The position numbers and the translations under genes were made by a program. A model generated the notes under the pieces. The model was given only the letters and a program-made list of their open reading frames with translations, was not told where the DNA came from and searched no databases. Of a stretch of 64,000 nt of DNA, positions 1-64,000 are shown in pieces; positions within the stretch are counted from its first letter, which is position 1; each line of letters starts with the position of its first letter. Source of the stretch: a virus. The DNA is taken from IMG/VR virus record IMGVR_UViG_3300005529_000023, positions 112,871 through 176,870 of that record. One strand, written 5' to 3'.

Positions 1-196
1 CGAAAACCAAGGCCGCAAGAACTCCCATGAGGAAAACTGCGTAGATCGTGTTGGTCGCAGCCAAAATCACGAACGGCAGAAGATGGATCGCAGCGTAAGT
101 CAGAAGTGCCGCCAAGGCCAATCCAACCACGGGAGCGCCAATGAAGTTTTCACTCTTCTTCCACCAAGGCTTTCTCGAAACAGTCGTCGTATCCAT
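1..196 (-). CDS. Membrane protein, partial at the window edge
   Basis: An open frame starts at ATG 196 and runs off the left edge. The visible 65 residues begin with a short polar segment rich in Thr, Lys and Trp, followed by two hydrophobic stretches likely to span the membrane (roughly residues 19-40 and 44-65). A GAGGAA ribosome site lies just before the start. The family is not recognised from this fragment. It follows the 220-864 gene on the same strand and probably shares its transcript. Confidence 0.6.
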   Translation of the reverse strand, partial: MDTTTVSRKPWWKKSENFIGAPVVGLALAALLTYAAIHLLPFVILAATNTIYAVFLMGVLAALVF

Positions 197-219
197 ATTT
201 TCCTCTTTTCCTTATTGCA

Positions 220-864
220 TTATTGCAGATATTGACCAATTTTGTCAATGTTTGTTTTGATCGTATTCCTCAGAGTGTCAAGAGTGACACTGAAGGCAGC
301 CTTTCTGGAATCAAGCTTCGCCTTTTCGGCATGTAATTCCTGAGTCAGCGTAGCGCTGTCCTCGGTCAGCTGACTCAGCTGCTTTTTAAGGTCGGCGATC
401 GTAGATTCGACCTTGGCTAACTTGGCTTCACGGGCTTGGACCTGAGCCCTCTCGTACTCCGCGCAGTCGGCATTGAAATCATTTTCGTCCTGGTTCAGCA
501 CATCGATATAATGCTGGCCAGACTTGAGGAGGGAGTTCTTGTCCACGCCAAGCTGCTTGGCCGTGGAAAACGTCACCTTGTAACAAGCTTCCTCGGCAAG
601 ACCCGTAGATTTGGTTTCCTGGACCGCAGAAATGAACTTGAGATAGTCGAAACCGGCCAGCTTGTTTTCCTCAAGCGACTTGGTCAACATCTCGTTGAGT
701 GCAGGGTCGATACTCGGGGCCGGCACCGAGAAACTGAATGATGTAGAGGAAGGGATCGGAGTTCCAGTGGACACGTTGGTTGTGGCAGTTGGTGCCGCAG
801 GCTTGGCCTTCGCAACCGGCATATCGTCTTCAACCAAACCAAGCTTCGTCAGAAAGTTCTTCAT
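220..864 (-). CDS. Coiled-coil protein, unknown function
   Basis: This 214-residue protein starts MKNFLTKLGLVEDD, has a Pro/Ala/Ser/Thr-rich linker (about residues 20-52), a helical middle and a long charged coiled coil (about 145-195). No signal peptide or membrane segment is visible. The layout of a short N-terminal helix, a flexible linker and a coiled coil suggests an adaptor or scaffold, but the family is not recognised. It lies just upstream of the membrane protein at the window edge. Confidence 0.6.
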   Translation of the reverse strand: MKNFLTKLGLVEDDMPVAKAKPAAPTATTNVSTGTPIPSSTSFSFSVPAPSIDPALNEMLTKSLEENKLAGFDYLKFISAVQETKSTGLAEEACYKVTFSTAKQLGVDKNSLLKSGQHYIDVLNQDENDFNADCAEYERAQVQAREAKLAKVESTIADLKKQLSQLTEDSATLTQELHAEKAKLDSRKAAFSVTLDTLRNTIKTNIDKIGQYLQ

Positions 865-920
865 GCTATCTCCTTATTCAAACTCTAGTACAGTTTTCCA
901 TAGAGCCTTATTTTCGTCAA

Positions 921-1238
921 CTATTTTTTGGAATTTAATTCTTTAATGATTTCATCCAACTTGATGTGCAAACCCTTGATATATTCTCGATCTCGCTCCA
1001 CTTGCCTGTTCTGGCTCATCATAATAATGGGACTTTGCATCGTACTAACAATAGTCAAAAACAAATTTAAAAGAATGAAAGGATAGGGATCAAAATGGGC
1101 GCACAAAACCAGTAGAGTATTGAGTAAAACCCATACTGTGATTCCAGCAGAAAACCAAAAAACAAATCCCCATGATCCGCAGAATTCAGCGATGTTATCG
1201 GACCAGCGCTGCGACCTACTTCTGTTGTCCGTTTCCAT
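921..1238 (-). CDS. DUF1003 family membrane protein
   Basis: The 105-residue protein has two transmembrane helices (about residues 21-45 and 53-73) around the motif FDPYPFILLN, then SPIIMMSQNRQ and a charged coiled tail. This order (helix, DPYP, helix, MMSQNRQ, coil) is the DUF1003 signature of small inner-membrane proteins whose role is unknown. The start overlaps the end of the phosphatase-like gene by 23 bases, so the two are probably translationally coupled. Confidence 0.85.
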   Translation of the reverse strand: METDNRSRSQRWSDNIAEFCGSWGFVFWFSAGITVWVLLNTLLVLCAHFDPYPFILLNLFLTIVSTMQSPIIMMSQNRQVERDREYIKGLHIKLDEIIKELNSKK

Positions 1239-1863
1239 CGCTCTCCCATTGTTTTGTGAATTTTACCCAAGAAGACCATGAAAGTTCGAGTCTGTTGCCA
1301 AGCGTATCCAGGCTTTCGTAGCCCCATTCGGTGTCCTCGGCATTTTTGGTAGCCAGAGCAAGTTTTTCTAGCTCTGGATAATCTCGAATGTAGCTTCGCC
1401 AATACTCCATGGGACAGGAATGGTAATTTTCTTCCTTGCCATAGAGAGTACGTGCCTGAGCAATAGCATCAGCTTGTTCGGGATGGTAAGTAAGCAAATA
1501 GGCCCCAAAGACCGTAACGGATCTGTGGGTGCCTGCATCGCAGTGGATAAATACGTGGCTGAGCTTCAGCTGGTCGATCCAATAGTGAAGCGTACGCAAA
1601 GAACCATGAATCACTTCTGGTGAAGGAGGGCCAGATTCGCGCCATGGAAACCATGCCTGGAAGGTCCACATTGGCTGCGGGACAAAGCGATCGGTAATGT
1701 TCATCCATGCATCGATTTCATCCAGGTCAAACTCGCTATCGCAGCTAGAGGGGTAATCTGGCCTTCCAGCCACTAAAACAGTGGTTTCTCCTACTTTATA
1801 TGAGGCCGCCCGAACCCTCTTCTTGCTTATATCGCCATTCCACCAATGTCCTGTCCTATTCAT
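1216..1863 (-). CDS. Dual-specificity / tyrosine phosphatase-like protein
   Basis: The 215-residue protein carries HCDAGTHRS at about residues 108-116, matching the C-x5-R loop of cysteine-dependent phosphatases (Cys attacks phosphate, Arg binds it). An Asp-containing segment upstream could supply the general acid. A C-terminal extension of about 80 residues is not assigned. The substrate could be phosphoprotein, RNA 5' phosphate or a nucleotide. It sits among nucleic-acid and nucleotide enzymes, but the fold alone does not decide. Confidence 0.75.
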   Translation of the reverse strand: MNRTGHWWNGDISKKRVRAASYKVGETTVLVAGRPDYPSSCDSEFDLDEIDAWMNITDRFVPQPMWTFQAWFPWRESGPPSPEVIHGSLRTLHYWIDQLKLSHVFIHCDAGTHRSVTVFGAYLLTYHPEQADAIAQARTLYGKEENYHSCPMEYWRSYIRDYPELEKLALATKNAEDTEWGYESLDTLGNRLELSWSSWVKFTKQWESDGNGQQK

Positions 1864-1881
1864 GGTTTATATCCTTTTCTT

Positions 1882-2346
1882 TTAAAAAACTATTCGTTCA
1901 ACGTCGATCTCTCGTAGCAATTTGCCAATTTTTATAAATTCTTTATGTGTAAATTCAGAAGATTTCACTCTATTACATCTTCCGCAACAAACTACCAAAT
2001 TGCTATATTCGTAATCTATTTCGTTGTTGATTCTATCCAAATTGTAAGCCGTAGTGTTCCACGAAACTAGTCCGCTGCAATAGAAACAATCATTTTGAGC
2101 CACAAAATCTAGAAATTGTTCGTAGGTAATGAAAACTTCCCTATTAGATCTTTTCGCTTCTCTGCATAAAACTCTGAATAGACTTTCATAGGGTCTCAAG
2201 GTTCTCTTTTTAACAGCTGCCGCATTAGCTATTTTGTGATTTCTCCGACCTAAACATTTTCTACAAACACCAGTTTGACCTTTGTTTTTGGTAAATCTTT
2301 CATATTTGCAATCTGGACATATTATCAAATATGGTTTACGCGGCAT
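1882..2346 (-). CDS. HNH endonuclease
   Basis: The 154-residue protein has an N-terminal zinc knuckle (CPDC near residue 10, CRKC near 28) and a C-terminal HNH-type core: CFYC near residue 92, NLDRINNEIDYEYSNLV, then CCGRCN. The Asp-Arg-Ile/Asn-Leu-Val spacing is typical of phage homing or free-standing HNH nucleases. It lies between the ligase and phosphatase-like genes, ends close to its neighbours and is probably a mobile insertion. Low GC and AAA/ATT-rich codons set it apart from them. Confidence 0.85.
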   Translation of the reverse strand: MPRKPYLIICPDCKYERFTKNKGQTGVCRKCLGRRNHKIANAAAVKKRTLRPYESLFRVLCREAKRSNREVFITYEQFLDFVAQNDCFYCSGLVSWNTTAYNLDRINNEIDYEYSNLVVCCGRCNRVKSSEFTHKEFIKIGKLLREIDVERIVF

Positions 2347-2348
2347 AT

Positions 2349-3506
2349 TTACTCATAATCTCTGATACTTAGACCTACAGGAAACCTTGGTACCTTTTCT
2401 GCACCAGTTAGCCCTTGGTACTGCACAGTAAGCAGTTTTCCAGTCCACAGAGAGTGGTTATCGAAAAATTCTTTAAGCCGAGATGTCTCTCCACGCATTT
2501 TAGCAAGAAAGTCTTTCCCGCTCTTCGTCCTACAAAGAAAACTACCGACGTGTCCGGCCAGCTTTCCACGGCCTTCTTCAAATCCGACAATAGGGAATTC
2601 GTCATCATCAAACTCTTTAACTTTCTGGAGGTCATACGATCTTTTATTGGCATACTTGCCTTCAAGATTGCGTAACATGGCTCCTTCATATCCATCAGCT
2701 CTGAATTTTTCGAAGACATCTGTGACCTGATCCTCATTTTCTACTACCCATGTATCTACCTTGACGATACTGCCCTCGAACCAACTCGACTTCATATAGC
2801 GAAGTTTAAGCATTCTCCTAGAGAAAGGCTCATCTGTAACTACATCGTAGACGTGGTATTCAACCAATTCATATCCTTCTTCGGGCTTTTCTTTCCTTAC
2901 TGCCGAAACAATCTTCTCGAAGTCCTTTTTGAACTGGTGATTGTATAGTTCGCCGTCCAAAATGATTTCAGTGCCGGCAGGAAAGCCTTCTTCGATCTGC
3001 TTGATGATATGCGGCATGGAAGTAATTGGCTTTCTAGTACGAGACCAAAGGGTACACCTGCCATCCTTCAAAATAGCGATACAACGAATACCGTCCAGCT
3101 TAGGCTGCGCTGCAGCAGGATACTTGATCTTATGGCCGTGCTCGGAGAATTTGTGAGCTAGCATCGGAACGATGCCGCCCTCGATTAGGTCGTCGGTTTC
3201 CTCGGCTTCTGCGGCCTTCTTGGTCTCGACGTAACCCTTCTTCTTTTGCTTTTCCCACTTCGCTTTTGCCTCTGCTTCGGCCTGCTGGAACGCGGACGTT
3301 TCATTCTTTTTCCCCTTGTTTTTGCCTTCAGAGATCGTATCTTCAGTCTTTTGCGGACTTTCAGTGCCTAGCTGCCCGTACTCGGTTATGATCACCCCTC
3401 GCCAATCGCCAGAGCCCTGCGGCCCGCAGGCTCTTTCGACTGATATGGTCCAGTATTGGATTGCTCCGGTGCTTGTTTTCTTGTAGAGGGTAGGGAAATT
3501 TACCAT
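2349..3506 (-). CDS. ATP-dependent DNA ligase with N-terminal WGR-like domain
   Basis: This 385-residue protein shows the ordered motifs of ATP-dependent ligases: motif I PKLDGIR with nucleophile Lys136, motif III LDGELYNH (183-190), motif IV DGYEGAMLRN (271-280) and motif V LQKVKEF (293-299). A C-terminal OB-like domain ends in PRFP. Residues 1-60 (YWTISVE, then ITEYGQLGT) resemble a WGR domain, followed by a Lys/Glu-rich linker. It would seal nicks during replication or recombination. The start overlaps the preceding stop by 7 bases (ATGGTAA), suggesting coupled translation. Confidence 0.9.
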   Translation of the reverse strand: MVNFPTLYKKTSTGAIQYWTISVERACGPQGSGDWRGVIITEYGQLGTESPQKTEDTISEGKNKGKKNETSAFQQAEAEAKAKWEKQKKKGYVETKKAAEAEETDDLIEGGIVPMLAHKFSEHGHKIKYPAAAQPKLDGIRCIAILKDGRCTLWSRTRKPITSMPHIIKQIEEGFPAGTEIILDGELYNHQFKKDFEKIVSAVRKEKPEEGYELVEYHVYDVVTDEPFSRRMLKLRYMKSSWFEGSIVKVDTWVVENEDQVTDVFEKFRADGYEGAMLRNLEGKYANKRSYDLQKVKEFDDDEFPIVGFEEGRGKLAGHVGSFLCRTKSGKDFLAKMRGETSRLKEFFDNHSLWTGKLLTVQYQGLTGAEKVPRFPVGLSIRDYE

Positions 3507-3706
3507 ACTTTTTCTAGCCTTTCTTGAAGTTCTTTGACGGTCATCTTGTCTCCAAAGACCTTGAAGAGTCTTTCTGAGACTGACTGAATCAGTTGTTCTT
3601 GTCTCTCGGTTATCTGGCCACTTGGAAGGTTGTAGACTTCGTGAAGTGCCAGCATTATTTCAAACCTAATGACATTAGAAAAGAAACCTTGTTTCGTCAG
3701 TGACAC
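3500..3706 (-). CDS. Small protein, unknown function (GTG start)
   Basis: A 68-residue product starts at GTG 3706, preceded by AAAAGGATATAAA. The longer frame to 3778 would overlap the preceding gene by 71 bases, whereas the GTG lies just after its TAA at 3708, so GTG is chosen. The protein is helical and charged (ERQEQLIQSVSERLFKVF near the middle). It is translationally coupled to the ligase, which starts inside its last codons. Function not recognised. Confidence 0.6.
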   Translation of the reverse strand: MSLTKQGFFSNVIRFEIMLALHEVYNLPSGQITERQEQLIQSVSERLFKVFGDKMTVKELQERLEKVW

Positions 3707-3707
3707 T

Positions 3708-4034
3708 TTATATCCTTTTTGTCCATTTTGGACAGAAGAACATATGGATCTGAGGAAAGCTAGTGTAAATTGCGCCACACTCGCATTTTGTTCCTCCGTA
3801 CCCCATCATACTCTCAATTGAGACATAAACAGTTGCATGCCAATTTGGATCGTAACTCTGTACTCCGGCAAACACGCAGTTGTAGTCTGATGCGCCAGTA
3901 AGATCCTCTTCGTAGATGACAAACTCATACTTCTTATCTTTGTAAGTCACCAAATACGGAAAGTCTTTTATCTCTTTCCACCAGTTCATCTCTACTTTAG
4001 AACCGCTTAGGCCAAAATGAAGGGTCAACTTCAT
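3708..4034 (-). CDS. Hypothetical protein
   Basis: The 108-residue protein has a beta-rich look (MKLTLHFGLSG, then VTYKDKKYEFVIYEEDL) and three cysteines in the C-terminal half that could bind a metal (CECG plus FFCPKW). The family is not recognised. It is the first of three tightly packed genes ending with the DNA ligase, which hints at co-expression with DNA repair. Confidence 0.6.
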   Translation of the reverse strand: MKLTLHFGLSGSKVEMNWWKEIKDFPYLVTYKDKKYEFVIYEEDLTGASDYNCVFAGVQSYDPNWHATVYVSIESMMGYGGTKCECGAIYTSFPQIHMFFCPKWTKRI

Positions 4035-4040
4035 CTAGTC

Positions 4041-4862
4041 TCATACCTTCTGGTAGATCTGCGCGATTCTTTGGTTCAGATACTCTTGAGCCGTGAAGCC
4101 TGGAGCTAGAAGCGTATCGCCGTGAGGATGAACAAAAAGAGGCATGCTAACACGATCAGAAGAGGAGTCATCAGGGTTGATAACCCTGTGAGTAGTAGAC
4201 TTAAAAAGACCTTTAGAAGCAAGCTGAAGCATATCGCCAATATTGACAACAATAGAATTTTCTTCATGGGGAACGTCATGCCATTTTCCTTCTTTGTCGA
4301 GAACCTGCAAGCCAGGTGCGCTTGCAGCTACAAGCAATGTAATGAAGTTGATATCTTCATGTGCGGCTGCTCGAACTGCGCCCGGCTGAGCAGTGAAGTT
4401 CAATGCTGGGTAGTAGATCGTGCGAAGGATCGTATTATCACTCTCTTCGCAAGCGGCTCTGTATTCAGTAAGACCATCTTGAAAATCGTCGATCACCTTG
4501 AGGATCTGACTTGAGATGTCTTCCAGTTGAAAGAAAATAGACTGGGTTACCGTAGAGACATCGCCCGGAAGAAGCTTGCCTGGCTGCCAGTGATAGAACT
4601 CCTTCAGATCTGAAACTTTAGCGCCGACAGCCTTCTCGGAACCGAAAGCCTTATAGCCCAAGTTTCCATCTTCTTTATTGACGAACTTGCTCTTGTAGCT
4701 TGGCTTATCAAGGAAAAACATGCGCCATGCCGACTGCACGTCGCGAATAAGACCATGATCAATTCCGTGATGAGTGATAACTGCAAACCCGGTGTTGATT
4801 ACTGAATCAATAAACTCAGCTCCAAAGTCGCTGGAACGCAAATTACAGACCTTGATATTCAT
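4041..4862 (-). CDS. 2-oxoglutarate/Fe(II) dioxygenase, IPNS-like
   Basis: The 273-residue protein belongs to the isopenicillin N synthase-like oxygenases. Visible features are GFAVITHHGID at the N terminus, the iron ligands His and Asp in AAHEDINFIT, a distal His in STTHRVINP and the 2-oxoglutarate-binding Arg-x-Ser in DRVSMPLFVHP. ATG 4862 is used because GGAGCC lies 8 bases before it. The substrate is unknown; a phage enzyme of this type could modify a base, peptide or metabolite. It is divergent from the M15 peptidase at 4917. Confidence 0.85.
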   Translation of the reverse strand: MNIKVCNLRSSDFGAEFIDSVINTGFAVITHHGIDHGLIRDVQSAWRMFFLDKPSYKSKFVNKEDGNLGYKAFGSEKAVGAKVSDLKEFYHWQPGKLLPGDVSTVTQSIFFQLEDISSQILKVIDDFQDGLTEYRAACEESDNTILRTIYYPALNFTAQPGAVRAAAHEDINFITLLVAASAPGLQVLDKEGKWHDVPHEENSIVVNIGDMLQLASKGLFKSTTHRVINPDDSSSDRVSMPLFVHPHGDTLLAPGFTAQEYLNQRIAQIYQKV

Positions 4863-4916
4863 CTTATGGCTCCAATCTTTAAGTATAGGATAGAGCAAAT
4901 AAGGAAATAAGACAAT

Positions 4917-5366
4917 ATGATTTCGAAAGATGAACTACTCAAAGGCAGAGACAAGTTGTATCCAAGCGACTACACGCAGCAGATTTCCGACAACCTCGAT
5001 CAACTACTCGTACCAATGAATCAGATCAGAACTGCATGGGGACAGCCGATGACCGTTGATTCTGGATGGCGCTCACCAGAAGAAAATGCAAATACAGCTG
5101 GTGCAGCTCCACACTCTAAGCACATGCTCGGTCTCGCATGCGACATCGCTGATGCAGACGGATCTCTTTGGGCTTGGGTTCTCCAAAATCTTGCGCTCAT
5201 GAAGCAGCTAGGGATCTACTTCGAAGATAAGCGCTGGACACCAACATGGGTGCATTTTCAGCTCGGTGGACCTGCGAGCGGCCACAGGATCTTCGTACCT
5301 TACACTACAAGACCGTCCGCTCCAGATGCTTGGGACGGCAATTACGACCATTCTTTTGATGGATAA
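4917..5366 (+). CDS. Peptidase M15-type cell-wall hydrolase (candidate endolysin)
   Basis: The 149-residue protein has the M15A arrangement: SGWRSPEEN (about 48-56), then HSKHMLGLACDIAD, where His and Asp bind zinc, and WVHFQ with the third ligand His. These enzymes cut peptide cross-links of peptidoglycan. No signal peptide is seen, so release through a holin would be required if it is the endolysin. It is a lone plus-strand gene among minus genes. AAATAAGGAAATAAG, resembling a recurring upstream element, lies just before its start. Confidence 0.85.
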   Translation: MISKDELLKGRDKLYPSDYTQQISDNLDQLLVPMNQIRTAWGQPMTVDSGWRSPEENANTAGAAPHSKHMLGLACDIADADGSLWAWVLQNLALMKQLGIYFEDKRWTPTWVHFQLGGPASGHRIFVPYTTRPSAPDAWDGNYDHSFDG

Positions 5367-5428
5367 GAAACGAGCGACTACAAAAAGATCTAGAGCTGAG
5401 TAACTTTTTGGGTCAAGCTGATGAATGA

Positions 5429-5481
5429 GGGGTGTCGGCGAGACATCACGATTTCACGACCTAGTTTCTCTCCGACGCCCC
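5429..5481 (-). other. Long hairpin after the minus-strand tRNA pair
   Basis: A 10-base arm at 5429-5438 pairs with 5472-5481, allowing one G-T pair, and encloses a 33-base loop. For transcripts of the two minus-strand tRNA-type genes it lies immediately downstream, so it may act as a 3' processing or termination structure. No U-tract follows on that strand. A second hairpin with A/T arms (about 5374-5408) follows the M15 peptidase gene and may end its message. Confidence 0.4.
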
Positions 5482-5491
5482 GGATTTAAAA

Positions 5492-5564
5492 CGCCAACTG
5501 CCGGATTCGAACCGGCGTTTCTGCCCGATAGTGGGAGCGTCCTAGGCCCCTAGACGAAGTTGAC
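5492..5564 (-). tRNA. tRNA-Glu-like gene with abnormal anticodon loop
   Basis: The cloverleaf has a 7-bp acceptor (GTCAACT with AGTTGGC), a Glu-type D arm (GTCT...GGAC) and a perfect T arm (GCCGG TTCGAAT CCGGC). The anticodon stem CTCCC/GGCAG has one C-C mismatch. The loop ACTATCG lacks U33; loop geometry would give anticodon TAT, so identity is unclear. It may be a decayed or recoded tRNA-Glu. CCA is not encoded. Confidence 0.6.
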
Positions 5565-5629
5565 TGCCCGTTGTAGCGGGATTGTAACCATCACCGGCTT
5601 CTACAAAAGCATGTGGCGGATTACATAAA

Positions 5630-5705
5630 TGGTGGAACCGAAGAGAGTTGCACTCTTCACAGTCCCCGTGCAAGGGGGACTCGCCACTACGGAACATGCG
5701 ATCCC
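5630..5705 (-). tRNA. tRNA-Ala(TGC)
   Basis: The acceptor stem GGGATCG/CGGTTCC contains the G3-U70 wobble that identifies alanine tRNA. The anticodon arm TCCCC CTTGCAC GGGGA gives TGC, and the T arm has the loop TGCAACT. CCA is encoded at 5630-5632. The D arm is irregular. It lies upstream of the Glu-like gene on the same strand. Confidence 0.8.
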
Positions 5706-6055
5706 AATAGAACTATATCACATCATTTCTGTGGCTGGGAATCCCGATTCTCCACCCAGCTCTACCCCACTGCCTAGTCCATTAATCTAGGCGTTTCGGA
5801 TTGCTAGTAGGTGAGGCGTGCGTTTTTATACTCGTCTCGTACACTACACAGAAATTGTTGGTGGGTCGGGCTTGATACCGACTACTCTCACTTAACAACA
5901 ACCCCCTTGAAGGTTACATTCAACAAGGGCGTCTGAGAGTTGCTTTCGGCGTTTCTTTGCCTGTAACTGCCAGCCTACATTATGCGTGTCCATCCACGCC
6001 GCCACCAATTTTAGAGTTTAGAAGTAACCGTAACCGTCACTTCCTCAACGTAAAA
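5706..6055. other. Non-coding, hairpin-rich tract
   Basis: No credible gene is seen in 350 bases. The tract is full of inverted repeats: GGCTGGG...CCCAGC near 5731-5761 with an inner GAATC/GATTC; CCTAG...CTAGG near 5773-5794; GTCGG...CCGAC near 5868-5885; and ACTCTCA...TGAGAGT (about 5884-5940) enclosing CCCTTG...CAAGGG. This looks like one or more structured RNAs, possibly degenerate tRNAs, next to the tRNA pair. No family is recognised. Confidence 0.45.
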
Positions 6056-6238
6056 CTAACTTTTCTTATTTTCGAGATTGTAGACCTTTGCGGCCTCTTC
6101 GATCTCGTTGGCGAACGTGCGAATACTCGACACGACGACCTCAGCGTTTGCCGGATCAAAAGGATCAACTTCATTTTCTAGATCATTGATCTTGTCGAGA
6201 GATTCACCTACAGCGTCTGCATATCTATCTTTTGTCAT
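6056..6238 (-). CDS. Small acidic protein, unknown
   Basis: The 60-residue, acidic and probably all-helical protein (MTKDRYADAVGESLDKIN) has GGGAAG before the start. No motif is recognised. It is separated from the NADAR gene by about 55 bases and is the last gene on this strand before the RNA tract. Confidence 0.55.
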   Translation of the reverse strand: MTKDRYADAVGESLDKINDLENEVDPFDPANAEVVVSSIRTFANEIEEAAKVYNLENKKS

Positions 6239-6294
6239 TTTCTTCCCTTTCGAACTAACAATTTGAATCTATCACACCTATTTTCTAAAACAAG

Positions 6295-6786
6295 CTATTT
6301 CGTAAAATTTATTTTTGCCTTAAAATCTTCTCTGACCCTGGTCAAAATCTGGCCAAGCCAGTTCGTACCATCCCAGTTTTCCTTATCCAAAATCAAGGGG
6401 TTATCCTCAGCAAGACCAACTCCCCAAATTTTGTCGTAAGGGCTCGCTTCGACGATTTCCCTATCACCAGTATCCAAAAGGATCTTTTGGAGTTCAGGAT
6501 CAGAGAATTTGGCCTTGTTCGCCACGTAAACAACTTCTTTGCAGACGATATTCCATGAGTCTGGATTAAAATTCTTGACGGTCCTGCCTATCGCCTTCTG
6601 TTCCTTTGGATTCTTTGCAGCCATGATCTTATGCCAAGCCTCGAAGTCGCTAAACATCTTGGCTTTCATCGCCATCATGAACTGTTCGCAGCAGTTGTAT
6701 TCTACTTCGCCGACAACAAAGGGGTGCTGGTACCACTGGCTAAATGGGCCACCCCAAAAGAATACGAATTTATCGGTAACTCTCAT
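6295..6786 (-). CDS. NADAR family protein (ADP-ribose N-glycosidase-type)
   Basis: The 163-residue product starts at ATG 6786, overlapping the upstream stop by 4 bases (ATGA). It shows the NADAR/YbiA pattern: FFWGGPFSQWY near the N terminus, EVEYNCCEQFMMAMKA, then WNIVCKEVVYVANKAKF and a C-terminal IWGVGL with NWLGQ. NADAR proteins handle NAD/ADP-ribose-linked substrates, and some remove ADP-ribose from guanine in nucleic acids, countering DarT-type attack. It closes the NAD-related block at 6.3-9.6 kb. Confidence 0.85.
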   Translation of the reverse strand: MRVTDKFVFFWGGPFSQWYQHPFVVGEVEYNCCEQFMMAMKAKMFSDFEAWHKIMAAKNPKEQKAIGRTVKNFNPDSWNIVCKEVVYVANKAKFSDPELQKILLDTGDREIVEASPYDKIWGVGLAEDNPLILDKENWDGTNWLGQILTRVREDFKAKINFTK

Positions 6787-7046
6787 AACTTTTTGATTTC
6801 CTTTTTTGCAGCCTTTTTGATTGAACCACCCCAGCCCCAACAAAAGAAGTCTTTCAGTGTGAATGCATATTCGACAGCCTTTCTATAGGTGCCTTCTACA
6901 CATTCCAAAAAAGCTTCATGATGAGATCCCCCGAGGTCGGGATTTGTGTCCTCTGCGTAGATTTCCCAAATCCCGTATTCCTCGGGGTCATGTTTTGACC
7001 ATGAATACTCCGACCTTTCCTTAATGTACTGGTCAACAGTTTTCAC
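6783..7046 (-). CDS. Hypothetical protein (GTG start)
   Basis: The 87-residue product begins at GTG 7046, one base after the TAA of the NAMPT-type gene and preceded by AAAGG. A longer frame would overlap that gene by over 100 bases and is not used. The protein is rich in aromatic residues (WSKHDPEEYGIWEIY; CWGWGG) with a Lys-rich C terminus. The family is unknown. It is coupled to NADAR by an ATGA overlap, suggesting a related role. Confidence 0.6.
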   Translation of the reverse strand: MKTVDQYIKERSEYSWSKHDPEEYGIWEIYAEDTNPDLGGSHHEAFLECVEGTYRKAVEYAFTLKDFFCWGWGGSIKKAAKKEIKKL

Positions 7047-7047
7047 G

Positions 7048-8586
7048 TTACACCTTTGCTCTAGCCCTAACTTCCTCAAACGTAGTTGCGTTGAGGATCT
7101 TACCGTTCTCGAAGATCGGAACCAACATGTCGCCAGACATCTCGTGATCAAGAGTCAGTCCATCTGTGTAGTTGATCTTCCCGTTAGCATCCTTCCAAAC
7201 AGCAACCTTACCCTTTTGGCTCTTCTTGATCCCGTCATCGGTCTTAGGATTCTTGAAGATCTGCTTCTCTTTTCCGTTGATCACGCACGCAGTAGACTTG
7301 AGTGCGAAACCAAAAGTATCTCGGGTGTTGTATTGATAGGTGTACGAACCAATCCCGAAGACTACGTTGATCGAAGCGAAACCCTTGGCTTTAAGCCTAT
7401 CCATAATCTCTTTGGCGCGATTGAGTGTGATCGCATCACCGTAGATCAGGCCAATATGGGAGTCAAGCAGGCAGTAGCCATTGGCGGTGACAGTTCCACC
7501 GAAGATATCCCAAAGAGCTTCGACGGCGCCTTTATGTTGAAGGCTTCCCCTCGGAGCATCGGGATCGCCGCAAACGATAAGGACTGGATCTCCTGAGTCA
7601 GGACGAATGACTACTTTGTCGAGACCGATCGGGCTGCCCTTGCGAGCGAGAATGTCCTTCTTGAGAGCAGGAATCACTCGTCCGATCACATCCCAAAAGT
7701 CGTATCCATCGGAAACGATCGACACTGGACCGCTAGGATGAACGACATTGATGAGAGTTCTCAAATATTCCATGTCGTCGCCATAAGCGCACTGGATGCT
7801 GTGCTCGGAAGCAGGAATGGAAGTTCCAACGAGTTCCTTTTCGATGTTAGCCTTGTAGTAGTACTCAGCTGAGGAAATCGACGGACACGTATCTGTTCCA
7901 GAGAACTGAGTCAGATGGCCCATGCCAGTGAGCATTCCAGCGTGAACACCCATCATTCCTCTCATCGAGAAATCATGGCCTTGGAACATCACAAAGCCCG
8001 TATCACCGACAGTTTCCATTGCTGCCTTATTGAGGATCTTACGATACTCACGAGCGATGGTAGCTGCGGTGTAGCAAGGCCACAGTTCGCAGGAGGCCAA
8101 AGTCTCGATGTAGTTCGTGAGCCAAAAGAATCGGGGATCGGTGTTCTGGATCGTGAGAACTGGCGTACGAAGAGGAACAACCGTTCCTTCTGGAAGTGCC
8201 TTGATGAGCAAGGGCAGATAACCCAAGTCATGAAGCTCTTCAAGATGCTTCGTTTCAGGGTTTTGATCGCCGAGAGTAAATTTCACGAAGCGAGTGTACT
8301 CCGCGAGCACTTCTTGCTTATTTCTCTTAAAGAAGTTCTTGTTGAAGTAGTCGATCAAGAACCTCTTAGTGAAAGCCTGATTACCGAAAACGGCGACTTC
8401 ACAGACATCCTTCATGCGCGTAGCGCGAGGAGTCCAAGTGGAGTACACGAGCTGCGTTCCCTTGGGATACATCGGCCTGTGTGCGAGCTTGTAGAAGTCG
8501 CACAAAGCAGCTGCCAAAGGCTCAAATTCGCCCGGCGTGTTTAGGGGAAACTCCATACCAATATCGTGACTGTAGTAGTTGCTCAT
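7048..8586 (-). CDS. nadV: Nicotinamide phosphoribosyltransferase-type enzyme (NAMPT/NadV; possible NARP1 Namat)
   Basis: The 512-residue protein matches NAMPT throughout: DFYKLAHRPMYPKGT near the N terminus, FSMRGMMG, GTSIPASEHS with the conserved His, VSDGYDFWD, and RPDSGDP, which binds the ribose-phosphate. NAMPT joins nicotinamide to PRPP to make NMN. In the phage NARP1 pathway a relative (Namat) instead uses ADP-ribose pyrophosphate to make NAD+ directly. The neighbouring PRPP-synthetase-type gene makes that alternative realistic. Overlaps the small upstream gene by ATGA. Confidence 0.92.
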   Translation of the reverse strand: MSNYYSHDIGMEFPLNTPGEFEPLAAALCDFYKLAHRPMYPKGTQLVYSTWTPRATRMKDVCEVAVFGNQAFTKRFLIDYFNKNFFKRNKQEVLAEYTRFVKFTLGDQNPETKHLEELHDLGYLPLLIKALPEGTVVPLRTPVLTIQNTDPRFFWLTNYIETLASCELWPCYTAATIAREYRKILNKAAMETVGDTGFVMFQGHDFSMRGMMGVHAGMLTGMGHLTQFSGTDTCPSISSAEYYYKANIEKELVGTSIPASEHSIQCAYGDDMEYLRTLINVVHPSGPVSIVSDGYDFWDVIGRVIPALKKDILARKGSPIGLDKVVIRPDSGDPVLIVCGDPDAPRGSLQHKGAVEALWDIFGGTVTANGYCLLDSHIGLIYGDAITLNRAKEIMDRLKAKGFASINVVFGIGSYTYQYNTRDTFGFALKSTACVINGKEKQIFKNPKTDDGIKKSQKGKVAVWKDANGKINYTDGLTLDHEMSGDMLVPIFENGKILNATTFEEVRARAKV

Positions 8587-8765
8587 TTTGCACCCCCAAC
8601 TTCATCACGGGACTTTCCGCAAATTTCGCACAAGCTGCTATTCTTGAACCAGTGCAAGTGTGGGGTCTTCGCCAGCCTGGCCTTGGGTTCTCTACTGTGA
8701 TACACAGTTTCCATTTGTTTCTTGGTCATTCCTAAGGAATTGACCTTCTCTACTGTTTTTTCCAT
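8583..8765 (-). CDS. Small CxxC protein
   Basis: The 60-residue protein has one CEICGK knuckle near residue 46 and a basic middle. An AGGAG site lies 6 bases before ATG. It lies between the PRPP-synthetase-type and NAMPT-type genes and overlaps the latter by 4 bases, so it is co-translated with the NAD enzymes. Function unknown; one CxxC plus nearby His residues could hold zinc. Confidence 0.6.
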   Translation of the reverse strand: MEKTVEKVNSLGMTKKQMETVYHSREPKARLAKTPHLHWFKNSSLCEICGKSRDEVGGAK

Positions 8766-8782
8766 ATAATCTCCTATATGGG

Positions 8783-9562
8783 TTAAGCTTCACTCTTCTC
8801 GCCATCGCGAGTGAAGACACGTTTGATGCCTGATTCATGTAGGGTCTTCACACCGCGTGAGAAGATCCCGTGAGTGACAAAGAGATTTACCTCTTTTGCA
8901 CCTGCGGCCAACAGGTCTTTGGCCAACAACTTGAAGGTGGCGCCACCATCGCAGATATCGTCTACAATTAGGACGTTTTTGCCGGCGCAATCACCGATAA
9001 CTTTGTAACTGAGAATGTTTCCACTGAGCTGATCGCGAACTTTTTCACCGTAAATGTGCGGCCTGAAACAAGTAGAGTAAACCTTCGAGTACTTGGTCAG
9101 CGCACCCTTGTCTGGATAGCAGAAAATTGTGAATGCGCCGTTTTTGTCCATTTCTTGAGCAACTTCTTCGACCTTCTTAACAGGGTAGATGGCTTCAGCG
9201 GAACAACTCGGACGAACAGCGTCCCAATTATGGGGATCGTGAATGATCAGATGATTGACGAATGTGAATGTGTTGAAGAGTTTGAAAAAGGTCTTGAGTG
9301 CAAAACAACTATCATTCGCTATCGGCTTGTCTTGGCGAGCATACGGCAAATAAGTAATTTCGATCTCGCTTTGAACAGCAAGGGTGTCGAAGAGATGAAG
9401 AAGCTGGAACAGCTGCATCACTTCTGCTTCATTCGAATATTGCCAGAGAATTTTTGCTGGATTGGAACGAGAACCAGTGAGCGGTTCGGGAAGTTTCCAG
9501 ACCTGGGAGGTCTTATCGGGGAAAACCGTAACATTCAACGGTTGACCGTTTAGGTAAATCAT
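8783..9562 (-). CDS. prs: Ribose-phosphate pyrophosphokinase-type enzyme (possible NARP1 Adps)
   Basis: The 259-residue protein has the PRPP synthetase landmarks: YLPYARQDKP (ATP/flexible loop), IHDPHNWDAV (metal site) and the ribose-5-phosphate loop VLIVDDICDGGATF. It is shorter than bacterial Prs (about 310 residues). Prs makes PRPP, the NAMPT co-substrate. The phage enzyme Adps of NARP1 belongs to the same family but pyrophosphorylates ADP-ribose. Gene order with the NAMPT-type gene suggests one NAD+ pathway. Confidence 0.9.
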   Translation of the reverse strand: MIYLNGQPLNVTVFPDKTSQVWKLPEPLTGSRSNPAKILWQYSNEAEVMQLFQLLHLFDTLAVQSEIEITYLPYARQDKPIANDSCFALKTFFKLFNTFTFVNHLIIHDPHNWDAVRPSCSAEAIYPVKKVEEVAQEMDKNGAFTIFCYPDKGALTKYSKVYSTCFRPHIYGEKVRDQLSGNILSYKVIGDCAGKNVLIVDDICDGGATFKLLAKDLLAAGAKEVNLFVTHGIFSRGVKTLHESGIKRVFTRDGEKSEA

Positions 9563-9680
9563 TTGGGCTCCTTATCGAGTTCACTCCGAGTTCCATCAAT
9601 CTCGAACTTCGGTGGCGAACTTGCCTTACACTTAAGGTTATATCAGAGCCTATTTAGCGAAACAAGGAAAATAAGGAAAT
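9563..9680. promoter_or_regulatory. Upstream region of the NAD operon
   Basis: No gene is seen. The region holds the leader of the PRPP-synthetase-type gene (AAGGAG near the start) and, toward 9680, copies of a recurring A-rich element (AGCGAAACAAGG, AAAATAAGGAAAT) that resembles the sequence before other genes in the window. Promoter elements cannot be fixed with confidence. Confidence 0.35.
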
Positions 9681-9704
9681 AAAAAAGGCGCCATCCCTGG
9701 CGCC
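9681..9704 (-). terminator. Intrinsic terminator
   Basis: On the minus strand a GC-rich stem (GGCGCCA, loop GGGA, TGGCGCC) is followed by six T, a strong intrinsic terminator. It would end the transcript carrying the HNH, prohead protease and 56-residue membrane protein genes. A second A/T inverted repeat sits at 9706-9722. Confidence 0.8.
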
Positions 9705-9745
9705 CCATCTTTTGAAAAGATGTCTCTGTGTCTTCCTGACACGTA

Positions 9746-9916
9746 CTAGAGTTTTAGAACAATTTTAACAGCTTGCACAGCTGCATCGACAGCAGCCTTG
9801 ATCAGTCCATGACCAAAGTAGCCGATTGCGATGCCGCAAGCAAGATGTGACCAGCCATAAGCTTTCGCAAGCCAAGGCTGAACTTGTGCCCAAAGGGCGA
9901 GTAATTTAGCTTTCAT
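9746..9916 (-). CDS. Small membrane-associated protein, 56 residues
   Basis: The frame ATG 9916 to TAG 9746 encodes 56 residues. The start lies inside the end of the protease gene (11-base overlap), with GGAG 6 bases upstream. The N-terminal half is amphipathic with three Trp. The segment HLACGIAIGYFGHGLIKAAV is Gly/Ala-rich and may insert in membranes. It precedes a terminator directly, so it is the last gene of the operon. Role unknown. Confidence 0.65.
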   Translation of the reverse strand: MKAKLLALWAQVQPWLAKAYGWSHLACGIAIGYFGHGLIKAAVDAAVQAVKIVLKL

Positions 9917-11378
9917 TTTTCTTCTCCTTCTTTTCGGCCATCATTATGCCGAGATTGTCGTTACCAGTTGAAAACGGTCCAGTACCAGTCATCTTGCGCA
10001 GACTTTTTTCGGCCCTGAGCGACTTGCTGAGAGCTAAAGTCCTACCGATTGCGTCAATTTCTCCCTTTGTAAGATGGGGAAGACGCTCTTGCATGAACTT
10101 GACGAACTGCTCGCGCTTTTCCCATTTCTGGTACTCTTCTTCCGCGCGAGCAAACCATTGCGACTTTTCTAGCTTTGGCTTGATCTGCTTCATCTCTTTG
10201 AGCGCTACTTTGGCATGTCGGCGTGCCATTTCTTTCGAACCATGGCCGGCGCTAGATGGCTGCCTGATGTGAGTTCCCATTACGCTAGTTCCACCCTTGG
10301 GATTGGAAGCGGGAGCCATATGTACGCCCTTGATGTTTTTGTCGAGATCTTCTTTTGCTAGAGCAGCACCTTGTGTAAGTTCTGAAGGCGCAGCTAGACC
10401 AGATCCTGCATCGAGGGCTTTGTGAAGAGTTGGCGCAAGTCTGGTTTGTTTTCTTTCAGCGGTACCAGCTGCCTGCATGTGAAGTTTCATCTTGTCTACG
10501 TGGTGAGCGCCAAGCTTAGGGTCTTTGGCTTTTCCAGCGGCAGCATGATGAAAGCCAGCAGCTTCCGTGTGGTCTTGGCTAGAAAACCCATGGTATTCAT
10601 GAATTTTTGCGTGAGTGAAAACTTTCTTGCCTGACTTCGTAGTACCCATGTGAAGACCGGGGTTGCTAGTTGGCGATGCAATCGCAGGAGTATGCGCTTT
10701 TGGAGCAGCAGGAGGAACTTGGCCAGTTGTAGTCAGAGATTTTTGTATATCTTCTTGTTTCACTAGTTCTACGTAAGAAGGTTGAGAGAACTGAAACAGC
10801 TCAATCTCAGTCGATTCAGTCTTAAACAGTTCATTTATGTCTTTTGGCTTTCTTGGAGGCATGATTTCAGCAACCGCTGTCTTGTTACAGGGAGTCACAG
10901 TAATCGTGACTTTGCGGGCGATAGAACGAGGAATATCCATTCCCTTCTTTTCGATTCTTGCGCCTTCGATAGAGAAATTATTTACGTAAGCCTGATTCTG
11001 GCCCTTTTTGTCATGATCATAACGGAACTTTCCAGCCAAATCGCGAGCTGCGTCTGTGTAGTCATCAAATAGTTCACCCATCACATATAAGTAGGGAGTT
11101 TCGATTTTGCGCCAGAATTTCAATTGATGATCGTCGTCGCAGTCTTCTTCTTTGAAGATCTTCTTAGCCTTAAGAATTTTTCCAACAACCATTGCAGGAA
11201 CTTTGATTTGCAATTCTACGGGCCTACCATCTTTATCTGGTACTTTTCCAGTTTCATGTTCAAAGTTGAATACTCCATCTTTTTCAAGACTTGAGATATC
11301 CATTCCAGCAATTGAAATACGTTCACCCGAACTGTCAATGTTTTCTGAGGCAGCGATGCCGTGAATGAAAGTACTCAT
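9906..11378 (-). CDS. Candidate prohead protease with long C-terminal extension
   Basis: The N-terminal 180 residues of 490 resemble prohead serine proteases: HGIAASENIDSSGERIS, then VFNFEHE with candidate catalytic His41, VGKILKAKKI, and NNFSIEG with candidate nucleophile Ser136. The remaining 300 residues are His/Lys/Ala-rich. Residues 320-352 closely match residues 10-42 of the major capsid protein, a clue that both contact the same partner. Unlike the other head genes it lies on the minus strand. It starts 2 bases after the HNH gene with no clear ribosome site. Confidence 0.7.
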   Translation of the reverse strand: MSTFIHGIAASENIDSSGERISIAGMDISSLEKDGVFNFEHETGKVPDKDGRPVELQIKVPAMVVGKILKAKKIFKEEDCDDDHQLKFWRKIETPYLYVMGELFDDYTDAARDLAGKFRYDHDKKGQNQAYVNNFSIEGARIEKKGMDIPRSIARKVTITVTPCNKTAVAEIMPPRKPKDINELFKTESTEIELFQFSQPSYVELVKQEDIQKSLTTTGQVPPAAPKAHTPAIASPTSNPGLHMGTTKSGKKVFTHAKIHEYHGFSSQDHTEAAGFHHAAAGKAKDPKLGAHHVDKMKLHMQAAGTAERKQTRLAPTLHKALDAGSGLAAPSELTQGAALAKEDLDKNIKGVHMAPASNPKGGTSVMGTHIRQPSSAGHGSKEMARRHAKVALKEMKQIKPKLEKSQWFARAEEEYQKWEKREQFVKFMQERLPHLTKGEIDAIGRTLALSKSLRAEKSLRKMTGTGPFSTGNDNLGIMMAEKKEKKNES

Positions 11379-11380
11379 AT

Positions 11381-11836
11381 CTATAAGATTAACTTGTTGT
11401 TCTTTTTGCGATTCTCATCTGCGGATAAGTACTGAAGATTCCAAGGAACATGTAGTCCACAAACATCTCTGCCACGTAAAGGAACTATGTGATCTACGTG
11501 AAAACCCACTGGACAACTGTCATATATCGCGGAAATCTCTTTCTCGAAATTCCCAATAGTAGCCTTGAGTTGGATAGCACGTCTTTTGGCTTGATTTATC
11601 CTATGTTTATGTTTTCTCACTGGATTCTGAAAATATTTTCTATCCAATTCCCTAAGTCTTTCTGAGTTATTTTCTTTCCATTTCTCTCGTCTTAACGAAT
11701 ATTTATCCTTATTTGGTTTGTAATAAATATCTATAAAACAGGGCTTACAGACAGAAGTCCTTCCAAACTTTCCCTTCTTTTGCTTATTAAATTGATCAAG
11801 CTCTTTTTCTAAACCGCAATTTTTACAAATTTTCAT
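11381..11836 (-). CDS. HNH endonuclease
   Basis: The 151-residue product has an N-terminal four-cysteine zinc module (CKNCG, then CKPC) and the HNH core FHVDHIVPLRG...HVPWNLQYLSADENRKKNN. ATG 11836 is chosen because the module begins there. The gene is AT-rich compared with its neighbours and wedged directly in front of the protease gene, as expected for a homing insertion. It may have displaced the protease gene's own ribosome site. Confidence 0.85.
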   Translation of the reverse strand: MKICKNCGLEKELDQFNKQKKGKFGRTSVCKPCFIDIYYKPNKDKYSLRREKWKENNSERLRELDRKYFQNPVRKHKHRINQAKRRAIQLKATIGNFEKEISAIYDSCPVGFHVDHIVPLRGRDVCGLHVPWNLQYLSADENRKKNNKLIL

Positions 11837-11893
11837 ATGTAGAAGATTCGTTCTTGTGAATACGTAGTTAAAGAATTTACAAACTTGCATCAT

Positions 11894-12017
11894 AAACTAT
11901 CGTTTTTACACGATAAAGTTGATGAGCGACATTCTTTAACAGTATCGAGAAGTTAAGCCACTTAGGAAATAAGTGGAATAAATGTGTCACGACACAAAAT
12001 ACTAAGGAGAATTTACA
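11894..12017 (+). promoter_or_regulatory. Leader of the head gene operon with two hairpins
   Basis: Just upstream of the first head gene are two short stem-loops in tandem: CCACTT/AAGTGG (11958-11976) and TGTGTC/GACACA (11983-11996), followed by CTAAGGAG. Hairpins directly before the ribosome site of a highly expressed structural gene may stabilise the message or mark a processing site. A promoter must lie in or before this region, but no clear -35/-10 pair is seen. Confidence 0.45.
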
Positions 12018-12485
12018 ATGCCAAGTTCAAATGCAAAAGCCGTAGCACTTGCTCGCGACCTAGCTGACAAGCTAGCTAAGCGTTATGCTGGTGGTTCTGG
12101 TCTAAATACAATCCGCCAAGCTTTCGATGCTAATGGCTGGCCAATGATTTTCGTTTCCCACGGTGGAAACGAAGCTGAAGGACAAGCAGTTGTTCTCATC
12201 CGTATCAAGGGTGTAGACGCTGTTTCGAAGGACATCTTCGGCAACGCAACGACTGCCTATGCTCCTCACACGCTTGAGTTGGCATATGAGCTTACTGCGA
12301 CTTCGAACTGCCCAATTCCAACTCTCGCTGACCTAGCTCAGGCTGAGTTCGAAGCTATCAAGACTGGCGTTCGTTACCAGCTTAAGGAAATTGCTAACGC
12401 TACTCAGGTTACTGAAGCGGCTATCAACGCAAAGTCTGCAGACGCGGATATCGACGAACTATACTGGCCAACGAAGTCTGTGTAA
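12018..12485 (+). CDS. Putative head decoration or minor head protein
   Basis: The 155-residue, Ala-rich protein has strand-forming segments in the middle (WPMIFVSHGGNEAEGQAVVL) and a strong ribosome site (AAGGAG). It opens the plus-strand head operon directly before the scaffold-like and capsid genes, a usual place for a decoration or stabilising protein. The family is not recognised; the call rests on position and composition. Confidence 0.5.
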   Translation: MPSSNAKAVALARDLADKLAKRYAGGSGLNTIRQAFDANGWPMIFVSHGGNEAEGQAVVLIRIKGVDAVSKDIFGNATTAYAPHTLELAYELTATSNCPIPTLADLAQAEFEAIKTGVRYQLKEIANATQVTEAAINAKSADADIDELYWPTKSV

Positions 12486-12509
12486 TTGGTTACGTAGGGA
12501 GAAACCACT

Positions 12510-13601
12510 ATGTATACCGAAACACAGCTTTCAAAGCTAATCGAGGACGTGGAAAAAGAATTCACGGCTCATTTGGCGAAGGCGGAGGAAGGCTTCAAAG
12601 TCTCTCTCGCTAAGTCAGAAGAAGCCAATGCTAATTCCGAACCTCTAGCTAAGGCTGAAGAAGGCGAAAAAAAGCCTCCTACAGAAAAAAAGCCTGAAGC
12701 TAAAGAAGGAAAGGAAGAAGGCAAGGAAGCCCCAAGTCACGATGGTAAGGAAGCTGCGCCAGCACCAGCTGAAGGCGAAAAGCCAGCAGAAGGCGCTCCA
12801 GCACCAGAAGCTAAGGAAGGCGCTCCAGCACCAGCAGAAGGTGCTCCAGCTCCTGCACAAGGCGGAGACCAATGTGACTACGACGCGGAAGACTTGGAAC
12901 ACATGAGCAAAATGTACATGTCCATGTCTAAAGGTGAACTACTAGCTCACCACGACGCTGTCAGGAAGGCTTTAGATACAAAAGGAATGGGTGAACCCAT
13001 GATGAAGTCTGAACTAAATGCTCATCCTGATAATGCGCCAAAGCCAAAGGACAACGGTAAGTCGTTGGACAGCGATCCTGCCAACGGCGGAATTGTTGAA
13101 CAGGCTCCTGACAATACGCCAGGTGCTAAGTCCGAAGCTAGCGGCCCAGCAGGTAAGAAGCCAAAGAAGGCTCCTGACTCTAAACGCAATGGTGGAGAAG
13201 AAGAGGGTCAAGAACCCCACGGCTCCCCAGGCGCTAAGTCGGAAGCTAGCAAGGCGGAAGGAAATCAAATGGAAAAGTCAGAAGTAGAACTAGTGAAGGC
13301 AGAACTCGATGCTGAGAAGGCCAAGAATGTAAGTCTTCAGAAGAACTTCGACGCAGTCCAGGTTTTTCTAACCAAGCTAGTTGAGAAGAAAGTTGCTCCA
13401 GCAGGTAAGGCTATTACCTCATTGGACGCTATCACTAAGAGTGAAGGTATCGAAGAAAAGACCCTTACTAAGAGTGAGATCGATCAAATTCTTTTTAAGA
13501 AGTCCTCGGACCCTCTTCTAAAGAGTGAAGATAGACAAGCAATCAACGCCTATTACCTAAATGGGGCAGGCATTAACAGTATCAGCCATTTGCTCAAATA
13601 A
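12510..13601 (+). CDS. Scaffold-like prohead core protein
   Basis: The 363-residue, strongly charged protein has a low-complexity Pro/Ala/Glu/Gly region (about 50-115) with repeats such as GAPAPAEGAP, a helical C terminus (about 255-300) and no globular fold signal. It lies directly before the capsid gene, where scaffold genes sit. Short K[SA]E peptides recur (LAKAEE, LAKSEE, MMKSEL, GAKSEA twice, EKSEVE, TKSEID, LLKSED) and are shared with other structural proteins here; they could be protease sites or docking peptides. Confidence 0.65.
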   Translation: MYTETQLSKLIEDVEKEFTAHLAKAEEGFKVSLAKSEEANANSEPLAKAEEGEKKPPTEKKPEAKEGKEEGKEAPSHDGKEAAPAPAEGEKPAEGAPAPEAKEGAPAPAEGAPAPAQGGDQCDYDAEDLEHMSKMYMSMSKGELLAHHDAVRKALDTKGMGEPMMKSELNAHPDNAPKPKDNGKSLDSDPANGGIVEQAPDNTPGAKSEASGPAGKKPKKAPDSKRNGGEEEGQEPHGSPGAKSEASKAEGNQMEKSEVELVKAELDAEKAKNVSLQKNFDAVQVFLTKLVEKKVAPAGKAITSLDAITKSEGIEEKTLTKSEIDQILFKKSSDPLLKSEDRQAINAYYLNGAGINSISHLLK

Positions 13602-13629
13602 GCAGTGGAATTAACTAAGGAGAAGAAAA

Positions 13630-15027
13630 ATGATTGAACAACTTCAGTCACTAATGAAAGCTCTCGAAGCAGGTAGTTATAACGCTGCTCCAGGGCAACT
13701 TGCACAGGGCGCTGCCTTGATGGTTGAGGATCTCTCGGCCGTCATGCAGAACGTCACATTTGATGACTCTCACATTAAGCTTCAGAAGATTCTTCCAAGC
13801 AAAGATGTGAAGTCTCAGCTACACCAATTCAACCGTCAGCTAGACTACGGTATCTTCGGTGGTTCCGCTCAGTTTGAAGGCGGAATCGGCGAAGAAGACA
13901 CGAGCAACTACGTTCGTGCAGTAGTGCCTATGGCATACTACAGCACGACTCGTCGTGTCACCGTTGCTGCTAACATGATCGGTGCATTCGACGGCGTTAA
14001 AGCCGAAGATCGCGCCGCTGCAGATGCAGCAATGAAGCTCGCGGGCGACATCGAATTTGACTGCTTCCGTGGTCAGAGCGATTTCTCGAACGCAGGTGTT
14101 TTCGATGGTAACCCTCTTGCCGTCGCAAAGCTTCCTAACATGATCGGTGTGGACCAACAGGTTCGTCAGTCCGATGCTCAACAGAACACTCAAGACCTGA
14201 TGTTCGCTGAGTTCGGTTCTGATCAGACTGTTGTTCTCTCGGCAGGTGGAACTCTAACCCAGTCCATCATCGAGGACTCGTCTGTCCGTTCTGCAATGAA
14301 CATGGGCGCTGCTGACCGTCTAATCCTAGATCCAATCAGCCTCTCGGCCTATAACAAGATCGCGCACGCTAAGGAACGCATCATGCTCGCTGGCTCAGCC
14401 CAGGAAGCAACCGGCGCTCACCTTCGCACTCAGTGGACTTCCAGCGCAGTTGTATCCCTAGAAGCTTCGCGCTTCCTATCGGGTAAGACTCGCCCAGCTC
14501 GTCCACGTACCGGATCTCCATCGGCTCCTACTGTCAGCCCAGCTGACGGTGGCGCAGCTGGATCGCTACTCCAGACAGGAACGTACACGTACTTCGTTAC
14601 TTCCTGCTCGATGCGTGGCGAGTCGCTACCTTCGGCTTCTGCTTCGCAGGCAGTTACCGCAGGCGACAAGGTTGTTCTAACGATCACTGGTGCAGGCGCA
14701 TACTTCAACGTCTATCGTTCGGACGTTGGTGGATCGGCCGCTTCGGCTAAGTTCATCGGCAAGGTCGCAGTCAATGCGGCTGGCACTGGTGCAACCTTCA
14801 CCGACCTCGGCAATCGCCAGCCTGGTTCTGTCACTGGATTCCTAATCCAGGGCAACACTCTCGGCCTAGCTCAGCTTGCTCCTTACAGCAAGTTGAAGCT
14901 TGCGATCAGCGACCTCAGCTTGCCAGAAGCGCACTTCCGCTTCCTTTCGTTGGCTGCTTACCAGCCACGTAAGAACGTTCTCGTTGAGAACATCACTGGC
15001 CAGCTAAGCGCTAACTCTCAGAGCTAA
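13630..15027 (+). CDS. Major capsid protein
   Basis: The 465-residue protein follows the scaffold-like gene and has a very strong ribosome site (AAGGAG). The core (about 44-290 and 400-465) has the look of an HK97-type capsid protein of large myophages, with a conserved segment near LDYGIFGGSAQFEGGIGEED and many Ala/Gly. Residues about 295-395 (starting GSPSAPTVSPADGG) form an inserted Ig/fibronectin-like beta domain likely exposed on the head. Residues 10-42 resemble part of the protease. A terminator follows. Confidence 0.8.
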   Translation: MIEQLQSLMKALEAGSYNAAPGQLAQGAALMVEDLSAVMQNVTFDDSHIKLQKILPSKDVKSQLHQFNRQLDYGIFGGSAQFEGGIGEEDTSNYVRAVVPMAYYSTTRRVTVAANMIGAFDGVKAEDRAAADAAMKLAGDIEFDCFRGQSDFSNAGVFDGNPLAVAKLPNMIGVDQQVRQSDAQQNTQDLMFAEFGSDQTVVLSAGGTLTQSIIEDSSVRSAMNMGAADRLILDPISLSAYNKIAHAKERIMLAGSAQEATGAHLRTQWTSSAVVSLEASRFLSGKTRPARPRTGSPSAPTVSPADGGAAGSLLQTGTYTYFVTSCSMRGESLPSASASQAVTAGDKVVLTITGAGAYFNVYRSDVGGSAASAKFIGKVAVNAAGTGATFTDLGNRQPGSVTGFLIQGNTLGLAQLAPYSKLKLAISDLSLPEAHFRFLSLAAYQPRKNVLVENITGQLSANSQS

Positions 15028-15050
15028 TCTGATAGTGACTTAAAATATTG

Positions 15051-15083
15051 AAGGCTCGGTACCGATGGTACCGGGCCTTTTTT
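15051..15083 (+). terminator. Intrinsic terminator after the capsid gene
   Basis: The stem AGGC-CGGTACC pairs with GGTACCG-GCCT around a 3-base loop, with a bulge on each side, and a run of six T follows. It ends the transcript of the three head genes, separating capsid expression from the genes after it. Confidence 0.85.
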
Positions 15084-15103
15084 ATTTGTGATATATCCTT
15101 GTT

Positions 15104-15784
15104 ATGTATATCCAAGGACTATCGATTGATTGCATCTCTGACACGCATCGTCAACATGGCTGTCTCAGGCTCATGGGCGGAGACATTCTTATTTGTGCTG
15201 GCGACGTATCTTCTCGTGGATCATTGCCCGAGATCAAACAGTTCCTGGATTGGTTTGCCGACCAAGACTACAGTTACTTGATTCTCATTCCTGGAAACCA
15301 CGACTTTGGCTTCGAGAAGTCTTGGGATTACCTCAAACAGTATTGTGAAGATAAGGGCATTATTGTACTTAACGACTCTGGATGCGAAGTCGAAGGTATT
15401 AAAATATGGGGTAGCCCCATTCAACCTTGGTTCCATGACTGGGCTTTCAATCGTTGGCGTGGAGCGCCGATCAAGAAACATTGGGATCTCATACCAGAAG
15501 ATACTGAAATTCTAATCACTCATGGACCTCCATACGGGATTCTCGATAGAACTCGTCACGGCGATATCGTGGGATGCAAAGATCTTCTTGAAAAAATCAA
15601 GAAAACCAAAATCAAACTGCACGTTTTTGGTCACATTCACGAAGGCGCTGGCTATCAGTACAAAGACGGTATTACGTATGTAAATGCGTCTGTTCTTGAT
15701 GAGTACTATGGAGACCATGGTAAGGGAATAATTCGTGTTATTAAGGACTTAGCCGGTGAGTACTTGGTTGAGAAGGAATCTTAA
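15104..15784 (+). CDS. Calcineurin-like metallophosphoesterase
   Basis: The 226-residue protein has all the motifs of the two-metal phosphoesterase fold in order: SDTH, GDVS, GNHD, THGPP and GHIH. It resembles the MPPED/YfcE-type group acting on nucleotides or phosphodiesters. The start has only a weak ribosome site. Its place between capsid and structural genes is unusual for an enzyme; it could act on nucleotide signals or nucleic acid ends during infection. Confidence 0.9.
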   Translation: MYIQGLSIDCISDTHRQHGCLRLMGGDILICAGDVSSRGSLPEIKQFLDWFADQDYSYLILIPGNHDFGFEKSWDYLKQYCEDKGIIVLNDSGCEVEGIKIWGSPIQPWFHDWAFNRWRGAPIKKHWDLIPEDTEILITHGPPYGILDRTRHGDIVGCKDLLEKIKKTKIKLHVFGHIHEGAGYQYKDGITYVNASVLDEYYGDHGKGIIRVIKDLAGEYLVEKES

Positions 15785-15793
15785 GGGTGATTC

Positions 15794-15812
15794 CCTACAC
15801 ATGCTGTGTAGG
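15794..15812. repeat. Perfect hairpin CCTACACA-tgc-TGTGTAGG
   Basis: An 8-bp perfect stem with a 3-base loop sits between the phosphoesterase gene and the next structural gene, upstream of its ribosome site. A similar element (GCACAT/ATGTGC with the same TGC loop) occurs at 40312-40326. It may be an mRNA processing or stabilising structure; no T-run follows. Confidence 0.55.
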
Positions 15813-15834
15813 TTAAACCTTAATGGAGTTTAAA

Positions 15835-16185
15835 ATGGCATCTCAAGCAATGAAACAATCTTGGCTTCGTCGTCTGATTATCGCTCTCGCGGGCACTGAC
15901 GCAGGCAACGGCGTCGCTAGCATGATCGAAAACGGAAACGCAATTTCTGCGGCTTCTGCTTTTGCAGTTCCTGCTGCAATCGTAGCTGCTCACACAAGCA
16001 CTACAACTGACTTCGCAGCTCTCGCAGTAGGCGATCTCGTCGCGCACATCCCAGCAACCGCTGGCAACTCGCAGCTTCTTACAGTAGTTACCGCTGGAAC
16101 GCTTCCAATTGCAGCAGTAGTTGGCGATCTGTATCTGGTGATTCGCGCATACGCTGCACCAGCCGCTCACGCATTTAAGCTATAA
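15835..16185 (+). CDS. Small Ala-rich structural protein (head fibre or decoration candidate)
   Basis: The 116-residue protein starts at ATG 15835 (GGAG 7 bases before). It begins with a basic helix (KQSWLRRLIIALAG) and is then Ala/Val/Thr-rich with alternating hydrophobic residues, a pattern of beta-rich virion proteins. It lies alone between a hairpin and a strong terminator, suggesting its own high-level expression. No family is recognised. Confidence 0.5.
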   Translation: MASQAMKQSWLRRLIIALAGTDAGNGVASMIENGNAISAASAFAVPAAIVAAHTSTTTDFAALAVGDLVAHIPATAGNSQLLTVVTAGTLPIAAVVGDLYLVIRAYAAPAAHAFKL

Positions 16186-16227
16186 GCTTTATCACTCATA
16201 ACTATTCGTGGTTATGATCCTGCGCAG

Positions 16228-16262
16228 CCCCGCCAGATCCCTTTCTCTGGCGGGGTTTTATT
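16228..16262 (+). terminator. Intrinsic terminator
   Basis: A 9-bp GC-rich stem (CCCCGCCAG with CTGGCGGGG) around a 10-base loop, followed by TTTTATTT, ends the small structural protein gene. Confidence 0.85.
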
Positions 16263-16533
16263 TGCTGTGGGTCAGTCGCTACTCTGACTAGTGGGCCTTC
16301 AGCATAGATGCAGCCCAACGCCTGGGTTTGGCTTTTAAGGTTTACTTCGGGATGGCCTTATGACGCCCAAATCCACGTCATACCCGGTCTATTTTCGCTG
16401 CGTGTCTCTAGGAGCACCCCGGTAATTTCCAGGTATTTTAAAGTGCCTAGGCTTTCGCCACATGCTACTCCAGCTTTCCACGCCGCCACAGCTATTCAAG
16501 ATTTTACACTATTCGATTTATTTTGAATAGTGC
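16263..16533. other. Non-coding, hairpin-rich tract
   Basis: No credible gene lies in these 271 bases. Strong inverted repeats are visible: GGTCAG/CTGAC at about 16270-16291, GGGC...GCCC at 16293-16316, and CGGG plus TATGACG...CGTCATA plus CCCG at about 16350-16388. Just before the kinase stop there are tandem copies of GAATAGTGC with a matching ACTATTC arm (16508-16551). The tract looks like a structured RNA, comparable with 5706-6055; the last repeat may end the kinase transcript. Confidence 0.45.
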
Positions 16534-17184
16534 TTAATATCGAATAGTGCCCAATTCGTCCAAAATTCCATCTAGTTGACGACGAACATTTTCGATGTCT
16601 TGATTGGCATCAACCAGGAAAAGCTTCTTATAGCCAAGTTCCAAAGCCGACTCATTCATGTGGCGAAGGAAAGAGTCGCGAACCTTCTCCTGGAAAGGAA
16701 CACCCTTCATTTCGATAACGTCCATGCCAGTTCCACGTTTTACGCGACGCGCAAGAGCGGTATCGGTATCGACCTTGAAGTAGATTACCACATCGGGAAG
16801 AAGAGTTCCCTTGCCAACAACGCCCTTATAAAGAGCTTCTGTGAACTCTTGATTGACGTTGTGATCGGTATATGCGAGATGGCTGAACCAACCGCGATCC
16901 GACACAACGAAGTCAGGAGCATCGGTCCTGGCGGACAGGTCTCGAAGCCAGCGATCATTCTCATAGCGCATCGCCGAGAAGATCAACTCCATAGCCTCAC
17001 CGCAGAGGTGGCTATTTGGGTCAAGTACTGTTTCACGTAACTTCACGCAGATAGGAACATTGGGGTTTCCCACTTCGCGAGTTTCAACTACCGATAGGCC
17101 GCGTGCGCGTGCCTGATCAATAAAATACTTTAATCCCGTGGTCTTACCTGCGCCATCTGTGCCTTCAAACTCAATTTTAAGCAT
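16534..17184 (-). CDS. tmk: Thymidylate kinase (dNMP kinase)
   Basis: The 216-residue protein begins with the P-loop FEGTDGAGKTT, followed by the DR[GY] motif at VSDRGWFSHL, the site that binds dTMP in thymidylate kinases, and a basic lid (ARRVKRGTG). It phosphorylates dTMP to dTDP for phage DNA synthesis. It is a lone minus-strand gene inside the plus-strand structural region, divergent from the gene at 17299. It overlaps one repeat copy at its stop. Confidence 0.9.
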   Translation of the reverse strand: MLKIEFEGTDGAGKTTGLKYFIDQARARGLSVVETREVGNPNVPICVKLRETVLDPNSHLCGEAMELIFSAMRYENDRWLRDLSARTDAPDFVVSDRGWFSHLAYTDHNVNQEFTEALYKGVVGKGTLLPDVVIYFKVDTDTALARRVKRGTGMDVIEMKGVPFQEKVRDSFLRHMNESALELGYKKLFLVDANQDIENVRRQLDGILDELGTIRY

Positions 17185-17251
17185 ATTTCTCCTTTTCCTT
17201 AAATGTCTTAAATACTTATAAAGACGTGATATTTCACGCTCATAAGGGACT

Positions 17252-17280
17252 TTGTTCCAATCTTTAACTTAGAGTATACC
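17252..17280 (+). promoter_or_regulatory. Candidate sigma70-type promoter
   Basis: TTGTTC and TATACC are spaced by 17 bases upstream of the gene at 17299. The predicted start would leave a very short leader, so the call is tentative. A GTGATATTTCAC palindrome lies nearby (about 17226-17237). Confidence 0.35.
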
Positions 17281-17298
17281 CTATTTGGAGTAAAAACG

Positions 17299-17745
17299 AT
17301 GAGACTTTCCGCAAGACCCCTACTAAATTACAATAGCGCGAATGACTATGACTACGCCAATCAGTGGACTATCAGAGCGGGTGATCCCAACATTCTCTAC
17401 TTCCAATTAGTAGATTTAGATAAGATCCAAAACAATGTTCCACTTCGTTATATCGCGGGAGTGGGCGGTGGTAATCAACCCGATAGCATTGTAGTCACAT
17501 TTCCTTCGATCGATGCCACCTTACAGTTTACTGCCAACGCTACGCAAGATCCCAATGACGGTTCTATTTGGTCTATCACCCTAGACGGCACAAAAACTCC
17601 CCAAAGCGGAAGCGTGCGCTTTCAAGTTACTGAAGGAACCAATATTCGCAAATTCACCGTCATGGCAATGATCGGCGTAGAGAGTCCAAACGACGGATGT
17701 GACGGTGGCATTCCAGACGCCAACACCTTCACCTTCAATCCATAA
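17299..17745 (+). CDS. Structural protein, unknown
   Basis: The 148-residue protein is beta-rich, with Asn/Asp/Thr-rich loops (LLNYNSANDYDYANQW; DGTKTPQSGSVRFQV). GGAG lies 8 bases before ATG. It opens a run of closely spaced structural genes up to the tail tube. Its size and composition suit a head or neck component; no family is recognised. Confidence 0.5.
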   Translation: MRLSARPLLNYNSANDYDYANQWTIRAGDPNILYFQLVDLDKIQNNVPLRYIAGVGGGNQPDSIVVTFPSIDATLQFTANATQDPNDGSIWSITLDGTKTPQSGSVRFQVTEGTNIRKFTVMAMIGVESPNDGCDGGIPDANTFTFNP

Positions 17746-17754
17746 GAGGTTTAG

Positions 17755-18585
17755 ATGGCTAATTTCAACTATGTAAAAAGCTATGGTACAGCCATGTACC
17801 CTGTTCACGCTTTGGAGACTTCCGGTCTCTTAAAGCGTGTTGAGCCATTTCTCACGCCAGAACAGCTAGTAAGTCGTTTTCTGAAAGGTATTCCTCTCGC
17901 ATTTCCAAATGGCGATGTATTCACGCCAGAAGATCTCAAAGACCGTCTTTATTTGGCTCAAAACGAAGCGGAGCTAAGACTCAAAACTACAATCACCCGC
18001 GAACTTCGCCAAGAAAAGCTACCATTCAAGTCCGAAGACTACAAAGCTTACATTCACCTTCAGGCAGAACAAGGTCCGCTTTGTACGATTCACCAGCTTG
18101 CCATTTTCAGTGCCGACAAGAACAATATTTTCGAAATCCCACCAGAATGGATTGAAACATCAAATTTCAGCAAGAGCTTGATCAACGTCATCCCTCTACT
18201 TGCGGCATACGGCGTCAATTCCGTACAGGGTGCGGTTGGCAATGCTGGTATCGCATTCCTTACCGTTATTGATGGTTTGAATTGGGTTCCTGCTTATTGG
18301 CAAATTCAGTACACAAGCGGATTATCGAATCAAGAAGGTAAGGTACCAGCCATCGTTAACGAGTATATTGGCTGTATCGCGGCTATCGCAATTCTCAGTG
18401 AAATTGCGCCTAGTTTCATTTATAATAGCCAGAGTCAGACACAAGACGGCATTTCTCAGTCCTCAAGCGGTCCTGGCCCAAGAATTTACATGCTTCGCAT
18501 CGAAGAACTTACCAAGAAACAAGACGACCTAGAACGAAAGATCAAAACTATCTTCAACCAGCGCTTTAAGATCGGAAACTTCTAA
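17755..18585 (+). CDS. Putative virion protein
   Basis: This 276-residue protein has an N-terminal charged, helical part, a central hydrophobic region (GVNSVQGAVGNAGIAFLTVI and GCIAAIAILSEIAPSFIY) and a C-terminal coiled coil (RIEELTKKQDDLERKIKTIF). GAGG precedes the start. It could be a head-tail joining or minor head protein. No family is recognised; position is the main clue. Confidence 0.5.
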   Translation: MANFNYVKSYGTAMYPVHALETSGLLKRVEPFLTPEQLVSRFLKGIPLAFPNGDVFTPEDLKDRLYLAQNEAELRLKTTITRELRQEKLPFKSEDYKAYIHLQAEQGPLCTIHQLAIFSADKNNIFEIPPEWIETSNFSKSLINVIPLLAAYGVNSVQGAVGNAGIAFLTVIDGLNWVPAYWQIQYTSGLSNQEGKVPAIVNEYIGCIAAIAILSEIAPSFIYNSQSQTQDGISQSSSGPGPRIYMLRIEELTKKQDDLERKIKTIFNQRFKIGNF

Positions 18586-18594
18586 GAGGTTTGT

Positions 18595-19407
18595 ATGGAA
18601 AGTACATTACTTGATCTAGTCAAAGCTGAAAACCCTGAGGCGTACAAAAAGATCGCTGAAAAGGGTTTGATGCTCGCATACCCAGCCACTATCAGAGGTA
18701 AGACTCATAGACCCGACATTGGCATGCGCTATCACACTACAATCAAGATGTTCGATTCAGACAAGGAAACTCCAGAATCTGTCAGTGGCCATGTTGAAAA
18801 ACTGGACTATCCTAGTATCGACCCAAGAAAAGTGAGGGTCTCTCCGGCCGTACTAAAAGATCGCTTCGGTAATGACACGTACGCGATCAAACTTCAAGGT
18901 GAACATGATTCTCACATCCAGGAGAATAGAAAGAAACTTCAACAGTTCGGTTATCCTGGACATAAAATTGATCACCCTTCTCACATCACGGTAGATAAAA
19001 AGACGTTTGATGAAGTCTTCGCGAAAAAGCCAACTACCGCCCATGAAGCCGGTATTACATGGGGTCCAGCAGAACTTCGTGCGGGACACAAGGTACTTGA
19101 TATCTACCATTCCAAGGAAGAGTCACACGAGAAGTTAGCAGCTTCTGAAAAGCATCTAGACACTTCTTCCATTCGCACTCTTATCATTATCACCCCAGAG
19201 CTTCAGCCACACATGAAGGCTCTTGCTCTAGACGACAAGATTCTAAAAAACTATGTCGAAGATCATCCTGTTTTGGCTAAATCGCTAGTTGAAAGACAGG
19301 ACAAAAGATTTGAACACCACTTTGGTGAAGATATTGAACTCATCAACATCGCTTGGACAAGAGGTCTAGGCGAAGCATATAAAGTTTTGAATAACAGAGG
19401 AAAGTAA
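18595..19407 (+). CDS. 2H phosphoesterase-like protein
   Basis: The 270-residue protein holds two His-x-Thr motifs 83 residues apart, H47-T-T49 in RYHTTIKMF and H130-I-T132 in SHITVDKK, each in a strand-like setting. This is the signature of 2H phosphoesterases (2'-5' RNA ligase-like, cyclic phosphodiesterases), a superfamily that includes the anti-CBASS enzyme Acb1. An N-terminal segment (LMLAYPATIRGKTHRPDIG) and a C-terminal domain of 130 residues are unassigned. It lies among structural genes, so it might be carried in the virion. Confidence 0.6.
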   Translation: MESTLLDLVKAENPEAYKKIAEKGLMLAYPATIRGKTHRPDIGMRYHTTIKMFDSDKETPESVSGHVEKLDYPSIDPRKVRVSPAVLKDRFGNDTYAIKLQGEHDSHIQENRKKLQQFGYPGHKIDHPSHITVDKKTFDEVFAKKPTTAHEAGITWGPAELRAGHKVLDIYHSKEESHEKLAASEKHLDTSSIRTLIIITPELQPHMKALALDDKILKNYVEDHPVLAKSLVERQDKRFEHHFGEDIELINIAWTRGLGEAYKVLNNRGK

Positions 19408-19408
19408 G

Positions 19409-19915
19409 ATGCAAATTACTCCAAACGAAATTGACACCGTAGAGCATGCCGGGGAACTGAATAAGAACCCTGTCAAAATGGTCCGAACCAAGGGCGGTTT
19501 CTGGATCGCCGTTGGTCGTCCAAAAGGAAAGCAGCGCGAGGAAGCTCTAGCAGCCGGCAGTCACCCTGCCATTGTTCGTTATAATCTAGAAAAGCAGTAT
19601 GAAGATTTTCAACCTGCGATGATGAAAAGCGAACTGTTGCAGGACAACTCCGTAGTTGAAAGTCACTCGCATTACCTTAGCGATTCACTTCGTAAGTCTG
19701 GTCATGACATCTACTCTGTTCAAAACGGTAACGATGTAGAATTTCACATCACTAAGCAAAATATGAAAGTTTCTACGGTTCCAGGGAAAATCGAAAACGA
19801 TTCATTAGTTCTTAAGGAACTCAACATTCCCAGAGAATTCAGCAAGGCCATGGCCGGTGCCACAGTTGAAAAGGCGATGGGATGCAAAGTAGGACTAAAG
19901 CTAAAGAGTAAGTAA
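19409..19915 (+). CDS. Hypothetical protein with MMKSEL motif
   Basis: The 168-residue protein starts one base after the previous stop. It includes MMKSEL near residue 71, one of the K[SA]E peptides that recur in structural proteins of this phage, between two small domains (FWIAVGRPKGKQREEAL; DVEFHITKQNMKVSTV). The pattern suggests a virion or assembly protein processed during maturation. No family is recognised. Confidence 0.5.
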   Translation: MQITPNEIDTVEHAGELNKNPVKMVRTKGGFWIAVGRPKGKQREEALAAGSHPAIVRYNLEKQYEDFQPAMMKSELLQDNSVVESHSHYLSDSLRKSGHDIYSVQNGNDVEFHITKQNMKVSTVPGKIENDSLVLKELNIPREFSKAMAGATVEKAMGCKVGLKLKSK

Positions 19916-20269
19916 ATGTGCATTAAAATCGTCCGAACCAAAGAAGAACTTGTTTATGATTCCTCGAAGCCCATCGAGGAACAGATCCGTGGCGCCAAAC
20001 AGATCGTCATCAACTATGAACCATCCGATCCTGATTTGAACAGGTTTTTGGACGAGGTTGAAAGGCTTTGTAAGACTGGCGTTAGCGCACAGATGAATAT
20101 CAAAGTGGTCCACAATGACTATCTCAATGGTGCTAAGACTAAAAAAGAAATATTGCATATGGTCAATGACCTGAAATTCAACGAAGTAATTAAGGCTATG
20201 GTTAAAGGCCAACATGAAACCGACAAGAGACTTGAGGAACTACTCAATCTCTGCCGAGTTAGCAAATAG
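19916..20269 (+). CDS. Hypothetical protein
   Basis: The 117-residue, charged, mixed alpha/beta protein (QIVINYEPSDPDLNRFLDEV; C-terminal helix KRLEELLNLC) starts directly after the previous stop (TAAATG), so it is translationally coupled. No motif is recognised. It belongs to the structural gene run but could be an assembly chaperone. Confidence 0.5.
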   Translation: MCIKIVRTKEELVYDSSKPIEEQIRGAKQIVINYEPSDPDLNRFLDEVERLCKTGVSAQMNIKVVHNDYLNGAKTKKEILHMVNDLKFNEVIKAMVKGQHETDKRLEELLNLCRVSK

Positions 20270-20283
20270 GATATATAACAGGT

Positions 20284-21207
20284 ATGTCAAAGAGGCCCGC
20301 AGACGGCACGCAGACCGACACTATCAGTAGATTCAGCCCACAAGTGCAAGAATCCTTTGATCTCAAAAAACTAGACGGTTTCGTTACCGGACTAGGGGTG
20401 GACTTTCTTCACTACCGAGCCATGCCTAGTCCTATCGGGAAAAAAGACCGTGGAGACTACCGCAGAGAAGACGGAGTGGACACAATTACTTCCAACGGCA
20501 TGATCTACACCTGCGCAGGTAAGTTCACAGGAACTATGACCGACAACAGTCGCGAACAGAAACGTTCAGCTGGCGGAGTTCTAGATCCTTCTGAAGCCAG
20601 ACTTGTAATGCCCCGCTTCTATAATTCTTGCACGGGAATGTCTGACGCTGATCGTATCTATTTAATGCCTGGTGACCGCCTCTATGTCGCTGACAAAGAC
20701 GCCGATGTTCTCGTAGCTAATGCGCAAGAAATTGATTATGACCCCGACAGAGACAATGAAGCTCTCTATCCCATCGTCAAGATTCAAGACATCGTTGATA
20801 GTCGCAATCAACCCTTCACATGTGGAACCGATTTCGAAATCACTCCAATGGGCAACATCCGTTGGATCGCAGGTGGAAGAAATCCCGGCATAGACAACGA
20901 TACCGGCAAAGGTCGCATCTATTCAGTCAGGTATTTATACAAAGCCTTTTACTACGTCGTAGCACTCCCAAAAGAAGTTCGCGTAACGAACGTCACTACT
21001 GCTGGAGTGAGAGCACCTGAAAGAATGGCTTATCACGCTATTATCGTTAGGGAATACATTTTCCACAATCAAAACAGGGGCGATAAACAGAATCAAAATC
21101 AGCCCAAGCAACCTCAAAGAGCGGATGCGCCTCCTACTGAATCCACCAATCCCAATAGGTATGCGATTCCAGTGGATATGTCCACTATTTACGAGGGAGA
21201 CGAATAA
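20284..21207 (+). CDS. Putative head-tail connector or baseplate structural protein
   Basis: The 307-residue protein is beta-rich in its middle and ends in a Gln/Asn/Pro-rich linker and the tail AIPVDMSTIYEGDE. A segment RIYLMPGDRLYVADKDADVLV resembles a virion beta domain. Position between head genes and tail genes supports a connector or neck role. Family not recognised. Confidence 0.45.
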   Translation: MSKRPADGTQTDTISRFSPQVQESFDLKKLDGFVTGLGVDFLHYRAMPSPIGKKDRGDYRREDGVDTITSNGMIYTCAGKFTGTMTDNSREQKRSAGGVLDPSEARLVMPRFYNSCTGMSDADRIYLMPGDRLYVADKDADVLVANAQEIDYDPDRDNEALYPIVKIQDIVDSRNQPFTCGTDFEITPMGNIRWIAGGRNPGIDNDTGKGRIYSVRYLYKAFYYVVALPKEVRVTNVTTAGVRAPERMAYHAIIVREYIFHNQNRGDKQNQNQPKQPQRADAPPTESTNPNRYAIPVDMSTIYEGDE

Positions 21208-21264
21208 ATTGTATCGGGCAAAGCAATCTTAAAACAGGAATAACTATAAGGAAGTAAAGGATTT

Positions 21265-21708
21265 ATGAAAAATATTCGCAATATTCCAGGACACAATGTT
21301 CAAGACCCAGCAATACTCCACAACCTAGAGTACAACGATGCTGCGGGTTCGAAAAAGGTATCAGAAGTAGGTAGACACCTAATTCCAGTTCCTTACATCA
21401 ACTCCGGCTCTCTTGCTTTCAAGACGGACCTATCGGCTGCCGCACAGGCACTCCCACAGCCAGGACTATGTTTAGCTATTTACAACAACTCCGCTTCTCT
21501 AGGATCAGTTACACTTGGGGAAGATGGCACCATCACTTCACTAGCCCCAGGAGTTACTGATGGCAGTGGGCACGTTGGTGTTCCTTGTAAACCAAACGAC
21601 TGGACGTATGTTGCTTGCGGGTCACAGCAGTGGGCAATTACTAGCGCGTCCACTCTACTTGTTTTCATTATCGACGACAACACTACTGTCAAAACTGAAG
21701 TCAAGTAA
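21265..21708 (+). CDS. Small virion protein (decoration candidate)
   Basis: The 147-residue protein has a polar start (KNIRNIPGHNVQDPAIL) and then a Gly/Ser/Thr-rich beta domain without long helices, typical of head decoration or tail surface proteins. AAGGAAGTAAAGG precedes the start. No family is recognised. Confidence 0.45.
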   Translation: MKNIRNIPGHNVQDPAILHNLEYNDAAGSKKVSEVGRHLIPVPYINSGSLAFKTDLSAAAQALPQPGLCLAIYNNSASLGSVTLGEDGTITSLAPGVTDGSGHVGVPCKPNDWTYVACGSQQWAITSASTLLVFIIDDNTTVKTEVK

Positions 21709-21722
21709 GAGGGACAGCTGCC

Positions 21723-22766
21723 GTGTCTAACGCCGAACTCTTTCTAAAGAAAACTCTGGGCGAGGACTTTATGGAGTCCTTAGCCAAGGTTGAACTTTGG
21801 AAACCGGGTACCAGAAGTACCATCGATCATGAAGAGCTTAAAACAGCTCTACAGATCGTGCCACGTACTGTTATGTCGCTACTCATTCGTGAGCTTGCGC
21901 CTATGGCTGTTGGAGAAACTAAAGAAGTAAACCTTTTCGTTGCCGGCAACGCTATGATGCGCGTCACCAAGCACGAGCGCGACGTATATTCTGGTGAAAT
22001 AGAACAGGACAATAAGAAAGTAGTCGATTTCAAATTCCGCGCTCTTCCCGGCGTCGGCCTTGTCATTATGAGTGCATTTGAACTCTACGACATGGAAAAC
22101 CTAATCAATGCTTCTGACCGTAACATGCAAAATCCTATGGTAGAAGATGCCGAAGCCAAAGTACAAAGGATGATCGACGAACGTATTTCCATGACCGATC
22201 TAGTCAACAAAGTTGTTGATAGGAAGATGATGGAGCGTCAGGCTATTCACGAAATGATGATGACTAAGCTCACCGATGAACTTCAGGCAATGAAAAGCAT
22301 CGCTGCAGCACAGCAAGAAGTGATTATTGATCACCAAAACAAGCATCGTCAAATTGCGGATCTTCGCGAAATGCAGGAAAGAACTACCCCTCAGACAGAA
22401 GAATACTTCAGGGGAATGACAAACGGACTAGAAGTAGCTAATGCTACAGTAAACAACCATGAACCCAAGTTCGTGGAGCCTCAAAAGAAGGTTCGTCCTC
22501 TCAAGGAATTCCTCGAAGGAAGAAAAAAGAAACCTTCCGAATTTTCGATCCAAGTAGCTAAGGGTGAAACCATTAGCTGCCCAGATTGCAAGAAAAACAT
22601 CTTTGATGGCGCAGTATTCTCAGGCTGTATTTGTCTTGGCGACGACAGAGAAAGAAAAGTGTTTATCAAGAAAAGCGAAGATGGGATCAAAGTTCGCTTT
22701 AGCCGTGGCTGGGACCAGGAAAACATTGAAATGCTCCTAGAAGTGTTGAGGAGGAAGCGTGGCTAA
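21723..22766 (+). CDS. Virion/assembly protein with zinc ribbon (GTG start)
   Basis: The 347-residue protein begins at GTG 21723 after GAGGGACAGCTGCC. It has an N-terminal alpha/beta part, a long Met-rich helix (about 140-220), then FLEGRKKK near residue 263, and a C-terminal CPDCKK...CICL ribbon. The same FLEGRKKK octapeptide ends the protein encoded at 26359-26700, and an IKKSED peptide follows, so these modules appear to share assembly or cleavage signals. Overlaps the next gene by 8 bases. Confidence 0.5.
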   Translation: MSNAELFLKKTLGEDFMESLAKVELWKPGTRSTIDHEELKTALQIVPRTVMSLLIRELAPMAVGETKEVNLFVAGNAMMRVTKHERDVYSGEIEQDNKKVVDFKFRALPGVGLVIMSAFELYDMENLINASDRNMQNPMVEDAEAKVQRMIDERISMTDLVNKVVDRKMMERQAIHEMMMTKLTDELQAMKSIAAAQQEVIIDHQNKHRQIADLREMQERTTPQTEEYFRGMTNGLEVANATVNNHEPKFVEPQKKVRPLKEFLEGRKKKPSEFSIQVAKGETISCPDCKKNIFDGAVFSGCICLGDDRERKVFIKKSEDGIKVRFSRGWDQENIEMLLEVLRRKRG

Positions 22767-24372
22767 GATGTTGTATTTGAGCTACGACGGCGACAACTGC
22801 GGTAAAAAGGTAGGTCGCGCCATCCTGGCAAACGATGAAAAAGCACTACATGAGATCTCAGCCAAGATCGATCTTGGCCATGAGATTGTCAATCATTGGG
22901 TTGCCGAACACGGCGGAAAGAGAATTTCAGGCGGTGGAGACGAGGGATCTTTCAAGATTCCAGAAGAAACTGCTGGGGAGATTGAGTCCCTAAGAAAAGA
23001 CTATCACTATGCGACTGGTATTACTATGTCTGTTGGCATTGGCAATAACCTCTCGGAAGCTGGAAGAGCACTTCTTGCTGCAAAGTTCAGAGGTAAAGAT
23101 CAAGTCGCGCACTTTGACGAAAATGTCGAAAAGGATATTAAGAAAGCACGTCAACGTGTAAAAAAGGGCAAGGCTTCTCAAGATGAAGTGAAGCTTGCAG
23201 AAGCATATCTTGAAAAAGCTGAGGCTCCTATGGAAAAAGAAAATGAAAAGAAGCCAGAAGAGGCTTTAGAACAGGCACCACAAGAAGGTGCTATACATGA
23301 ATCTGAGTGTCCTTATTGTGAAGCTACAGATGGCGTAGATCCAGACCATTGCAAGTACTGCCATGACGCAGATACTGCAGCTGGTCATGATGATTGTCCT
23401 TACTGCAAGCGAACGGAGGTAACGGGCGATGACTGCCCTTACTGCAAGCAAATGGGTGAAACAGCAGGCGATGACTGTCCTTACTGCAAGCGCCCTGGCG
23501 GAGAAGCAGTGGGCGCCGCTGCGCCTGCCGACCTAAGTGCCCCTGGCGCCGCAGCTGCCCTAGAAGCAGAGGCTTGCAAACAAAATGATCTAAATCCTCC
23601 TGGTATTGGCAAACCTGATCCAATCAGAGAAGTTCCAATCGAGGCGGCTCCTTCTAATGCAAGAGCGCTTCCTGAAATGCCACAAAAGCCAGATCCAGCT
23701 GCTCCATCTGGAGATGGTCCTATGGCCGGAATCGATCCAGAAGACAACCACTCTACGGATGCTCTCAAGGCTATTGCTTCTCAAATCGAAGCCGAAGGCA
23801 ATCCGCCAGCTAGCGAAGTAAACGCCATTGATACTACCGAAACAGTAGAAGGTAGTAACATGGAAGGTACCACTTCGCGCCCCGAGGGATACGCACAGAA
23901 CGTTCCTTCCGATATGGGGCTAGGACAGGCCAATAGTCCAGAAGGCGCAATTGAAGGACAGTCACAAGAAGATAGCAACCCTGATCTAACCTCAGTCCTT
24001 CAAGACGGGCTCCAGCAAGAAGCTTCGAGCATTCAAAAAGATCGAGCCGTACAAATGGTTTCGTCTGCACTTCAAGGGTTCAAAGCAAACAAGCAGTATT
24101 TAGAACAGGCAAAACAAGCCGCTCCACAACTCTACCAGTCCACCATCATGATGCTCAAAGCGATGATCGAAATGGCGAAAGCCCTTGGTTTAGGCGGTGG
24201 CGTAGAAGGATCTCCTAGTCCTCTTGACGCTGCGGCAGCGGGACAACAAACGGTAGCCGGTGGAAATGAATGGGACGACCCATTCCCAACACACCCTGAT
24301 CAAGGCGGCGCACAGAAGCCTGGTCATCATGCAGCGGGCCAGGAGGCCGCTGCTAAGGCCCCACAGCGATAA
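22759..24372 (+). CDS. GGDEF/mCpol-like palm domain protein with tandem CPYC zinc knuckles
   Basis: Residues 1-121 of 537 look like a nucleotidyl-cyclase/CRISPR-polymerase palm: LSYDGDN with candidate metal ligands Asp10 and Asp12, SGGGDEG (57-63, the GGDEF-type turn), then TGITMSVGIGNNLSEA and AAKFRGKDQ, where GGDEF and mCpol proteins carry SxGIG and AKxxGK. A charged linker leads to about five CxxC knuckles (about 184-250, mostly CPYC), then a low-complexity Pro/Ala/Glu region and a C-terminal helix. It lies in the structural operon, so it may be a virion protein that makes or mimics a nucleotide signal. Confidence 0.65.
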   Translation: MAKMLYLSYDGDNCGKKVGRAILANDEKALHEISAKIDLGHEIVNHWVAEHGGKRISGGGDEGSFKIPEETAGEIESLRKDYHYATGITMSVGIGNNLSEAGRALLAAKFRGKDQVAHFDENVEKDIKKARQRVKKGKASQDEVKLAEAYLEKAEAPMEKENEKKPEEALEQAPQEGAIHESECPYCEATDGVDPDHCKYCHDADTAAGHDDCPYCKRTEVTGDDCPYCKQMGETAGDDCPYCKRPGGEAVGAAAPADLSAPGAAAALEAEACKQNDLNPPGIGKPDPIREVPIEAAPSNARALPEMPQKPDPAAPSGDGPMAGIDPEDNHSTDALKAIASQIEAEGNPPASEVNAIDTTETVEGSNMEGTTSRPEGYAQNVPSDMGLGQANSPEGAIEGQSQEDSNPDLTSVLQDGLQQEASSIQKDRAVQMVSSALQGFKANKQYLEQAKQAAPQLYQSTIMMLKAMIEMAKALGLGGGVEGSPSPLDAAAAGQQTVAGGNEWDDPFPTHPDQGGAQKPGHHAAGQEAAAKAPQR

Positions 24373-24439
24373 GCCAATTGGGCAACCAATTGGCAAACTC
24401 TCGGCAAAACATACCACGGAACACGTAGCTAGGACGCCT

Positions 24440-24598
24440 ATGCCTCCTGGCGGTGTGAATGCTAAGGGTCAGCAAAAAGTGATCGATCCTAAAACCGGAA
24501 AAACAAGGTGGATTGACAGGAAGTCTGGAATGGTGCAGAGCGCCACAGGGGTTCCAGTTAAGCCTCCTAAGCGAGGCAATGATGCCCCTCAAAATTAA
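24440..24598 (+). CDS. Small basic protein, 52 residues
   Basis: ATG 24440 is preceded by AGGACGCC. The frame continues upstream, but that part overlaps the palm-domain gene out of phase and is not used. The product is Lys/Gly/Pro-rich (KVIDPKTGKTRWIDRKSG) with a repeated Asp/Arg-Lys-x-Gly pattern, perhaps a small beta hairpin protein. It overlaps the next gene's start by 17 bases. Function unknown. Confidence 0.5.
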   Translation: MPPGGVNAKGQQKVIDPKTGKTRWIDRKSGMVQSATGVPVKPPKRGNDAPQN

Positions 24599-25337
24599 GA
24601 TCGATACGAGCGCAATCGCCAAGCAGATGAAAGAGTTCGCTACGGAAGTAGAGCAGGACTTAAGGAAGGGCGTTGCAAATCTCGCAGCTATTACTCACGC
24701 CAAAGTGAAAGAGATGGCGAGTGAGGAATTGAAATCGTCTCGTCAAGAAATGATGGACAACATCGGTTTTGAAGAAGTTGCCGAGGGAGTCTGGATTGTA
24801 AGTATCGCCGAAGACGCACTTTGGATCGAAGAAGGCATCGAAGCAAACAAGGACATGAAGCCTGATTTGCTCAAGAACGCCAAGCACACGTCTAAAGATG
24901 GCCACAAGTATCGCACCATTCCCTTCGATTATGGCAAGCCCCCAACGCAGCTCACTGGTTACGCTCAAAATATAGTTGCTAGGATCAGATCGAACTTGAA
25001 AAAACAAGGCGTACCATTCAAGAAAATTGAAAAGGGTGCAAATGGTCAGCCTCTTACTGGGAAGCTTCACTCATTTGACTTTGGCGGAGAGATTCCTGGA
25101 AAAGGCAATACTCCAGTACTTCAAGGAGTGTCGATCTACCAGACCATCACGAAAACGGGTAACGTCCGACGTGATATATTGACTTTTAGAACTGTCAGTG
25201 GCGGCCCTGCAAGCGCAGGAAAATGGATTCACCCAGGTTTTACCGCCAAGAAGTTCCTTGATCGTGCTCAGGATTGGGCTCTCAAGGAATGGGAAGACAA
25301 GATCCTCCCTGAGATTTTGGGGAAATACGGTAAATAA
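24582..25337 (+). CDS. Putative neck/tail completion protein (gp10-like)
   Basis: The 251-residue product starts at ATG 24582 after GAGG. It opens IKIDTSAIAKQMKEFATEVE and ends IHPGFTAKKFLDRAQDWALKEW, with an ALWIEEGIEANKDMKPDLL segment between. This order resembles the HK97 gp10-type tail completion family, whose members form a ring between head and tail. Its place just before tail genes agrees. An inserted loop of about 60 residues makes it longer than HK97 gp10. Confidence 0.55.
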   Translation: MPLKIKIDTSAIAKQMKEFATEVEQDLRKGVANLAAITHAKVKEMASEELKSSRQEMMDNIGFEEVAEGVWIVSIAEDALWIEEGIEANKDMKPDLLKNAKHTSKDGHKYRTIPFDYGKPPTQLTGYAQNIVARIRSNLKKQGVPFKKIEKGANGQPLTGKLHSFDFGGEIPGKGNTPVLQGVSIYQTITKTGNVRRDILTFRTVSGGPASAGKWIHPGFTAKKFLDRAQDWALKEWEDKILPEILGKYGK

Positions 25338-25339
25338 CC

Positions 25340-26344
25340 ATGGCTGGTATTTTTCAAGGCGACATCATCATCAAAACAGCTCTTGAGCTTGGCATCGAAG
25401 ACATGCGCAAGAATCCATGGCTTATTGAGCACATGTTGCTTGATCTGAAAAAGAATACTTACTTCTCTGACAAATACGGTCAGAAACAGATCGATGCGTG
25501 CAAAGAATGGCTCGCGAATAACCAAATCGATGTCTATATGAGAGGAAGAGACGACAAGGATCGTCTTCCATGTGTAACGATCGAGATGGGCGGAAGTTCC
25601 GAAAAAGAAGAAATGAAACACATGGCCGACCAATCTACTGAGAAGGTCGTCCTTTTACCCAACCAGATTAATAAGCCAATCGCTTATGTCCTCAAGCCAT
25701 TCACGATCACTAACTACGACAATACTAGCGGCGAAGTAACAGTCGATCCAAGTATCGATCTAACCAGCGTCGCCCCCGGAATGATTCTCGTCGATCCTAC
25801 TACCGGACAAGGGTACGTCATCCAAGATGTCATTGGAGAGGGTCTTCTTCTTGAACCAGCGCTTGATATCACTGCCACTGTATTCGGGATTGTTCCAGAG
25901 AATCAATTCTACGAAGCCAGGGTAGAGCACTCGTTCTTTCAGGAAACGTACAATATAGGCTGCCACGCGCATGGTGACCCTCAGAACCTCCTATTCCTTT
26001 GGTCCATCGTGAAGTATTCAATTTTACGCTACAGAGAAAGCTTGCTTGAAGCAAACGGTTTCATGGAAAGTTCCGTGAGTAGTACTGAACCAGATTTTGA
26101 CGGTGCCTTCACAACTCCTGGCGGAGAAAAGGCATGGACTCGCGGCATCTCTTTGACAGGCCAAATTGAAAATACTTGGATCAAGTCTCCCCGCCGTATC
26201 ATTGAATCTGTAGGTCTCAAGAAAAAGACAAATACTGGATATATTGGTGGAATTAGCATTATTTCTAACACAGATCCAGGCTTAGACGATAAAAGCCAAG
26301 TGAATTGGTACACCGATACTGAAGAAGAAATTGATAACGAGTAA
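25340..26344 (+). CDS. Putative tail terminator/connector protein
   Basis: The 334-residue protein starts 2 bases after the previous stop. The N terminus is helical (KTALELGIEDMRKNPWLIEHML), followed by a beta domain and RVEHSFFQETYNIGCHAHGD. Its position between the gp10-like protein and the sheath genes fits a tail terminator or collar component. Family not firmly recognised. Confidence 0.45.
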   Translation: MAGIFQGDIIIKTALELGIEDMRKNPWLIEHMLLDLKKNTYFSDKYGQKQIDACKEWLANNQIDVYMRGRDDKDRLPCVTIEMGGSSEKEEMKHMADQSTEKVVLLPNQINKPIAYVLKPFTITNYDNTSGEVTVDPSIDLTSVAPGMILVDPTTGQGYVIQDVIGEGLLLEPALDITATVFGIVPENQFYEARVEHSFFQETYNIGCHAHGDPQNLLFLWSIVKYSILRYRESLLEANGFMESSVSSTEPDFDGAFTTPGGEKAWTRGISLTGQIENTWIKSPRRIIESVGLKKKTNTGYIGGISIISNTDPGLDDKSQVNWYTDTEEEIDNE

Positions 26345-26358
26345 CCAATCTTACACTT

Positions 26359-26700
26359 ATGCCATACCGTTCAGATGCTCAAAGAAGATGGGCTCACACT
26401 GCCGAAGGAAAGAAAGCGCTGGGTGGCAAAGCCGCTGTCCACGAATGGGACGAAGCTACTAAAGGCAAGAAGTTGCCTGAAAAAGTGGGCAAAACAGAGG
26501 ATTTAGAAAAGGCCGTCAAAATGCCTTCAACCTCCGTTCCTAGCGTCAAACCTCCGAATCCAAGTAACGCCGGTCAGCTTTCTGTTAAAAGTCCAAAAGC
26601 GAAGAAGATGGCTGATCCATTCGGTAAACCCTCGTTATTTTTCAAAGCAGAAAGTATTCAAAAGCTCCATTCTTTTTTAGAAGGCAGAAAGAAAAAATGA
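26359..26700 (+). CDS. Small structural/assembly protein with FLEGRKKK tail
   Basis: The 113-residue protein begins MPYRSDAQRRWAHTAEGKKA, a start seen in many short phage proteins of unknown role, followed by a Pro/Ser/Lys-rich middle. FFKAES near residue 95 and a terminal FLEGRKKK match peptides in neighbouring structural proteins. The stop overlaps the HNH start (ATGA). Probably an assembly or packaged protein. Confidence 0.5.
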   Translation: MPYRSDAQRRWAHTAEGKKALGGKAAVHEWDEATKGKKLPEKVGKTEDLEKAVKMPSTSVPSVKPPNPSNAGQLSVKSPKAKKMADPFGKPSLFFKAESIQKLHSFLEGRKKK

Positions 26701-27263
26701 GAAAATGCCTAGAATGTAAGCAAATTAAACCAATAAAATGGTTCTATAAAGGGACACGAATTGGCGATGGAGTATTTTCTAAATGTGCTACTTGTAAACA
26801 AAAAGAACGTAAAAGAAGCGCATATCACTACAAGAAGAAACTGGCTAAAAAGCTTACTCCTAAAAAAACAAAAAATCAGTACATGAAAGAGAGGAAACAA
26901 AAAGATCCTCTTTTTAAGCTACTAGTTAATTTAAGAAATAGAAACTATTTCATATTTTCTGGACTAAACAAATCAAGTACTACCATTGACCTCTTGGGGT
27001 GCTCCATAGAGCATGCCAAAAATCATTTAGAAAAACAATTTAAACCAGGAATGAGTTGGCAGAATTACGGAAAAGAATGGCAAGTAGACCACATAATTCC
27101 GCTCAGAAGCGCTAAAAATAAAGAAAGTCTAGAAAGACTTTGTCATTTCAGTAATTTGCAACCCCTTTTCAAAGAAGAACACAAAATTAAAACCAAAGAA
27201 GACATGAAGTTAATAAAATCAATAACTTATGTCAACAAAGATGTAAACAACCCAATCTTCTAA
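26697..27263 (+). CDS. HNH endonuclease
   Basis: The 188-residue protein has an N-terminal zinc module (CLECK, CATCKQK) and a C-terminal core WQVDHIIPLRSAKN...HFSNLQPLFKEEHKIKT, the HNH pattern His-Asn-His. It is much richer in A and T (AAA, ATA codons) than the flanking structural genes, showing recent insertion. The ATGA junction with the upstream gene gives it coupled translation. Confidence 0.88.
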   Translation: MRKCLECKQIKPIKWFYKGTRIGDGVFSKCATCKQKERKRSAYHYKKKLAKKLTPKKTKNQYMKERKQKDPLFKLLVNLRNRNYFIFSGLNKSSTTIDLLGCSIEHAKNHLEKQFKPGMSWQNYGKEWQVDHIIPLRSAKNKESLERLCHFSNLQPLFKEEHKIKTKEDMKLIKSITYVNKDVNNPIF

Positions 27264-27281
27264 TAGATAAGAGGTTTAAGT

Positions 27282-27830
27282 ATGGCTCATGAAAAACAGT
27301 ATACACCTAAGCAAGTCACTATCGCCTTACTCGGTAAGGTCGAAGAATTGCTTAAGAAGTCAGAGCTTACAAAAGCCAAAGACGACGCCAAAATGGTTCA
27401 GTGCAACAAATGTGGCGACATGTACAAAGCAGAAAGTAAGCATGATCGTTGTGTAGAACACGTAAAGCAAGTCAGCCCAGGAGTTAACAACCCACATGCT
27501 GTTTGCGTAGCGGAAGGCGTGAAGCCAGAGTCGTGGAACAAATCAGAAGGCGAATACAAACCTGAGAATGAACAAAAGCCAAACGCTCAGCCCTCTGAAC
27601 ACAACTCGCAAGATGCAAGTCAGCCAGCGCAGGGCAAGGCACCAGCAGGCGAGATTAAACCAAAAGAACAAGAGCAGGCGCCTTCTGACAACGTTCGCCC
27701 TACCGAGGGAACAGTTCCACACAACGGAAATCCTCAATGGGGAGATGACCCGCAGGTGAGAGGTCATTTCAAATTGGCAAAGTTCATCGGCCATATGGAA
27801 TCGAAGCGAAAGAGAAAGGTAGTCATCTAA
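27282..27830 (+). CDS. Zinc-finger assembly protein, KSE-containing
   Basis: The 182-residue protein has LLKKSELTKA near residue 24, a Cys2-type finger (MVQCNKCGDMY, then HDRCVEH), a low-complexity Pro/Glu/Gln stretch (about 90-145) and a basic C terminus. The KSE peptide links it to the scaffold-like protein and other structural genes. It lies just before the sheath gene, suggesting a tail assembly role, unproven. Confidence 0.5.
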   Translation: MAHEKQYTPKQVTIALLGKVEELLKKSELTKAKDDAKMVQCNKCGDMYKAESKHDRCVEHVKQVSPGVNNPHAVCVAEGVKPESWNKSEGEYKPENEQKPNAQPSEHNSQDASQPAQGKAPAGEIKPKEQEQAPSDNVRPTEGTVPHNGNPQWGDDPQVRGHFKLAKFIGHMESKRKRKVVI

Positions 27831-28105
27831 TGGCTAAGAAAGAAAAAGATCAACAGGAGTCAGAAGAAATGACTCTAGAAGAAGCGAGAGCATTTAGAGC
27901 ATCGCTTTACAAGCCTCAAAAGACGATTCTTACTCAGGCGCAAAAAAGAGAAGAATTTAGAAAGTTTTGGGCGAGAGAAAAGAAGAATTACGGAAAGTCC
28001 AAAGACTTGGAACAAATCTTATGGGTACACCTTCTAGCAACCAAAATGGATGACCCCGAAAAGTTTGAAGCTGGCGTAAAGCACTTTGGACTTCAAAAAA
28101 GGTAA
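27830..28105 (+). CDS. Hypothetical charged helical protein
   Basis: The 91-residue protein shares one base with the previous stop (TAATG). It is Lys/Glu-rich and all-helical (EKDQQESEEMTLEEARAF; KREEFRKFWAREKKNYG). Position directly before the sheath gene suggests tail assembly. No family is recognised. Confidence 0.5.
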   Translation: MAKKEKDQQESEEMTLEEARAFRASLYKPQKTILTQAQKREEFRKFWAREKKNYGKSKDLEQILWVHLLATKMDDPEKFEAGVKHFGLQKR

Positions 28106-28121
28106 TTAAGGAGAAAAGACA

Positions 28122-30272
28122 ATGTCTCTAAGAGTAGTAACACCATTCGTAAATACGAACATTCCCGGCGCGTATCCTAACGTCACGGTTCAGAGTAACC
28201 CAGTAGGACTTGGCGCTTCCGGCATCGTCGTGCTCATCGGTGAAGCTGATGGCGGCAACGGCTATCAGAACGTAGCACTAAAGAACAACTCGTTTACTCC
28301 TGACCAGCTTGATAAGGTGATGGCGACATACCTCAGCGGCCAAGTTGTAGACGCATTCCGCGCTCTCTCGGCACCTTCGAGCGATCCAGATATTACCGCT
28401 TCGGCAAACTTAGTTTACATCGTCAAGACCAATCAGGGCAACAAGGCTTCTGCTTTGGTTGACACGGACTATGGTACGCTCCAGGACCAAAACTGGGGTA
28501 AGCCAGGTAACCTGTACAAATATGACATTACATCGACCCAAGCAGAAGTTGCTCCTACCCTTCAGGGCGGAACAATTCCATCACTTGGCGCAGCCCTTAA
28601 CGGCGTTAGTTTCACTATCCGCTTGAATGGTGCAGCTGCAAGCGTTGTAACCCTAAGCAACACGACTGGCAACCACGATACGATTCCACATCTTGTTTCG
28701 GAGCTAAACCCTCTTCTCCCAGCGGGTGTGACTGCTTCGGCAGGTACCGCTCCAAGCTCGATCGCTCTAACGGTAACTGCAGACGCTGCAGCTTATCGCA
28801 AGGGCTGGGGCAAATCGTTTGAACTCAATGACTCAACTCCTGGCGATCTAACAGCGCTAGGACTAGTTGCCGGCCTCCAAGTTTCGTCTGAAGAACCAGG
28901 CGTAGAAGTCGCAGTTGTTCGCCCAGACAACAACACTAACGAAACATTCGATATTAGCGCTGTAGTCGCTCTCCAGGTTGGTTATCAGGGTACAACTGGT
29001 ACTCTAACCATCAATGGAACTACGGTCAGCACTACTGTTGTTGGTGGATCTGGAGCAAACCTAAGTATCCCCGTCTCGCAGTTTAAGACTTGCGCTGACC
29101 TTGCAACTTTCATTGCAGCTCAGACAGGTTACAGCTGCGTTTGCGCCCCAGCCGCACAGCAACTTGCTCCAAGCAAGCTTGACCAAGTTACGGCTATCGG
29201 AATCTGCTCTACAGGCGCTGGACTACTTCCAGGCCGCGTAAAGAAGGCAGCAAGCGACTTCCAGGCTACCATGGCTACTTCGCGTGTTACCAGCTTCGTT
29301 GTTGGGGCTAACGGCAATGCCGGACTACCTAGCCCAATGACTGCTGCTGCATTCCTATCGGGTGGAACTCGTGGTTCTACCGCAGCTGCAGACATCGTTA
29401 ATGCCTTGAGCCAGATTGCTGGTATTCAATGCAACATCATTGTTCCTCTGTTCTCTCAGGACGCTTCGGCTGACATTACCGCAGGTAAAACTGACAGCGG
29501 CAGCACATATACAATTGCTGCAATCAACGCTGCAACTAAGTCTCACTGCCTAGAGTTCAGTACGCCAAAGCTCAAAAAGAACCGTATGGCGATGCTTTCG
29601 TACCTCAATACTTACACAAACTGTAAGGCACAGGCACAGAGCCTCGGCAACTACCGCGTTTCTCTCTGCATGCAGCAAGTCACTCAGGTTGATAGTACTG
29701 GCAACGTCCAGACCTTCCAGCCTTGGTATCTTGCAACCGTAGCAGCTGGTATGCAGACTGGTGGATTCTACAAGTCCATCACAAACAAGGCTGCAAACGT
29801 CATTGCCCACATCGATCCAAGTGGATTCGATTCGGGAAGCCCTGGCGATGTTGAAGATGCAATCAGCGCAGGTATTTTGTTCCTATCCAGAGACACTTCT
29901 CGTGAATACTGGGTCAGCGACCAGACGACTTACGGCTTCGATACCAACTTCGTATACAACAGCATTCAGGCTGTTTACGATTCGGACATCATTGCACTCG
30001 ATCTAGCTTCGAGCTTCCAGACAAGCTTTGTTGGTAAGTCTCTTGCCGACGTTGACGCTGCTACTGGCCTAGCTTTCCTAGCTCAGAAGATGGACGGCTA
30101 TAAGAAGTTGAAGCTAATCGCTGCAAGTGACGACGCTCCTCTTGGTTACAAGAATCAGAAAATCTCGATTAGCGGTCCAGAGATGGATGTATCGGTTGAG
30201 ATCAAGCTCGCTACTGCGATCTACTTCATCCCAATCAGCATCAACTTCTCGCAAGTACAGAGCGCCGCTTAA
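28122..30272 (+). CDS. Contractile tail sheath protein
   Basis: The 716-residue protein has the sheath opening NIPGAYPNVTVQSNPVG and the next conserved block GIVVLIGEADGG, followed by variable, Ala/Thr/Gly-rich outer domains (about 130-430) and the conserved C-terminal half (SREYWVSDQTTYG; AFLAQKMDGYKKLKLIAASD). The C terminus ends with strands that interlock sheath subunits. It defines the phage as a myovirus and is followed by the tube gene. Confidence 0.93.
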   Translation: MSLRVVTPFVNTNIPGAYPNVTVQSNPVGLGASGIVVLIGEADGGNGYQNVALKNNSFTPDQLDKVMATYLSGQVVDAFRALSAPSSDPDITASANLVYIVKTNQGNKASALVDTDYGTLQDQNWGKPGNLYKYDITSTQAEVAPTLQGGTIPSLGAALNGVSFTIRLNGAAASVVTLSNTTGNHDTIPHLVSELNPLLPAGVTASAGTAPSSIALTVTADAAAYRKGWGKSFELNDSTPGDLTALGLVAGLQVSSEEPGVEVAVVRPDNNTNETFDISAVVALQVGYQGTTGTLTINGTTVSTTVVGGSGANLSIPVSQFKTCADLATFIAAQTGYSCVCAPAAQQLAPSKLDQVTAIGICSTGAGLLPGRVKKAASDFQATMATSRVTSFVVGANGNAGLPSPMTAAAFLSGGTRGSTAAADIVNALSQIAGIQCNIIVPLFSQDASADITAGKTDSGSTYTIAAINAATKSHCLEFSTPKLKKNRMAMLSYLNTYTNCKAQAQSLGNYRVSLCMQQVTQVDSTGNVQTFQPWYLATVAAGMQTGGFYKSITNKAANVIAHIDPSGFDSGSPGDVEDAISAGILFLSRDTSREYWVSDQTTYGFDTNFVYNSIQAVYDSDIIALDLASSFQTSFVGKSLADVDAATGLAFLAQKMDGYKKLKLIAASDDAPLGYKNQKISISGPEMDVSVEIKLATAIYFIPISINFSQVQSAA

Positions 30273-30295
30273 TTTAAGGAATAAGGAGATAGCAT

Positions 30296-30748
30296 ATGCC
30301 ATCTAAAGTCTTAACAGGTGCGAGAGCAAAGGTATACGTCAACAACAAGTTGGTCGGTATCTTCGAAACTTGCACGTACAACATGAACATCGGAACGGAG
30401 CCAATTCATCTTCTAGGCCGTTACAGCCCTGATGAAATTACTCCTACTTCATACGAAGCAGTTACAATTTCGTGCTCTGGATTCCGCGTTGTTGGCCAAG
30501 GCCCACACGTTCTTCCAGCAGTTCCAAAGATTCAGGATTTGCTCACCCTTGATGGTGTTACCCTTGCGGTAGTCGATCGTCAGTCGGGAACTACAATCCT
30601 TACTGCAATTGGGTGCGTCCCCAATTCGTACAACGGAAACCATAACGCTCGCGCTACAAGCCGTGTTACTATCAACTACACAGGACTTAGACTCAGCGAC
30701 GAATCTGGTGACCAAGACGAAGGTACCGGCGCAGTCAACCTCCCATAA
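30296..30748 (+). CDS. Tail tube protein
   Basis: The 150-residue protein, encoded 23 bases after the sheath gene, has VLTGARAKVYVNNKLVGIF, then TYNMNIGTEPIHLLGRYSP and SRVTINYTGLRL, a pattern of contractile tail tube subunits. It forms the inner tube through which DNA passes. A strong terminator follows, ending the head and tail operon. Confidence 0.88.
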   Translation: MPSKVLTGARAKVYVNNKLVGIFETCTYNMNIGTEPIHLLGRYSPDEITPTSYEAVTISCSGFRVVGQGPHVLPAVPKIQDLLTLDGVTLAVVDRQSGTTILTAIGCVPNSYNGNHNARATSRVTINYTGLRLSDESGDQDEGTGAVNLP

Positions 30749-30774
30749 CCTGACCGATTCATTACATTATTCGG

Positions 30775-30815
30775 AAAGGCTCTTGGGAGGTATCCCAAGG
30801 GCCTTTTCCTTTTTA
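30775..30815 (+). terminator. Intrinsic terminator after the tail tube gene
   Basis: The stem AAGGC-CTTGGGA pairs with TCCCAAG-GCCTT across a 4-base loop, followed by a T-rich tail (TTTTCCTTTTT). It separates the tail operon from the tRNA cluster. Confidence 0.88.
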
Positions 30816-30816
30816 T

Positions 30817-30891
30817 GCGGCATTGATGCTAGTGGCAACATGCCTGACTTCCAATCAGGATTCATCAGTTCGATTCTGATATGCCGCTCCA
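30817..30891 (+). tRNA. tRNA-Gly(TCC)
   Basis: Acceptor GCGGCAT/ATGCCGC, anticodon arm CCTGA CTTCCAA TCAGG and T arm ATCAG TTCGATT CTGAT, all perfect. Discriminator U73, CCA encoded. It begins two bases after the terminator T-run. Confidence 0.93.
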
Positions 30892-30896
30892 CTTTT

Positions 30897-30925
30897 TTGG
30901 TTGTTTTCTAAAAAACGACTATGAT
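30897..30925 (+). promoter_or_regulatory. Candidate sigma70-type promoter of the tRNA cluster
   Basis: TTGGTT, a 17-base spacer and TATGAT end 8 bases before the tRNA-Ile gene. The predicted start would fall almost at the tRNA 5' end, leaving little leader to trim, which matters for 5' end maturation of that tRNA. Confidence 0.55.
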
Positions 30926-30933
30926 ATAGTCCC

Positions 30934-31009
30934 AAATGTGTAGCTCAGTTGGTAGAGCAGTTGCTTGATAAGCGAAAGGTCGTTGGTTCGAATCCAGCCA
31001 CGCCGACCA
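30934..31009 (+). tRNA. tRNA-Ile(GAT) with mismatched acceptor 5' end
   Basis: D arm GCTCAGTTGGTAGAGC, loop TTGATAA (anticodon GAT) and T arm GTTGG TTCGAAT CCAGC are normal; CCA is encoded. The acceptor strands AAATGTG and CACGCCG pair only at positions 4-7. Positions 1-3 are all mismatched (A-G, A-C, A-C), the pattern repaired by 3'-5' polymerases of the Thg1 family. G27-A43 also mismatches. Confidence 0.82.
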
Positions 31010-31145
31010 CGTAAGAGCGGTAATCTATAAGGTAAGTATGAACATGAGTAGATTTTATAAACATAATCAACGCCCAGAGGAACTCCCTGATATGTAGGAC
31101 TGTGTTCATTATTGCCCAATCTCCTTAAATAGAAACCCGAACACA
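31010..31145 (+). other. Leader region with stem-loop, no clear gene
   Basis: No tRNA is seen here. A possible 19-codon frame begins at 31038 after TAAGG but is unsupported. CTGTGTTC and GAACACAG (about 31100-31146) form an 8-bp stem just before a terminator, an arrangement like an attenuator ahead of the gene at 31195. Confidence 0.35.
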
Positions 31146-31176
31146 GCCCTCCTACGAAAGTACGAGGGCTTTTTTA
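31146..31176 (+). terminator. Intrinsic terminator
   Basis: GCCCTC-TAC, loop GAAA, GTA-GAGGGC with one internal C-C mismatch, followed by six T. Confidence 0.82.
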
Positions 31177-31194
31177 TTTCTACGAGACGAATTT

Positions 31195-31434
31195 ATGGAA
31201 TTTTACAGACAATGCAAACTTAGATCCAATGGCACCGAGCTGACGTGTTGGATCGAGGAAAGAGGGGCCAGGGTAGGTTGGCTCATTACGTTAGAGGACT
31301 ACCCTGGCCAGTTGTGGAAGGTTATGGACGTTTATACGAAGCTACCTAAGCACGTAGTCTTTGAACAAGAACGTGACTACCTGAATCAAAGAAAGGCTTC
31401 CGACATTAAGAGCGGAAGTAGAGAGAGGTTTTAA
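31195..31434 (+). CDS. Small hypothetical protein in the tRNA cluster
   Basis: The 79-residue protein is basic at both ends. The core GWLITLEDYPGQLWKVMDVY looks like a small beta barrel. The ribosome site is weak (GAGACG). It lies between a terminator and the tRNA genes; role unknown. Similar short SH3-like proteins often accompany phage tRNA genes. Confidence 0.55.
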   Translation: MEFYRQCKLRSNGTELTCWIEERGARVGWLITLEDYPGQLWKVMDVYTKLPKHVVFEQERDYLNQRKASDIKSGSRERF

Positions 31435-31461
31435 CAGAATAGGGCGCATAGCGCCGACAAG

Positions 31462-31551
31462 CTAGCGGCAGACCAGTCTGGAGTGGTCGCCTGCCTTGGA
31501 AGCAGGAGAGACAGTGTCCTTGCGAAGGTTCAAATCCTTCCCGCTAGACCA
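31462..31551 (+). tRNA. Class II tRNA, anticodon loop CTTGGAA (Ser/Leu-type body)
   Basis: Perfect acceptor CTAGCGG/CCGCTAG, D stem GACC/GGTC, T arm GAAGG TTCAAAT CCTTC and a long variable arm (AGAGAC...GTCCTT). The anticodon stem CCTGC/GCAGG is perfect and gives a 7-base loop with TGG at 34-36 (proline), although the long variable arm fits Ser(GGA) one base away. CCA encoded, A73. Confidence 0.8.
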
Positions 31552-31560
31552 TTTTAAAAT

Positions 31561-31638
31561 AGTGCCTTCGTTCAGCCTGGTCCAGGACACTTGCCTGTCA
31601 AGCAAGAAACGCGGGTTCAAATCCCGTAGGCACTGCCA
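31561..31638 (+). tRNA. tRNA-Asp(GTC)
   Basis: Acceptor AGTGCCT/AGGCACT, anticodon loop CTGTCAA, T arm CGGG TTCAAAT CCCG, G73 and encoded CCA. All stems pair. Confidence 0.92.
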
Positions 31639-31641
31639 GTT

Positions 31642-31795
31642 TTGTAGGAAAAAATATACGGATCTTTGTAGGAGAAAAATACGATTTTGAAAGAGCTTTG
31701 CCAAGCTAACTCAGTAGAAGCGCGTGTTTGAAGCACACGAGGACTCGGGGCAGCACCGAGGGCAAGCACCAACTTTATAGGAGAAATATACGGTT
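31642..31795 (+). repeat. Repeated spacer between tRNA genes
   Basis: A spacer of the form TTTRTAGGAGAAAWATACG occurs at about 31642, 31664 and 31774 between or beside tRNA genes. It includes a ribosome-site-like AGGAG without a following gene. It may be a processing signal or a relic of gene duplication. Confidence 0.5.
31695..31771 (+). tRNA. tRNA-Phe(GAA), unusual acceptor and T loop
   Basis: Anticodon arm CGTGT TTGAAGC ACACG gives GAA. The T arm CTCGG GGCAGCA CCGAG lacks the usual TTCRA loop. The 3' acceptor strand GGCAAGC is complementary to GCTTGCC, but the gene reads GCTTTGCC. A 7-base 5' strand CTTTGCC mismatches at position 1 (C-C) with U-G at 2; alternatively a T is bulged. A73, CCA encoded. 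Confidence 0.7.
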
Positions 31796-31802
31796 CAAAA
31801 AG

Positions 31803-31891
31803 CTTGTGGAGGTGACTGTCGGCTGGTCACAACGGTCTGTAAAACCGTCGTCCTTAACTGGGCCTCGTAGGTTCAACTCCTACCCACTCGA
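31803..31891 (+). tRNA. tRNA-Tyr(GTA), acceptor mismatches at 2-3
   Basis: The anticodon arm ACGGT CTGTAAA ACCGT gives GTA. A long variable arm and T arm GTAGG TTCAACT CCTAC fit Tyr. Acceptor strands CTTGTGG and CCACTCG pair except at positions 2 (T-C) and 3 (T-T). CCA is not encoded. Confidence 0.8.
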
Positions 31892-31897
31892 CATTGT

Positions 31898-31972
31898 CTC
31901 GCAGTAGCTCAATGGAAGAGCAGGGCACTTCTAAGGCCAAGGTTGTAGGTTCGAGTCCTACCTGCGAGACCA
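31898..31972 (+). tRNA. tRNA-Arg(TCT)
   Basis: Perfect acceptor CTCGCAG/CTGCGAG, D arm GCTC/GAGC, loop CTTCTAA and T arm GTAGG TTCGAGT CCTAC, A73, CCA encoded. The anticodon stem GGGCA/GGCCA has two purine-purine mismatches at its ends. Confidence 0.88.
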
Positions 31973-31977
31973 AAAGA

Positions 31978-32063
31978 ATTCAGGTGGTGGAATGGCAGAC
32001 ACCCTAGTCTTAGAAACTAGTGCCTGAGAAGGCGTGTGGGTTCAAGTCCCACCCTGAGTACCA
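31978..32063 (+). tRNA. tRNA-Leu(TAG)
   Basis: Acceptor ATTCAGG/CCTGAGT (one T-G), anticodon arm CTAGT CTTAGAA ACTAG, long variable arm, T arm GTGGG TTCAAGT CCCAC, A73 and encoded CCA. Confidence 0.92.
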
Positions 32064-32073
32064 TTTATACAGA

Positions 32074-32148
32074 GTTGCTTTCGTCTAGCGGCTAGGACAA
32101 CAGACTTTCACTCTGAGAACACGGGTTCGAGTCCCGTAAGCAATACCA
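32074..32148 (+). tRNA. tRNA-Glu(TTC)
   Basis: Acceptor GTTGCTT/AAGCAAT (G1-U72), D arm GTCT/GGAC, anticodon arm ACAGA CTTTCAC TCTGA, T arm ACG GG TTCGAGT CC CGT, A73 and encoded CCA. Confidence 0.92.
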
Positions 32149-32173
32149 AAAGGAGAATATGATGTAAAGATAT

Positions 32174-32250
32174 CGCGCTGTAGTATTAACTGGACAAAAC
32201 CATAGCCTACGAAGCTAGAGTTCTCGGTTCGAATCCGAGCAGCGCGGCCA
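32174..32250 (+). tRNA. tRNA-Arg(ACG)
   Basis: Perfect acceptor CGCGCTG/CAGCGCG, anticodon arm TAGC CTACGAA GCTA, T arm CTCGG TTCGAAT CCGAG, G73 and encoded CCA. Confidence 0.92.
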
Positions 32251-32253
32251 GTA

Positions 32254-32328
32254 CCCTCAGTAGCTTATAGAGTAAAGCCGTCGCCTGTGAAGCGATGTAA
32301 GAGGATGCAAGTTCCTCCTGTCGGACCA
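32254..32328 (+). tRNA. tRNA-His(GTG), acceptor mismatches at 3-4
   Basis: Anticodon arm TCGC CTGTGAA GCGA gives GTG. T arm GAGGA TGCAAGT TCCTC, D arm GCTT/AAGC, CCA encoded. Acceptor strands CCCTCAG and CTGTCGG mismatch at 3 (C-C) and 4 (T-T). No encoded G-1, and position 73 is A rather than the bacterial C, so it is an atypical His tRNA. Confidence 0.82.
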
Positions 32329-32332
32329 AATC

Positions 32333-32408
32333 TGTGCTGAAAGCTTTAGTAGATGAGCAGCGGACTTTTAATCCGTGGAAGAGGGCGCGATTCCCTACAG
32401 CACAACCA
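32333..32408 (+). tRNA. tRNA-Lys(TTT)
   Basis: Perfect acceptor TGTGCTG/CAGCACA, D arm GCTT...GAGC, anticodon arm GCGGA CTTTTAA TCCGT, T loop CGCGATT, A73 and encoded CCA. Confidence 0.9.
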
Positions 32409-32412
32409 AGAT

Positions 32413-32487
32413 GGGGTTAAAGCTTTGACGGTGAAGCTCTTGGCTCTTAACCATGAGAATCGGGTCCAAGTCCCGATAGCCCCACCA
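32413..32487 (+). tRNA. tRNA-Lys(CTT)
   Basis: Acceptor GGGGTTA/TAGCCCC (one T-G), D arm GCTT/AAGC, anticodon loop CTCTTAA, T arm TCGGG TCCAAGT CCCGA, A73, encoded CCA. Confidence 0.9.
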
Positions 32488-32491
32488 AAAT

Positions 32492-32565
32492 TGCGGATTC
32501 GTTTAGTGGGAGGACCACGGTTTCTGACACCGAAAGCCTGAGTTCGATTCTCAGATCCGCAGCCA
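32492..32565 (+). tRNA. tRNA-Gln(CTG)
   Basis: Perfect acceptor TGCGGAT/ATCCGCA, anticodon arm ACGGT TTCTGAC ACCGA, T arm CTGAG TTCGATT CTCAG, G73 and encoded CCA. Confidence 0.92.
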
Positions 32566-32573
32566 GATTATGT

Positions 32574-32648
32574 TGCGCCATCGTACAGCGGCTAGTACGG
32601 CGGTCTTTGACACCGACAACCTGGGTTCGAGTCCCAGTGGCGCTACCA
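32574..32648 (+). tRNA. tRNA-Gln(TTG)
   Basis: Acceptor TGCGCCA/TGGCGCT pairs except 1-72 (T-T). Anticodon arm GCGGT CTTTGAC ACCGA, T arm CTGGG TTCGAGT CCCAG, A73, encoded CCA. Gln tRNAs often have a weak 1-72 pair, so this mismatch alone is not strong evidence for editing. Confidence 0.9.
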
Positions 32649-32704
32649 AATTATAATTAATGAATTTAGTGGAAGTTCAGGTTTTAAGTAAATATAATTA
32701 GAGA

Positions 32705-32746
32705 GCTGGTGTCCCATAGTAGGTGCGAATCCTACCACCAGCTCCA
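32705..32746 (+). tRNA. tRNA minihelix: acceptor and T arm only
   Basis: GCTGGTG pairs fully with CACCAGC (the stem extends to 9 bp with flanking GA/TC), followed by U73-CCA. A normal T arm GTAGG TGCGAAT CCTAC lies inside. Only seven bases (TCCCATA) join the 5' strand to the T arm, so D and anticodon arms are missing. It is either a deletion relic or a functional tRNA mimic; full pairing and an intact CCA argue against long decay. Confidence 0.65.
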
Positions 32747-32755
32747 GAAATTTGA

Positions 32756-32830
32756 TGCGGAGTAGCTCAGCGGTAGAGCAGTCGGCTGTTAACCGAAAGG
32801 TCGTTGGTTCAATCCCAACCTCCGCAGCCA
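32756..32830 (+). tRNA. tRNA-Asn(GTT)
   Basis: Perfect acceptor TGCGGAG/CTCCGCA, D arm GCTC/GAGC, anticodon arm TCGG CTGTTAA CCGA, T arm GTTGG TTCAATC CCAAC, G73 and encoded CCA. Confidence 0.93.
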
Positions 32831-32864
32831 TTTTCCAGCCAATCCCAGCCATAATCTTAAGTGG

Positions 32865-33221
32865 ATGAAGAATTGTGCTAGACCAATGTGTCCAGAGATA
32901 AATCCTCAACCAATATCTAGGTTTACTAAAAATAGAACTAGAAAAGACGGTCACCATCAGTGGTGTAAAACTTGTGTAAGGGAAAATGACAGAAAGCGAG
33001 ATAGGGCGAGACAGTTACATAAACGTCCTTATCTAAAACACAAAAAAGAGCATTGTGAAAAGTGCGCTTTTATAGCTATTCATCCGTGTCAGTTGGATGT
33101 TGATCATGTTGATGGAAACCACGAAAACAATGATCCGAATAATTTACAGACCTTATGCGCTAATTGTCATCGGTTAAAAACTCAATTGAATAAAGATTTT
33201 TTAAAGTCTAAAGTGTTATAG
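32865..33221 (+). CDS. HNH endonuclease inside the tRNA cluster
   Basis: The 118-residue protein starts with a zinc module (NCARPMCPE, CKTC) and has the HNH core CEKCAF...QLDVDHVDGNHENNDPNNLQTLC and CHRLKTQL. Its stop codon overlaps the first two bases of the tRNA-Ser gene. It is AT-rich and probably a mobile nuclease that entered between tRNA-Asn and tRNA-Ser; tRNA genes are common homing sites. Confidence 0.85.
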   Translation: MKNCARPMCPEINPQPISRFTKNRTRKDGHHQWCKTCVRENDRKRDRARQLHKRPYLKHKKEHCEKCAFIAIHPCQLDVDHVDGNHENNDPNNLQTLCANCHRLKTQLNKDFLKSKVL

Positions 33222-33309
33222 AGGGCTGTGTGAGCGGCTGAAACAGCTTCTTTGCTAAAGAAGTAGTCCCGCTAGGGACTCACAGGTTCGAATCCTGTGC
33301 CCTCTGCCA
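33220..33309 (+). tRNA. tRNA-Ser(GCT)
   Basis: Perfect acceptor AGAGGGC/GCCCTCT, anticodon arm CTTCT TTGCTAA AGAAG, long variable arm AGTCCC GCTA GGGACT, T arm ACAGG TTCGAAT CCTGT, G73 and encoded CCA. Confidence 0.93.
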
Positions 33310-33310
33310 A

Positions 33311-33416
33311 AATTCGGAGTACCTATCTGGACGACTACCAGGAATAACGCGGTACACCTAAGCGAGGGGTAACAGTCAAAGAAAGTCACTTTGATATGCG
33401 CCCCTTGTTGATTTTT
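33311..33416 (+). ncRNA. Structured spacer RNA between tRNA-Ser and tRNA-Trp
   Basis: Two nested hairpins are visible: GTACC...GGTAC enclosing CTGG ACGACTA CCAG, and a 7-bp stem CGAGGGG...CCCCTTG enclosing TCAAAG AAAGTCA CTTTGA. The second has tRNA-like acceptor length but no TTCRA loop or anticodon arm. It is not a recognised tRNA; perhaps a degenerate one or a separate small RNA in the cluster transcript. Confidence 0.4.
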
Positions 33417-33490
33417 AGGGGAGTAAGATAACGGCAGTCACATTGGCTCCAACCCAATGGGTGTTGGTTCAAATCCAGCCTCCCCTGCCA
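33417..33490 (+). tRNA. tRNA-Trp(CCA)
   Basis: Perfect acceptor AGGGGAG/CTCCCCT, anticodon arm ATTGG CTCCAAC CCAAT, T arm GTTGG TTCAAAT CCAGC, G73, encoded CCA. The D arm is short. Confidence 0.9.
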
Positions 33491-33507
33491 TCCTAATCTT
33501 TACTATA

Positions 33508-33530
33508 TCAGCGAAAGGTCGCTGATTTTT
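33508..33530 (+). terminator. Terminator of the tRNA cluster
   Basis: TCAGCG, loop AAAGGT, CGCTGA then five T. It ends the tRNA transcript just before the fibre gene, whose ribosome site (AAGGATAAGG) follows. Confidence 0.75.
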
Positions 33531-33544
33531 GGCAAGGATAAGGT

Positions 33545-36500
33545 ATGGCTTTAGAAAGAAAATGGCCAGCGGTAGCTCCGCAGGCGTTTACCTCTGACGG
33601 TAATCAATTTGGTCTAATCATCGTTGCTGACACGAAAGGTTTTCGTGTTAAGCAATCAGCTGTACTAACCAATAGCACTCCTGGCGTAACACTCCCAGTT
33701 CAGATCAAAAGAGTCATTAGCAAGACGCAACTCGTTGTTGGCCAAATAGACAACAAGATCGCGCAATGGCCACCTCTTGATATTTCGACCTGGACGGTAG
33801 CATCTGGCGCAGCTATCAGCGCTGGAGAACAAGATAAAAATAACGTCCCTGAAAAGGATCATTGGTCGGCTATTTACGAGGGAGATCCTGTAGTAGCCGA
33901 TCGCGTCATCTTCGTCGATCAATACGGCAATTTCTACGATGACAACAATCCACTTCCGATCTCATTCGATGGAACCGTCACAGTCGGAGCAGTCAAAATT
34001 CAAGACAGCGCCGGCAACCCACTTACTTCTACCAGTGGCTCACTAAACGTAAACGTTACTGGCGGTGGATCAGGCGGAGGTATCGCTCAAACCCAAGTCA
34101 GAAGCGCACTGAACGTTTGGACTGACGTAGGTTACGCAGGTGGCGATCTAAACATGCCCGTGCAAGTGCAATCGGCACTCCCAGCAGGAACAAATCTACT
34201 TGGCAAGGTAGGGATCGATCAAACAACCCCCGGAACTACTAATAGGGTAGCTGCCAACCTAGATCTTTTGGCTGGCTCACCTTTCAGCGCGACCAACTAT
34301 TTACCCGCAAGAATCACCAATGGAACGGCGTATGTTGATCCAACGCAAATCAGGGCGCTCACCGCCTCAGATGTCGTTAGTGCTGCACAATCTGGAGCTT
34401 GGACTGTTAAAGCCCAGCTACAAGATAATGCCGGTACAGCAATTACGCTTGGCCAAAAGACTATGTCGTCTTCGTTGCCGGTTACTCTATCTTCTGACCA
34501 GTCCGCACTTCCTGTAAGCCAGTCTGGAACGTGGACAGTTCAACAGGGAACTTCTCCTTGGAGTGTTAGTCAATCAGGAACTTGGACTACGGGGCGTACA
34601 TGGACCCTAGGATCTGGCACCGACTCCGTAACAGCTATACAAGGTGGTTCTTGGAGCGTCGCTAACTTTCCTACTACCGTAGACACCAATTATGGTACTA
34701 TAGGCGCAAGTTCACTAAGAACAGCTGCTCAAATTGGCAACGCTACAGGCGCAGCTGCTTTTGGAGCAGGAACCACATCTGCTCAAGTGCTTCGTGTCGT
34801 TCTTCCAACAGACCAATCGGCAATTCCAGCATCCCAGTCGGGTACATGGAATATCAATAACATCAGCGGTACAATCTCTTTGCCAACTGGCGCTGCGACA
34901 TCCGCCAACCAGACTACGCAAATTACTTCTCTTAATCAAATCGACACCGATTTACTTGCTTTCAAATCAGCAAATCATACAGATTTGGCGGCGTTGCTTG
35001 CTGTTTTTCCTTCTCCTATTGATGTCAATTATGGGACCGTTGGTGCTAAAACACTTAGAAGTGCTGCTCAAATTGGTAATGCCACAGGTGCTGCCGACTT
35101 TGGATCAGGAGCTACAGGCGCTCAAACACTCAGAACAGCAACAAACCTATATGATGGTTCCGCAAATGCTCTTACATCTGAACTTATCGGATCAAAACGT
35201 GCATTAGATGTCTCCTCACTAACGAATAATACCGCGACTTCTGGTAGTGCAAATTCGCTTAATGGTATTGTTTTCACCTTAGATGCTACTGGATACACCA
35301 CTGCCTATATTTACTCATCTGCTTCCCCTGCAAATGGTGCGGCAACTACTGTTACTTCTATATTCGAAGTTAGCAATGATAATGTAAACTGGATCACTAC
35401 TCCAGCTCAAACTCTTCAATATGAACTTGCACCAGCTGGTGGTAGTCCAGGTGGCATAACTGGTAGTACATATATGGTGCAAAGCGGAGCTGCTACCCAA
35501 CCTTATATGTTTAAGGTTCGGATTAACGGACGTTATTTGCGTCAACGCCTCGATTTCTATACTGGCTCAGGTTCAACCGTAACTTCGACTGTATATTTGA
35601 GTAGTGTTGATTCGAACGACTACATCATCAATACCAACACAGTCATTACAGATCAGTTGGGACTCAATTCAATGGAGTTTGGTCAGAATACTATGTCAAG
35701 TAGTATACCTGTGGTTATCGCTTCTGACCAAACCGCAATTCCGGTTACAGTTTCTAGCTTACCTAGCACAGTAGATACCAACTTTGGAACGGTAGGAGCA
35801 AACACTTTACGAAGTGCTGCTCAAATTGGCAACGCTACAGGCGCAGCTGCTTTTGGAGCAGGAACTACATCTGCACAAGTTCTCCGCGTAGTTCTTCCAA
35901 CAGACCAATCGGCAATTCCAGCTACTCAGTCAGGAACTTGGACAGTTCAACAAGGTGGAGCACCTTGGAGTGTAAGCCAATCTGGTGCGCCTTGGTCAGT
36001 ATCTCAGTCTGGTACATGGACAGTCCAGCAAGGGACTCCTCCGTGGTCGGTTGTTGGTAACATTGCTTCAGGATCTGCAGATTCTGGCAATCCTTTAAAA
36101 GTAGGCGGTGTTTTCAACACAGCCTTTCCAACTCTATCGAATGGTCAAAGAGGTGACATCCAGCTCGATTCATCGGCCAGACAGGTCATCGCACCACTCA
36201 CGAATGCAAGCATTGTAAAATCCCAACTACAAGACAATGCGGGCACCGCCATTACCCTTGGCCAGAAAACAATGGCTTCTTCTTTACCAGTCGCCATTGC
36301 TTCGGATCAAACCGCTATCCCTGCTTCTCAGTCTGGCACTTGGACCGTACAGCAAGGCGGTGCGCCTTGGTCTGTCAGTCAGTCAGGCACATGGACCGTA
36401 CAGCAAGGAACTCCTCCTTGGCAGACGGTAGGTAACGTTGCTTCTGGCGCTGCAGATTCTGGCAATCCAGTTAAAGTTGGCGGAGTGTTCAATACAGCAT

Positions 36501-38023
36501 TTCCAACTCTCACGAATGGCCAACGCGGAGATATCCAACTAGATTCTTCCGCTAGACAGGTTATTGCTCCTCTAACTAATACCAGCGTAGTCAAATCTCA
36601 ATTACAGGATAATGCTGGTACGGCGGTTACTCTTGGTCAAAAGACCATGGCTTCTTCTTTACCTGTCGCTATCGCTTCAGACCAAACAGCCATTCCAGCG
36701 AGTCAGTCAGGTACCTGGACAGTCCAGCAAGGCGGAGCACCTTGGTCCGTAAGTCAATCTGGAACATGGACAGTTCAACCAGGAAACACTCCTAACACTG
36801 CACCCTGGTTAACTGCAAATAAAGATTTAACTTCCATTACTCAAAGCCTAAACATGACAGCTACCACAAATGCTGTCACATTGGCATTAGGCACTGGACA
36901 ATCTGTAACAGGAGTGCAGATCACCGGAGCGACGTGGACTGGAACCATTATCTTTGAAGGAAATATAGACGGTACCAATTGGTTCACTATTAATGCAGTA
37001 GTTCCTACTAGCGGCTCTATCGCCACTACTACCACGGCCAATGGCCAATGGCTCGTCCCGGTTGCTGGTTTGGCAAGTTTTCGCGTTAGATGCTCCGTCA
37101 CTGGCACAAACAGTGCGACAGTATCTCTCCAAGCAAGTACTGGCGAAACACCTACACAAGGAAATTCCTTACCTACTGGATCTAATACAATCGGTGCGGT
37201 AACTCAAGCTTCAGGACCATGGACTAATAACGTCACTCAATTTGGTGGAACAAACATTTCTACTGGCACAGGAGCAGGCGGAGCTGGAATACCAAGAGTT
37301 ACGGTATCAAATGATTCCAACGTACTTGCTACTCAATCGGGCAACTGGACAGCTCGTATTGTAGGCAACACTGGCGTTGCTTTGGATGCTGCTGACAACG
37401 CAACCGCTCCTACTAACTCCGTCTTATATGCTGGATTATATAGCACTACCATTCCTGCGCTATCTTCAGGAAACTCTGCTGCAGCACGTTTAGATTCTAC
37501 TGCAGCACAGTACGTTAATAACGAAGGTAGGAAAGCAACATACAGCTGTGCAGTTGTAGACTTTGCACCTATTTCAACTGCTACAGCTCCAAGCTTTTCT
37601 ATCACCGGCAGCGCTACAAAAACTGTACGTATTACGCGTATCGCTATCTCTGCAACAGCTGCTACTGGCGGTGTAGCGACTCTTAACTTACAAAGATTTT
37701 CCGCTTTATCAGGCGGAACTAGCGCAAGCCAATCTGGAAACATTGCAAAACATGATACTAATAACGCGACGGCAACGGCAGTGGTACGAACATGGTCCGT
37801 AGCCGCTACCACAGCTACTGGTGCTGGATTCTTCCGAAGCCTTCGTTTCGAATTTCCAACCCCTGCTGTTACTGTTCAGCCAGTACTCTATGAATGGGAT
37901 TTCGGTGATAAGAACGGACAATCTTTAGTTCTTCGTGGAACCTCAGACTTTATTGGACTTTGCTTTAACGGAATTGGTACTACGCCTACTGCTGAAATTT
38001 ACGTAGAGTGGACAGAAGAATAA
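33545..38023 (+). CDS. Long repetitive tail fibre / baseplate-anchored fibre protein
   Basis: The 1492-residue protein is built of repeated blocks such as QSGTWTVQQG, APWSVSQSG, DNAGTAITLGQKTM, SLPVAIASDQTAIPASQ and FNTAFPTLxNGQRGDIQLDS. Two adjacent copies of about 120 residues (36.05-36.42 and 36.42-36.78 kb) are nearly identical in protein but differ at many third codon positions. The N terminus (residues 1-165) is unique and probably attaches to the baseplate; the last 200 residues, unique and beta-rich, may bind the host. Such SGTWTV repeats form long beta-structured fibres. Confidence 0.8.
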   Translation: MALERKWPAVAPQAFTSDGNQFGLIIVADTKGFRVKQSAVLTNSTPGVTLPVQIKRVISKTQLVVGQIDNKIAQWPPLDISTWTVASGAAISAGEQDKNNVPEKDHWSAIYEGDPVVADRVIFVDQYGNFYDDNNPLPISFDGTVTVGAVKIQDSAGNPLTSTSGSLNVNVTGGGSGGGIAQTQVRSALNVWTDVGYAGGDLNMPVQVQSALPAGTNLLGKVGIDQTTPGTTNRVAANLDLLAGSPFSATNYLPARITNGTAYVDPTQIRALTASDVVSAAQSGAWTVKAQLQDNAGTAITLGQKTMSSSLPVTLSSDQSALPVSQSGTWTVQQGTSPWSVSQSGTWTTGRTWTLGSGTDSVTAIQGGSWSVANFPTTVDTNYGTIGASSLRTAAQIGNATGAAAFGAGTTSAQVLRVVLPTDQSAIPASQSGTWNINNISGTISLPTGAATSANQTTQITSLNQIDTDLLAFKSANHTDLAALLAVFPSPIDVNYGTVGAKTLRSAAQIGNATGAADFGSGATGAQTLRTATNLYDGSANALTSELIGSKRALDVSSLTNNTATSGSANSLNGIVFTLDATGYTTAYIYSSASPANGAATTVTSIFEVSNDNVNWITTPAQTLQYELAPAGGSPGGITGSTYMVQSGAATQPYMFKVRINGRYLRQRLDFYTGSGSTVTSTVYLSSVDSNDYIINTNTVITDQLGLNSMEFGQNTMSSSIPVVIASDQTAIPVTVSSLPSTVDTNFGTVGANTLRSAAQIGNATGAAAFGAGTTSAQVLRVVLPTDQSAIPATQSGTWTVQQGGAPWSVSQSGAPWSVSQSGTWTVQQGTPPWSVVGNIASGSADSGNPLKVGGVFNTAFPTLSNGQRGDIQLDSSARQVIAPLTNASIVKSQLQDNAGTAITLGQKTMASSLPVAIASDQTAIPASQSGTWTVQQGGAPWSVSQSGTWTVQQGTPPWQTVGNVASGAADSGNPVKVGGVFNTAFPTLTNGQRGDIQLDSSARQVIAPLTNTSVVKSQLQDNAGTAVTLGQKTMASSLPVAIASDQTAIPASQSGTWTVQQGGAPWSVSQSGTWTVQPGNTPNTAPWLTANKDLTSITQSLNMTATTNAVTLALGTGQSVTGVQITGATWTGTIIFEGNIDGTNWFTINAVVPTSGSIATTTTANGQWLVPVAGLASFRVRCSVTGTNSATVSLQASTGETPTQGNSLPTGSNTIGAVTQASGPWTNNVTQFGGTNISTGTGAGGAGIPRVTVSNDSNVLATQSGNWTARIVGNTGVALDAADNATAPTNSVLYAGLYSTTIPALSSGNSAAARLDSTAAQYVNNEGRKATYSCAVVDFAPISTATAPSFSITGSATKTVRITRIAISATAATGGVATLNLQRFSALSGGTSASQSGNIAKHDTNNATATAVVRTWSVAATTATGAGFFRSLRFEFPTPAVTVQPVLYEWDFGDKNGQSLVLRGTSDFIGLCFNGIGTTPTAEIYVEWTEE

Positions 38024-38044
38024 GCCATCCTTGGCCTATTGAAC

Positions 38045-38632
38045 TTACTGAGCCGGAGCGTAAGTTGTTACCCAACCACCTGCAGCTGTGCTGTAGGTTG
38101 CAGTGTAACTGTATCGTTTTGACTGATAATCGGACCAATAAGAAGGAAGTTGATCTGCCGTGCAGGGATTCGACCCAATTTTGGAAGGGTCTGCACCACC
38201 GTTAGTGACATCGCCTACATCGCAATTCGTGAAGTAAAATTCGTAGAGCGTATCCGATGTAGAGCCATCAACATTACTATCAGTTGATTCAAAGCCGAAT
38301 CCAGCTGGCGCACAACCAGCGTAGGTGTTGCCATCACCACCCCAACTAGGATCGTCGTACCAATTCTCACAGGTGTCATAAGACGTAGGAGTCTTATCGA
38401 CCAACGTGAACGTATCTCCATCCGAAGGGCCGGTAGGAAGATAAGTGAGAAGACTGGTCGTACCAGCATCGGCTTGAGTAGCATTCACAATGCACTGGCT
38501 AGCCGTAAGATGATCATAGGGATCGGCTTGCGACCAAGTGAGATCGCTAGTGTTACTACAACCAGAGCTTCCTGCCTGAGCATTGCCGCAAGCAAAGACC
38601 AAAAGACTAAGGACAAGAACAAACAATTTCAT
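38045..38632 (-). CDS. Secreted Cys-rich protein
   Basis: The 195-residue protein starts with a signal peptide (MKLFVLVLSLLVFACGNAQA) likely cut after AQA; a lipoprotein site at VFAC is less convincing. The mature part has several Cys, many Asp/Ser/Thr and Trp and no Lys-rich stretch, as in exported beta proteins. Encoded convergently to the fibre gene. It may act at the host envelope; role unknown. Confidence 0.6.
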   Translation of the reverse strand: MKLFVLVLSLLVFACGNAQAGSSGCSNTSDLTWSQADPYDHLTASQCIVNATQADAGTTSLLTYLPTGPSDGDTFTLVDKTPTSYDTCENWYDDPSWGGDGNTYAGCAPAGFGFESTDSNVDGSTSDTLYEFYFTNCDVGDVTNGGADPSKIGSNPCTADQLPSYWSDYQSKRYSYTATYSTAAGGWVTTYAPAQ

Positions 38633-38717
38633 TTTTTGATTTCTCCTAAAAGTTAAGTGACCTAGAACGCCAGGCTACTATGCCGCTCGCTGTAGGTCAA
38701 TTAAGAAAATAGCGTAT

Positions 38718-39110
38718 TTAACGACCAATGAGCCTGGCCGTCATGAAACCAACTGCTACCGTCGAAAGTACACCAAGGCCGAAATAAAGCCAATCGTTTT
38801 TCTTTTGTAGTTCATCGACCTTAGTTAAGCGATCCGTTAGTTTGTCACTAGTATCCATCCATAACTGAGTTCTGCTATCGGCCTTTGTAATAGCAAGATC
38901 CTTCAGATTGATAGCCTGAACATAATCTGCGATCTGCTTATCTTTGGTTGCATTGTCCTGAATCAACTGTCCTACCTTTTGATGGCATTCTTCGCTGTAG
39001 ATGAAAGTATGATTTGGACCCGGGGTGATCCCCTTCGAGAAGTCGCAATCCGCATAAGCTGCGCTCGAAAGACAGCTAAAAATTAAAACACTAGCTATGA
39101 CCTTTTTCAT
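38718..39110 (-). CDS. Envelope protein with signal peptide and C-terminal anchor (lysis/spanin-like)
   Basis: The 130-residue product starts at ATG 39110. It has a signal sequence (KKVIASVLIFSCLSSAAYA), a periplasmic coiled region (about 45-105) and a C-terminal membrane helix (WLYFGLGVLSTVAVGFMTARL). Together with the three membrane proteins encoded upstream it looks like a lysis cassette, where a protein spanning the periplasm would disrupt the outer membrane. Exact role not provable here. Confidence 0.55.
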   Translation of the reverse strand: MKKVIASVLIFSCLSSAAYADCDFSKGITPGPNHTFIYSEECHQKVGQLIQDNATKDKQIADYVQAINLKDLAITKADSRTQLWMDTSDKLTDRLTKVDELQKKNDWLYFGLGVLSTVAVGFMTARLIGR

Positions 39111-39234
39111 GTTCAATCAATTCCTTCAAAGTAAAATTCTTTACTACGTAACAAATCCTATAAGCAGCCAGTCCAATACAAAACAAAGCGCCCAAAAGGA
39201 CGATCAAGCTACGGCTTCTTTTTATACCAGTCAT
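39091..39234 (-). CDS. Small membrane protein nested between lysis-type genes, 47 residues
   Basis: The frame ATG 39234 to TAG 39091 encodes a basic N terminus (MTGIKRSRS), one membrane helix (LIVLLGALFCIGLAAYRICYVV) and a charged tail. It overlaps the upstream gene end by 26 bases and the downstream start by 20 bases. Such nesting is common in lysis cassettes (spanin or antiholin genes). Identity is inferred from position only. Confidence 0.5.
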   Translation of the reverse strand: MTGIKRSRSLIVLLGALFCIGLAAYRICYVVKNFTLKELIEHEKGHS

Positions 39235-39568
39235 CGTCCACCGGCTGCTCTTGCGAAGGAAGCTGTTCAGCCTTCTTCACCAAATCATTTGCTTGTTGGT
39301 TTGCTTGATTCTCTTGGGCGGCTAACTTACCATCCTTGTTTTCAGCGTTCTTTTCAATGTTCTTTCCGCTGTTGACAAGAATGTCAATTAAGATATCTCT
39401 GAACTTGATAATCAAAATCAGTGCTCCAAAGATAATAACAAACCACTTATCCTTCTCCCATAGCTCTCCAATATCCGAGTTGATCTTATCGAGAAAAGTA
39501 GGCTTAGTTGGTTGTGGTGCTGGCGCAGGCGTCTGCGGAGGAGTTACGGGAGTTTGTTCGTCTGCCAT
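39209..39568 (-). CDS. Membrane-anchored coiled protein, lysis-cassette candidate
   Basis: The 119-residue protein has a Pro/Ala/Thr-rich N terminus (about 1-25), a membrane helix (WFVIIFGALILIIKF) and a polar C-terminal helix rich in Gln and Asn. The start shares a base with the upstream stop. It could be an inner-membrane spanin or holin partner. Family not recognised. Confidence 0.5.
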   Translation of the reverse strand: MADEQTPVTPPQTPAPAPQPTKPTFLDKINSDIGELWEKDKWFVIIFGALILIIKFRDILIDILVNSGKNIEKNAENKDGKLAAQENQANQQANDLVKKAEQLPSQEQPVDDDWYKKKP

Positions 39569-39873
39569 TATGAACCCGCCTTTGGAGTAGCTTCTTCGTC
39601 ACCCGAAACAACGTCATCACCCTGAGGCTGAGCTTGCACGGTAGTCAGCTGGCCCTTAGCGTTGATGTATTCTTTTACGGTAGTCATGATGTGCTCTACA
39701 CCATTGCCGGCAACGAAACCCATGAAGATGGATTTCTGAAGATCCACAAACTGAGAACCTTCAATTAAGCCCTTTAGGCGAAATACAACTGCAACGACGA
39801 AAAGTGCTAACCATGCGATAAACTTACGGAAACCGTAAACTACATTGATCCAATCGGCGATTTTCTGTTTCAT
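39568..39873 (-). CDS. Holin-like membrane protein
   Basis: The 101-residue protein has two hydrophobic segments (FRKFIAWLALFVVAVVFRL and KSIFMGFVAGNGVEHIM) and an acidic, Pro/Gln-rich C-terminal tail. Size and topology fit phage holins that open the inner membrane, and it starts the minus-strand lysis-type set. The M15 peptidase encoded at 4917 could be the enzyme it releases. Confidence 0.55.
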   Translation of the reverse strand: MKQKIADWINVVYGFRKFIAWLALFVVAVVFRLKGLIEGSQFVDLQKSIFMGFVAGNGVEHIMTTVKEYINAKGQLTTVQAQPQGDDVVSGDEEATPKAGS

Positions 39874-39925
39874 AATCAGGATATATCACATGTCGAGTAA
39901 TCTTAAATGAAGTCGGAGATTTCGC

Positions 39926-40303
39926 ATGGACCTTTCACAATACCAAAACTTAGTTCCAGAAGCCGGAGTTGTAATCACTCTCGGCACAGCTTGGCTCACA
40001 GTAAGAAAGATCGCCCGCGATTTTGAGCGCTCTAAAAAGGAACAGGCTGCGGAGATCCTACAATCGGCCAAAGAAGCCGACGCGGCAATGAAGCTCAAAC
40101 TTGAAGGGAAGATCCATGACCTAGAAAGTCAGGTAAAGAACTTCAAGGAAAACGTTGAAAAAGACTTAAATCACTTACGAGAAACGTACAATGGCGAACT
40201 CAAGTTTCTCGGCCAGAAGATCGAGGAGCTTCGTTCCGAGGTTCGTAATCAGCATAGTCAGCTTGTTCAGCTTCTGACGAAGATGATTGAGAACCGCGAC
40301 TAA
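39926..40303 (+). CDS. Membrane-anchored coiled-coil protein
   Basis: The 125-residue protein has an N-terminal hydrophobic segment (AGVVITLGTAWLTV) followed by a long charged coiled coil to the end (KLEGKIHDLESQVKNFKENV). It is transcribed away from the holin-like gene. The anchored-coil layout is seen in lysis regulators and spanins, but the role is open. Its 3' end overlaps a convergent gene by about 100 bases. Confidence 0.55.
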   Translation: MDLSQYQNLVPEAGVVITLGTAWLTVRKIARDFERSKKEQAAEILQSAKEADAAMKLKLEGKIHDLESQVKNFKENVEKDLNHLRETYNGELKFLGQKIEELRSEVRNQHSQLVQLLTKMIENRD

Positions 40304-40430
40304 TCTCCCTAGCACATGCTATGTGCAGCACCCGCAGATGGCCATCCACTAGCATTTCCCTGAAGCTGAAATAGTTACGAAGTCTATTCCCGCATTCCCA
40401 ACAAAACTTCACTCGCGCTCTAGGTTTCAT
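40200..40430 (-). CDS. Small zinc-binding protein
   Basis: The 76-residue protein has FCWECGNRLR followed 20 residues later by HLRVLHIAC, a C-x2-C...H-x2-C arrangement seen in many short phage proteins. AAAGGATTG precedes ATG. The C-terminal 30 residues lie antisense to the plus-strand coiled-coil gene and are low complexity. A GCACAT/ATGTGC hairpin (40312-40326) lies inside the gene. Confidence 0.55.
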   Translation of the reverse strand: MKPRARVKFCWECGNRLRNYFSFREMLVDGHLRVLHIACAREISRGSQSSSSEAEQADYADYEPRNEAPRSSGRET

Positions 40431-40431
40431 A

Positions 40432-40659
40432 TCAATCCTTTAGCTGGTGACTTTCCACTCTATATCTGAGAGCGAAGTCAATCTTCTGATACTTATCGCC
40501 CATCTCCCAATCCCTGGCCAAAGGCTCTGCAAGCCTCGTTACAGCCTCTCCCATGGCCTTTATAGCGCCCTGAATAGTCCTATAGTACCCAAGGGTCTCT
40601 CCTACAAGCTCGTCATATAACTCGTAGAAACAATCATTACGGAAGGAAATAGGTTCCAA
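40432..40659 (-). CDS. Hypothetical protein (start uncertain)
   Basis: There is no in-frame ATG near the expected start. A TTG at 40707 would overlap the upstream gene by 71 bases; TTG 40659 with GGAGAG just before it is preferred. The product of about 75 residues is helical and charged (YRTIQGAIKAMGEAVTRLAE). Its stop lies just before the next gene. Function unknown. Confidence 0.4.
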   Translation of the reverse strand: MEPISFRNDCFYELYDELVGETLGYYRTIQGAIKAMGEAVTRLAEPLARDWEMGDKYQKIDFALRYRVESHQLKD

Positions 40660-40882
40660 CTGCTCTCTCCAGTATGGCCAAATCAGCCATGGTAATGAAG
40701 ACCTCAAGCTGGCCTTCCATCAAAAGAATGTTTGTTCGCCTGACGATTACACCTTCGAAGTTATCATCTTCTTCACTCGCGATAGTAGCCACAACCATAG
40801 TTGGATTGATGGTCACGCGGGCCTTGGAGCCATCCTCGGCATGATTCATTAAGGTTAAAACTCTTTCCTGCATATCTTCCAT
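40637..40882 (-). CDS. Hypothetical protein
   Basis: The 81-residue protein has GAGG 5 bases before ATG. It alternates helix and strand (ARVTINPTMVVATIASEEDD; QLEVFITMADLAILERAVG). Part of a run of small tightly packed minus-strand genes. No family is recognised. Confidence 0.5.
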   Translation of the reverse strand: MEDMQERVLTLMNHAEDGSKARVTINPTMVVATIASEEDDNFEGVIVRRTNILLMEGQLEVFITMADLAILERAVGTYFLP

Positions 40883-40884
40883 GT

Positions 40885-41118
40885 TTACCTCACCAGATGT
40901 TCAAGGTCTTTGATCGCATTCTTGAACTCTACCATTTTTTCAGTCAGAGACTTCAGATCTACTTTAAGCTGGCCAACCGTGAGTTCAGGACCGTAGTACT
41001 TGCGGCAATCCTCGCATGACCAACCAGCACTCACCGCAACGAAATGAACGCAGCCACAGGAACAAGAGTCGGGCGCCCCAGCATGGCCTCTGACTGTTTT
41101 GACCAGTCTAAGGCTCAC
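40885..41118 (-). CDS. Small Cys-rich protein (GTG start)
   Basis: GTG 41118 is chosen because the longer frame overlaps the preceding zinc protein by 95 bases. The 77-residue product has CSCGC and CEDCRKYYG, a likely zinc ribbon, followed by a C-terminal helix (KSLTEKMVEFKNAIKDLE). Function unknown. Confidence 0.45.
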   Translation of the reverse strand: MSLRLVKTVRGHAGAPDSCSCGCVHFVAVSAGWSCEDCRKYYGPELTVGQLKVDLKSLTEKMVEFKNAIKDLEHLVR

Positions 41119-41362
41119 GCGTACACCCGTTCTTTTCACGATGATCTTGCTTTCTCTGCCAGTACTTTCTACCGCGAAGGTGAATGATCCTGCACTTCTC
41201 ATCGCAAAAGTCGAATCTGAGAGTATGGCCGGGCTGACCCTTTCGAGGAGCGCTAATCGTTTCCCAATTAATTGCGGTATTGGAACTCACTGGCGCCAAA
41301 ATCTTGCGACAACGATCACAAAGCCATTTAGAGCCGGTACCATCAAAGCTATTCTTGAACAT
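41108..41362 (-). CDS. Small zinc-finger protein
   Basis: The 84-residue protein has WLCDRCRKIL and FDFCDEKCRI, a four-cysteine zinc site separated by about 30 residues, and a basic C terminus (KYWQRKQDHREKNG) that could touch nucleic acid. The start shares a base with the upstream lipoprotein stop. Unknown role. Confidence 0.5.
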   Translation of the reverse strand: MFKNSFDGTGSKWLCDRCRKILAPVSSNTAINWETISAPRKGQPGHTLRFDFCDEKCRIIHLRGRKYWQRKQDHREKNGCTREP

Positions 41363-41646
41363 TACTTCTTTCCAAATCGATCGAAACAGTCAACCTGCTC
41401 ATCGGCATGACCCTTAGAGCTAGTTGTGAACTTGTCTCCATAGGTATCTATCACTTCGTAACTGAAGCGACCCACTGCAATGACCTTAAAAAGCTTTGCT
41501 TCTGAGTGAGAACCATTCGGCGCAGAAATGTAACAATCGCCTACTTGAAGATCCTTTTCTGGCTCCATGGGAGTTGGAGGAGGCAACGTCCTTATGGAGC
41601 AACCAGAGAGAACCAGGAACAACAGGCTAACTAGCCCTTTTGACAC
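41362..41646 (-). CDS. Small lipoprotein (GTG start)
   Basis: GTG 41646 follows AAGGAG at 7 bases. The product of 94 residues has a lipoprotein signal ending LVLSGCS, a perfect lipobox with Cys17, a Pro-rich linker (RTLPPPTPMEPE) and a small beta domain (YEVIDTYGDKFTTS). It would sit on the periplasmic face of a membrane. In phages such lipoproteins act in lysis (o-spanin) or superinfection exclusion. Confidence 0.65.
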   Translation of the reverse strand: MSKGLVSLLFLVLSGCSIRTLPPPTPMEPEKDLQVGDCYISAPNGSHSEAKLFKVIAVGRFSYEVIDTYGDKFTTSSKGHADEQVDCFDRFGKK

Positions 41647-41893
41647 TTTTGAACTCCTTATTAAAAGAGAAAATGAAACCTTTGTACATCCCGAAGTGAG
41701 CACCGTTATGTCCGTTCTTAGTCATTTCACCAATAGCTTCTTCAATCTCAGTAGCCTTGAAACCAAGAACAGAGATTGCATGACGAGCTACCTTGTAAAA
41801 CGTACCAGAAAAGACTGACCCACCTTTTACGTGCAAGAACCAAAGGTCTCCTACCTCGTAGAGATCGTAGCCAGCAGTGTTCAACTCGAACAT
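41627..41893 (-). CDS. Hypothetical protein
   Basis: The 88-residue protein starts after TAGGAGTAGGTT. Mixed alpha/beta, Gly-rich in the C-terminal half (HNGAHFGMYKGFIFSFNKEF). It is the first gene of the minus-strand run from the 42 kb divergent region. Family unknown. Confidence 0.5.
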   Translation of the reverse strand: MFELNTAGYDLYEVGDLWFLHVKGGSVFSGTFYKVARHAISVLGFKATEIEEAIGEMTKNGHNGAHFGMYKGFIFSFNKEFKSVKRAS

Positions 41894-42130
41894 AACCTAC
41901 TCCTACTATCTACTTTAGCTACTTATTTTTCTTAAGTCAAAATTATTTTCTTATTTTCGCAAAATCGCAAAATTCACATGATATATAGTTATATCCTCCC
42001 CTGTTCCCTCTCACTATATTATAATAATAGAAATAGGGACTTACACATTCTTTTGGTCCACTTTTCCTTTGGTTTCCAGGACTGAATCTTTAATACATCT
42101 GATATAAGTCAGTAAAATGGTGGGAGATTT
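41894..42130. promoter_or_regulatory. Divergent AT-rich regulatory region
   Basis: No gene is seen in 237 bases. On the minus strand GCGAAAATAAGAAAATAA, close to the A-rich element before rIIA and the 56746 gene, precedes the 41627 gene. On the plus strand TGATATAAG, an extended -10-like sequence, lies about 30 bases before ATG 42131, with GGGAG as ribosome site. Repeated ATATA elements are present. Confidence 0.4.
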
Positions 42131-42634
42131 ATGGAAGAAAGCGAAAAGAAGAAATATTTAGACCGCTCTGACGTGATTATCGAAGGAAATACAGCACGTT
42201 GGGATATGAGGATCGAAGGGAGCATCTACGGAACCTACACAGGAACGTTCCGTTTCAAATGTTTCTTGACTCCTACAGAAAAGCTGTCTGCCGGCAGGAA
42301 GTACCGAGAACTCCTTGGTCCTAATCCTACGATCGCGCTTGAGCATGAAGACAACCTAGCCTTTGCACTCGCTCAGCTTGAGCATCGTATCATTAGTGCC
42401 CCACCTTTTTGGTCTTCTACTCTACAACAGAACGGACAAGCAGGAGATATCGCAGACGAGAATGTCGTTCACGAAGCTCTTGATGCCGCCATTGCAGCCG
42501 AACTCAAGTTCGCTGCGCAATTACAACAAAAAAAGAAAGAAGTCCTAGAGAACGCCAGGAAGGCAGCCGAAAGGCTTCTCAAGAATCAGGACGAGGAAAT
42601 GGATGAAAGCCAAAGTCAAGAGGATGGAAATTAA
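42131..42634 (+). CDS. Hypothetical protein, possible tail-assembly gene
   Basis: The 167-residue protein has an N-terminal beta part (VIIEGNTARWDMRIEGSIYG) and a long helical C-terminal half (AALKFAAQL-type, then KKKEVLENARKAAERLLK) ending acidic. It begins a run of three overlapping plus-strand genes, an arrangement like tail assembly chaperones, though no tape measure gene follows. Unproven. Confidence 0.5.
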   Translation: MEESEKKKYLDRSDVIIEGNTARWDMRIEGSIYGTYTGTFRFKCFLTPTEKLSAGRKYRELLGPNPTIALEHEDNLAFALAQLEHRIISAPPFWSSTLQQNGQAGDIADENVVHEALDAAIAAELKFAAQLQQKKKEVLENARKAAERLLKNQDEEMDESQSQEDGN

Positions 42635-42839
42635 TCCACAAGCCTTTTTCATGATCATGGAGAATGATACCGCTTGGCGAGTAGCCAAGGGAATACCGAA
42701 AGGTGCGCGCCTTAGAGGTTTCACTCTCGACCCGTACACCCAAGTGCTTCACTTATTCGTTGAACATGACAGCTTTCCTCTAGTCGATCTCGATACTCTA
42801 ATCCCCAAACTTGAAACCTTCTTTAAGAAGATCCAATAA
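42603..42839 (+). CDS. Hypothetical protein
   Basis: The 78-residue protein starts inside the previous gene (32-base overlap) after GAGGAAATGG. Alpha/beta; the segment ARLRGFTLDPYTQVLHLFVEH looks like a beta hairpin. One-base overlap (TAATG) with the next gene. Function unknown. Confidence 0.5.
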   Translation: MKAKVKRMEINPQAFFMIMENDTAWRVAKGIPKGARLRGFTLDPYTQVLHLFVEHDSFPLVDLDTLIPKLETFFKKIQ

Positions 42840-43318
42840 TGGAATTCAAAGATTTACTCGACTACTGCAAGGCAATTGCGATCCAATCCCTGATCTCCCC
42901 TACGCAGGAATCCATCTGGCGCGCTATCTGCCGAGCCTACTCAAAGAAGTTCAACACTCCGCTTCACATAGTTGAACAACTCGATCCGCAAAAAGTGATG
43001 ATAGCGGAATTCGAAGATCAGCTTTCTCAGTTCAACCTCGAAGAAGACATCCATGTCCTTTTGGATCTTATCTATACGCTCGAAGATCCTGAGTATGAGC
43101 GCGAGAAGAGAGAAGAGCTTTCCCAGTTCATCAAACAGGCTGAGAAAGAAGACATCGCCCGTATCAAAGCTGGAAAGCCCATTCACAAGGCGCTCAAGGA
43201 CGAAAAGAATATTGCCGATTTGGTCGAAGAAGAAGCTAAGAAAATGCCTAAAGGCGGCAGCATCAATTTGTCGTATCTTGAAAAAGAAGAGAATCAGTAC
43301 GGACAGTTTGAAGACTAG
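42839..43318 (+). CDS. Hypothetical charged helical protein
   Basis: The 159-residue protein is almost all helical and strongly charged (EKREELSQFIKQAEKEDIAR; LVEEEAKKMPKGG). Last of three coupled plus-strand genes; its stop overlaps the end of the convergent 43315 gene by 4 bases. No family is recognised. Confidence 0.5.
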   Translation: MEFKDLLDYCKAIAIQSLISPTQESIWRAICRAYSKKFNTPLHIVEQLDPQKVMIAEFEDQLSQFNLEEDIHVLLDLIYTLEDPEYEREKREELSQFIKQAEKEDIARIKAGKPIHKALKDEKNIADLVEEEAKKMPKGGSINLSYLEKEENQYGQFED

Positions 43319-43557
43319 AGTCCCATTATTCCCTGCATTTGCTGAAACAGGAAGGCATGTTCCGCGTGAACAGTGAAAGCACTAAAGGACATACCAGGAA
43401 GGATCAAGTTTTCTTCTTCCAACTTAACCCACATGGGTTTCAGCTGCGAAATGATCTGATCGTTGGTACAATCAGGATATCCAATTGACTTGGTAAGATG
43501 CTCGACCATTGAGTTCTTGATCTTCTCTTTGATTACTTGTAGTTCTTCGGCAGTCAT
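43315..43557 (-). CDS. Hypothetical protein downstream of the Thg1-like gene
   Basis: The 80-residue, helical protein (EELQVIKEKIKNSMVEHLTK) has a TAATG junction with the Thg1-like gene, so the two are co-translated. A functional link to tRNA repair is possible but not shown. Confidence 0.5.
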   Translation of the reverse strand: MTAEELQVIKEKIKNSMVEHLTKSIGYPDCTNDQIISQLKPMWVKLEEENLILPGMSFSAFTVHAEHAFLFQQMQGIMGL

Positions 43558-44441
43558 TACCCGCCCATTTCATCGACCATACAATCGATAATCTCAGTAT
43601 TGAGAGGAATTAGTTTACGAAGAAAAGAGCGATCTTGCGTAAATACTGGGATTTCATTCTCCATTCCAGTACCGTCGTAAGAAACCCATCGTGTACGATA
43701 GACAGGTTCGCTGACTTCTAACTCGCCGCTCACACCGGCTGTCTCGGTGTCGATAAGCACATAGCGATCTTTTTTGATCACACGTCCACGTTTCTCCCCG
43801 CTCCAGTAATCATTCCAGTTGATGTCTTTGGCAAAGAGCATGTTGTGCAGTTCGCTGGTATTCTTTCCCTCTAGCTGCTTATGGCTATACACCGATCTGG
43901 CAGCCATCTGAATGCTATTTCTGCTCGCGTCTTGTTGGCGCCAAATGAAGTAGTTCTCCACTTCGACCGGATCGGGGATAGTGAACACCCGAGAATCAAA
44001 ATAGCCAGTCTTGAGTTGACCGTAATCGCCAGTCATATATTCGTTAGCATTGCCCCGAATTTCATTCGCCGTCTTAGCTGCTGTCGCAAACGCCTTGTTG
44101 AATTCGGCAGTAGCGATTGCAGCAGAGATTGACGCCATCTTCTGTACGTTGCCATCGAACCACGCACAAGTTTGTGGGCTGTCAAAGTCTGTCAGAAGAA
44201 TAGAAATCTCATCCGATTGCACATAAGCGAACTGCGCTCCTTGGATCTGTTTGCACATGTTGATCGCAGTTTGATCCATGACAAACATGAATTCATGATC
44301 AAATGGCCTACGAAAGTTGCGCGTTAGTGTGTGGAATGCTTTCCCATCCACGCGAATGATCGTGTATGTTCTCCTCGGAAGAAAGTACCGTGTGCGATCC
44401 TCGTACTGACCTTTGATTCTATCGCCTAGAGTGTCTTGCAT
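43557..44441 (-). CDS. Thg1-like 3'-5' nucleotidyltransferase (tRNA 5' end repair)
   Basis: The 294-residue protein has the family's palm motifs: IIRVDGKAFHTLTR with metal-binding Asp, then AYVQSDEISILL with the second acidic pair, and FDSRVFTIPD. The HINNLYN motif of eukaryal Thg1 is replaced by WRQQDASRNSIQ, as in bacterial Thg1-like proteins that repair tRNA 5' ends using the 3' strand as template. It adds nucleotides 3' to 5'. Several tRNA genes at 30.9-32.7 kb have 5' acceptor mismatches that such an enzyme could correct. Confidence 0.92.
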   Translation of the reverse strand: MQDTLGDRIKGQYEDRTRYFLPRRTYTIIRVDGKAFHTLTRNFRRPFDHEFMFVMDQTAINMCKQIQGAQFAYVQSDEISILLTDFDSPQTCAWFDGNVQKMASISAAIATAEFNKAFATAAKTANEIRGNANEYMTGDYGQLKTGYFDSRVFTIPDPVEVENYFIWRQQDASRNSIQMAARSVYSHKQLEGKNTSELHNMLFAKDINWNDYWSGEKRGRVIKKDRYVLIDTETAGVSGELEVSEPVYRTRWVSYDGTGMENEIPVFTQDRSFLRKLIPLNTEIIDCMVDEMGG

Positions 44442-44628
44442 CTTCTTCGTCCATTTCCCAGAGTGAGACCTCTGCCTCGAATTCTCTAGTTATTGTGTTC
44501 ATGTCTTCAAGAGCTTGTTTGTACCCTCGCCTATAAGAAGCCTCTGCGAGTCCTTGCCTAGATACTTTAAGTTCTTTAAGTGTATACCAAGCAAGTCCAA
44601 AAAGATGGCCAATTCTGTTGAATTCCAT
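44419..44628 (-). CDS. Hypothetical protein upstream of the Thg1-like gene
   Basis: The 69-residue protein is helical with an N-terminal aromatic stretch (HLFGLAWYTLKEL) and an acidic C terminus. It overlaps the Thg1-like gene start by 23 bases and shares a base with the upstream stop. No family is recognised. Confidence 0.5.
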   Translation of the reverse strand: MEFNRIGHLFGLAWYTLKELKVSRQGLAEASYRRGYKQALEDMNTITREFEAEVSLWEMDEEDARHSRR

Positions 44629-45143
44629 TACTTTTCTCCTGGGTCCATCCAGCCGCTATGAGAACCGCCGCCCGTCTCAACGTGGTAGTAAACGGGCTTA
44701 TTAAGTCTATTTGCGTATTCCTTCGCCATGTCGGTGCCACGATCGAAGATCCCTTCCTGGGGCTCCTCATCCTTGTGAAGGATCTCGGAAAGCTCAGGCA
44801 GCCATTTCCCTGGTTTGTGCTCGGCTTTCAGCGCCAAGACCACTTTGGTAGAGTGCTTGTCTCGAATGTCATAGCCAGTGTCAGCGAATAAAGCAGACGC
44901 ATTGCAGTGCCATGGTCCAGTTAGTTCCAGGGTAGATCCATCCTCAAGTTTGAACTTAAGGGTTGCTCCAGCGTATCCGCGACTGTTCGGCCCACCCGAA
45001 ACATGAACATTATCGGCGGCAAATTTGCCAATGGGTACAAGCCAAATGTCGCCTGATTTGCCGATCAGTTTTTTATACACAGGTTGTACGGCCTCGTACT
45101 GACCACACTTCATAGGAGCTTCTTTTAGCTGTAGCTTTTCCAT
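44628..45143 (-). CDS. Hypothetical protein
   Basis: The 171-residue protein has a beta-rich central part (GATLKFKLEDGSTLELTGPW) and a helical part (ILHKDEEPQEGIFDRGTDMA). First of three coupled genes ending with the Thg1-like gene. No recognised motif. Confidence 0.5.
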   Translation of the reverse strand: MEKLQLKEAPMKCGQYEAVQPVYKKLIGKSGDIWLVPIGKFAADNVHVSGGPNSRGYAGATLKFKLEDGSTLELTGPWHCNASALFADTGYDIRDKHSTKVVLALKAEHKPGKWLPELSEILHKDEEPQEGIFDRGTDMAKEYANRLNKPVYYHVETGGGSHSGWMDPGEK

Positions 45144-45147
45144 ATCC

Positions 45148-45345
45148 TCACCCGAAGTTCAGCTCTGGAACTTTTTCACTGTAGCCGATCTCTTTGAGGA
45201 TGCGGCGCGCAATACCACGGTGAATCGTGCGGTCTTTGGTCACTGCGACATGGCGCTGCCCGTTACTCCATATCCTATGGCCGTTTACCCTGACAAGGAC
45301 AAAACCAGCGTTAGTCAACAGTCTCTCGAAATCACGCGTTTTCAT
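45148..45345 (-). CDS. HicA-like double-stranded RNA-binding protein
   Basis: The 65-residue product starts at ATG 45345 (AGGG 8 bases before). It has the YcfA/HicA pattern: RDFERLLTNAGFVLVRVNGH, a central His, strands RHVAV, then IHRGIARRILKEIGYS. HicA toxins are small mRNA interferases. No HicB-type antitoxin is obvious, although the overlapping upstream gene could play that part. Confidence 0.7.
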   Translation of the reverse strand: MKTRDFERLLTNAGFVLVRVNGHRIWSNGQRHVAVTKDRTIHRGIARRILKEIGYSEKVPELNFG

Positions 45346-45550
45346 CGGCAATCCCTTCGATAATGGCATCGGTTTTTTCAGAATAGAAAGCATCCTCAGC
45401 TGCGATCGTCGCAAACTCGTGGATGTTCTCGTCAGTCATGGGTCGATCAGAGCAAATGATGTTGACGCTGATCAGTTCCTTGAGTTCTTGTTTGGCGAAC
45501 TCGATGGCTTGATCCTGCTGTTCTTTAGTTAGTTCATGGAACCGCTTCAT
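45332..45550 (-). CDS. Hypothetical protein coupled to the HicA-like gene
   Basis: ATG 45550 has GGAG 8 bases before; longer forms have no support. The 72-residue protein is acidic and helical (FHELTKEQQDQAIEFAKQEL). Its end overlaps the HicA-like start by 14 bases, the spacing of toxin-antitoxin pairs, but no antitoxin family is recognised. Confidence 0.55.
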   Translation of the reverse strand: MKRFHELTKEQQDQAIEFAKQELKELISVNIICSDRPMTDENIHEFATIAAEDAFYSEKTDAIIEGIADENA

Positions 45551-45558
45551 AATTTCTC

Positions 45559-45870
45559 CTACGAGTACAGCTTTCTGTAGACAGCCATCATCTTCTTGCG
45601 GCCCACAGGGTTTGCGGTCACGAACACGATTTCCTTTGGAAGGAATTGAGGGTTCTCTTCCAGAAAGCACATCACGTCGTATCCAGTTCTCTCCACGAAC
45701 TTGTTGTAATCTCCAAGGTCGTGATCGAGGTAGAGCAGGTCAAAAGGGCCTTCTTCTTTAAGAGCTTTAATTCCTTGATCGTAGTCGCGCGCTACATGTG
45801 TTGGCCGCTTACCATAGGTGATCTCGATGATGTCCTCGCTACGAAGATCGTCGATCAAGAGGATCTTCAT
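45559..45870 (-). CDS. cREC-type receiver domain (cyclic-phosphate processing family)
   Basis: The 103-residue protein resembles a stand-alone receiver: MKILLIDDLRSEDI with the acidic pair, LLYLDHDLGD, TGYDVMCFLEEN and VFVTANPVGRKKM. The LDHDLG...TGYDV...NP order is that of the predicted cyclic-phosphate processing receiver (cREC) proteins found with RNA repair enzymes, rather than of signalling receivers. The Thg1-like gene lies 1.1 kb away, so a joint RNA-repair role is plausible. Confidence 0.7.
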   Translation of the reverse strand: MKILLIDDLRSEDIIEITYGKRPTHVARDYDQGIKALKEEGPFDLLYLDHDLGDYNKFVERTGYDVMCFLEENPQFLPKEIVFVTANPVGRKKMMAVYRKLYS

Positions 45871-46091
45871 GCGGCCTCCAGCATAGGGCGATAAGCGATC
45901 TTAGAAGCCTCATGAACAATGCATTCCTTGAGGTACTGGGTCCACTGATGCTTCGTAACATACACCGCATCGGCTGGGGCAGTGAGCGCCCATTCCGCGA
46001 TCCATTGGTCAAGAGACATGGACTCCACGCACGAAAGCGCATCGACGTAAATTCTTAGCCTGCTACCTTCCTTAGTTCTCCTATTTCTCAT
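45867..46091 (-). CDS. Hypothetical protein
   Basis: ATG 46091 follows GGAGGTACGT. The 74-residue product is basic at the N terminus (MRNRRTKEGSRLR) with an aromatic helix (SLDQWIAEWALTAPADAVYV). Its stop overlaps the cREC gene start. Unknown. Confidence 0.5.
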   Translation of the reverse strand: MRNRRTKEGSRLRIYVDALSCVESMSLDQWIAEWALTAPADAVYVTKHQWTQYLKECIVHEASKIAYRPMLEAA

Positions 46092-46113
46092 ACGTACCTC
46101 CAACTCTATTTTC

Positions 46114-46212
46114 TTATTTCCCTATAATCAGGTCAAGTATTATTTTCATGGCCTCATAGACCACGTACAGACCCGCGAAACAAATAAAGAAAGCAAGTAA
46201 GTCCTTCCTCAA
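46114..46212 (-). CDS. Possible small membrane peptide (TTG start)
   Basis: TTG 46212 overlaps the upstream stop (TTGA), with AGAGGAATATTC before it. The 32-residue product has one membrane segment (LLAFFICFAGLYVVYEAM) and a hydrophobic tail. The evidence is the reading frame, ribosome site and junction type only. Confidence 0.35.
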   Translation of the reverse strand: MRKDLLAFFICFAGLYVVYEAMKIILDLIIGK

Positions 46213-46373
46213 GAATATTCCTCTTCATCTTCCACGATCTCTTCTTCGTACTCGAACTCATCGTTCTCAAGAGCTTCTTGCATTGCTTCTTTAATGGCTT
46301 CGCGCACTGTTTCGTCATCGTCATCAGGTACACGAATCTCCAACGCAACTTTTACGTGTAGCGTCTTGGCCAT
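46209..46373 (-). CDS. Small acidic protein, 54 residues
   Basis: ATG 46373 follows directly after the stop of the PhaR-like gene. The product has a strand (LHVKVALEIRVPDDDD) and an acidic helix (EALENDEFEYEEEIVEDEEE). Co-translated with the PhaR-like protein; might bind or inhibit it, which is speculation. Confidence 0.55.
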   Translation of the reverse strand: MAKTLHVKVALEIRVPDDDDETVREAIKEAMQEALENDEFEYEEEIVEDEEEYS

Positions 46374-46622
46374 TTAAGCACCGAGTGTGTTGAGGAATGT
46401 GTGGATTGCATTCCTATTTTGCTCAGTCTTATCCTTCACTTCGACGTTCGAGAACGCCTGAAGGATTACATCGAGGGTCACGTCTTCGCCCGTGGGATGT
46501 GCGAAGATCTTAAAGCTACCCACGGGAAGCTTGAGAACATCCGTCACCGTGATGTAGCGCGATTGCTCGACATCGTAGAGCTTCCTGTTCTGATACCTCT
46601 TAAACACCTTAACGTTTTCCAT
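46374..46622 (-). CDS. PhaR-type (PHB/PHA accumulation regulator) domain protein
   Basis: The 82-residue protein reads FKRYQNRKLYDVEQSRYIT, then a short helix and FAHPTGEDVTLDVILQAF. This matches the N-terminal domain of PhaR, which in bacteria binds polyhydroxyalkanoate and DNA to control storage granule genes (host consensus: RxYxNRxLYDTExSxYITL, then TGEDxTxxxLLQI). Only this domain is present. The phage could rewire carbon storage, or use the fold for its own regulation. Confidence 0.8.
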   Translation of the reverse strand: MENVKVFKRYQNRKLYDVEQSRYITVTDVLKLPVGSFKIFAHPTGEDVTLDVILQAFSNVEVKDKTEQNRNAIHTFLNTLGA

Positions 46623-46633
46623 TGCTTTCCTCC

Positions 46634-47116
46634 TTATTTGACAGTTACATGTCCAGGGCTAAAGTCAATAGCTTTGACTTTCCCCTTGTAGTACATGATG
46701 TTATCCCAGTGCAAGTCGCCATGGGAGATTCCGTTGACTCGAAGTTCGTTTTCCAAATCCTCCGCAAGTTTGTGCGCGATAGAGCTGTCGATGCAAGCTT
46801 CGCTTAGCATTCGACCCTTCGCATGCTCCATTTCGATTCCCACCGCATACCTACCGTCTTGTTTTACTAAACGCACTCCGTAGCATGTGGGAACCTTGTT
46901 TGTTTTTCTGCGAGCTTTCCTTAAGAGTCTAGCTTCCTCTTTAGCTTCATCATATAAATCACTTTGCGTTGCCTCTTTTTGGGTATCAAAAACGCAACCC
47001 CCTTCTCCATCGAGAACTTTGATCCCTCTTCGAGCGGAAATCTGATAATAACTTCCATAATTGCCGCCACCTGTGCTGCAATGTCTCTTACTCAAAGTTG
47101 CAATTTTCCTAGCCAT
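46634..47116 (-). CDS. Atypical protein kinase-like protein
   Basis: The 160-residue protein ends with the kinase catalytic pair: ISHGDLHWDNIMYY (HxDxxxxN loop) and AIDFSPG (DFG-like). Upstream, GIEMEHAKGRML resembles the hinge. The N-terminal lobe is short, as in lipopolysaccharide/RIO-like kinases. AGGAGATAGC precedes ATG. It may phosphorylate host proteins or small molecules. Confidence 0.7.
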   Translation of the reverse strand: MARKIATLSKRHCSTGGGNYGSYYQISARRGIKVLDGEGGCVFDTQKEATQSDLYDEAKEEARLLRKARRKTNKVPTCYGVRLVKQDGRYAVGIEMEHAKGRMLSEACIDSSIAHKLAEDLENELRVNGISHGDLHWDNIMYYKGKVKAIDFSPGHVTVK

Positions 47117-47125
47117 GCTATCTCC

Positions 47126-47620
47126 TTATTTCAGCAGTAAGAAAATGATCAGATAGTGCGTTAAGTGGTGGGCCATCTGATCTGCGCCCAAGCTCCACCA
47201 AAAGAACGTGTTTGCTCGAATGTCTTTACGCCCAATGATCTTATACGCCTTGAGCTTTTCCTGATCCAGCTTATCGGTCATAGAATCGCCAGAGATCATG
47301 CCCAAGCCCTGGCTCATGTTGTAGGCCATCTTATAAGTTGAGGCCGTAAGTGGCTTGAAGCGCCCAAGCAAGTTGGGGCTCGCTTTTACTCGATCGACTG
47401 CGAAGTGAACCACGGTATCGAGCAGAGCTACCCAAAAAGCAATCCTGGGATTGAATGCAAGGGCGATCAAAAACGTAGCCACCCCATGGACCAGAGCATG
47501 AGTAGCCAAGGGCTTGATGAAGTCTGGCCATGGCTTGAACTTCCCGAGCATGTACTGACCTTGCAAGGGGTAGTCGCAGAGGAAATGCTTGATTTGGTAG
47601 ATAATCAGTAGTTCGTACAT
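47126..47620 (-). CDS. DUF3307 family membrane protein
   Basis: The 164-residue protein shows the DUF3307 order: IKHFLCDYPLQGQYML, THALVHGVATFLIALAF, VVHFAVDRVKASP and a C-terminal ADQMAHHLTHYLIIFLL. Four or so membrane helices carry conserved His and Asp that could bind metal. Function of the family is unknown. Overlaps the adenylyltransferase stop by one base. Confidence 0.8.
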   Translation of the reverse strand: MYELLIIYQIKHFLCDYPLQGQYMLGKFKPWPDFIKPLATHALVHGVATFLIALAFNPRIAFWVALLDTVVHFAVDRVKASPNLLGRFKPLTASTYKMAYNMSQGLGMISGDSMTDKLDQEKLKAYKIIGRKDIRANTFFWWSLGADQMAHHLTHYLIIFLLLK

Positions 47621-48042
47621 TAAGCCCTCTTGAACTTTCTTAGAGCGCGAACAAAGGTGCTGGATTTGTGGACCATGTCGCGATTGGCGATCACGAAGAA
47701 CATGGGAGTTTCCATACCAAGATCTTGATTGAAGTAGAACTGCATCTGCTCATAGATGAAGTCTTCGATGTTGCGAACGCCTTTGATCACTGCATCAAAG
47801 TGCCTGCCAGACACATAGTCCCTGAGCAGGCCACGAAACTCCACGATCTCTATGCGCCCACCTACAAGAAGATGCTCGGGGAATTCCATAGGCCCGGGCG
47901 CCTCTTTCTCTGGGTTAATAGCTCTCATGATCACAACTTTGTCGAAGGTCTTGAGCGCCTTATTCAGCACATCCTCATGACCCTCGTGCCAAGGATTGAA
48001 ACTACCAGGGAATAGCGCGGTCTTTTCGTTATTGTGATTCAT
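47620..48042 (-). CDS. CoaD-like (phosphopantetheine) adenylyltransferase
   Basis: The 140-residue protein has the nucleotidyltransferase signature LFPGSFNPWHEGHEDVLNKA (HxGH) and CoaD-type VIKGVRNIEDFIYEQMQFY, then ETPMFFVIA and HKSSTFVRALRKF in place of the usual ISSS motif. It would adenylylate phosphopantetheine or a related nucleotide. Given the NAMPT-type gene elsewhere, an NMN adenylyltransferase role should be considered, but the sequence points to CoaD. Confidence 0.85.
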   Translation of the reverse strand: MNHNNEKTALFPGSFNPWHEGHEDVLNKALKTFDKVVIMRAINPEKEAPGPMEFPEHLLVGGRIEIVEFRGLLRDYVSGRHFDAVIKGVRNIEDFIYEQMQFYFNQDLGMETPMFFVIANRDMVHKSSTFVRALRKFKRA

Positions 48043-48052
48043 AAATCAATCC

Positions 48053-48262
48053 TCAAAAGGCTTTTCCTTTCTTTATACGTTTCTTCGGCTTGGGATAAGA
48101 TCCGATCGGTTTCTCACGCCAAGATGCCCACATGCCTGGACCCGTGGAGTTGGCAGAGAATCTAATAGCTTCATCTTTCTTCAGAAAGAAGTGTTCTGAA
48201 CTACCCCTGTCCAAGCCATGATCAGAAGCGTAGTGGCATGTGACAATATAGATATACTTCAT
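48053..48262 (-). CDS. Hypothetical protein
   Basis: The 69-residue protein opens with a strand (MKYIYIVTCHYASDHGLDRG) and ends very basic (KPKKRIKKGKAF). It overlaps the previous stop by 4 bases. Unknown. Confidence 0.5.
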   Translation of the reverse strand: MKYIYIVTCHYASDHGLDRGSSEHFFLKKDEAIRFSANSTGPGMWASWREKPIGSYPKPKKRIKKGKAF

Positions 48263-48576
48263 TTGTTATTCCTCACATCGGAGAACTCTTTCCCATCCCC
48301 GCCGCAACGGAGACATGCGCTCCCGTCGTAGTCGCCAGAGCCCTTACAGTTTTGGCAGGCGTTCTTTACGGCCTTCTCTTTGGCGTATTTTACCCATTCC
48401 GAGTGCGCGCGTTCCAAGGCTCCGGCCAGCTCATCGGCAGAGTCTTTCGTTAACCTGCGTTCGATAGTCGAATGCATCCCATCACGGCCAGGGATGATGA
48501 CCTTGTATCCCCAGTCGCTCTTTAAATAAGCCTTTTTGACTGCGAATTTGAAACGGACTCGCTTACCCTTTTTCAT
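48259..48576 (-). CDS. Zinc-knuckle protein (DnaJ-type CxxCxGxG)
   Basis: The 105-residue protein ends with CQNCKGSGDYDGSACLRCGG, a pair of CxxCxGxG-like knuckles binding one zinc. The N-terminal part is basic and beta-rich (RVRFKFAVKKAYLKSDWGY). Similar knuckles occur in several other genes at 48-58 kb. Coupled to the upstream gene by ATGA. Confidence 0.6.
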   Translation of the reverse strand: MKKGKRVRFKFAVKKAYLKSDWGYKVIIPGRDGMHSTIERRLTKDSADELAGALERAHSEWVKYAKEKAVKNACQNCKGSGDYDGSACLRCGGDGKEFSDVRNNK

Positions 48577-48740
48577 TTAACTCCTCTTTTCTTCCACACA
48601 GCACAGGCATAGTGATAAAAAGTCTTCGCGTTCTTCTTGGCTTTGCCGAAGGTGTGAGGTAGCTTACTTCTGTCTATGCGAAGAGTTCGTCTGTAGCCTC
48701 TAGGGACTGGAGCTTTGCAGTATGCGCAGCGATCTTTCAT
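48573..48740 (-). CDS. Small zinc-finger protein, 55 residues
   Basis: ATG 48740 to TGA 48573. CAYC at residues 5-8 and HYACAVW at about 43 form a C-x2-C...H-x2-C site in a basic protein (RGYRRTLRIDRSK). Overlaps the next gene by 4 bases. Possibly binds nucleic acid. Confidence 0.55.
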   Translation of the reverse strand: MKDRCAYCKAPVPRGYRRTLRIDRSKLPHTFGKAKKNAKTFYHYACAVWKKRGVK

Positions 48741-48743
48741 AAG

Positions 48744-49118
48744 TTACCTCGGGAAAGCAGCCCAGGCGCCATCATTTCGTAACATCAGGTATCTCGCACT
48801 TGTTACCTTTTTACCAGTAGACTCTTCCACAAAGTAGCCAGCCTTGTAGGGATCATATTTGACTCTTACCCAGGCATACTGCCAAGCCGTGTCTCGAAAG
48901 GCGTTTGTGTTGCTTACGAGAATGCCAGTCGCGCCAGCGTGTACATTCTTTCTTTTTTGGCGAAGCACTCTCTTTCTCCCTGCTTGCGAAACTTTTAACG
49001 TAACATTCCTTAGAATCACAAGTTCGGATCTACGAATAACAAGGCCGCTGCGGTTAGAGCGGACACTCCATACCACACCTTTGCGGTTGAGATTTCTATA
49101 ACAGAAAACGCCTCTCAT
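48744..49118 (-). CDS. Conserved-looking hypothetical protein
   Basis: ATG 49118 follows AGGAG at 9 bases. The 124-residue product is basic and beta-rich (MRGVFCYRNLNRKGVVWSV; RKRVLRQKRKNVHAG), recalling short nucleic-acid-binding phage proteins. No named family. Confidence 0.55.
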   Translation of the reverse strand: MRGVFCYRNLNRKGVVWSVRSNRSGLVIRRSELVILRNVTLKVSQAGRKRVLRQKRKNVHAGATGILVSNTNAFRDTAWQYAWVRVKYDPYKAGYFVEESTGKKVTSARYLMLRNDGAWAAFPR

Positions 49119-49123
49119 AAAAT

Positions 49124-49918
49124 TTACTCCTGGAACTCGACGCATGCCGCAACTTTTGCGAACCTCTCCCTATTGCGATCGTCTGCTTTCTTCAAGTAAG
49201 CATAAATACTTGGGAGATCGTCTTTCTCCAAGTTGTTGATGATGAGACCACGCGAACAGCCTTTGCGAGGATGGAGCACCCAAAGAACGAGTTGTAGTTG
49301 AGCGGCTGGCTTGGTGAATATATGGCCCTCGCCCTTACACTTAGGGCACTTACCCCAAACACCAAGACGTTTTGCTCTGGTCTCAATGAGAATCCAGCGA
49401 TTGATCGCGTCATGGAAGAACTCAAAGTTATGGCCACCACGAGAGTTGGCTCTATTCACTTCTTCCACAGTGAGCCCGACGTTTTTGGTTAACTTGCCAT
49501 CAACCCATTTGGACAAACGGCCTTGCTCAACGAGTGCATCGCATTCGTCCTGTGTGATCTTGTCGCACCAACGGCGTCCCATCTCACTGAAGTCGTAGAA
49601 ATCTTCAGAGATTTGGTTCGTTTCGGCATTGTAACCGCTACCAGTGCAGGCAGAGCATTGGACGCTTTCCCTATTGAGATTGAAGTAATAGTGAACTACT
49701 TCGTTCAACTCATTCAGTTCCCAATTGAATTCCTTCCACGAGGCGAATTCTAGGCCACGATCCCAGCCGCCATCTTCCGTTGGACTCTTCATGTAGTCTT
49801 CGCCTGGTCCCCAAAACACGTACTCGGGGTTGAGAGCAAGGCATTCAACCATCCACGAAGCAGCGTTCAGCTTCTTTAGATTCTTCTCGTCGTAGTCATC
49901 TTCTGGTAACGTTCTCAC
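49124..49918 (-). CDS. Zinc-knuckle protein with two CxxCxGxG motifs (GTG start)
   Basis: The 264-residue protein starts at GTG 49918 after AGGAGTGAATC. It has CSACTGSGYN near residue 89 and CPKCKGEGHI near residue 190, one knuckle on each side of a helical domain. The family is unknown; the DnaJ-like knuckles suggest peptide or nucleic acid binding. Confidence 0.55.
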   Translation of the reverse strand: MRTLPEDDYDEKNLKKLNAASWMVECLALNPEYVFWGPGEDYMKSPTEDGGWDRGLEFASWKEFNWELNELNEVVHYYFNLNRESVQCSACTGSGYNAETNQISEDFYDFSEMGRRWCDKITQDECDALVEQGRLSKWVDGKLTKNVGLTVEEVNRANSRGGHNFEFFHDAINRWILIETRAKRLGVWGKCPKCKGEGHIFTKPAAQLQLVLWVLHPRKGCSRGLIINNLEKDDLPSIYAYLKKADDRNRERFAKVAACVEFQE

Positions 49919-49932
49919 GATTCACTCCTGCG

Positions 49933-50166
49933 TTACAGACCAAGCCAAGTTGCGATCTTATGGGCTACCTCGGGATGGCCGAGCACTCCGAGCACTCCGA
50001 GGATGAAGGGAGACGGCTCCACAAGTAGCGCGAGCACTCCGAGGATGATGCTGGCTGAGAAAGCCAAGTAGATCCCGTAGAAACTCAAGGCAAGTGGCGT
50101 AAAGATCAACGCGATCACGCCAAGGAAACCAGTACCAGCGATCAAGGCAACAAGTCTGTTCTTCAT
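49933..50166 (-). CDS. Small integral membrane protein
   Basis: ATG 50166 is preceded by AAAGGAG. The 77-residue protein has two or three hydrophobic helices (VALIAGTGFLGVIALIFTPL; GIYLAFSASIILGVLALLV; PFILGVLGVLG). A 10-bp hairpin at 50186-50220 lies upstream of its ribosome site. Unknown role; membrane proteins near rII genes may take part in exclusion. Confidence 0.6.
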   Translation of the reverse strand: MKNRLVALIAGTGFLGVIALIFTPLALSFYGIYLAFSASIILGVLALLVEPSPFILGVLGVLGHPEVAHKIATWLGL

Positions 50167-50185
50167 ACAATGCTCCTTTAGGGAA

Positions 50186-50220
50186 GCCCGGCATCCAACG
50201 GGGGAGAAGTGATGCCGGGC
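50186..50220 (-). repeat. Hairpin between rIIB and the small membrane protein
   Basis: GCCCGGCATC and GATGCCGGGC form a perfect 10-bp stem with a 15-base loop. No T-run follows on the minus strand, so it may slow or attenuate transcription, or protect the rIIB message 3' end. Confidence 0.55.
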
Positions 50221-50236
50221 CGGGGTTGATCTGCGA

Positions 50237-51109
50237 TCAGTGTTCGTGACCGCAGTGGGGACAAAAATTACCGAACGGCTCTCTTTCTTCGCCGCAAGTG
50301 GGATTGGCGCAGAAGTTGTCCGGCTGACATTCGATGCAGCCTGCGTCTTCGCAGTCGTAGCAATCGTAGTCATCGCCTTCTTCTTCCTCTTCCTCGGAAG
50401 GATCATGGTCGTAAAGCTGTTCGCTGCGGGGCTTCTCAGTCTCAGCAACAACCTCAAAGCGGCACGTCCTCATCTTGGTCCCGTTGTAGTCTACGGGCAC
50501 GCAGACCACATCGGCAGGGTTAACTTTCACTTCGACCATTTTCTCACCGAAGCCCTTAGCATAGTCGAAACAAGCAACGTGAAGCCCCGCAGAGCAAGTC
50601 TTGTTCGGATCATCGTCTACTTCCGAGCGAGGCATCTCGCAAACCGATCCCGGCTTGTTGTCGAATGTCTTGGTATGGACATCCTTAAAATCCTCGGTCA
50701 CACCGCGATAAGCGATGAAGCATCCGTCCTCAGTCAACGGATGGCCGTTGTGCTCAAGGAACTTGTAGAGCATGGCCCTGGAGTTGTACGAAGGATTCTT
50801 CTTTAGATTCTCCCAGAACTTAAATAGAGCATCATAAGGCAATTGCTGTTCCTTGAACTTGAGAATGCGATCACTCAACTCCTTCGGCATGGACTTCTCA
50901 TTGTCCACAAGCACGCCATCACGAATTTCAATTCCGGTGCCCTCAAAGGCTGACTGCATGTCTGCAAGGGCGGGGATGTCATTCAGGCGCTTTTCTCTGA
51001 TTGCTTGCAGGACATCTTCGAAGCGGGGATCGCCTTTTCTGATTTGAACCGTCTTATGATTGAAGTTCAGCCACACAGACTCATCGAGAACTGAATAATT
51101 AACGCTCAT
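50237..51109 (-). CDS. rIIB: rIIB-like protein with C-terminal zinc ribbons
   Basis: The 290-residue protein shows the rIIB core: DGCFIAYRGVTEDFKDVHTK, DNKPGSVCEMPRSEVDDDPN, TCSAGLHVACFDYAKGFG and VVCVPVDYNGTKMRTCRFEV. An acidic stretch leads to an added Cys-rich tail (CYDCEDAGCIEC; CANPTCG; FCPHCGHEH) not expected in T4 rIIB. In T4, rIIA and rIIB protect against exclusion by lambda. It lies just downstream of rIIA. Confidence 0.85.
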   Translation of the reverse strand: MSVNYSVLDESVWLNFNHKTVQIRKGDPRFEDVLQAIREKRLNDIPALADMQSAFEGTGIEIRDGVLVDNEKSMPKELSDRILKFKEQQLPYDALFKFWENLKKNPSYNSRAMLYKFLEHNGHPLTEDGCFIAYRGVTEDFKDVHTKTFDNKPGSVCEMPRSEVDDDPNKTCSAGLHVACFDYAKGFGEKMVEVKVNPADVVCVPVDYNGTKMRTCRFEVVAETEKPRSEQLYDHDPSEEEEEEGDDYDCYDCEDAGCIECQPDNFCANPTCGEEREPFGNFCPHCGHEH

Positions 51110-51168
51110 TTGCTTTCCCTTCCCTTGCGATTTTCTCGCATCTTTTACACATTTTCTTGCGCGGATAA

Positions 51169-51184
51169 GACTGTAGTCTTGCCA
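51169..51184 (-). promoter_or_regulatory. Weak sigma54-like sequence upstream of rIIB
   Basis: On the minus strand TGGCAAGACTACAGTC has the -24 GG but GT in place of GC at -12. The preceding CGAAATTAACGG resembles the block upstream of the stronger copies. A GTTGTATAACAC-type palindrome lies at about 51219-51240. Confidence 0.35.
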
Positions 51185-51265
51185 GCGTTAAAACCGTTAA
51201 TTTCGAGTTTACACCACACAGTGTGTTATACAACACGAAACTTTTCTTTTGAACGTGGAACTTGC

Positions 51266-53284
51266 TCACTCATTGGCCTCGTATTTCGCATTGATATAAA
51301 AGGCCAATTCGCCAACATGTCTTGAGTAATGTTCCACTTCGTAAGCGAGCGGATATTGCTTGGAAATCAGTTTCGCAAGCTTCTCGTCTTTCTCTTTGAA
51401 AGCCTTATACTCCTTGCTCTGCCTAACCTTGATTTTCATGACCTCGGGCATCGCCACGCGCTTGTCGGACTCTCCAATGGCTTTATATTCTTTAACCATC
51501 TCCGTCAGGAAGGGATCTTTGAGTCCCTTGAGACCGCTGAGAACCCCAATGACTCCGCCATTTCTCGCTTCGCTGTGAGCAATAGCCTTTACGTCGCAAT
51601 CGGTCGGAGTGAAGTTGTCGAGCCATTCCTTGAGAGGCTTGAAGTTCTTGTTGCCTTCAACCATCTTGGCGGCTCGCGGAGCGAGTCCACAGATTCTCAA
51701 GCCCTTTTGCCTAAGATAGCTGTCCAACTCTCGAAGATCGCCTTTCACTTCCCAATCGCCATCGTTGACTTGGACATACAGCCACTTTTGGATGTTGTCA
51801 TCGAGCGTCGTGTACGTGTGGCGATCGAGCCCATAACCAGGGCAGTGCATGCAAAATTCGGTTTTGCCGCGCGTGACCTTGGCACGCTGTTCTTTGGGGA
51901 CTTCCGTATAGGTAATGCTTTGGAAATCCTTGATCTGCAATTCCTTGATTACCTGATCAAGCGAAGCCATATCGCCATTCAAAGGCTCAAGTAGGAGCAA
52001 ATGAGTCGTGTTCTTGTGATACTCCCTAACCCTTTTGTTCTGGACCACAGGAGTTTCTGTGGCCTTGAGATAGAAAGTGTGCGGAAAATGCGCGATATCG
52101 ATTTCCCTTCTGATCTCGCTTAACTCCTGTTTCGTAATCTTCTCCACTCGGCGCCCGTACTTGCCGGTGCAATGAATGACAGTCATCTTGACCTTTTTAA
52201 GCAAGGGGTTGACCAGCATCGTGCCCTTCATCTCGTACTCTCCGTATTTAATGAAGCCACCCTCCAAGTGGAAGTCTTTGGACATCTCAAGATACGTGGA
52301 CACGTAATCGCCAGCGGTCTGTACCTTGGCAAAACCAGACTGAATGAATGTCTTGAGTTCGAGCATCACTTTGGTGCCCATTCTCTCAAGCGCATTGACA
52401 GTGAAAGGGCTGTCGCTGATCGATTCGCGAGAGGCGCCCAATTCGACAATGCCAGTGCCGAAGTGGAGAACCAAGCGGCGGCGCGGGATCTGTCGCGCCT
52501 TATTCAGCTTGGGACACTTTTGGAGCAGCTTTTCAGTGACCGGGTAAGGAATTCCATCGATCACGCAAAGCGGGCGATTGTCGTAATCGTCTCCACCACT
52601 CACATAGCTGGGGAGAGCATTGCGATCGATGATTTCGATGTGATCGCTCACCATGGTGCCCTGAACAAGGGTAGGCACTTCCATACCCTTGACAGTCGGC
52701 TTGTCCTTCCAGAAGTAAATCGCACGCGAGACGGCGCGCTCAAACTCTCGCACGTCATCGGGCCGAACGGCAATTTGAACCTCGGTGCCGTTTTCCTCGT
52801 CTGTGGTCTCGGTTTTCATCAGATCGATGGCGCCCGAATTATTGCCCGTATGGGCCAGATAGGTGCGTTTCACGCCGTCAATATACGTGACGATGGTAAA
52901 GCTATCCGTGTAGCTCCACGCGCTCTTTCCACCAATGCCGAAGCCGCCCGTTTGGACATTGCTGTCAGTTTTGGTGCTATCGCCATAATACGTAAACACG
53001 TTATTGATACGCTCGGGCGACATGCCAGGGCCAAAGTCACGGATGCTGAGAAGAGGATTGAGACGGGTAGGCACCGTGATCTCGAAGCCGTTGCCCTTGC
53101 CCACTTCGCGCATCGCATCGCGAGCGTTGCAAATGTATTCCTGGGTCAAAGTCTGCTCTTTGGTCTCATACATCTTATCGCGCAAGATCATGATGATCTT
53201 TTCTGCGTTGTTGATGCTGAACTTGCGAGACTCCCTGTTCTCAACATTCGTCTCAAGCCTGTTAGCAGATTCTTGCAGTTTCAT
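51266..53284 (-). CDS. rIIA: rIIA-like GHKL ATPase
   Basis: The 672-residue protein carries the GHKL ATP-binding motifs: N-box EYICNARDAM (about 46-55), G1 RDFGPGMS (about 77-84), G2 GGFGIGGKS (about 109-117). T4 rIIA has the same N-terminal domain and acts with rIIB. The C-terminal 400 residues are alpha/beta and unassigned. Its promoter region contains a near-consensus sigma54-type sequence. Confidence 0.87.
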   Translation of the reverse strand: MKLQESANRLETNVENRESRKFSINNAEKIIMILRDKMYETKEQTLTQEYICNARDAMREVGKGNGFEITVPTRLNPLLSIRDFGPGMSPERINNVFTYYGDSTKTDSNVQTGGFGIGGKSAWSYTDSFTIVTYIDGVKRTYLAHTGNNSGAIDLMKTETTDEENGTEVQIAVRPDDVREFERAVSRAIYFWKDKPTVKGMEVPTLVQGTMVSDHIEIIDRNALPSYVSGGDDYDNRPLCVIDGIPYPVTEKLLQKCPKLNKARQIPRRRLVLHFGTGIVELGASRESISDSPFTVNALERMGTKVMLELKTFIQSGFAKVQTAGDYVSTYLEMSKDFHLEGGFIKYGEYEMKGTMLVNPLLKKVKMTVIHCTGKYGRRVEKITKQELSEIRREIDIAHFPHTFYLKATETPVVQNKRVREYHKNTTHLLLLEPLNGDMASLDQVIKELQIKDFQSITYTEVPKEQRAKVTRGKTEFCMHCPGYGLDRHTYTTLDDNIQKWLYVQVNDGDWEVKGDLRELDSYLRQKGLRICGLAPRAAKMVEGNKNFKPLKEWLDNFTPTDCDVKAIAHSEARNGGVIGVLSGLKGLKDPFLTEMVKEYKAIGESDKRVAMPEVMKIKVRQSKEYKAFKEKDEKLAKLISKQYPLAYEVEHYSRHVGELAFYINAKYEANE

Positions 53285-53317
53285 ACGCTCTCCCTTATCA
53301 ACCTTGCAGCTATCTAT

Positions 53318-53333
53318 TGCAGCGGTCGTGCCA
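53318..53333 (-). promoter_or_regulatory. Sigma54-like promoter upstream of rIIA
   Basis: The minus strand reads TGGCACGACCGCTGCA, matching TGGCAC-N5-TTGCW except one base, with 10 bases between GG and GC as required. It lies 34 bases before ATG 53284, so a start near 53307 would leave a normal leader. Upstream is GCGAAATAAGGAAATTAAG, shared with the copy at 57079-57094. Confidence 0.55.
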
Positions 53334-53364
53334 GGGCTAAGTACTTAATTTCCTTATTTCGCTA

Positions 53365-53412
53365 TTTGAAAAACATGTAGAACTTTTAGTCATTGTCAAA
53401 GACTTAAACACT
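53365..53412 (-). repeat. Upstream block shared by rIIA and the 62156 gene
   Basis: About 48 bases (TTTGAAAAAC-TGTAGAACTTTTAG... on the plus strand) are repeated at 63113-63161 with few changes, in the same position relative to a sigma54-like sequence. It includes TTGACA on the minus strand but no clear -10. It could bind an activator. Confidence 0.6.
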
Positions 53413-54004
53413 AATGACTGATCTGGCAGTTAGCTTTGACTGTAAAATCACAAGGCGCACTGGTAGACGTTGAAGCGTAATAGCCGGGCACCACTTCAGA
53501 GAGCCACGCATTACGGCCATCCCAATATACGGCGTATAGATCGCTGCCAAGACATAACCCAAACTCAGGAAAGCTGCTTGGATATGTCGTGGTATAGCCT
53601 GCGCAGAATTGTACCGCGCTCACTGGCGTGGCGTCTGTTCCATCGCGGCCTTGATTGCCTTGCGCGCCTGTTTGGCCTACTGAACCGTTGCATACGAGGA
53701 TAGAAGTTTGCTCGGGATCATTGGACTCCCATCGGCCTGTATTGGCTGCGTCTTGAGCCATAAGAATAATAGTGCCTGAAATATCGCTGCCGTCTGGATT
53801 TTGACCGCAAGATCCGGCAGGCGGCTGTGTCGCTGTAGACACAATAGAGTAACCGTTCTGTCCAGCTTGGCCTTGCGCGCCCGTATCCCCCTTCGCGCCG
53901 GGCGGACCACCACAGCCAGATAAGCTAATTGCGATTGCAATGCCGCCCACAAATAGGACTAAGCTTGCTGCGATCTTTTCTTCTCTGTCAACTTTGGCAA
54001 ACAT
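53411..54004 (-). CDS. Collagen-like lipoprotein
   Basis: The 197-residue protein has a lipoprotein signal (ASLVLFVGGIAIAISLSGCG), a perfect lipobox and Gly-x-y repeats (GPPGAKGDTGAQGQAGQNG; GQTGAQGNQGRDGTDA) around a small domain with several Cys. It would be displayed from a membrane of the infected cell, perhaps excluding other phages. Its 3' end lies next to the shared promoter block of rIIA. Confidence 0.7.
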   Translation of the reverse strand: MFAKVDREEKIAASLVLFVGGIAIAISLSGCGGPPGAKGDTGAQGQAGQNGYSIVSTATQPPAGSCGQNPDGSDISGTIILMAQDAANTGRWESNDPEQTSILVCNGSVGQTGAQGNQGRDGTDATPVSAVQFCAGYTTTYPSSFPEFGLCLGSDLYAVYWDGRNAWLSEVVPGYYASTSTSAPCDFTVKANCQISH

Positions 54005-54060
54005 TGGTCACATCCTTTAGCTAACAGAGTAGCAAAATAAGACAATAAGAGTCAACTAAA

Positions 54061-54093
54061 CAAAAAGGCCAGATAGCTAACAGCTACCTGGCC
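54061..54093 (-). terminator. Intrinsic terminator
   Basis: On the minus strand GGCCAG-TAGC pairs with GCTA-CTGGCC around TGTTA, followed by TTTTTG. It ends the gene at 54130-54693. Confidence 0.8.
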
Positions 54094-54129
54094 CAGTTTC
54101 AAGTTTCAAATTTTAAATATCACATCACA

Positions 54130-54693
54130 TCAGCTTGAGACGCGATCAATCGCTGTGTGAAGCGTTGCGATCTCGTCTCGCGTGATGTCGCTGGGCAGAT
54201 TGATCTCAACAACTCCCTCGCGCAAGGGAATACAGAGCACCTTGCTTTTCGTCTTCTTCTGCCGCTTTCCATTGGCCTCTACCTTCGCCCTCACAGGCTT
54301 TACCTGCGAAGGCTTGGGCCGTTGCTGTCTCTCAACCGCTGTGCTGGTCTCTTGATCAAGCGTGCCGTCCATCATCGCTTGAGAGAGCCCCTTGAGAGAG
54401 TAATGCAACGCGAATCGGTCTGGATTCCCTCGGCGCCCGTAAACGATGGAACCAACTCCAAGCGCTTGCAGATCCTTCCAGTACTTCGTGTACTCAGCTT
54501 CGATCACTTTCCTGCCTTCGCGGACCATCTCCATTCGCGTGCGCCGGATATCCACAAATGGGCGGTTACGACCTTGTTTTTCTCCATTGAAAAACCTATC
54601 GTGAAAATACTCGGCGACTGCGTATGCTGTCTCCGAGGCATGGGCCACTTCCATGAGACCCTTTCCTAACTCCTTCGCATCTACATTCTTCAT
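54130..54693 (-). CDS. Hypothetical protein, possibly DNA-binding
   Basis: The 187-residue protein has a helical N terminus, a basic middle (RPKPSQVKPVRAKVEANGKR) and a C-terminal strand-helix (VVEINLPSDITRDEIATLH). Preceded by a candidate sigma70-type promoter and a CGGAGG/CCTCCG hairpin, and followed by a terminator, so it is its own unit. Possibly a regulator. Confidence 0.5.
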   Translation of the reverse strand: MKNVDAKELGKGLMEVAHASETAYAVAEYFHDRFFNGEKQGRNRPFVDIRRTRMEMVREGRKVIEAEYTKYWKDLQALGVGSIVYGRRGNPDRFALHYSLKGLSQAMMDGTLDQETSTAVERQQRPKPSQVKPVRAKVEANGKRQKKTKSKVLCIPLREGVVEINLPSDITRDEIATLHTAIDRVSS

Positions 54694-54784
54694 TTTATTC
54701 CTCGTAGGTTACTGTGTTTTCGACATCAGTATTTTAGGTGGGTTTTCTTTTTGCGGAGGCTTTGTCCTCCGATGTCATAGCTAG

Positions 54785-54813
54785 GTTGTACTATTTTCTA
54801 CTCTCTGCGTCAA
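54785..54813 (-). promoter_or_regulatory. Candidate sigma70-type promoter
   Basis: On the minus strand TTGACG, 17 bases, TACAAC. It would give a leader of about 85 bases with the CGGAGG...CCTCCG hairpin before ATG 54693. The -35 is strong, the -10 moderate. Confidence 0.45.
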
Positions 54814-54841
54814 TATTATTTCATGAGTCAAATGAAATTTC

Positions 54842-55177
54842 TTAATTTAGTAGATTCATTAGCGTATCTAAATCAAATGGCTTCTTGACTAGATGATCGG
54901 GCTTAAATCGCTTTGCCAGCTTATCTGCGCAAGAAAGGGCAGTCATCATTACAATACGAGGAACTTTGTTCTGACGACGGCAGTGTTCGAAAATGTCGCT
55001 CGCCAATCGTCCGTCCATCAGCATATCAAGCAAAACTAAGTCAGGGCACCCATCATCGATTTTGTCAAGTGCTAGCTGTACTGTATCAGCTTCGTCGTAT
55101 TCTACCCCAACGATATCGCAAACGTGTGCCAGCATACGCCTTATAGAGGCGTCATCCTCCACAATCAATACCCTCAT
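54842..55177 (-). CDS. Stand-alone response-regulator receiver domain
   Basis: The 111-residue protein is a complete CheY-type receiver: acidic pair in LIVEDDAS, phospho-acceptor Asp51 in LVLLDMLMDG, IVMMTAL with the Thr, and VKKPFD with the conserved Lys. No output domain. A phage-borne receiver could take phosphate from a host histidine kinase or titrate a host pathway. The sigma54-like promoters in this region make a link to host regulation tempting. Confidence 0.85.
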   Translation of the reverse strand: MRVLIVEDDASIRRMLAHVCDIVGVEYDEADTVQLALDKIDDGCPDLVLLDMLMDGRLASDIFEHCRRQNKVPRIVMMTALSCADKLAKRFKPDHLVKKPFDLDTLMNLLN

Positions 55178-55279
55178 TTAGGCCGTCCCCTTTCGAGCGA
55201 ATCGGCCAACTACTATGAAATGTTTTGTGAGTAAAGAAGAAATTGGGGCGCCCGGATTAGGGGCGCCCCGTGAAGCGAT

Positions 55280-55564
55280 CTAGTTGATCAGATGATACTC
55301 GTCGCAGAAGATCTCAACGTGATCCTCTCCGACCAGGGCAATGCCGTTTTCTACGTCTACCCAAATCGACATGTTCTCCAACACGACGATTTCCTGCCCG
55401 TCCTTATGGTACGAGATTTCTTTCTTGACAATGGCCTCACGCATTTTCGGCTCTTTGGTAAGCCTATTCTGCGATGACGTTTGATTGATCTCGTTGTCCT
55501 GCATACGTGCTGCTAATCCCATAGGTTTATCCTTCTCGGCTGAATCACACAGCGTTATTGCCAT
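55280..55564 (-). CDS. Hypothetical protein
   Basis: ATG 55564 follows AGAGGTCAC. The 94-residue product ends with a beta-rich part (EISYHKDGQEIVVLENMSIW; IALVGEDHVEIF), perhaps a small barrel. Family unknown. Confidence 0.5.
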   Translation of the reverse strand: MAITLCDSAEKDKPMGLAARMQDNEINQTSSQNRLTKEPKMREAIVKKEISYHKDGQEIVVLENMSIWVDVENGIALVGEDHVEIFCDEYHLIN

Positions 55565-55831
55565 GTGACCTCTTGAGACCAGTATGGGATACCCGATCGG
55601 TTTGATCAAGCGAAAAATAAATGCACCACGTCATAACAACTCATCCTATTGAATTGATAAGTCGATTTTCATTTTAAAGCTGCTCGCTTTCTGCAAATAA
55701 AGTATCCGTTCCATAACTTCAAATATGACTATGCATTTTGGATTAAATTTACGATTTTGCTTGACATGATTTGGGCGGAATTTCGGCCATAGAAATCACG
55801 TCCATACTGGTACCATTCGTGTCAAGAGAAA
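55565..55831 (-). promoter_or_regulatory. AT-rich intergenic region with candidate promoter
   Basis: No gene is seen in 267 bases. On the minus strand TTGATC, 17 bases, CATACT at 55581-55609 could drive the 55280 gene. A plus-strand TTGACA near 55759 has no matching -10 or downstream gene. GTATGG-containing sequence resembles the inverted repeat at 56190-56246. Confidence 0.35.
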
Positions 55832-56140
55832 TCATAAAACATGCAAGGATTGTGCCAATTTCTGACAGCACTTCTTTTCACATTTAGTCATGTCCATCTT
55901 AAATCCCTCGTTGAGGCATTTCGGACAGCGTAGCCAGTCCTCTAAAACTTCGCCGCGAAGCATCGCCACATTGAAGTTGTTGTCTATTAGGAATACGTAG
56001 CCTGACTCAGTGTTTAGCTCGACACATACTTTGGCCCCTAGTTTCTCTGTGTGATCTAAGTCCGTATGGAGCGTTGACAGCAAACGAGCGGCGATGCTAA
56101 GCTGCGATCGGTCGAAGTCCATTAGATCGCGCGTGTTCAT
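55832..56140 (-). CDS. Zinc-binding protein, unknown
   Basis: The 102-residue protein has an N-terminal helix (LSIAARLLSTLHTDLDHTEK), a beta part (GYVFLIDNNFNVAML) and a Cys-rich end (RCPKCLNEGFKMDMTKCEKK) likely to bind zinc. Unknown. Confidence 0.5.
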   Translation of the reverse strand: MNTRDLMDFDRSQLSIAARLLSTLHTDLDHTEKLGAKVCVELNTESGYVFLIDNNFNVAMLRGEVLEDWLRCPKCLNEGFKMDMTKCEKKCCQKLAQSLHVL

Positions 56141-56189
56141 GGCGCTAGGATAACGCTGTGTCTTACTTTAGTCTAGTGTGTCGGAGGGG

Positions 56190-56246
56190 AAGCGGCCAGT
56201 ACAGCGCTTTTTGGATGTCCGAACGGACACGCCATACTGGCCGCTT
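56190..56246. repeat. 12-bp inverted repeat with inner hairpin
   Basis: AAGCGGCCAGTA (56190-56201) and TACTGGCCGCTT (56235-56246) pair perfectly, enclosing TGTCCG-AA-CGGACA. The symmetry suits a transcriptional punctuation mark or a protein-binding cruciform between the 55832 and 56263 genes. Confidence 0.6.
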
Positions 56247-56262
56247 GAGAGACTGTGGAAAA

Positions 56263-56457
56263 TTACAAGAGACCGAGTGCCTTTTGTTCCTCGCTGGTTA
56301 GTTTCTTCAGAGCACGCTTTTTGACATTCTCCAAGCGAATTTGTTCGCGCTTTTCCTTTTTGAGCGCTGTGATCTGAGTTTCCAAATCCTTAATGCGCTC
56401 ATCGATCGTAGGCTGTGGCGTGATAGAATATCCACCGCTATATCTTTTCTCTCCCAT
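56263..56457 (-). CDS. Small coiled-coil protein
   Basis: The 64-residue protein, with AGGAGG before ATG, is Lys/Glu-rich and helical after residue 16 (ERIKDLETQITALKKEKREQ). Unknown; it could bind DNA or partner proteins. Confidence 0.55.
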   Translation of the reverse strand: MGEKRYSGGYSITPQPTIDERIKDLETQITALKKEKREQIRLENVKKRALKKLTSEEQKALGLL

Positions 56458-56458
56458 A

Positions 56459-56743
56459 CTATCCTCCTAAAAACGGAAGTTCTTCGATCTCAATTTCCAA
56501 TTCTGACTTTGCCGTTACAGGCATTGAAAACAAAACCCTTCGCCTGTCGCAAATGATACATTGACAAACCTCAATCGGTGCGCGAGTGCCAATGCACACC
56601 ACAACAGAAAGGATAGAGGGCTCGGCCTGTGTTTCCGAGTCTTCGGGCGGTCCAGCGAGGCTTTCGCCTTGGCTGCCGTTTCCATGTCTGCCAGCGCACG
56701 TCGAGTCGCATTTCTCAGCGACACCCTCTGTTTTCTTTTCCAT
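56459..56743 (-). CDS. Hypothetical Cys-containing protein
   Basis: The 94-residue protein has a polar, Gly/Glu-rich N terminus and EVCQCIICDRRRVLF, possibly a metal site. It ends 1 base before the next ATG. Ribosome site AAAGGCAAG is weak. Unknown. Confidence 0.45.
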   Translation of the reverse strand: MEKKTEGVAEKCDSTCAGRHGNGSQGESLAGPPEDSETQAEPSILSVVVCIGTRAPIEVCQCIICDRRRVLFSMPVTAKSELEIEIEELPFLGG

Positions 56744-56745
56744 AA

Positions 56746-57039
56746 TCAGCTTGCCTTTGGCATTGTGTTGAATGTTAATTTGCTAAAATCGGCGGCCCAT
56801 ACATCGAATACCGACACGATTTTCCATGGCCCAACGGTATCGCCAGCTTTCTTCCAATGGAAAGCGATTCTGAATTCGGGAGGCATTGATTCAAAAGCTG
56901 AGACATGGAACATGGGGCCAGTCGGAGAATCTTGTTTGAACACCACGAAAGTCTCGAAGTCCACAACTTCTGCCTTAGTGAAAGATCCTTCTTTCACGAG
57001 TTTTTCGATGTTCTTTGCGATGTCCGAAACGTTTTGCAT
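56746..57039 (-). CDS. Hypothetical protein under a sigma54-like promoter
   Basis: The 97-residue protein is alpha/beta (NIEKLVKEGSFTKAEVVDFE; WKIVSVFDVWAADF). AAGGAG precedes ATG 57039, and a near-consensus sigma54-type sequence lies 40 bases upstream. No family is recognised. Confidence 0.55.
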   Translation of the reverse strand: MQNVSDIAKNIEKLVKEGSFTKAEVVDFETFVVFKQDSPTGPMFHVSAFESMPPEFRIAFHWKKAGDTVGPWKIVSVFDVWAADFSKLTFNTMPKAS

Positions 57040-57078
57040 GTCTAACTCCTTTTAGCAATCTTCACGTCTTATACTTAG

Positions 57079-57094
57079 TGCATCGTCTGTGCCA
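57079..57094 (-). promoter_or_regulatory. Sigma54-like promoter upstream of the 56746 gene
   Basis: The minus strand reads TGGCACAGACGATGCA: TGGCAC, five bases, ATGCA, with GG and GC 10 bases apart. The upstream GCGCAATAAGGAAATTAAG is almost the same as that before rIIA. Confidence 0.55.
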
Positions 57095-57146
57095 GCGCTA
57101 ACTACTTAATTTCCTTATTGCGCTGTTCTCTAAATATGACTATCTT

Positions 57147-57491
57147 TTAAACAGTGATCAATTCTTGTTCACCCTTATCCGAAAAACACTTTTGAGATTC
57201 AAACTTTACCTCTGGAATTTCAATGTCCCCCAGGCTGCTATTACAGATAGGGCACATTCGCGGTGTATTCTTTTGTTTCTTTAGCGCACGTTCAAAGTTG
57301 CGATCTCCGCCGCGCCACACGCGCACCAACTTCCAGCCAACGCCAGCCTGTTTCAATACTTCGAGCAGACGGGCGCCCTGACCCTTTGCATGCGCTTGCA
57401 TTCGTGGCTCTAGGTTTCCAGTGCCCTCGCAAAAGCCAATGTAGTGCTTGGCGTGCTTGTATGGCTTATCGAAGTGAATGAGGTACACCAT
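57147..57491 (-). CDS. GIY-YIG-like nuclease
   Basis: The 114-residue protein opens VYLIHFDKPYKHAKHYIGFC, a variant GIY-YIG pattern (YLI...YIG), then RMQAHAKGQGARLLEVLKQ with the conserved Arg, KLVRVWRGGDRNFERALKKQ and a CPIC ending. Such single-domain nucleases cut DNA by a single-metal mechanism. It shares a base with the upstream stop. Confidence 0.7.
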   Translation of the reverse strand: MVYLIHFDKPYKHAKHYIGFCEGTGNLEPRMQAHAKGQGARLLEVLKQAGVGWKLVRVWRGGDRNFERALKKQKNTPRMCPICNSSLGDIEIPEVKFESQKCFSDKGEQELITV

Positions 57492-57829
57492 TATTTGATC
57501 ACCAGTTTTTCATATTTCGCGCTAACTTTACCCGTTTGAACTAGCTCAATTCGCGCGGCAACTCGATCGCGTAACTCTAACGTCCGATCCGTGATCGGTA
57601 AGCGCATGACCTCAGCCAAACACCATTGCAAGATGTCTACTTGCGCCTTCTTTATCGGCCTATCCTTGGAGCGATTGCGTTTGACTTTCTTCTTATCCAG
57701 CAAATTCAACTTCGCTTTTATGCAATCACCTAGTTGATAAGGATGTGTAGTCGAACTGTTATAGATATCCGCTACTTCAGCGGCGAAGCTAACTCCCTTT
57801 TCAAAAGCGATCTTTTCTTTGGCTGTCAT
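57491..57829 (-). CDS. Hypothetical protein
   Basis: The 112-residue protein has a basic middle (DKKKVKRNRSKDRPIKKAQV) and a helical C-terminal half. Its leader (GTCAGGAGTGAATT) is repeated before the 58418 gene, suggesting recent duplication of the junction. Unknown. Confidence 0.5.
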   Translation of the reverse strand: MTAKEKIAFEKGVSFAAEVADIYNSSTTHPYQLGDCIKAKLNLLDKKKVKRNRSKDRPIKKAQVDILQWCLAEVMRLPITDRTLELRDRVAARIELVQTGKVSAKYEKLVIK

Positions 57830-57879
57830 AATTCACTCCTGACTTATTTTATTTAACGCAGTAAAAACTGACCCACTCC

Positions 57880-58167
57880 CTATCGCCTCTTGACTTGGCC
57901 CTTTCCATTGCAGGCACCGCATGGAGGGCTGCCATTGTGGTCGTAGTAACCTGATCCGCTGCATGCGCTGCAAGTCTCGAAGCGGCTTTCCTTTTCGACT
58001 AGCAAGATCAAAGCCTTTTTGCCCCCATTAGCGTAGCCGCCCACTTCAAAAGTTCCTTCGATCGAGTCATCATTGTACGATTCGATATCGCCTTGCAACT
58101 CAACTTCTTTATCGCCTTGCTTTAGTAGTAAATCCTGCAACTCTGCAATGAACGTGGATAACCGCAT
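57880..58167 (-). CDS. DnaJ-type zinc-knuckle protein
   Basis: The 95-residue protein has an N-terminal helix-strand part (FIAELQDLLLKQGDKEVELQ) and two CxxCxGxG motifs, CSACSGSGYY and CGACNGKGQV, forming a DnaJ-like zinc finger. Similar short proteins occur widely in phages. Function unknown. Confidence 0.65.
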   Translation of the reverse strand: MRLSTFIAELQDLLLKQGDKEVELQGDIESYNDDSIEGTFEVGGYANGGKKALILLVEKESRFETCSACSGSGYYDHNGSPPCGACNGKGQVKRR

Positions 58168-58181
58168 TTATTCCGCCTTTC

Positions 58182-58400
58182 CTATTGGTTTGGACGAATT
58201 GCAATCTCGTAAAAATGTTCAATTTCCTCGCATAGAAACCATCGATAAACTGTGCTTGAAGAGTCAAACCATGCGATAGCGTAATACCATGCCACTCCGT
58301 TCCAGACGTATGCCATGATTCGACCCTGTGCTCCGCCTGATCCCGGCGTTGCGTTCTTGATGATATCGTTTATCTTGAATTTCAGTTTTGGCAGTTTCAT
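58182..58400 (-). CDS. Small SH3-like protein
   Basis: ATG 58400 follows AGGAGTGAATTTT. The 72-residue product is beta-rich with Trp/Tyr (VWNGVAWYYAIAWFDSSSTV), possibly a small barrel that binds nucleic acid. No named family. Confidence 0.5.
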   Translation of the reverse strand: MKLPKLKFKINDIIKNATPGSGGAQGRIMAYVWNGVAWYYAIAWFDSSSTVYRWFLCEEIEHFYEIAIRPNQ

Positions 58401-58417
58401 AAAATTCACTCCTGGGT

Positions 58418-58756
58418 TTAGTTTCGCTGAGACGCTAAAAATAGCTCCCTGGTAGGAGAAAACAGTTTAGCGACAAAGCGCTTTAGAAAGTTATCTGATC
58501 GGTGCAATTGCATCAAACAAGCGCTGTCCAGCTTGATTTGTCTATTACCTCGCAGGACCATATGCACGAGATGTTCGGCATCCTTCAAGACTTCCACCAT
58601 TAGGTGTCTGGTGTGAATCGAGAATGGGTCAGCTTGCTTTAATGACTCTAGCTCTACAAGTAACAAAGCCGCTTGCTTATCCAATTTCTTGATCACGTTG
58701 ATTTGGTGTATGTCTGCTTTGACTCTAGCCTCTGGGATCGATATTTTCCTAGCCAT
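58418..58756 (-). CDS. Hypothetical helical protein
   Basis: The 112-residue protein is helical throughout (LDKQAALLLVELESLKQADP; HLMVEVLKDAEHLVHMVLR) and resembles in layout the protein encoded at 61763-62095 (KVLSTELQGL...LNEVLKDADSLIQSI). The leader is a near copy of that before the 57491 gene. Unknown. Confidence 0.5.
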   Translation of the reverse strand: MARKISIPEARVKADIHQINVIKKLDKQAALLLVELESLKQADPFSIHTRHLMVEVLKDAEHLVHMVLRGNRQIKLDSACLMQLHRSDNFLKRFVAKLFSPTRELFLASQRN

Positions 58757-58808
58757 AATTCACTCCTGACTTTAGTTTTCCCTAACACTCAAAAATTGAC
58801 CCGCTCCC

Positions 58809-59435
58809 CTAGCTAGCTCCCCATCCACACACATACCAATAGGTTTTGTCTGACTTGGCTAAAGCGGCGCTTAGTGCGCTTTTTTCGAGCGTTGCAAGTC
58901 TCTCATTCGCCTTATTTAGCTTAGCTTGCAAACTCTCAACGCGCCTTAAGAGGGAACGCGCCGCGAGACTTTCGCCACACACTGCGCAGCTATCCGTAAT
59001 GCTCGAAAGGTACCGCGCTGCAAGGCGAGACTTGCAATTACGGCATGTCATATATTGACAGGATAGCCGCGCTGCCTTGTATCCCTCAAGGGCCGATCCA
59101 TGGGCATTTCGCAGTGTATCGCGCAACGTTTTGACTGTGGCGCGAAGTTTTTCAATTGCCTTAGTCGGCTTAGGCGCGTCGATTTTTTTGACGCGAACGG
59201 CGATGACGTTTTCCCATTTTTGTGCATTTTTTAGACAATAATCCTGTGCAAGGGATTCAGTGTCAAAAACTTTGTCGCCATGATTATCAACTCTATTGAC
59301 AGTTTGAAAATCGCCCGAATAACGTCCATGCCCGTTTTCCTGTGCGTCTGATTCGCGCCGCGTCTTGAACGCGTCGCGCACCGCGCTAAAAGGCTGTGAG
59401 CCGTCCACAGTAAAACTAATGTCATGTGCTCCCAT
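58809..59435 (-). CDS. Zinc-binding coiled-coil protein
   Basis: The 208-residue protein has CRNCKSRLAARYLSSITDSC followed by AVCGESLAAR, a four-cysteine zinc ribbon (about 133-156), flanked by helical segments and a C-terminal coiled coil (SLQAKLNKANERLATLEKSA). Layout resembles structural zinc proteins rather than enzymes. Unknown. Confidence 0.55.
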   Translation of the reverse strand: MGAHDISFTVDGSQPFSAVRDAFKTRRESDAQENGHGRYSGDFQTVNRVDNHGDKVFDTESLAQDYCLKNAQKWENVIAVRVKKIDAPKPTKAIEKLRATVKTLRDTLRNAHGSALEGYKAARLSCQYMTCRNCKSRLAARYLSSITDSCAVCGESLAARSLLRRVESLQAKLNKANERLATLEKSALSAALAKSDKTYWYVCGWGAS

Positions 59436-59466
59436 AAATATTCCTATCGAAAAAACAGTTTTAAGA

Positions 59467-59509
59467 TAGGGTCCGGGTAGGATACTCTTTTAACCCGGAC
59501 CCCTATCCC
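59467..59509 (-). repeat. GC-rich hairpin, copy 1
   Basis: GATAGGGTCCGGGT and ACCCGGACCCCTATC pair almost perfectly around a 14-base loop. The core GGGTCCGGGT/ACCCGGACCC recurs at 62119-62143. Neither copy has a T-run on the minus strand, so they may be processing or stability elements rather than terminators. Confidence 0.6.
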
Positions 59510-59514
59510 GCGCC

Positions 59515-59790
59515 TTAGACAACGGCGAACGTTCGCCCGTCCATTGTGAGACTCCGCAACGTGTCTAGTCTGATCATCCGATAATCACGTTTTGTCAGAT
59601 CAAAAACGGGTATCATATTCAATTCGCTAGGGTCATATGACAGCGTTCCGCCTTTAAGGTGTTTTTTGACCCCGAGACGGCAAGTCATTTTCCTTATTGA
59701 TCCGTCGCCTTTGACAAATTCGCATGAGAAAATTGACCCATTGCTAGACTTGATCAATTTTTCAGCGTTTTCAAATGTGATCTTTAGCAT
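59515..59790 (-). CDS. Small SH3-like phage protein
   Basis: The 91-residue protein reads GSIFSCEFVKGDGSIRKMTC, LGVKKHLKGG and RDYRMIRLDTLRSLTMDGRT, the order seen in a common short phage/plasmid protein with a small beta barrel. Role unknown. Overlaps the end of the upstream gene by 20 bases. Confidence 0.6.
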   Translation of the reverse strand: MLKITFENAEKLIKSSNGSIFSCEFVKGDGSIRKMTCRLGVKKHLKGGTLSYDPSELNMIPVFDLTKRDYRMIRLDTLRSLTMDGRTFAVV

Positions 59791-59968
59791 TTGTTTTTTC
59801 CTTTCGTTTTATTAACAGACTCCAATAACTCAAAATGTGATCCCTTGCAGTACCGCTTAACGAGAGAATGACTTGATTTTCAGCGTCATCTTTGTTTTTC
59901 GCCCTCACGTTAAAGGTACTAGTGTCGCCATTGACCCAAGCAATAATGACGCGGTATGATTTAGCCAT
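59771..59968 (-). CDS. Hypothetical protein
   Basis: The 65-residue alpha/beta protein (KSYRVIIAWVNGDTSTFNVR) has the leader AAGGATAAGGTGATTT, identical to that of the 61378 gene. Unknown. Confidence 0.55.
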   Translation of the reverse strand: MAKSYRVIIAWVNGDTSTFNVRAKNKDDAENQVILSLSGTARDHILSYWSLLIKRKEKTNAKDHI

Positions 59969-60015
59969 AAATCACCTTATCCTTTCGATTGACCCATTGG
60001 GTCCGTTTAGACAGT

Positions 60016-60297
60016 TTAATCCCTGTCAATCTCGTAATCAGTATCAAATGCCGACGCGCCACAGCATGAGGACATTCCGCACTGACTGCAAAAACTTGCA
60101 TGATCCTTGCAATCAGAGCATAGGTCAATGTCTACTGTGCCATTTTCGTCACACTCATGCTCTGTGTCATCTTTAACACACTGCGTTTCATCTGGCCTAT
60201 GTTTTCCTGTATGACACGGCCCGCAGGGATACTCGATACAGTGTGTGTCACAGCCGCCTGGGCCATTTGAGACCCAGTTATATTTTATTCTGCTCAT
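60016..60297 (-). CDS. Cys-rich zinc protein
   Basis: ATG 60297 lies one base after the GP88-like stop. The 93-residue product has 14 or so Cys (CIEYPCGPCHTGKHR; LCSDCKDHASFCSQCGMSSC), probably binding two or more zinc ions, and an acidic rest. Unknown role. Confidence 0.55.
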   Translation of the reverse strand: MSRIKYNWVSNGPGGCDTHCIEYPCGPCHTGKHRPDETQCVKDDTEHECDENGTVDIDLCSDCKDHASFCSQCGMSSCCGASAFDTDYEIDRD

Positions 60298-60298
60298 G

Positions 60299-61120
60299 TT
60301 ATGCTGCCTCTGACTCTGTGTCAGTATCGCCCGTCTCTCTAACAAAGCCAGACGCGTCATGCTTAGCCTTGCCTTTGGCTTTGAGTCCTACCACAACGCC
60401 GCGCCGATCCAAAAACCTTAGGTCGGTATCATCGCCGTTGATCACGTCAAAGCCGAATAGGCGGGCCGGTATGTCCTTTCGAAACACAGCGGCAACGTTA
60501 TGTCCTTTGGCCAAAGCTAGCCGCGCGTCTGAATCATTCGACTCTGAGAGACTAAGGGTCAAATGATAATTCGCGGGAACGGGCATTAGAAAACGTTGCG
60601 CGATTTTCGTATAGTCATAGAATTGAATGTCAGGAAATGACTGGATAATGTCCGTATTCCGTTCCCAAAGGATATCGGACGTTCCGTTGAGACGCACAAC
60701 GGGAGTCAATCCCTTGTTTTTCGCCTTGACGATAAGCGAACGGATTGACTTTTTAATAGCGTCCACGAATCGCGGTGTATCGAAGTGATAAGCAAGTGTC
60801 TTGATCACGCGTTGACGCGTAATCGATCGGAACGCGCCACGGCCCGCCGTGAATAAGCACGCCGCTGCACAGCCTTTCGACGCCATGGGACACATGTTAA
60901 TTCCCGAGAGTTTATAAGGCGCGAGATACATAATACCCGTTAAGTATCCGCGTCCTAATCCCTTTTTTGTTTTCGCGTCTACTGAAAATCCTAATACGCT
61001 CCGATCGTACACCGCTTCAATGTCCCGCATTTTGATCAGAGGCAACGGACCCTTTGGAAACATTTTCCTTAGGTTAACGTTCGCCTGTTTCAAAATCTCG
61101 CATTTCCTTTGAATGTCCAT
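60299..61120 (-). CDS. GP88 family phage protein
   Basis: The 273-residue protein matches the phage GP88 family: YLTGIMYLAPYKLSGINMCP, SKGCAAACLFTAGRGAF, VVRLNGTSDILWERNTDI, QFYDYTKIAQRFL and RRGVVVGLKAKGKAKHDASG. The conserved Cys residues and ends are present. The biochemical role of this family is unknown; the Cys cluster suggests a metal centre. Confidence 0.85.
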   Translation of the reverse strand: MDIQRKCEILKQANVNLRKMFPKGPLPLIKMRDIEAVYDRSVLGFSVDAKTKKGLGRGYLTGIMYLAPYKLSGINMCPMASKGCAAACLFTAGRGAFRSITRQRVIKTLAYHFDTPRFVDAIKKSIRSLIVKAKNKGLTPVVRLNGTSDILWERNTDIIQSFPDIQFYDYTKIAQRFLMPVPANYHLTLSLSESNDSDARLALAKGHNVAAVFRKDIPARLFGFDVINGDDTDLRFLDRRGVVVGLKAKGKAKHDASGFVRETGDTDTESEAA

Positions 61121-61136
61121 GGCTTATTCCCTCTCT

Positions 61137-61370
61137 TTAATCGTTAATATTCCCGTGGACTAGACATGCTTCCATGCCGGCATTGACGGGCTTCCAATTT
61201 TTAGGACGATTACAATAACAGCAATTTTTATCCTTGCCGTCATATCGGTGCGGGCCGACGCCACCGAAATGTGGACGTTCCGCGTTCCAACATTCCAGTA
61301 ACAATTTAGCCATTAAGGTATCGTTATCCTTAATCGTTTTCTTTACTAACGAAACGTTGCGTTTAGTCAT
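61137..61370 (-). CDS. Small Cys/His-rich protein
   Basis: The 77-residue protein has HRYDGKDKNCCYCNRPKNWK and a terminal CLVHGN, a possible zinc site. AGGTG precedes ATG. Unknown. Confidence 0.5.
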   Translation of the reverse strand: MTKRNVSLVKKTIKDNDTLMAKLLLECWNAERPHFGGVGPHRYDGKDKNCCYCNRPKNWKPVNAGMEACLVHGNIND

Positions 61371-61377
61371 GTTACAC

Positions 61378-61770
61378 CTATCCGATAAATCGCGATTCGC
61401 CGGGAGTCTCTTCTTTAACGTATTCGGCGCGTTCCGCGATTAGTTTAGCTAGCTTAGTCACGCTATCCTTATCGCCCGATATGCCGATATAAGACGCATA
61501 CCCTAATTCGTTTTCGCGTTGACCGGCCCGCGAGTATCGGCCCGTCAAAGGGTCATTCCCCGTGACTAGGCGGAGTCCTTTCGTTTTCCAGACAAAGGGC
61601 CGTTGATTCAAAGGGTCAACGCGTCCGATCAGTTTATCCGCGCGATAGGGCCGACGACGCTTTGGCTTAGTCGGGAGTCCACACGCTTCAAGTATCTCGC
61701 GAAACACTTTCGCGCCTTGTTTTCCGTCACCGAATGACGTGAGATCAAAACCCCATTGCATTTTAGCCAT
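61378..61770 (-). CDS. Hypothetical protein
   Basis: The 130-residue protein has a basic region (LPTKPKRRRPYRADKLIG) and shares the leader AAGGATAAGGTGATTT with the 59771 gene. CGCG-rich codons set it apart from the centre of the window. Unknown. Confidence 0.5.
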   Translation of the reverse strand: MAKMQWGFDLTSFGDGKQGAKVFREILEACGLPTKPKRRRPYRADKLIGRVDPLNQRPFVWKTKGLRLVTGNDPLTGRYSRAGQRENELGYASYIGISGDKDSVTKLAKLIAERAEYVKEETPGESRFIG

Positions 61771-62095
61771 AAATCACCTTATCCTTTTTATTCCAGCGGT
61801 TTATAATGTCCATTGACCTTTGTCTTGCACGCGTGGACCTTTCACTAATCTCGCGTGCCTTAGCCATGATCACTTTGGAACGTTCGCGAACGGCGTTTGA
61901 CCTTTCGTCAAGGGTCATTTCGTCTAAGGTCAGTGTCACGTTAGGTACAGTTTCAATTGACTGAATCAGGCTGTCAGCGTCTTTAAGTACTTCGTTTAAC
62001 AATTGAAACATGGCTATACTGTTTTCGCCGGTACACTCACGTAAACCTTGCAATTCCGTTGATAATACCTTAGCTTTACGCTTTATTTCACACAT
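61763..62095 (-). CDS. Hypothetical helical protein
   Basis: ATG 62095 follows GGCGGAACGTC. The 110-residue product is helical (KVLSTELQGLRECTGENSIA; RERSKVIMAKAREISERSTR) and similar in layout to the 58418 protein, a possible paralogue. Hairpin copy 2 lies just upstream. Unknown. Confidence 0.5.
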   Translation of the reverse strand: MCEIKRKAKVLSTELQGLRECTGENSIAMFQLLNEVLKDADSLIQSIETVPNVTLTLDEMTLDERSNAVRERSKVIMAKAREISERSTRARQRSMDIINRWNKKDKVIYG

Positions 62096-62118
62096 GACGT
62101 TCCGCCTTTGAGGGATTA

Positions 62119-62143
62119 GGGTCCGGGTTAGGTACCCGGACCC
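62119..62143 (-). repeat. GC-rich hairpin, copy 2
   Basis: GGGTCCGGGT, loop TAGGT, ACCCGGACCC: a perfect 10-bp stem with the same core as 59467-59509, located between the DUF932-type gene and the 61763 gene. Confidence 0.65.
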
Positions 62144-62155
62144 CATGCCCGTGGA

Positions 62156-63007
62156 TCACGCCGCGAATTGCATTGCAGCGTCAAACAACTTGCCGTTGAG
62201 ATTGACTAGAGCCTCAGAGGACTCTTTAAAGCGGCGCGTTGACTGATTACGCAGGAATTCCACGCCGTTCGCGTCCACACTCTCAACTTGGTAGCTAAGC
62301 GGGTACCTGATCACGTTTTCCTGTAGCACGTTCGCCACAGTAAACAAGTCAAGTTTAGCGTCGTCATTTCGCCTGACTTTGGCCAAAGCCCTGTAGTTGA
62401 CGTTCAGGGCATTCGGGACACTCTCAAGGCGAATCGCCGCGAATTGCTTGCACAATGCGTCAATTTTCACTGCGTCCATCTGGACACTCTGCATTCTCTT
62501 GACTGCATCGATAAGCTGTGTCCTCTGAGACAGGACATTGAGAATTCCCTGTTGGATATTCTCAGCGGGATTGCCCGTGTGGCGAAAACGGACACACTCA
62601 AAAAGCGTTCCCGTTGCCCAAGCGTTAGCACATACACCGCGATAGAGCCCTAGTCTCAATTCGTCCATGCCGCGTCCAAGGTGTTTCGAGATATAGATAA
62701 TGTCCAGGTTTAACCCTTCAATCTCGAATGCATCCGTTGACCGATACCGGGCAATAGTCCTTTGAAAATCCTTTTTGTCCTCATGCCGACCCTTGCCCGT
62801 GATCACGCTAGTCATGTTGAAACCCCTTTCGGCAAGGGCTTGACCCACGCTAGCCGCTTGAATCACGGCGAATCGATCGGACACTTGGGTATGACGGGAG
62901 TCTTGCAGGTATGACCCTGTAATTCCCATACCGTGAGATCCGAGACGGGAGTTAATGCCGTCCACAGCGAATTCCTGAACTTGATCAATCGAAACGTTCT
63001 TTAACAT
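62156..63007 (-). CDS. DUF932 (phage/plasmid-like) protein
   Basis: The 283-residue protein has the DUF932 layout: KNVSIDQVQEFAVDGINSRL, then the conserved GLYRGVCANAWATGTLFECV and RFRHTGNPAENIQQGIL, with a helical C terminus. DUF932 proteins are common in large phages and plasmids, encoded in early regions; the function is unknown. It has a sigma54-like sequence 59 bases upstream in the same block as rIIA. Confidence 0.75.
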   Translation of the reverse strand: MLKNVSIDQVQEFAVDGINSRLGSHGMGITGSYLQDSRHTQVSDRFAVIQAASVGQALAERGFNMTSVITGKGRHEDKKDFQRTIARYRSTDAFEIEGLNLDIIYISKHLGRGMDELRLGLYRGVCANAWATGTLFECVRFRHTGNPAENIQQGILNVLSQRTQLIDAVKRMQSVQMDAVKIDALCKQFAAIRLESVPNALNVNYRALAKVRRNDDAKLDLFTVANVLQENVIRYPLSYQVESVDANGVEFLRNQSTRRFKESSEALVNLNGKLFDAAMQFAA

Positions 63008-63065
63008 GTGAGTATCCCTTTCGTTATCCGCTTATTTCCGTTGCGGCGTTATATTGCTAAGTCAT

Positions 63066-63081
63066 TGCAGCGGCCATGCCA
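63066..63081 (-). promoter_or_regulatory. Sigma54-like promoter upstream of the DUF932 gene
   Basis: The minus strand reads TGGCATGGCCGCTGCA, again with 10 bases between GG and GC. It follows the block repeated upstream of rIIA (63113-63161). Confidence 0.5.
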
Positions 63082-63112
63082 AAGCCAAACACTTAATAAC
63101 ACTAGTATCCGT

Positions 63113-63161
63113 TTTGAAAAACCTGTAGAACTTTTAGACAATGATCAAAATGTAAACACTA
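63113..63161 (-). repeat. Second copy of the rIIA upstream block
   Basis: TTTGAAAAACCTGTAGAACTTTT... matches 53365-53412 at most positions. It overlaps the last codon of the small zinc protein gene at 63159. Confidence 0.6.
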
Positions 63162-63293
63162 TTTTGGCCTAACCTGTGGAAATGACCTATAAAGTGTCTT
63201 TAGTATTTCGATACACCTACCGCATATAAAGCGATAACCCCTCTCAACGGTTAGCCTCTCTATTCCGCATGTCTCACATTGTACCTTTGGCAT
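63159..63293 (-). CDS. Small four-cysteine zinc-ribbon protein, 44 residues
   Basis: ATG 63293 to TAG 63159. CETC (6-9) and CGRC (24-27) form a classic zinc ribbon; the rest is basic (KTLYRSFPQVRPK). GGGA lies about 11 bases before ATG. Possibly a DNA- or RNA-binding protein next to the origin-like region. Confidence 0.55.
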   Translation of the reverse strand: MPKVQCETCGIERLTVERGYRFICGRCIEILKTLYRSFPQVRPK

Positions 63294-63770
63294 GTTATCT
63301 GTAGTTCCCTTATAGCGCGTTCCCTGACCCTGTAGACGCGTATTCCAATCTTATAGGTGTCAGGCTATCCGATCCTTTCAAAGCGTCCTATAGCCGGCCC
63401 GTGACCCCGTAATGGCACGTTAACGGCCCGCGTTCCAATCCCAATGCAACGCGAGACTATTCTAGTCCTTAGAGTGTACCTGTTACGCTATACTGTGGAT
63501 TAGGAAAAATCAATAGTTATGGCTATTTAGCCGAGAGGCGCTAAAAGACTAATAAAGTCAATAGCTTAGTCAGACTGGCTGTGTCATGGGTAACACACGT
63601 CTTTCAAGCATGATTGGAATAGCGGTTTATACGCGCCGCGTATGCAAGGGTCATGCCGAAAACCTGCGTTTTTAGAGCGCGGGTTTTTCTACGTCCACAG
63701 GGATAGAAAAGTTATCCACAGCCACGCAACTATACGGTGCGATTGGATTAACGCGAGAGTTATCCACAGG
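63294..63770. other. Non-coding, origin-like region
   Basis: No credible gene is seen in 477 bases. A plus-strand terminator-like stem (CCTGCG/CGCGGG followed by five T) sits near 63664-63687, and two DnaA boxes follow; a third lies just beyond, inside the next gene. Local AT-rich stretches (63490-63560) could be unwinding sites. Confidence 0.5.
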
Positions 63771-63789
63771 CTATTCAGACTTATCCACA
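63712..63789 (+). other. Cluster of three perfect DnaA boxes (candidate origin)
   Basis: TTATCCACA occurs at 63712-63720, 63760-63768 and 63781-63789, all in the same orientation and spaced by 39 and 12 bases. This is an exact consensus DnaA box. Three within 78 bases are unlikely by chance and suggest a replication origin that uses host DnaA, or a phage copy that titrates DnaA. Confidence 0.65.
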
Positions 63790-63956
63790 TGACAGAGCGC
63801 TCCGCGCCTATTAACGGGATTCGCCGTCATAAGCTTTAAGCATTTAGGGCAATTAACTTTACTCCGCTGTGGCGTCCATTCCTTGCCCTCGATTTTGACA
63901 CCGCATGGGATTTTCCATACCGTCGCGGATATCCGCCTTGCATAGTGTACTCGCAT
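63771..63956 (-). CDS. Small zinc-binding protein
   Basis: The 61-residue protein starts after GGGAG at 6 bases. It has IPCG, CPKCLKLM and a C-terminal CHVD, a likely zinc site in a basic context (EWTPQRSKVNCPKCLKLMTA). Its end overlaps the third DnaA box. Confidence 0.55.
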   Translation of the reverse strand: MRVHYARRISATVWKIPCGVKIEGKEWTPQRSKVNCPKCLKLMTANPVNRRGALCHVDKSE

Positions 63957-64000
63957 GGAAAACTCCCTAGTCCTGGAACGGCATAACGCCGCATGCTAGA

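What the first reader, a model, noticed from the sequence alone, without database searches (positions are those of the whole stretch)
22759..24372. Palm-domain (GGDEF/mCpol-like) protein with CPYC knuckles inside the structural operon
The first 121 residues have a polymerase-palm layout: YDGDN (Asp10, Asp12), SGGGDEG and SVGIG...AAKFRGKDQ. It resembles GGDEF cyclases and the minimal CRISPR polymerase domain (mCpol), which makes cyclic nucleotides in bacterial defence. Here it is fused to tandem zinc knuckles and a long linker and encoded between virion genes, so it may be packaged. A phage virion protein that makes or senses a cyclic nucleotide would be new to my knowledge.
Basis: partly seen in the sequence, partly recalled or inferred. 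Interest (0 to 1): 0.85.

Follow-up and report, generated by a model that had tools for sequence, protein, structure and literature searches.

The report
Phage-encoded mCpol cyclase in virion operon
A large group of uncultured phages carries, between its head and tail genes, a protein whose front end is a true relative of the bacterial antiviral signalling enzyme mCpol (Panoptes OptS) with its catalytic residues kept, so these phages may make a nucleotide signal until now known only from bacterial defence.

Summary
Residues 6-117 of the 22759-24372 ORF match Pfam mCpol (E 2e-14). A single-sequence search finds only the solved Panoptes OptS/mCpol at significance (6e-9), and an AlphaFold2 model of an ortholog (palm pLDDT 93-98) has OptS as best PDB match (TM 0.88, 1.4-1.7 A). 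It is not a stray gene: 30 of 32 IMG/VR relatives with enough upstream DNA carry it 4-6.5 kb before the sheath gene. Across 51 distinct palms D12, D61, K109 and K113 are invariant; D10 is Asp except in one Asn subclade. Where not needed, the palm is deleted (two phages) or its active site destroyed (Myxococcus phage Mx1), while the rest of the protein stays. This favours catalysis over a purely structural fold. No OptE effector gene is found. Best reading: a catalytically competent phage mCpol tethered to an assembly or virion protein, probably altering host nucleotide signalling or defence. Activity, product, packaging and target are untested. I found no report of a phage-encoded mCpol. New variant of a known kind.

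The parts
22759..23130 (+). mCpol-type palm domain, residues 1-124
   Evidence: Pfam PF18182 E=2.1e-14; phmmer to OptS 6e-9; ortholog model matches OptS at TM 0.88
22786..22794 (+). active-site motif D10-G11-D12 (OptS D6-G7-D8)
   Evidence: D12 invariant in 50 of 50; D10 Asp in 38 and Asn in 12 of 50 distinct palms
22858..22860 (+). S34, equivalent of the OptS S30 base-selectivity residue
   Evidence: Ser in 43, Thr in 7 of 50; role of S30 from PMC12657218 and PMC12657230
22927..22947 (+). SGGGDEG hairpin with D61 (OptS D57)
   Evidence: D61 invariant in 51 of 51
23083..23097 (+). KFRGK, K109 and K113 (OptS K105, K109)
   Evidence: both Lys invariant in 51 of 51; both lost in Mx1
23308..23487 (+). 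five CxxC knuckles, residues 184-243
   Evidence: absent from two subclades and from Mx1
23488..23985 (+). low-complexity acidic/proline-rich linker
   Evidence: sequence; low pLDDT in the orthologous stretch
23986..24183 (+). conserved helical domain, kept also in palm-less L017 and L021
   Evidence: alignment A6 invariant columns, model helices
24358..24366 (+). presumed frameshift site GCC CCA CAG (+1 or -2)
   Evidence: same (T/G)CC CCA CAG in L020, L027, L088 with the C-domain in the +1 frame
24370..24372 (+). zero-frame stop TAA
24373..24394 (+). perfect 9-bp hairpin with GCAA loop just behind the stop
   Evidence: -15.5 kcal/mol, z=-4.5
24376..24598 (+). C-terminal domain in the shifted frame (IGQPIGKL...VIDPKTGKTRWIDRKSGMVQS)
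   Evidence: profile match E=2e-39 in frame +1; the same domain is fused in frame in several viral loci and in L090
21723..22766 (+). preceding gene of the cluster, overlaps the mCpol start by 8 nt
   Evidence: conserved neighbour in L001, L005, L006, L007
24579..25337 (+). following gene, overlaps the C-domain reading frame
   Evidence: PHROG 16819
28122..30272 (+). tail sheath, anchor used to find relatives
   Evidence: phrog_279 E=1e-27

Best explanation
A two-module phage protein. The N-terminal module is a phage lineage of the mCpol palm enzyme with an intact two-Asp, two-Lys active site; it most likely joins ATP (or other NTPs) into a small cyclic dinucleotide as OptS does. The rest (linker, helical domain, and a C-terminal domain reached by programmed frameshifting) is a structural-cluster protein, probably an assembly or virion component, so a bulk short form and a minor long form are made. 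The nucleotide product most likely acts on the host, by feeding or jamming cyclic-nucleotide signalling or guard systems, since no cognate effector was found in the phage. Shown: homology, fold, residue conservation, synteny, modular loss, frameshift signature. Inferred: catalysis, product, virion association, host target.
For: mCpol homology and fold. Active site kept across palms with median pairwise identity 41%: D12, D61, K109, K113 invariant. Palm dN/dS 0.04-0.12 where estimable, lower than the rest of the protein in the pairs where both could be estimated. Conserved gene: 30 of 32 sheath-anchored loci; in all 44 palm-anchored loci in which a sheath gene was detected the spacing is the same. 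The palm is lost as a unit in L017/L021 while the rest is kept, and on the sheath tree both this loss and the Asn10 state are single changes. Mx1, which lost D10, D61, K109 and K113, is the only degenerate case seen. Frameshift site: slippery heptamer near the zero-frame stop in 23 of 25 loci, about 1.4 expected, with downstream hairpins. S34 as in KpOptS. No OptE homologue in this phage or 7 relatives, positive controls ring.
Against: No assay. D10, a catalytic metal ligand in OptS, is Asn in one subclade, and Mx1 is degenerate, so part of the group may have no activity. No mCpol was found in 57 other genomes of the phylum of the one MAG that holds such contigs, so a specific counter-Panoptes role is not supported by host distribution; the phage-host link itself is weak, because the MAG contigs may simply be co-binned phage. 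Virion location is inferred only from gene neighbourhood.
Confidence: 0.55

Rival explanations
1. The palm is a structural or regulatory exaptation: an ATP-binding or dimerising fold used in head-neck assembly, without turnover.
For: Location in the structural cluster; degenerate palm kept in Mx1; Asn10 subclade.
Against: A purely structural role does not explain invariance of D61, D12, K109 and K113 across 51 diverse palms, and the palm is dispensable for the rest of the protein in L017/L021.
Confidence: 0.25
2. Counter-Panoptes enzyme: it tops up the guard nucleotide (2',3'-c-di-AMP or similar) so that host OptE stays silent when the phage uses sponges or phosphodiesterases.
For: Direct homologue of OptS with the KpOptS-type Ser34; no own effector found; OptE is held inactive by the OptS product (PMC12657218, PMC12657230).
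Against: No mCpol in the 57 other genomes of the phylum of the associated MAG; structural-operon position; a conserved gene over a very diverse phage group suggests a broader target.
Confidence: 0.15
3. A phage-carried Panoptes-like superinfection-exclusion system with an unrecognised effector in the neighbourhood.
For: In bacteria mCpol genes are tightly coupled to effector genes (PMC12657218).
Against: Neighbours are head, neck and tail genes; no Cap15/OptE match and no SAVED match (a search without a ringing control), and no CARF or HEPN among the families shown for 156 scanned ORFs.
Confidence: 0.05

Closest known systems
Panoptes OptS / mCpol (PF18182; PDB 9mnr, 9pd0, 9nwn)
   Same: Same palm fold, same catalytic Asp pair and Lys pair, Ser at the base-selectivity position.
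   Different: Phage-encoded, fused to a 300-700 aa phage protein body, no OptE partner found, GGDE-type hairpin in place of OptS AADG, separate clade in the tree.
GGDEF diguanylate cyclases and Cas10 palm
   Same: Same palm superfamily; window motif SGGGDEG resembles GGDE[EF]; significant Foldseek matches.
   Different: Weaker matches (TM 0.5-0.6 to isolated GGDEF domains); no Pfam GGDEF hit; Cas10 palm2 below cut-off.
Myxococcus phage Mx1 WNM70340
   Same: Same gene position before the sheath, palm remnant, helical stretch and C-terminal part.
   Different: Active-site residues lost, no CxxC, one continuous frame.
BFVD models A0A6J5L1I5 and A0A6J5L0Y4 (uncultured Caudovirales, one named GGDEF domain)
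   Same: Same palm by Foldseek (E 7e-9 and 6e-5).
   Different: 17-19% identity, 365-396 aa; context not examined.
Programmed -1 frameshift genes (dnaX, phage tail chaperones; from general knowledge)
   Same: X_XXY_YYZ slippery site and downstream hairpin.
   Different: Here it appends a C-terminal domain to an enzyme-bearing protein upstream of the sheath; the window has the +1/-2 variant.

Membership tests
mCpol (PF18182) | Profile score over the curated cut-off | tested here: met
   54.3 bits against 26.4
mCpol (PF18182) | OptS-like palm fold | tested here: met
   Foldseek top hits 9mnr/9pd0, TM 0.88-0.89 by target, 1.4-1.7 A, for the L005 ortholog model
mCpol (PF18182) | Catalytic D6 and D57 (KpOptS) | tested here: met
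   D10 and D61 in the window; D61 invariant, D10 Asn in one subclade
mCpol (PF18182) | Synthesis of a cyclic dinucleotide | not testable with these tools
   needs an enzyme assay
Panoptes system | Two-gene operon with an OptE/2TM-beta (PF18153) effector | tested here: not met
   No match in the own record or 7 relatives; Rahnella and Sulfitobacter ring
Panoptes system | Host chromosomal or plasmid defence locus, often near CBASS | tested here: not met
   Lies between capsid and sheath genes of a phage; contrast Sulfitobacter plasmid
GGDEF cyclase | GGDEF profile match and GG[DE]EF motif | tested here: not met
   No GGDEF family in the Pfam scan at E<=1; motif GGDEG
Cas10 | Two palms and other Cas10 domains; Cas10-Cmr2 palm2 score over cut-off | tested here: not met
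   15.6 bits against 27; single palm
Programmed -1 ribosomal frameshifting (relatives) | Conserved X_XXY_YYZ heptamer at the frame overlap | tested here: met
   23 of 25 relatives with the -1 arrangement; the window itself has the +1/-2 variant
Programmed frameshifting | Both protein products observed | not testable with these tools
   needs a translation assay or mass spectrometry
Virion protein | Present in purified particles | not testable with these tools
   no proteomics; the Mx1 genome paper gives none (PMC10720576)

The most novel reading that the evidence does not exclude
A whole phage group carries a virion-linked cyclic dinucleotide synthase, tethered or delivered by a programmed-frameshift form, that writes rather than erases nucleotide signals to disarm or hijack host nucleotide-signal immunity: the mirror image of phage sponges and phosphodiesterases.
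Probability: 0.25. Interest if true: 0.95.

Novelty: new variant of a known kind. Interest (0 to 1): 0.78.

Why it matters
mCpol was characterised in 2025 as a bacterial defence enzyme whose product restrains a toxic effector. Both papers describe it in bacterial and archaeal defence loci, and I found no mention of a phage-encoded copy in the parts I read or by term search. Here it is a conserved gene of a diverse group of contractile-tailed phages, with the catalytic residues kept. If active, phages would be making such signals, not only destroying them. It also raises the question of where mCpol arose, and offers naturally deleted and degenerate versions as controls.

Tried and rejected
AlphaFold2 on the single window sequence gave a useless model and was replaced by an alignment-based run on ortholog L005. 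PHROGs has no family for the protein. Viral scans with palm alignments A2 and A3 reached only four close relatives; the sheath-anchored scan found the wider group. OptS as query finds no cultured phage. Weak PF18182 matches in Pseudomonadota genomes (L096-L104) were set aside as Cas10/Cmr2-like proteins, judged by eye on the ones whose translation was printed. The shifted C-terminus of the window ORF was first suspected to be an assembly error; rejected because 25 relatives show a -1 arrangement and three share the window's +1 arrangement and site.

Full report
What is there. The window is bases 112871-176870 of a 176,870-base virus record. ORF 22759-24372 (GTG start, 537 aa) overlaps the preceding gene by 8 nt and lies between the capsid gene (13630-15027, PHROG major head protein) and the sheath gene (28122-30272). 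Residues 6-117 match Pfam mCpol PF18182 at E=2.1e-14. Against the PDB by sequence the only significant hits are OptS/mCpol entries 9nwn and 9mnr/9pd0 (E=6-8e-9). D10, D12, D61, S34, K109 and K113 align with OptS D6, D8, D57, S30, K105 and K109. D6 and D57 are the catalytic, metal-binding residues of KpOptS (PMC12657218). An AlphaFold2 model of the full-length ortholog L005, built on 36 relatives, gives palm pLDDT of 93-98, and its best PDB matches are the OptS structures (TM 0.88-0.89 by target, 1.4-1.7 A), ahead of GGDEF domains, Cas10 and adenylyl cyclases.

Relatives. The only cultured phage with a match is Myxococcus phage Mx1, in the same position before the sheath. A sheath-anchored scan gave 80 IMG/VR loci. 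Of 32 with at least 6.5 kb upstream, 30 carry the palm protein. Two further palm scans gave 48 loci, some overlapping the first set. In the 44 where a sheath gene was detected it lies 4.5-6.3 kb downstream; in the other four the held sequence ends 2.4-5.0 kb behind the palm ORF. A bog MAG filed as Deltaproteobacteria holds two such contigs. Over 51 palms under 95% identical (median pairwise identity 41%), D12, D61, G93, G95, K109 and K113 are invariant; D10 is Asp in 38 and Asn in 12; S34 is Ser in 43 and Thr in 7. On the sheath tree the Asn10 group and the palm-less pair are each one change. The phage palms form one clade apart from three bacterial OptS, with long branches that make the placing of Mx1 unsure.

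Modular behaviour. L017 and L021 have the same protein starting at the same place, with CxxC knuckles, helical domain and C-terminal domain, but with the palm missing; L021's 170 kb record has no mCpol elsewhere. Mx1 keeps a palm remnant with D10, D61, K109 and K113 lost (mCpol score 21 bits). So where the palm is kept its active site is nearly always kept, and where it is not needed it can be deleted or decay. I read this as selection for catalysis; the Asn10 subclade is an exception that may be inactive or altered. In the pairs where it could be estimated, dN/dS of the palm is 0.04-0.12 and lower than in the rest of the protein; many dS values are saturated, so this is rough.

Frameshift. 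A conserved ~70 aa C-terminal domain is fused in frame in some relatives, but lies in the -1 frame in 25 loci examined and in the +1 frame in the window, L020, L027 and L088. In the -1 group 23 of 25 have an X_XXY_YYZ heptamer (CCCAAAG/A or AAAAAAG) within 8 codons of the zero-frame stop, against about 1.4 expected from the rate in the same ORFs. In L079 and L057 the -1 frame opens only 10 and 7 nt before that stop, at the heptamer. The +1 group shares (T/G)CC CCA CAG; in the window it is followed by a perfect 9-bp hairpin with a GCAA loop (z=-4.5), and several relatives have strong hairpins at the same place. The finding's ORF is therefore one of two probable products. The knuckles (five CxxC, residues 184-243) are limited to part of the group.

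Mechanism. Most likely the palm makes a cyclic dinucleotide, and the rest attaches some of it to the assembling particle. The target is unknown. No OptE-type effector was found in this phage or seven relatives, while two real Panoptes loci ring. No SAVED match was found, but that search had no ringing control. No CARF or HEPN appears among the 25 best families shown for each of two sets that together hold 156 phage ORFs. A counter-Panoptes role is attractive but not favoured by host data: no mCpol in 57 other genomes of the MAG's phylum. Confidence by step: mCpol homology 0.97; catalytically active in most members 0.65; cyclic dinucleotide product 0.55; virion or assembly association of the body 0.55; acts on host nucleotide signalling or defence 0.45; specifically counter-Panoptes 0.15.

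Literature. The two Panoptes papers (PMC12657218, PMC12657230) describe mCpol in bacterial and archaeal defence loci. In the sections and term searches I read no phage-encoded mCpol is mentioned, and library searches found none. Subscription papers, preprints and supplements were not searched.

Noticed in passing
L054:302-2533: In a near-identical relative of L062/L053 an HNH endonuclease-like gene sits directly before the mCpol gene, and the first part of the palm is replaced by a divergent allele, while the next several kb downstream are mostly 98-100% identical: looks like homing with co-conversion.
   Followed up: partly
window 7048-9562: Two neighbouring genes look by eye like a nicotinamide phosphoribosyltransferase and a PRPP synthetase, a possible NAD-restoring pair; not tested with a tool.
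   Followed up: no
L105-L108 (record bases 1-80000): RNA-repair set: RNA ligase, PNKP phosphatase, RlaP polymerase, HAD_SAK domains, plus a YAcAr SLOG protein.
   Followed up: no
L109-L110 and window 38048-63007: A tRNAHis guanylyltransferase (Thg1), a release-factor domain, a chaperonin and a ClpP-like gene in the same phage.
   Followed up: no
window 1882-2346, 11381-11893, 26697-27263, 32865-33221: Several ORFs that look by eye like HNH endonucleases scattered through the window, one inside the structural cluster.
   Followed up: no
BFVD A0A6J5L1I5, A0A6J5L0Y4 (not in the window): Two other uncultured phage proteins with the same palm by structure, one named GGDEF domain.
   Followed up: no
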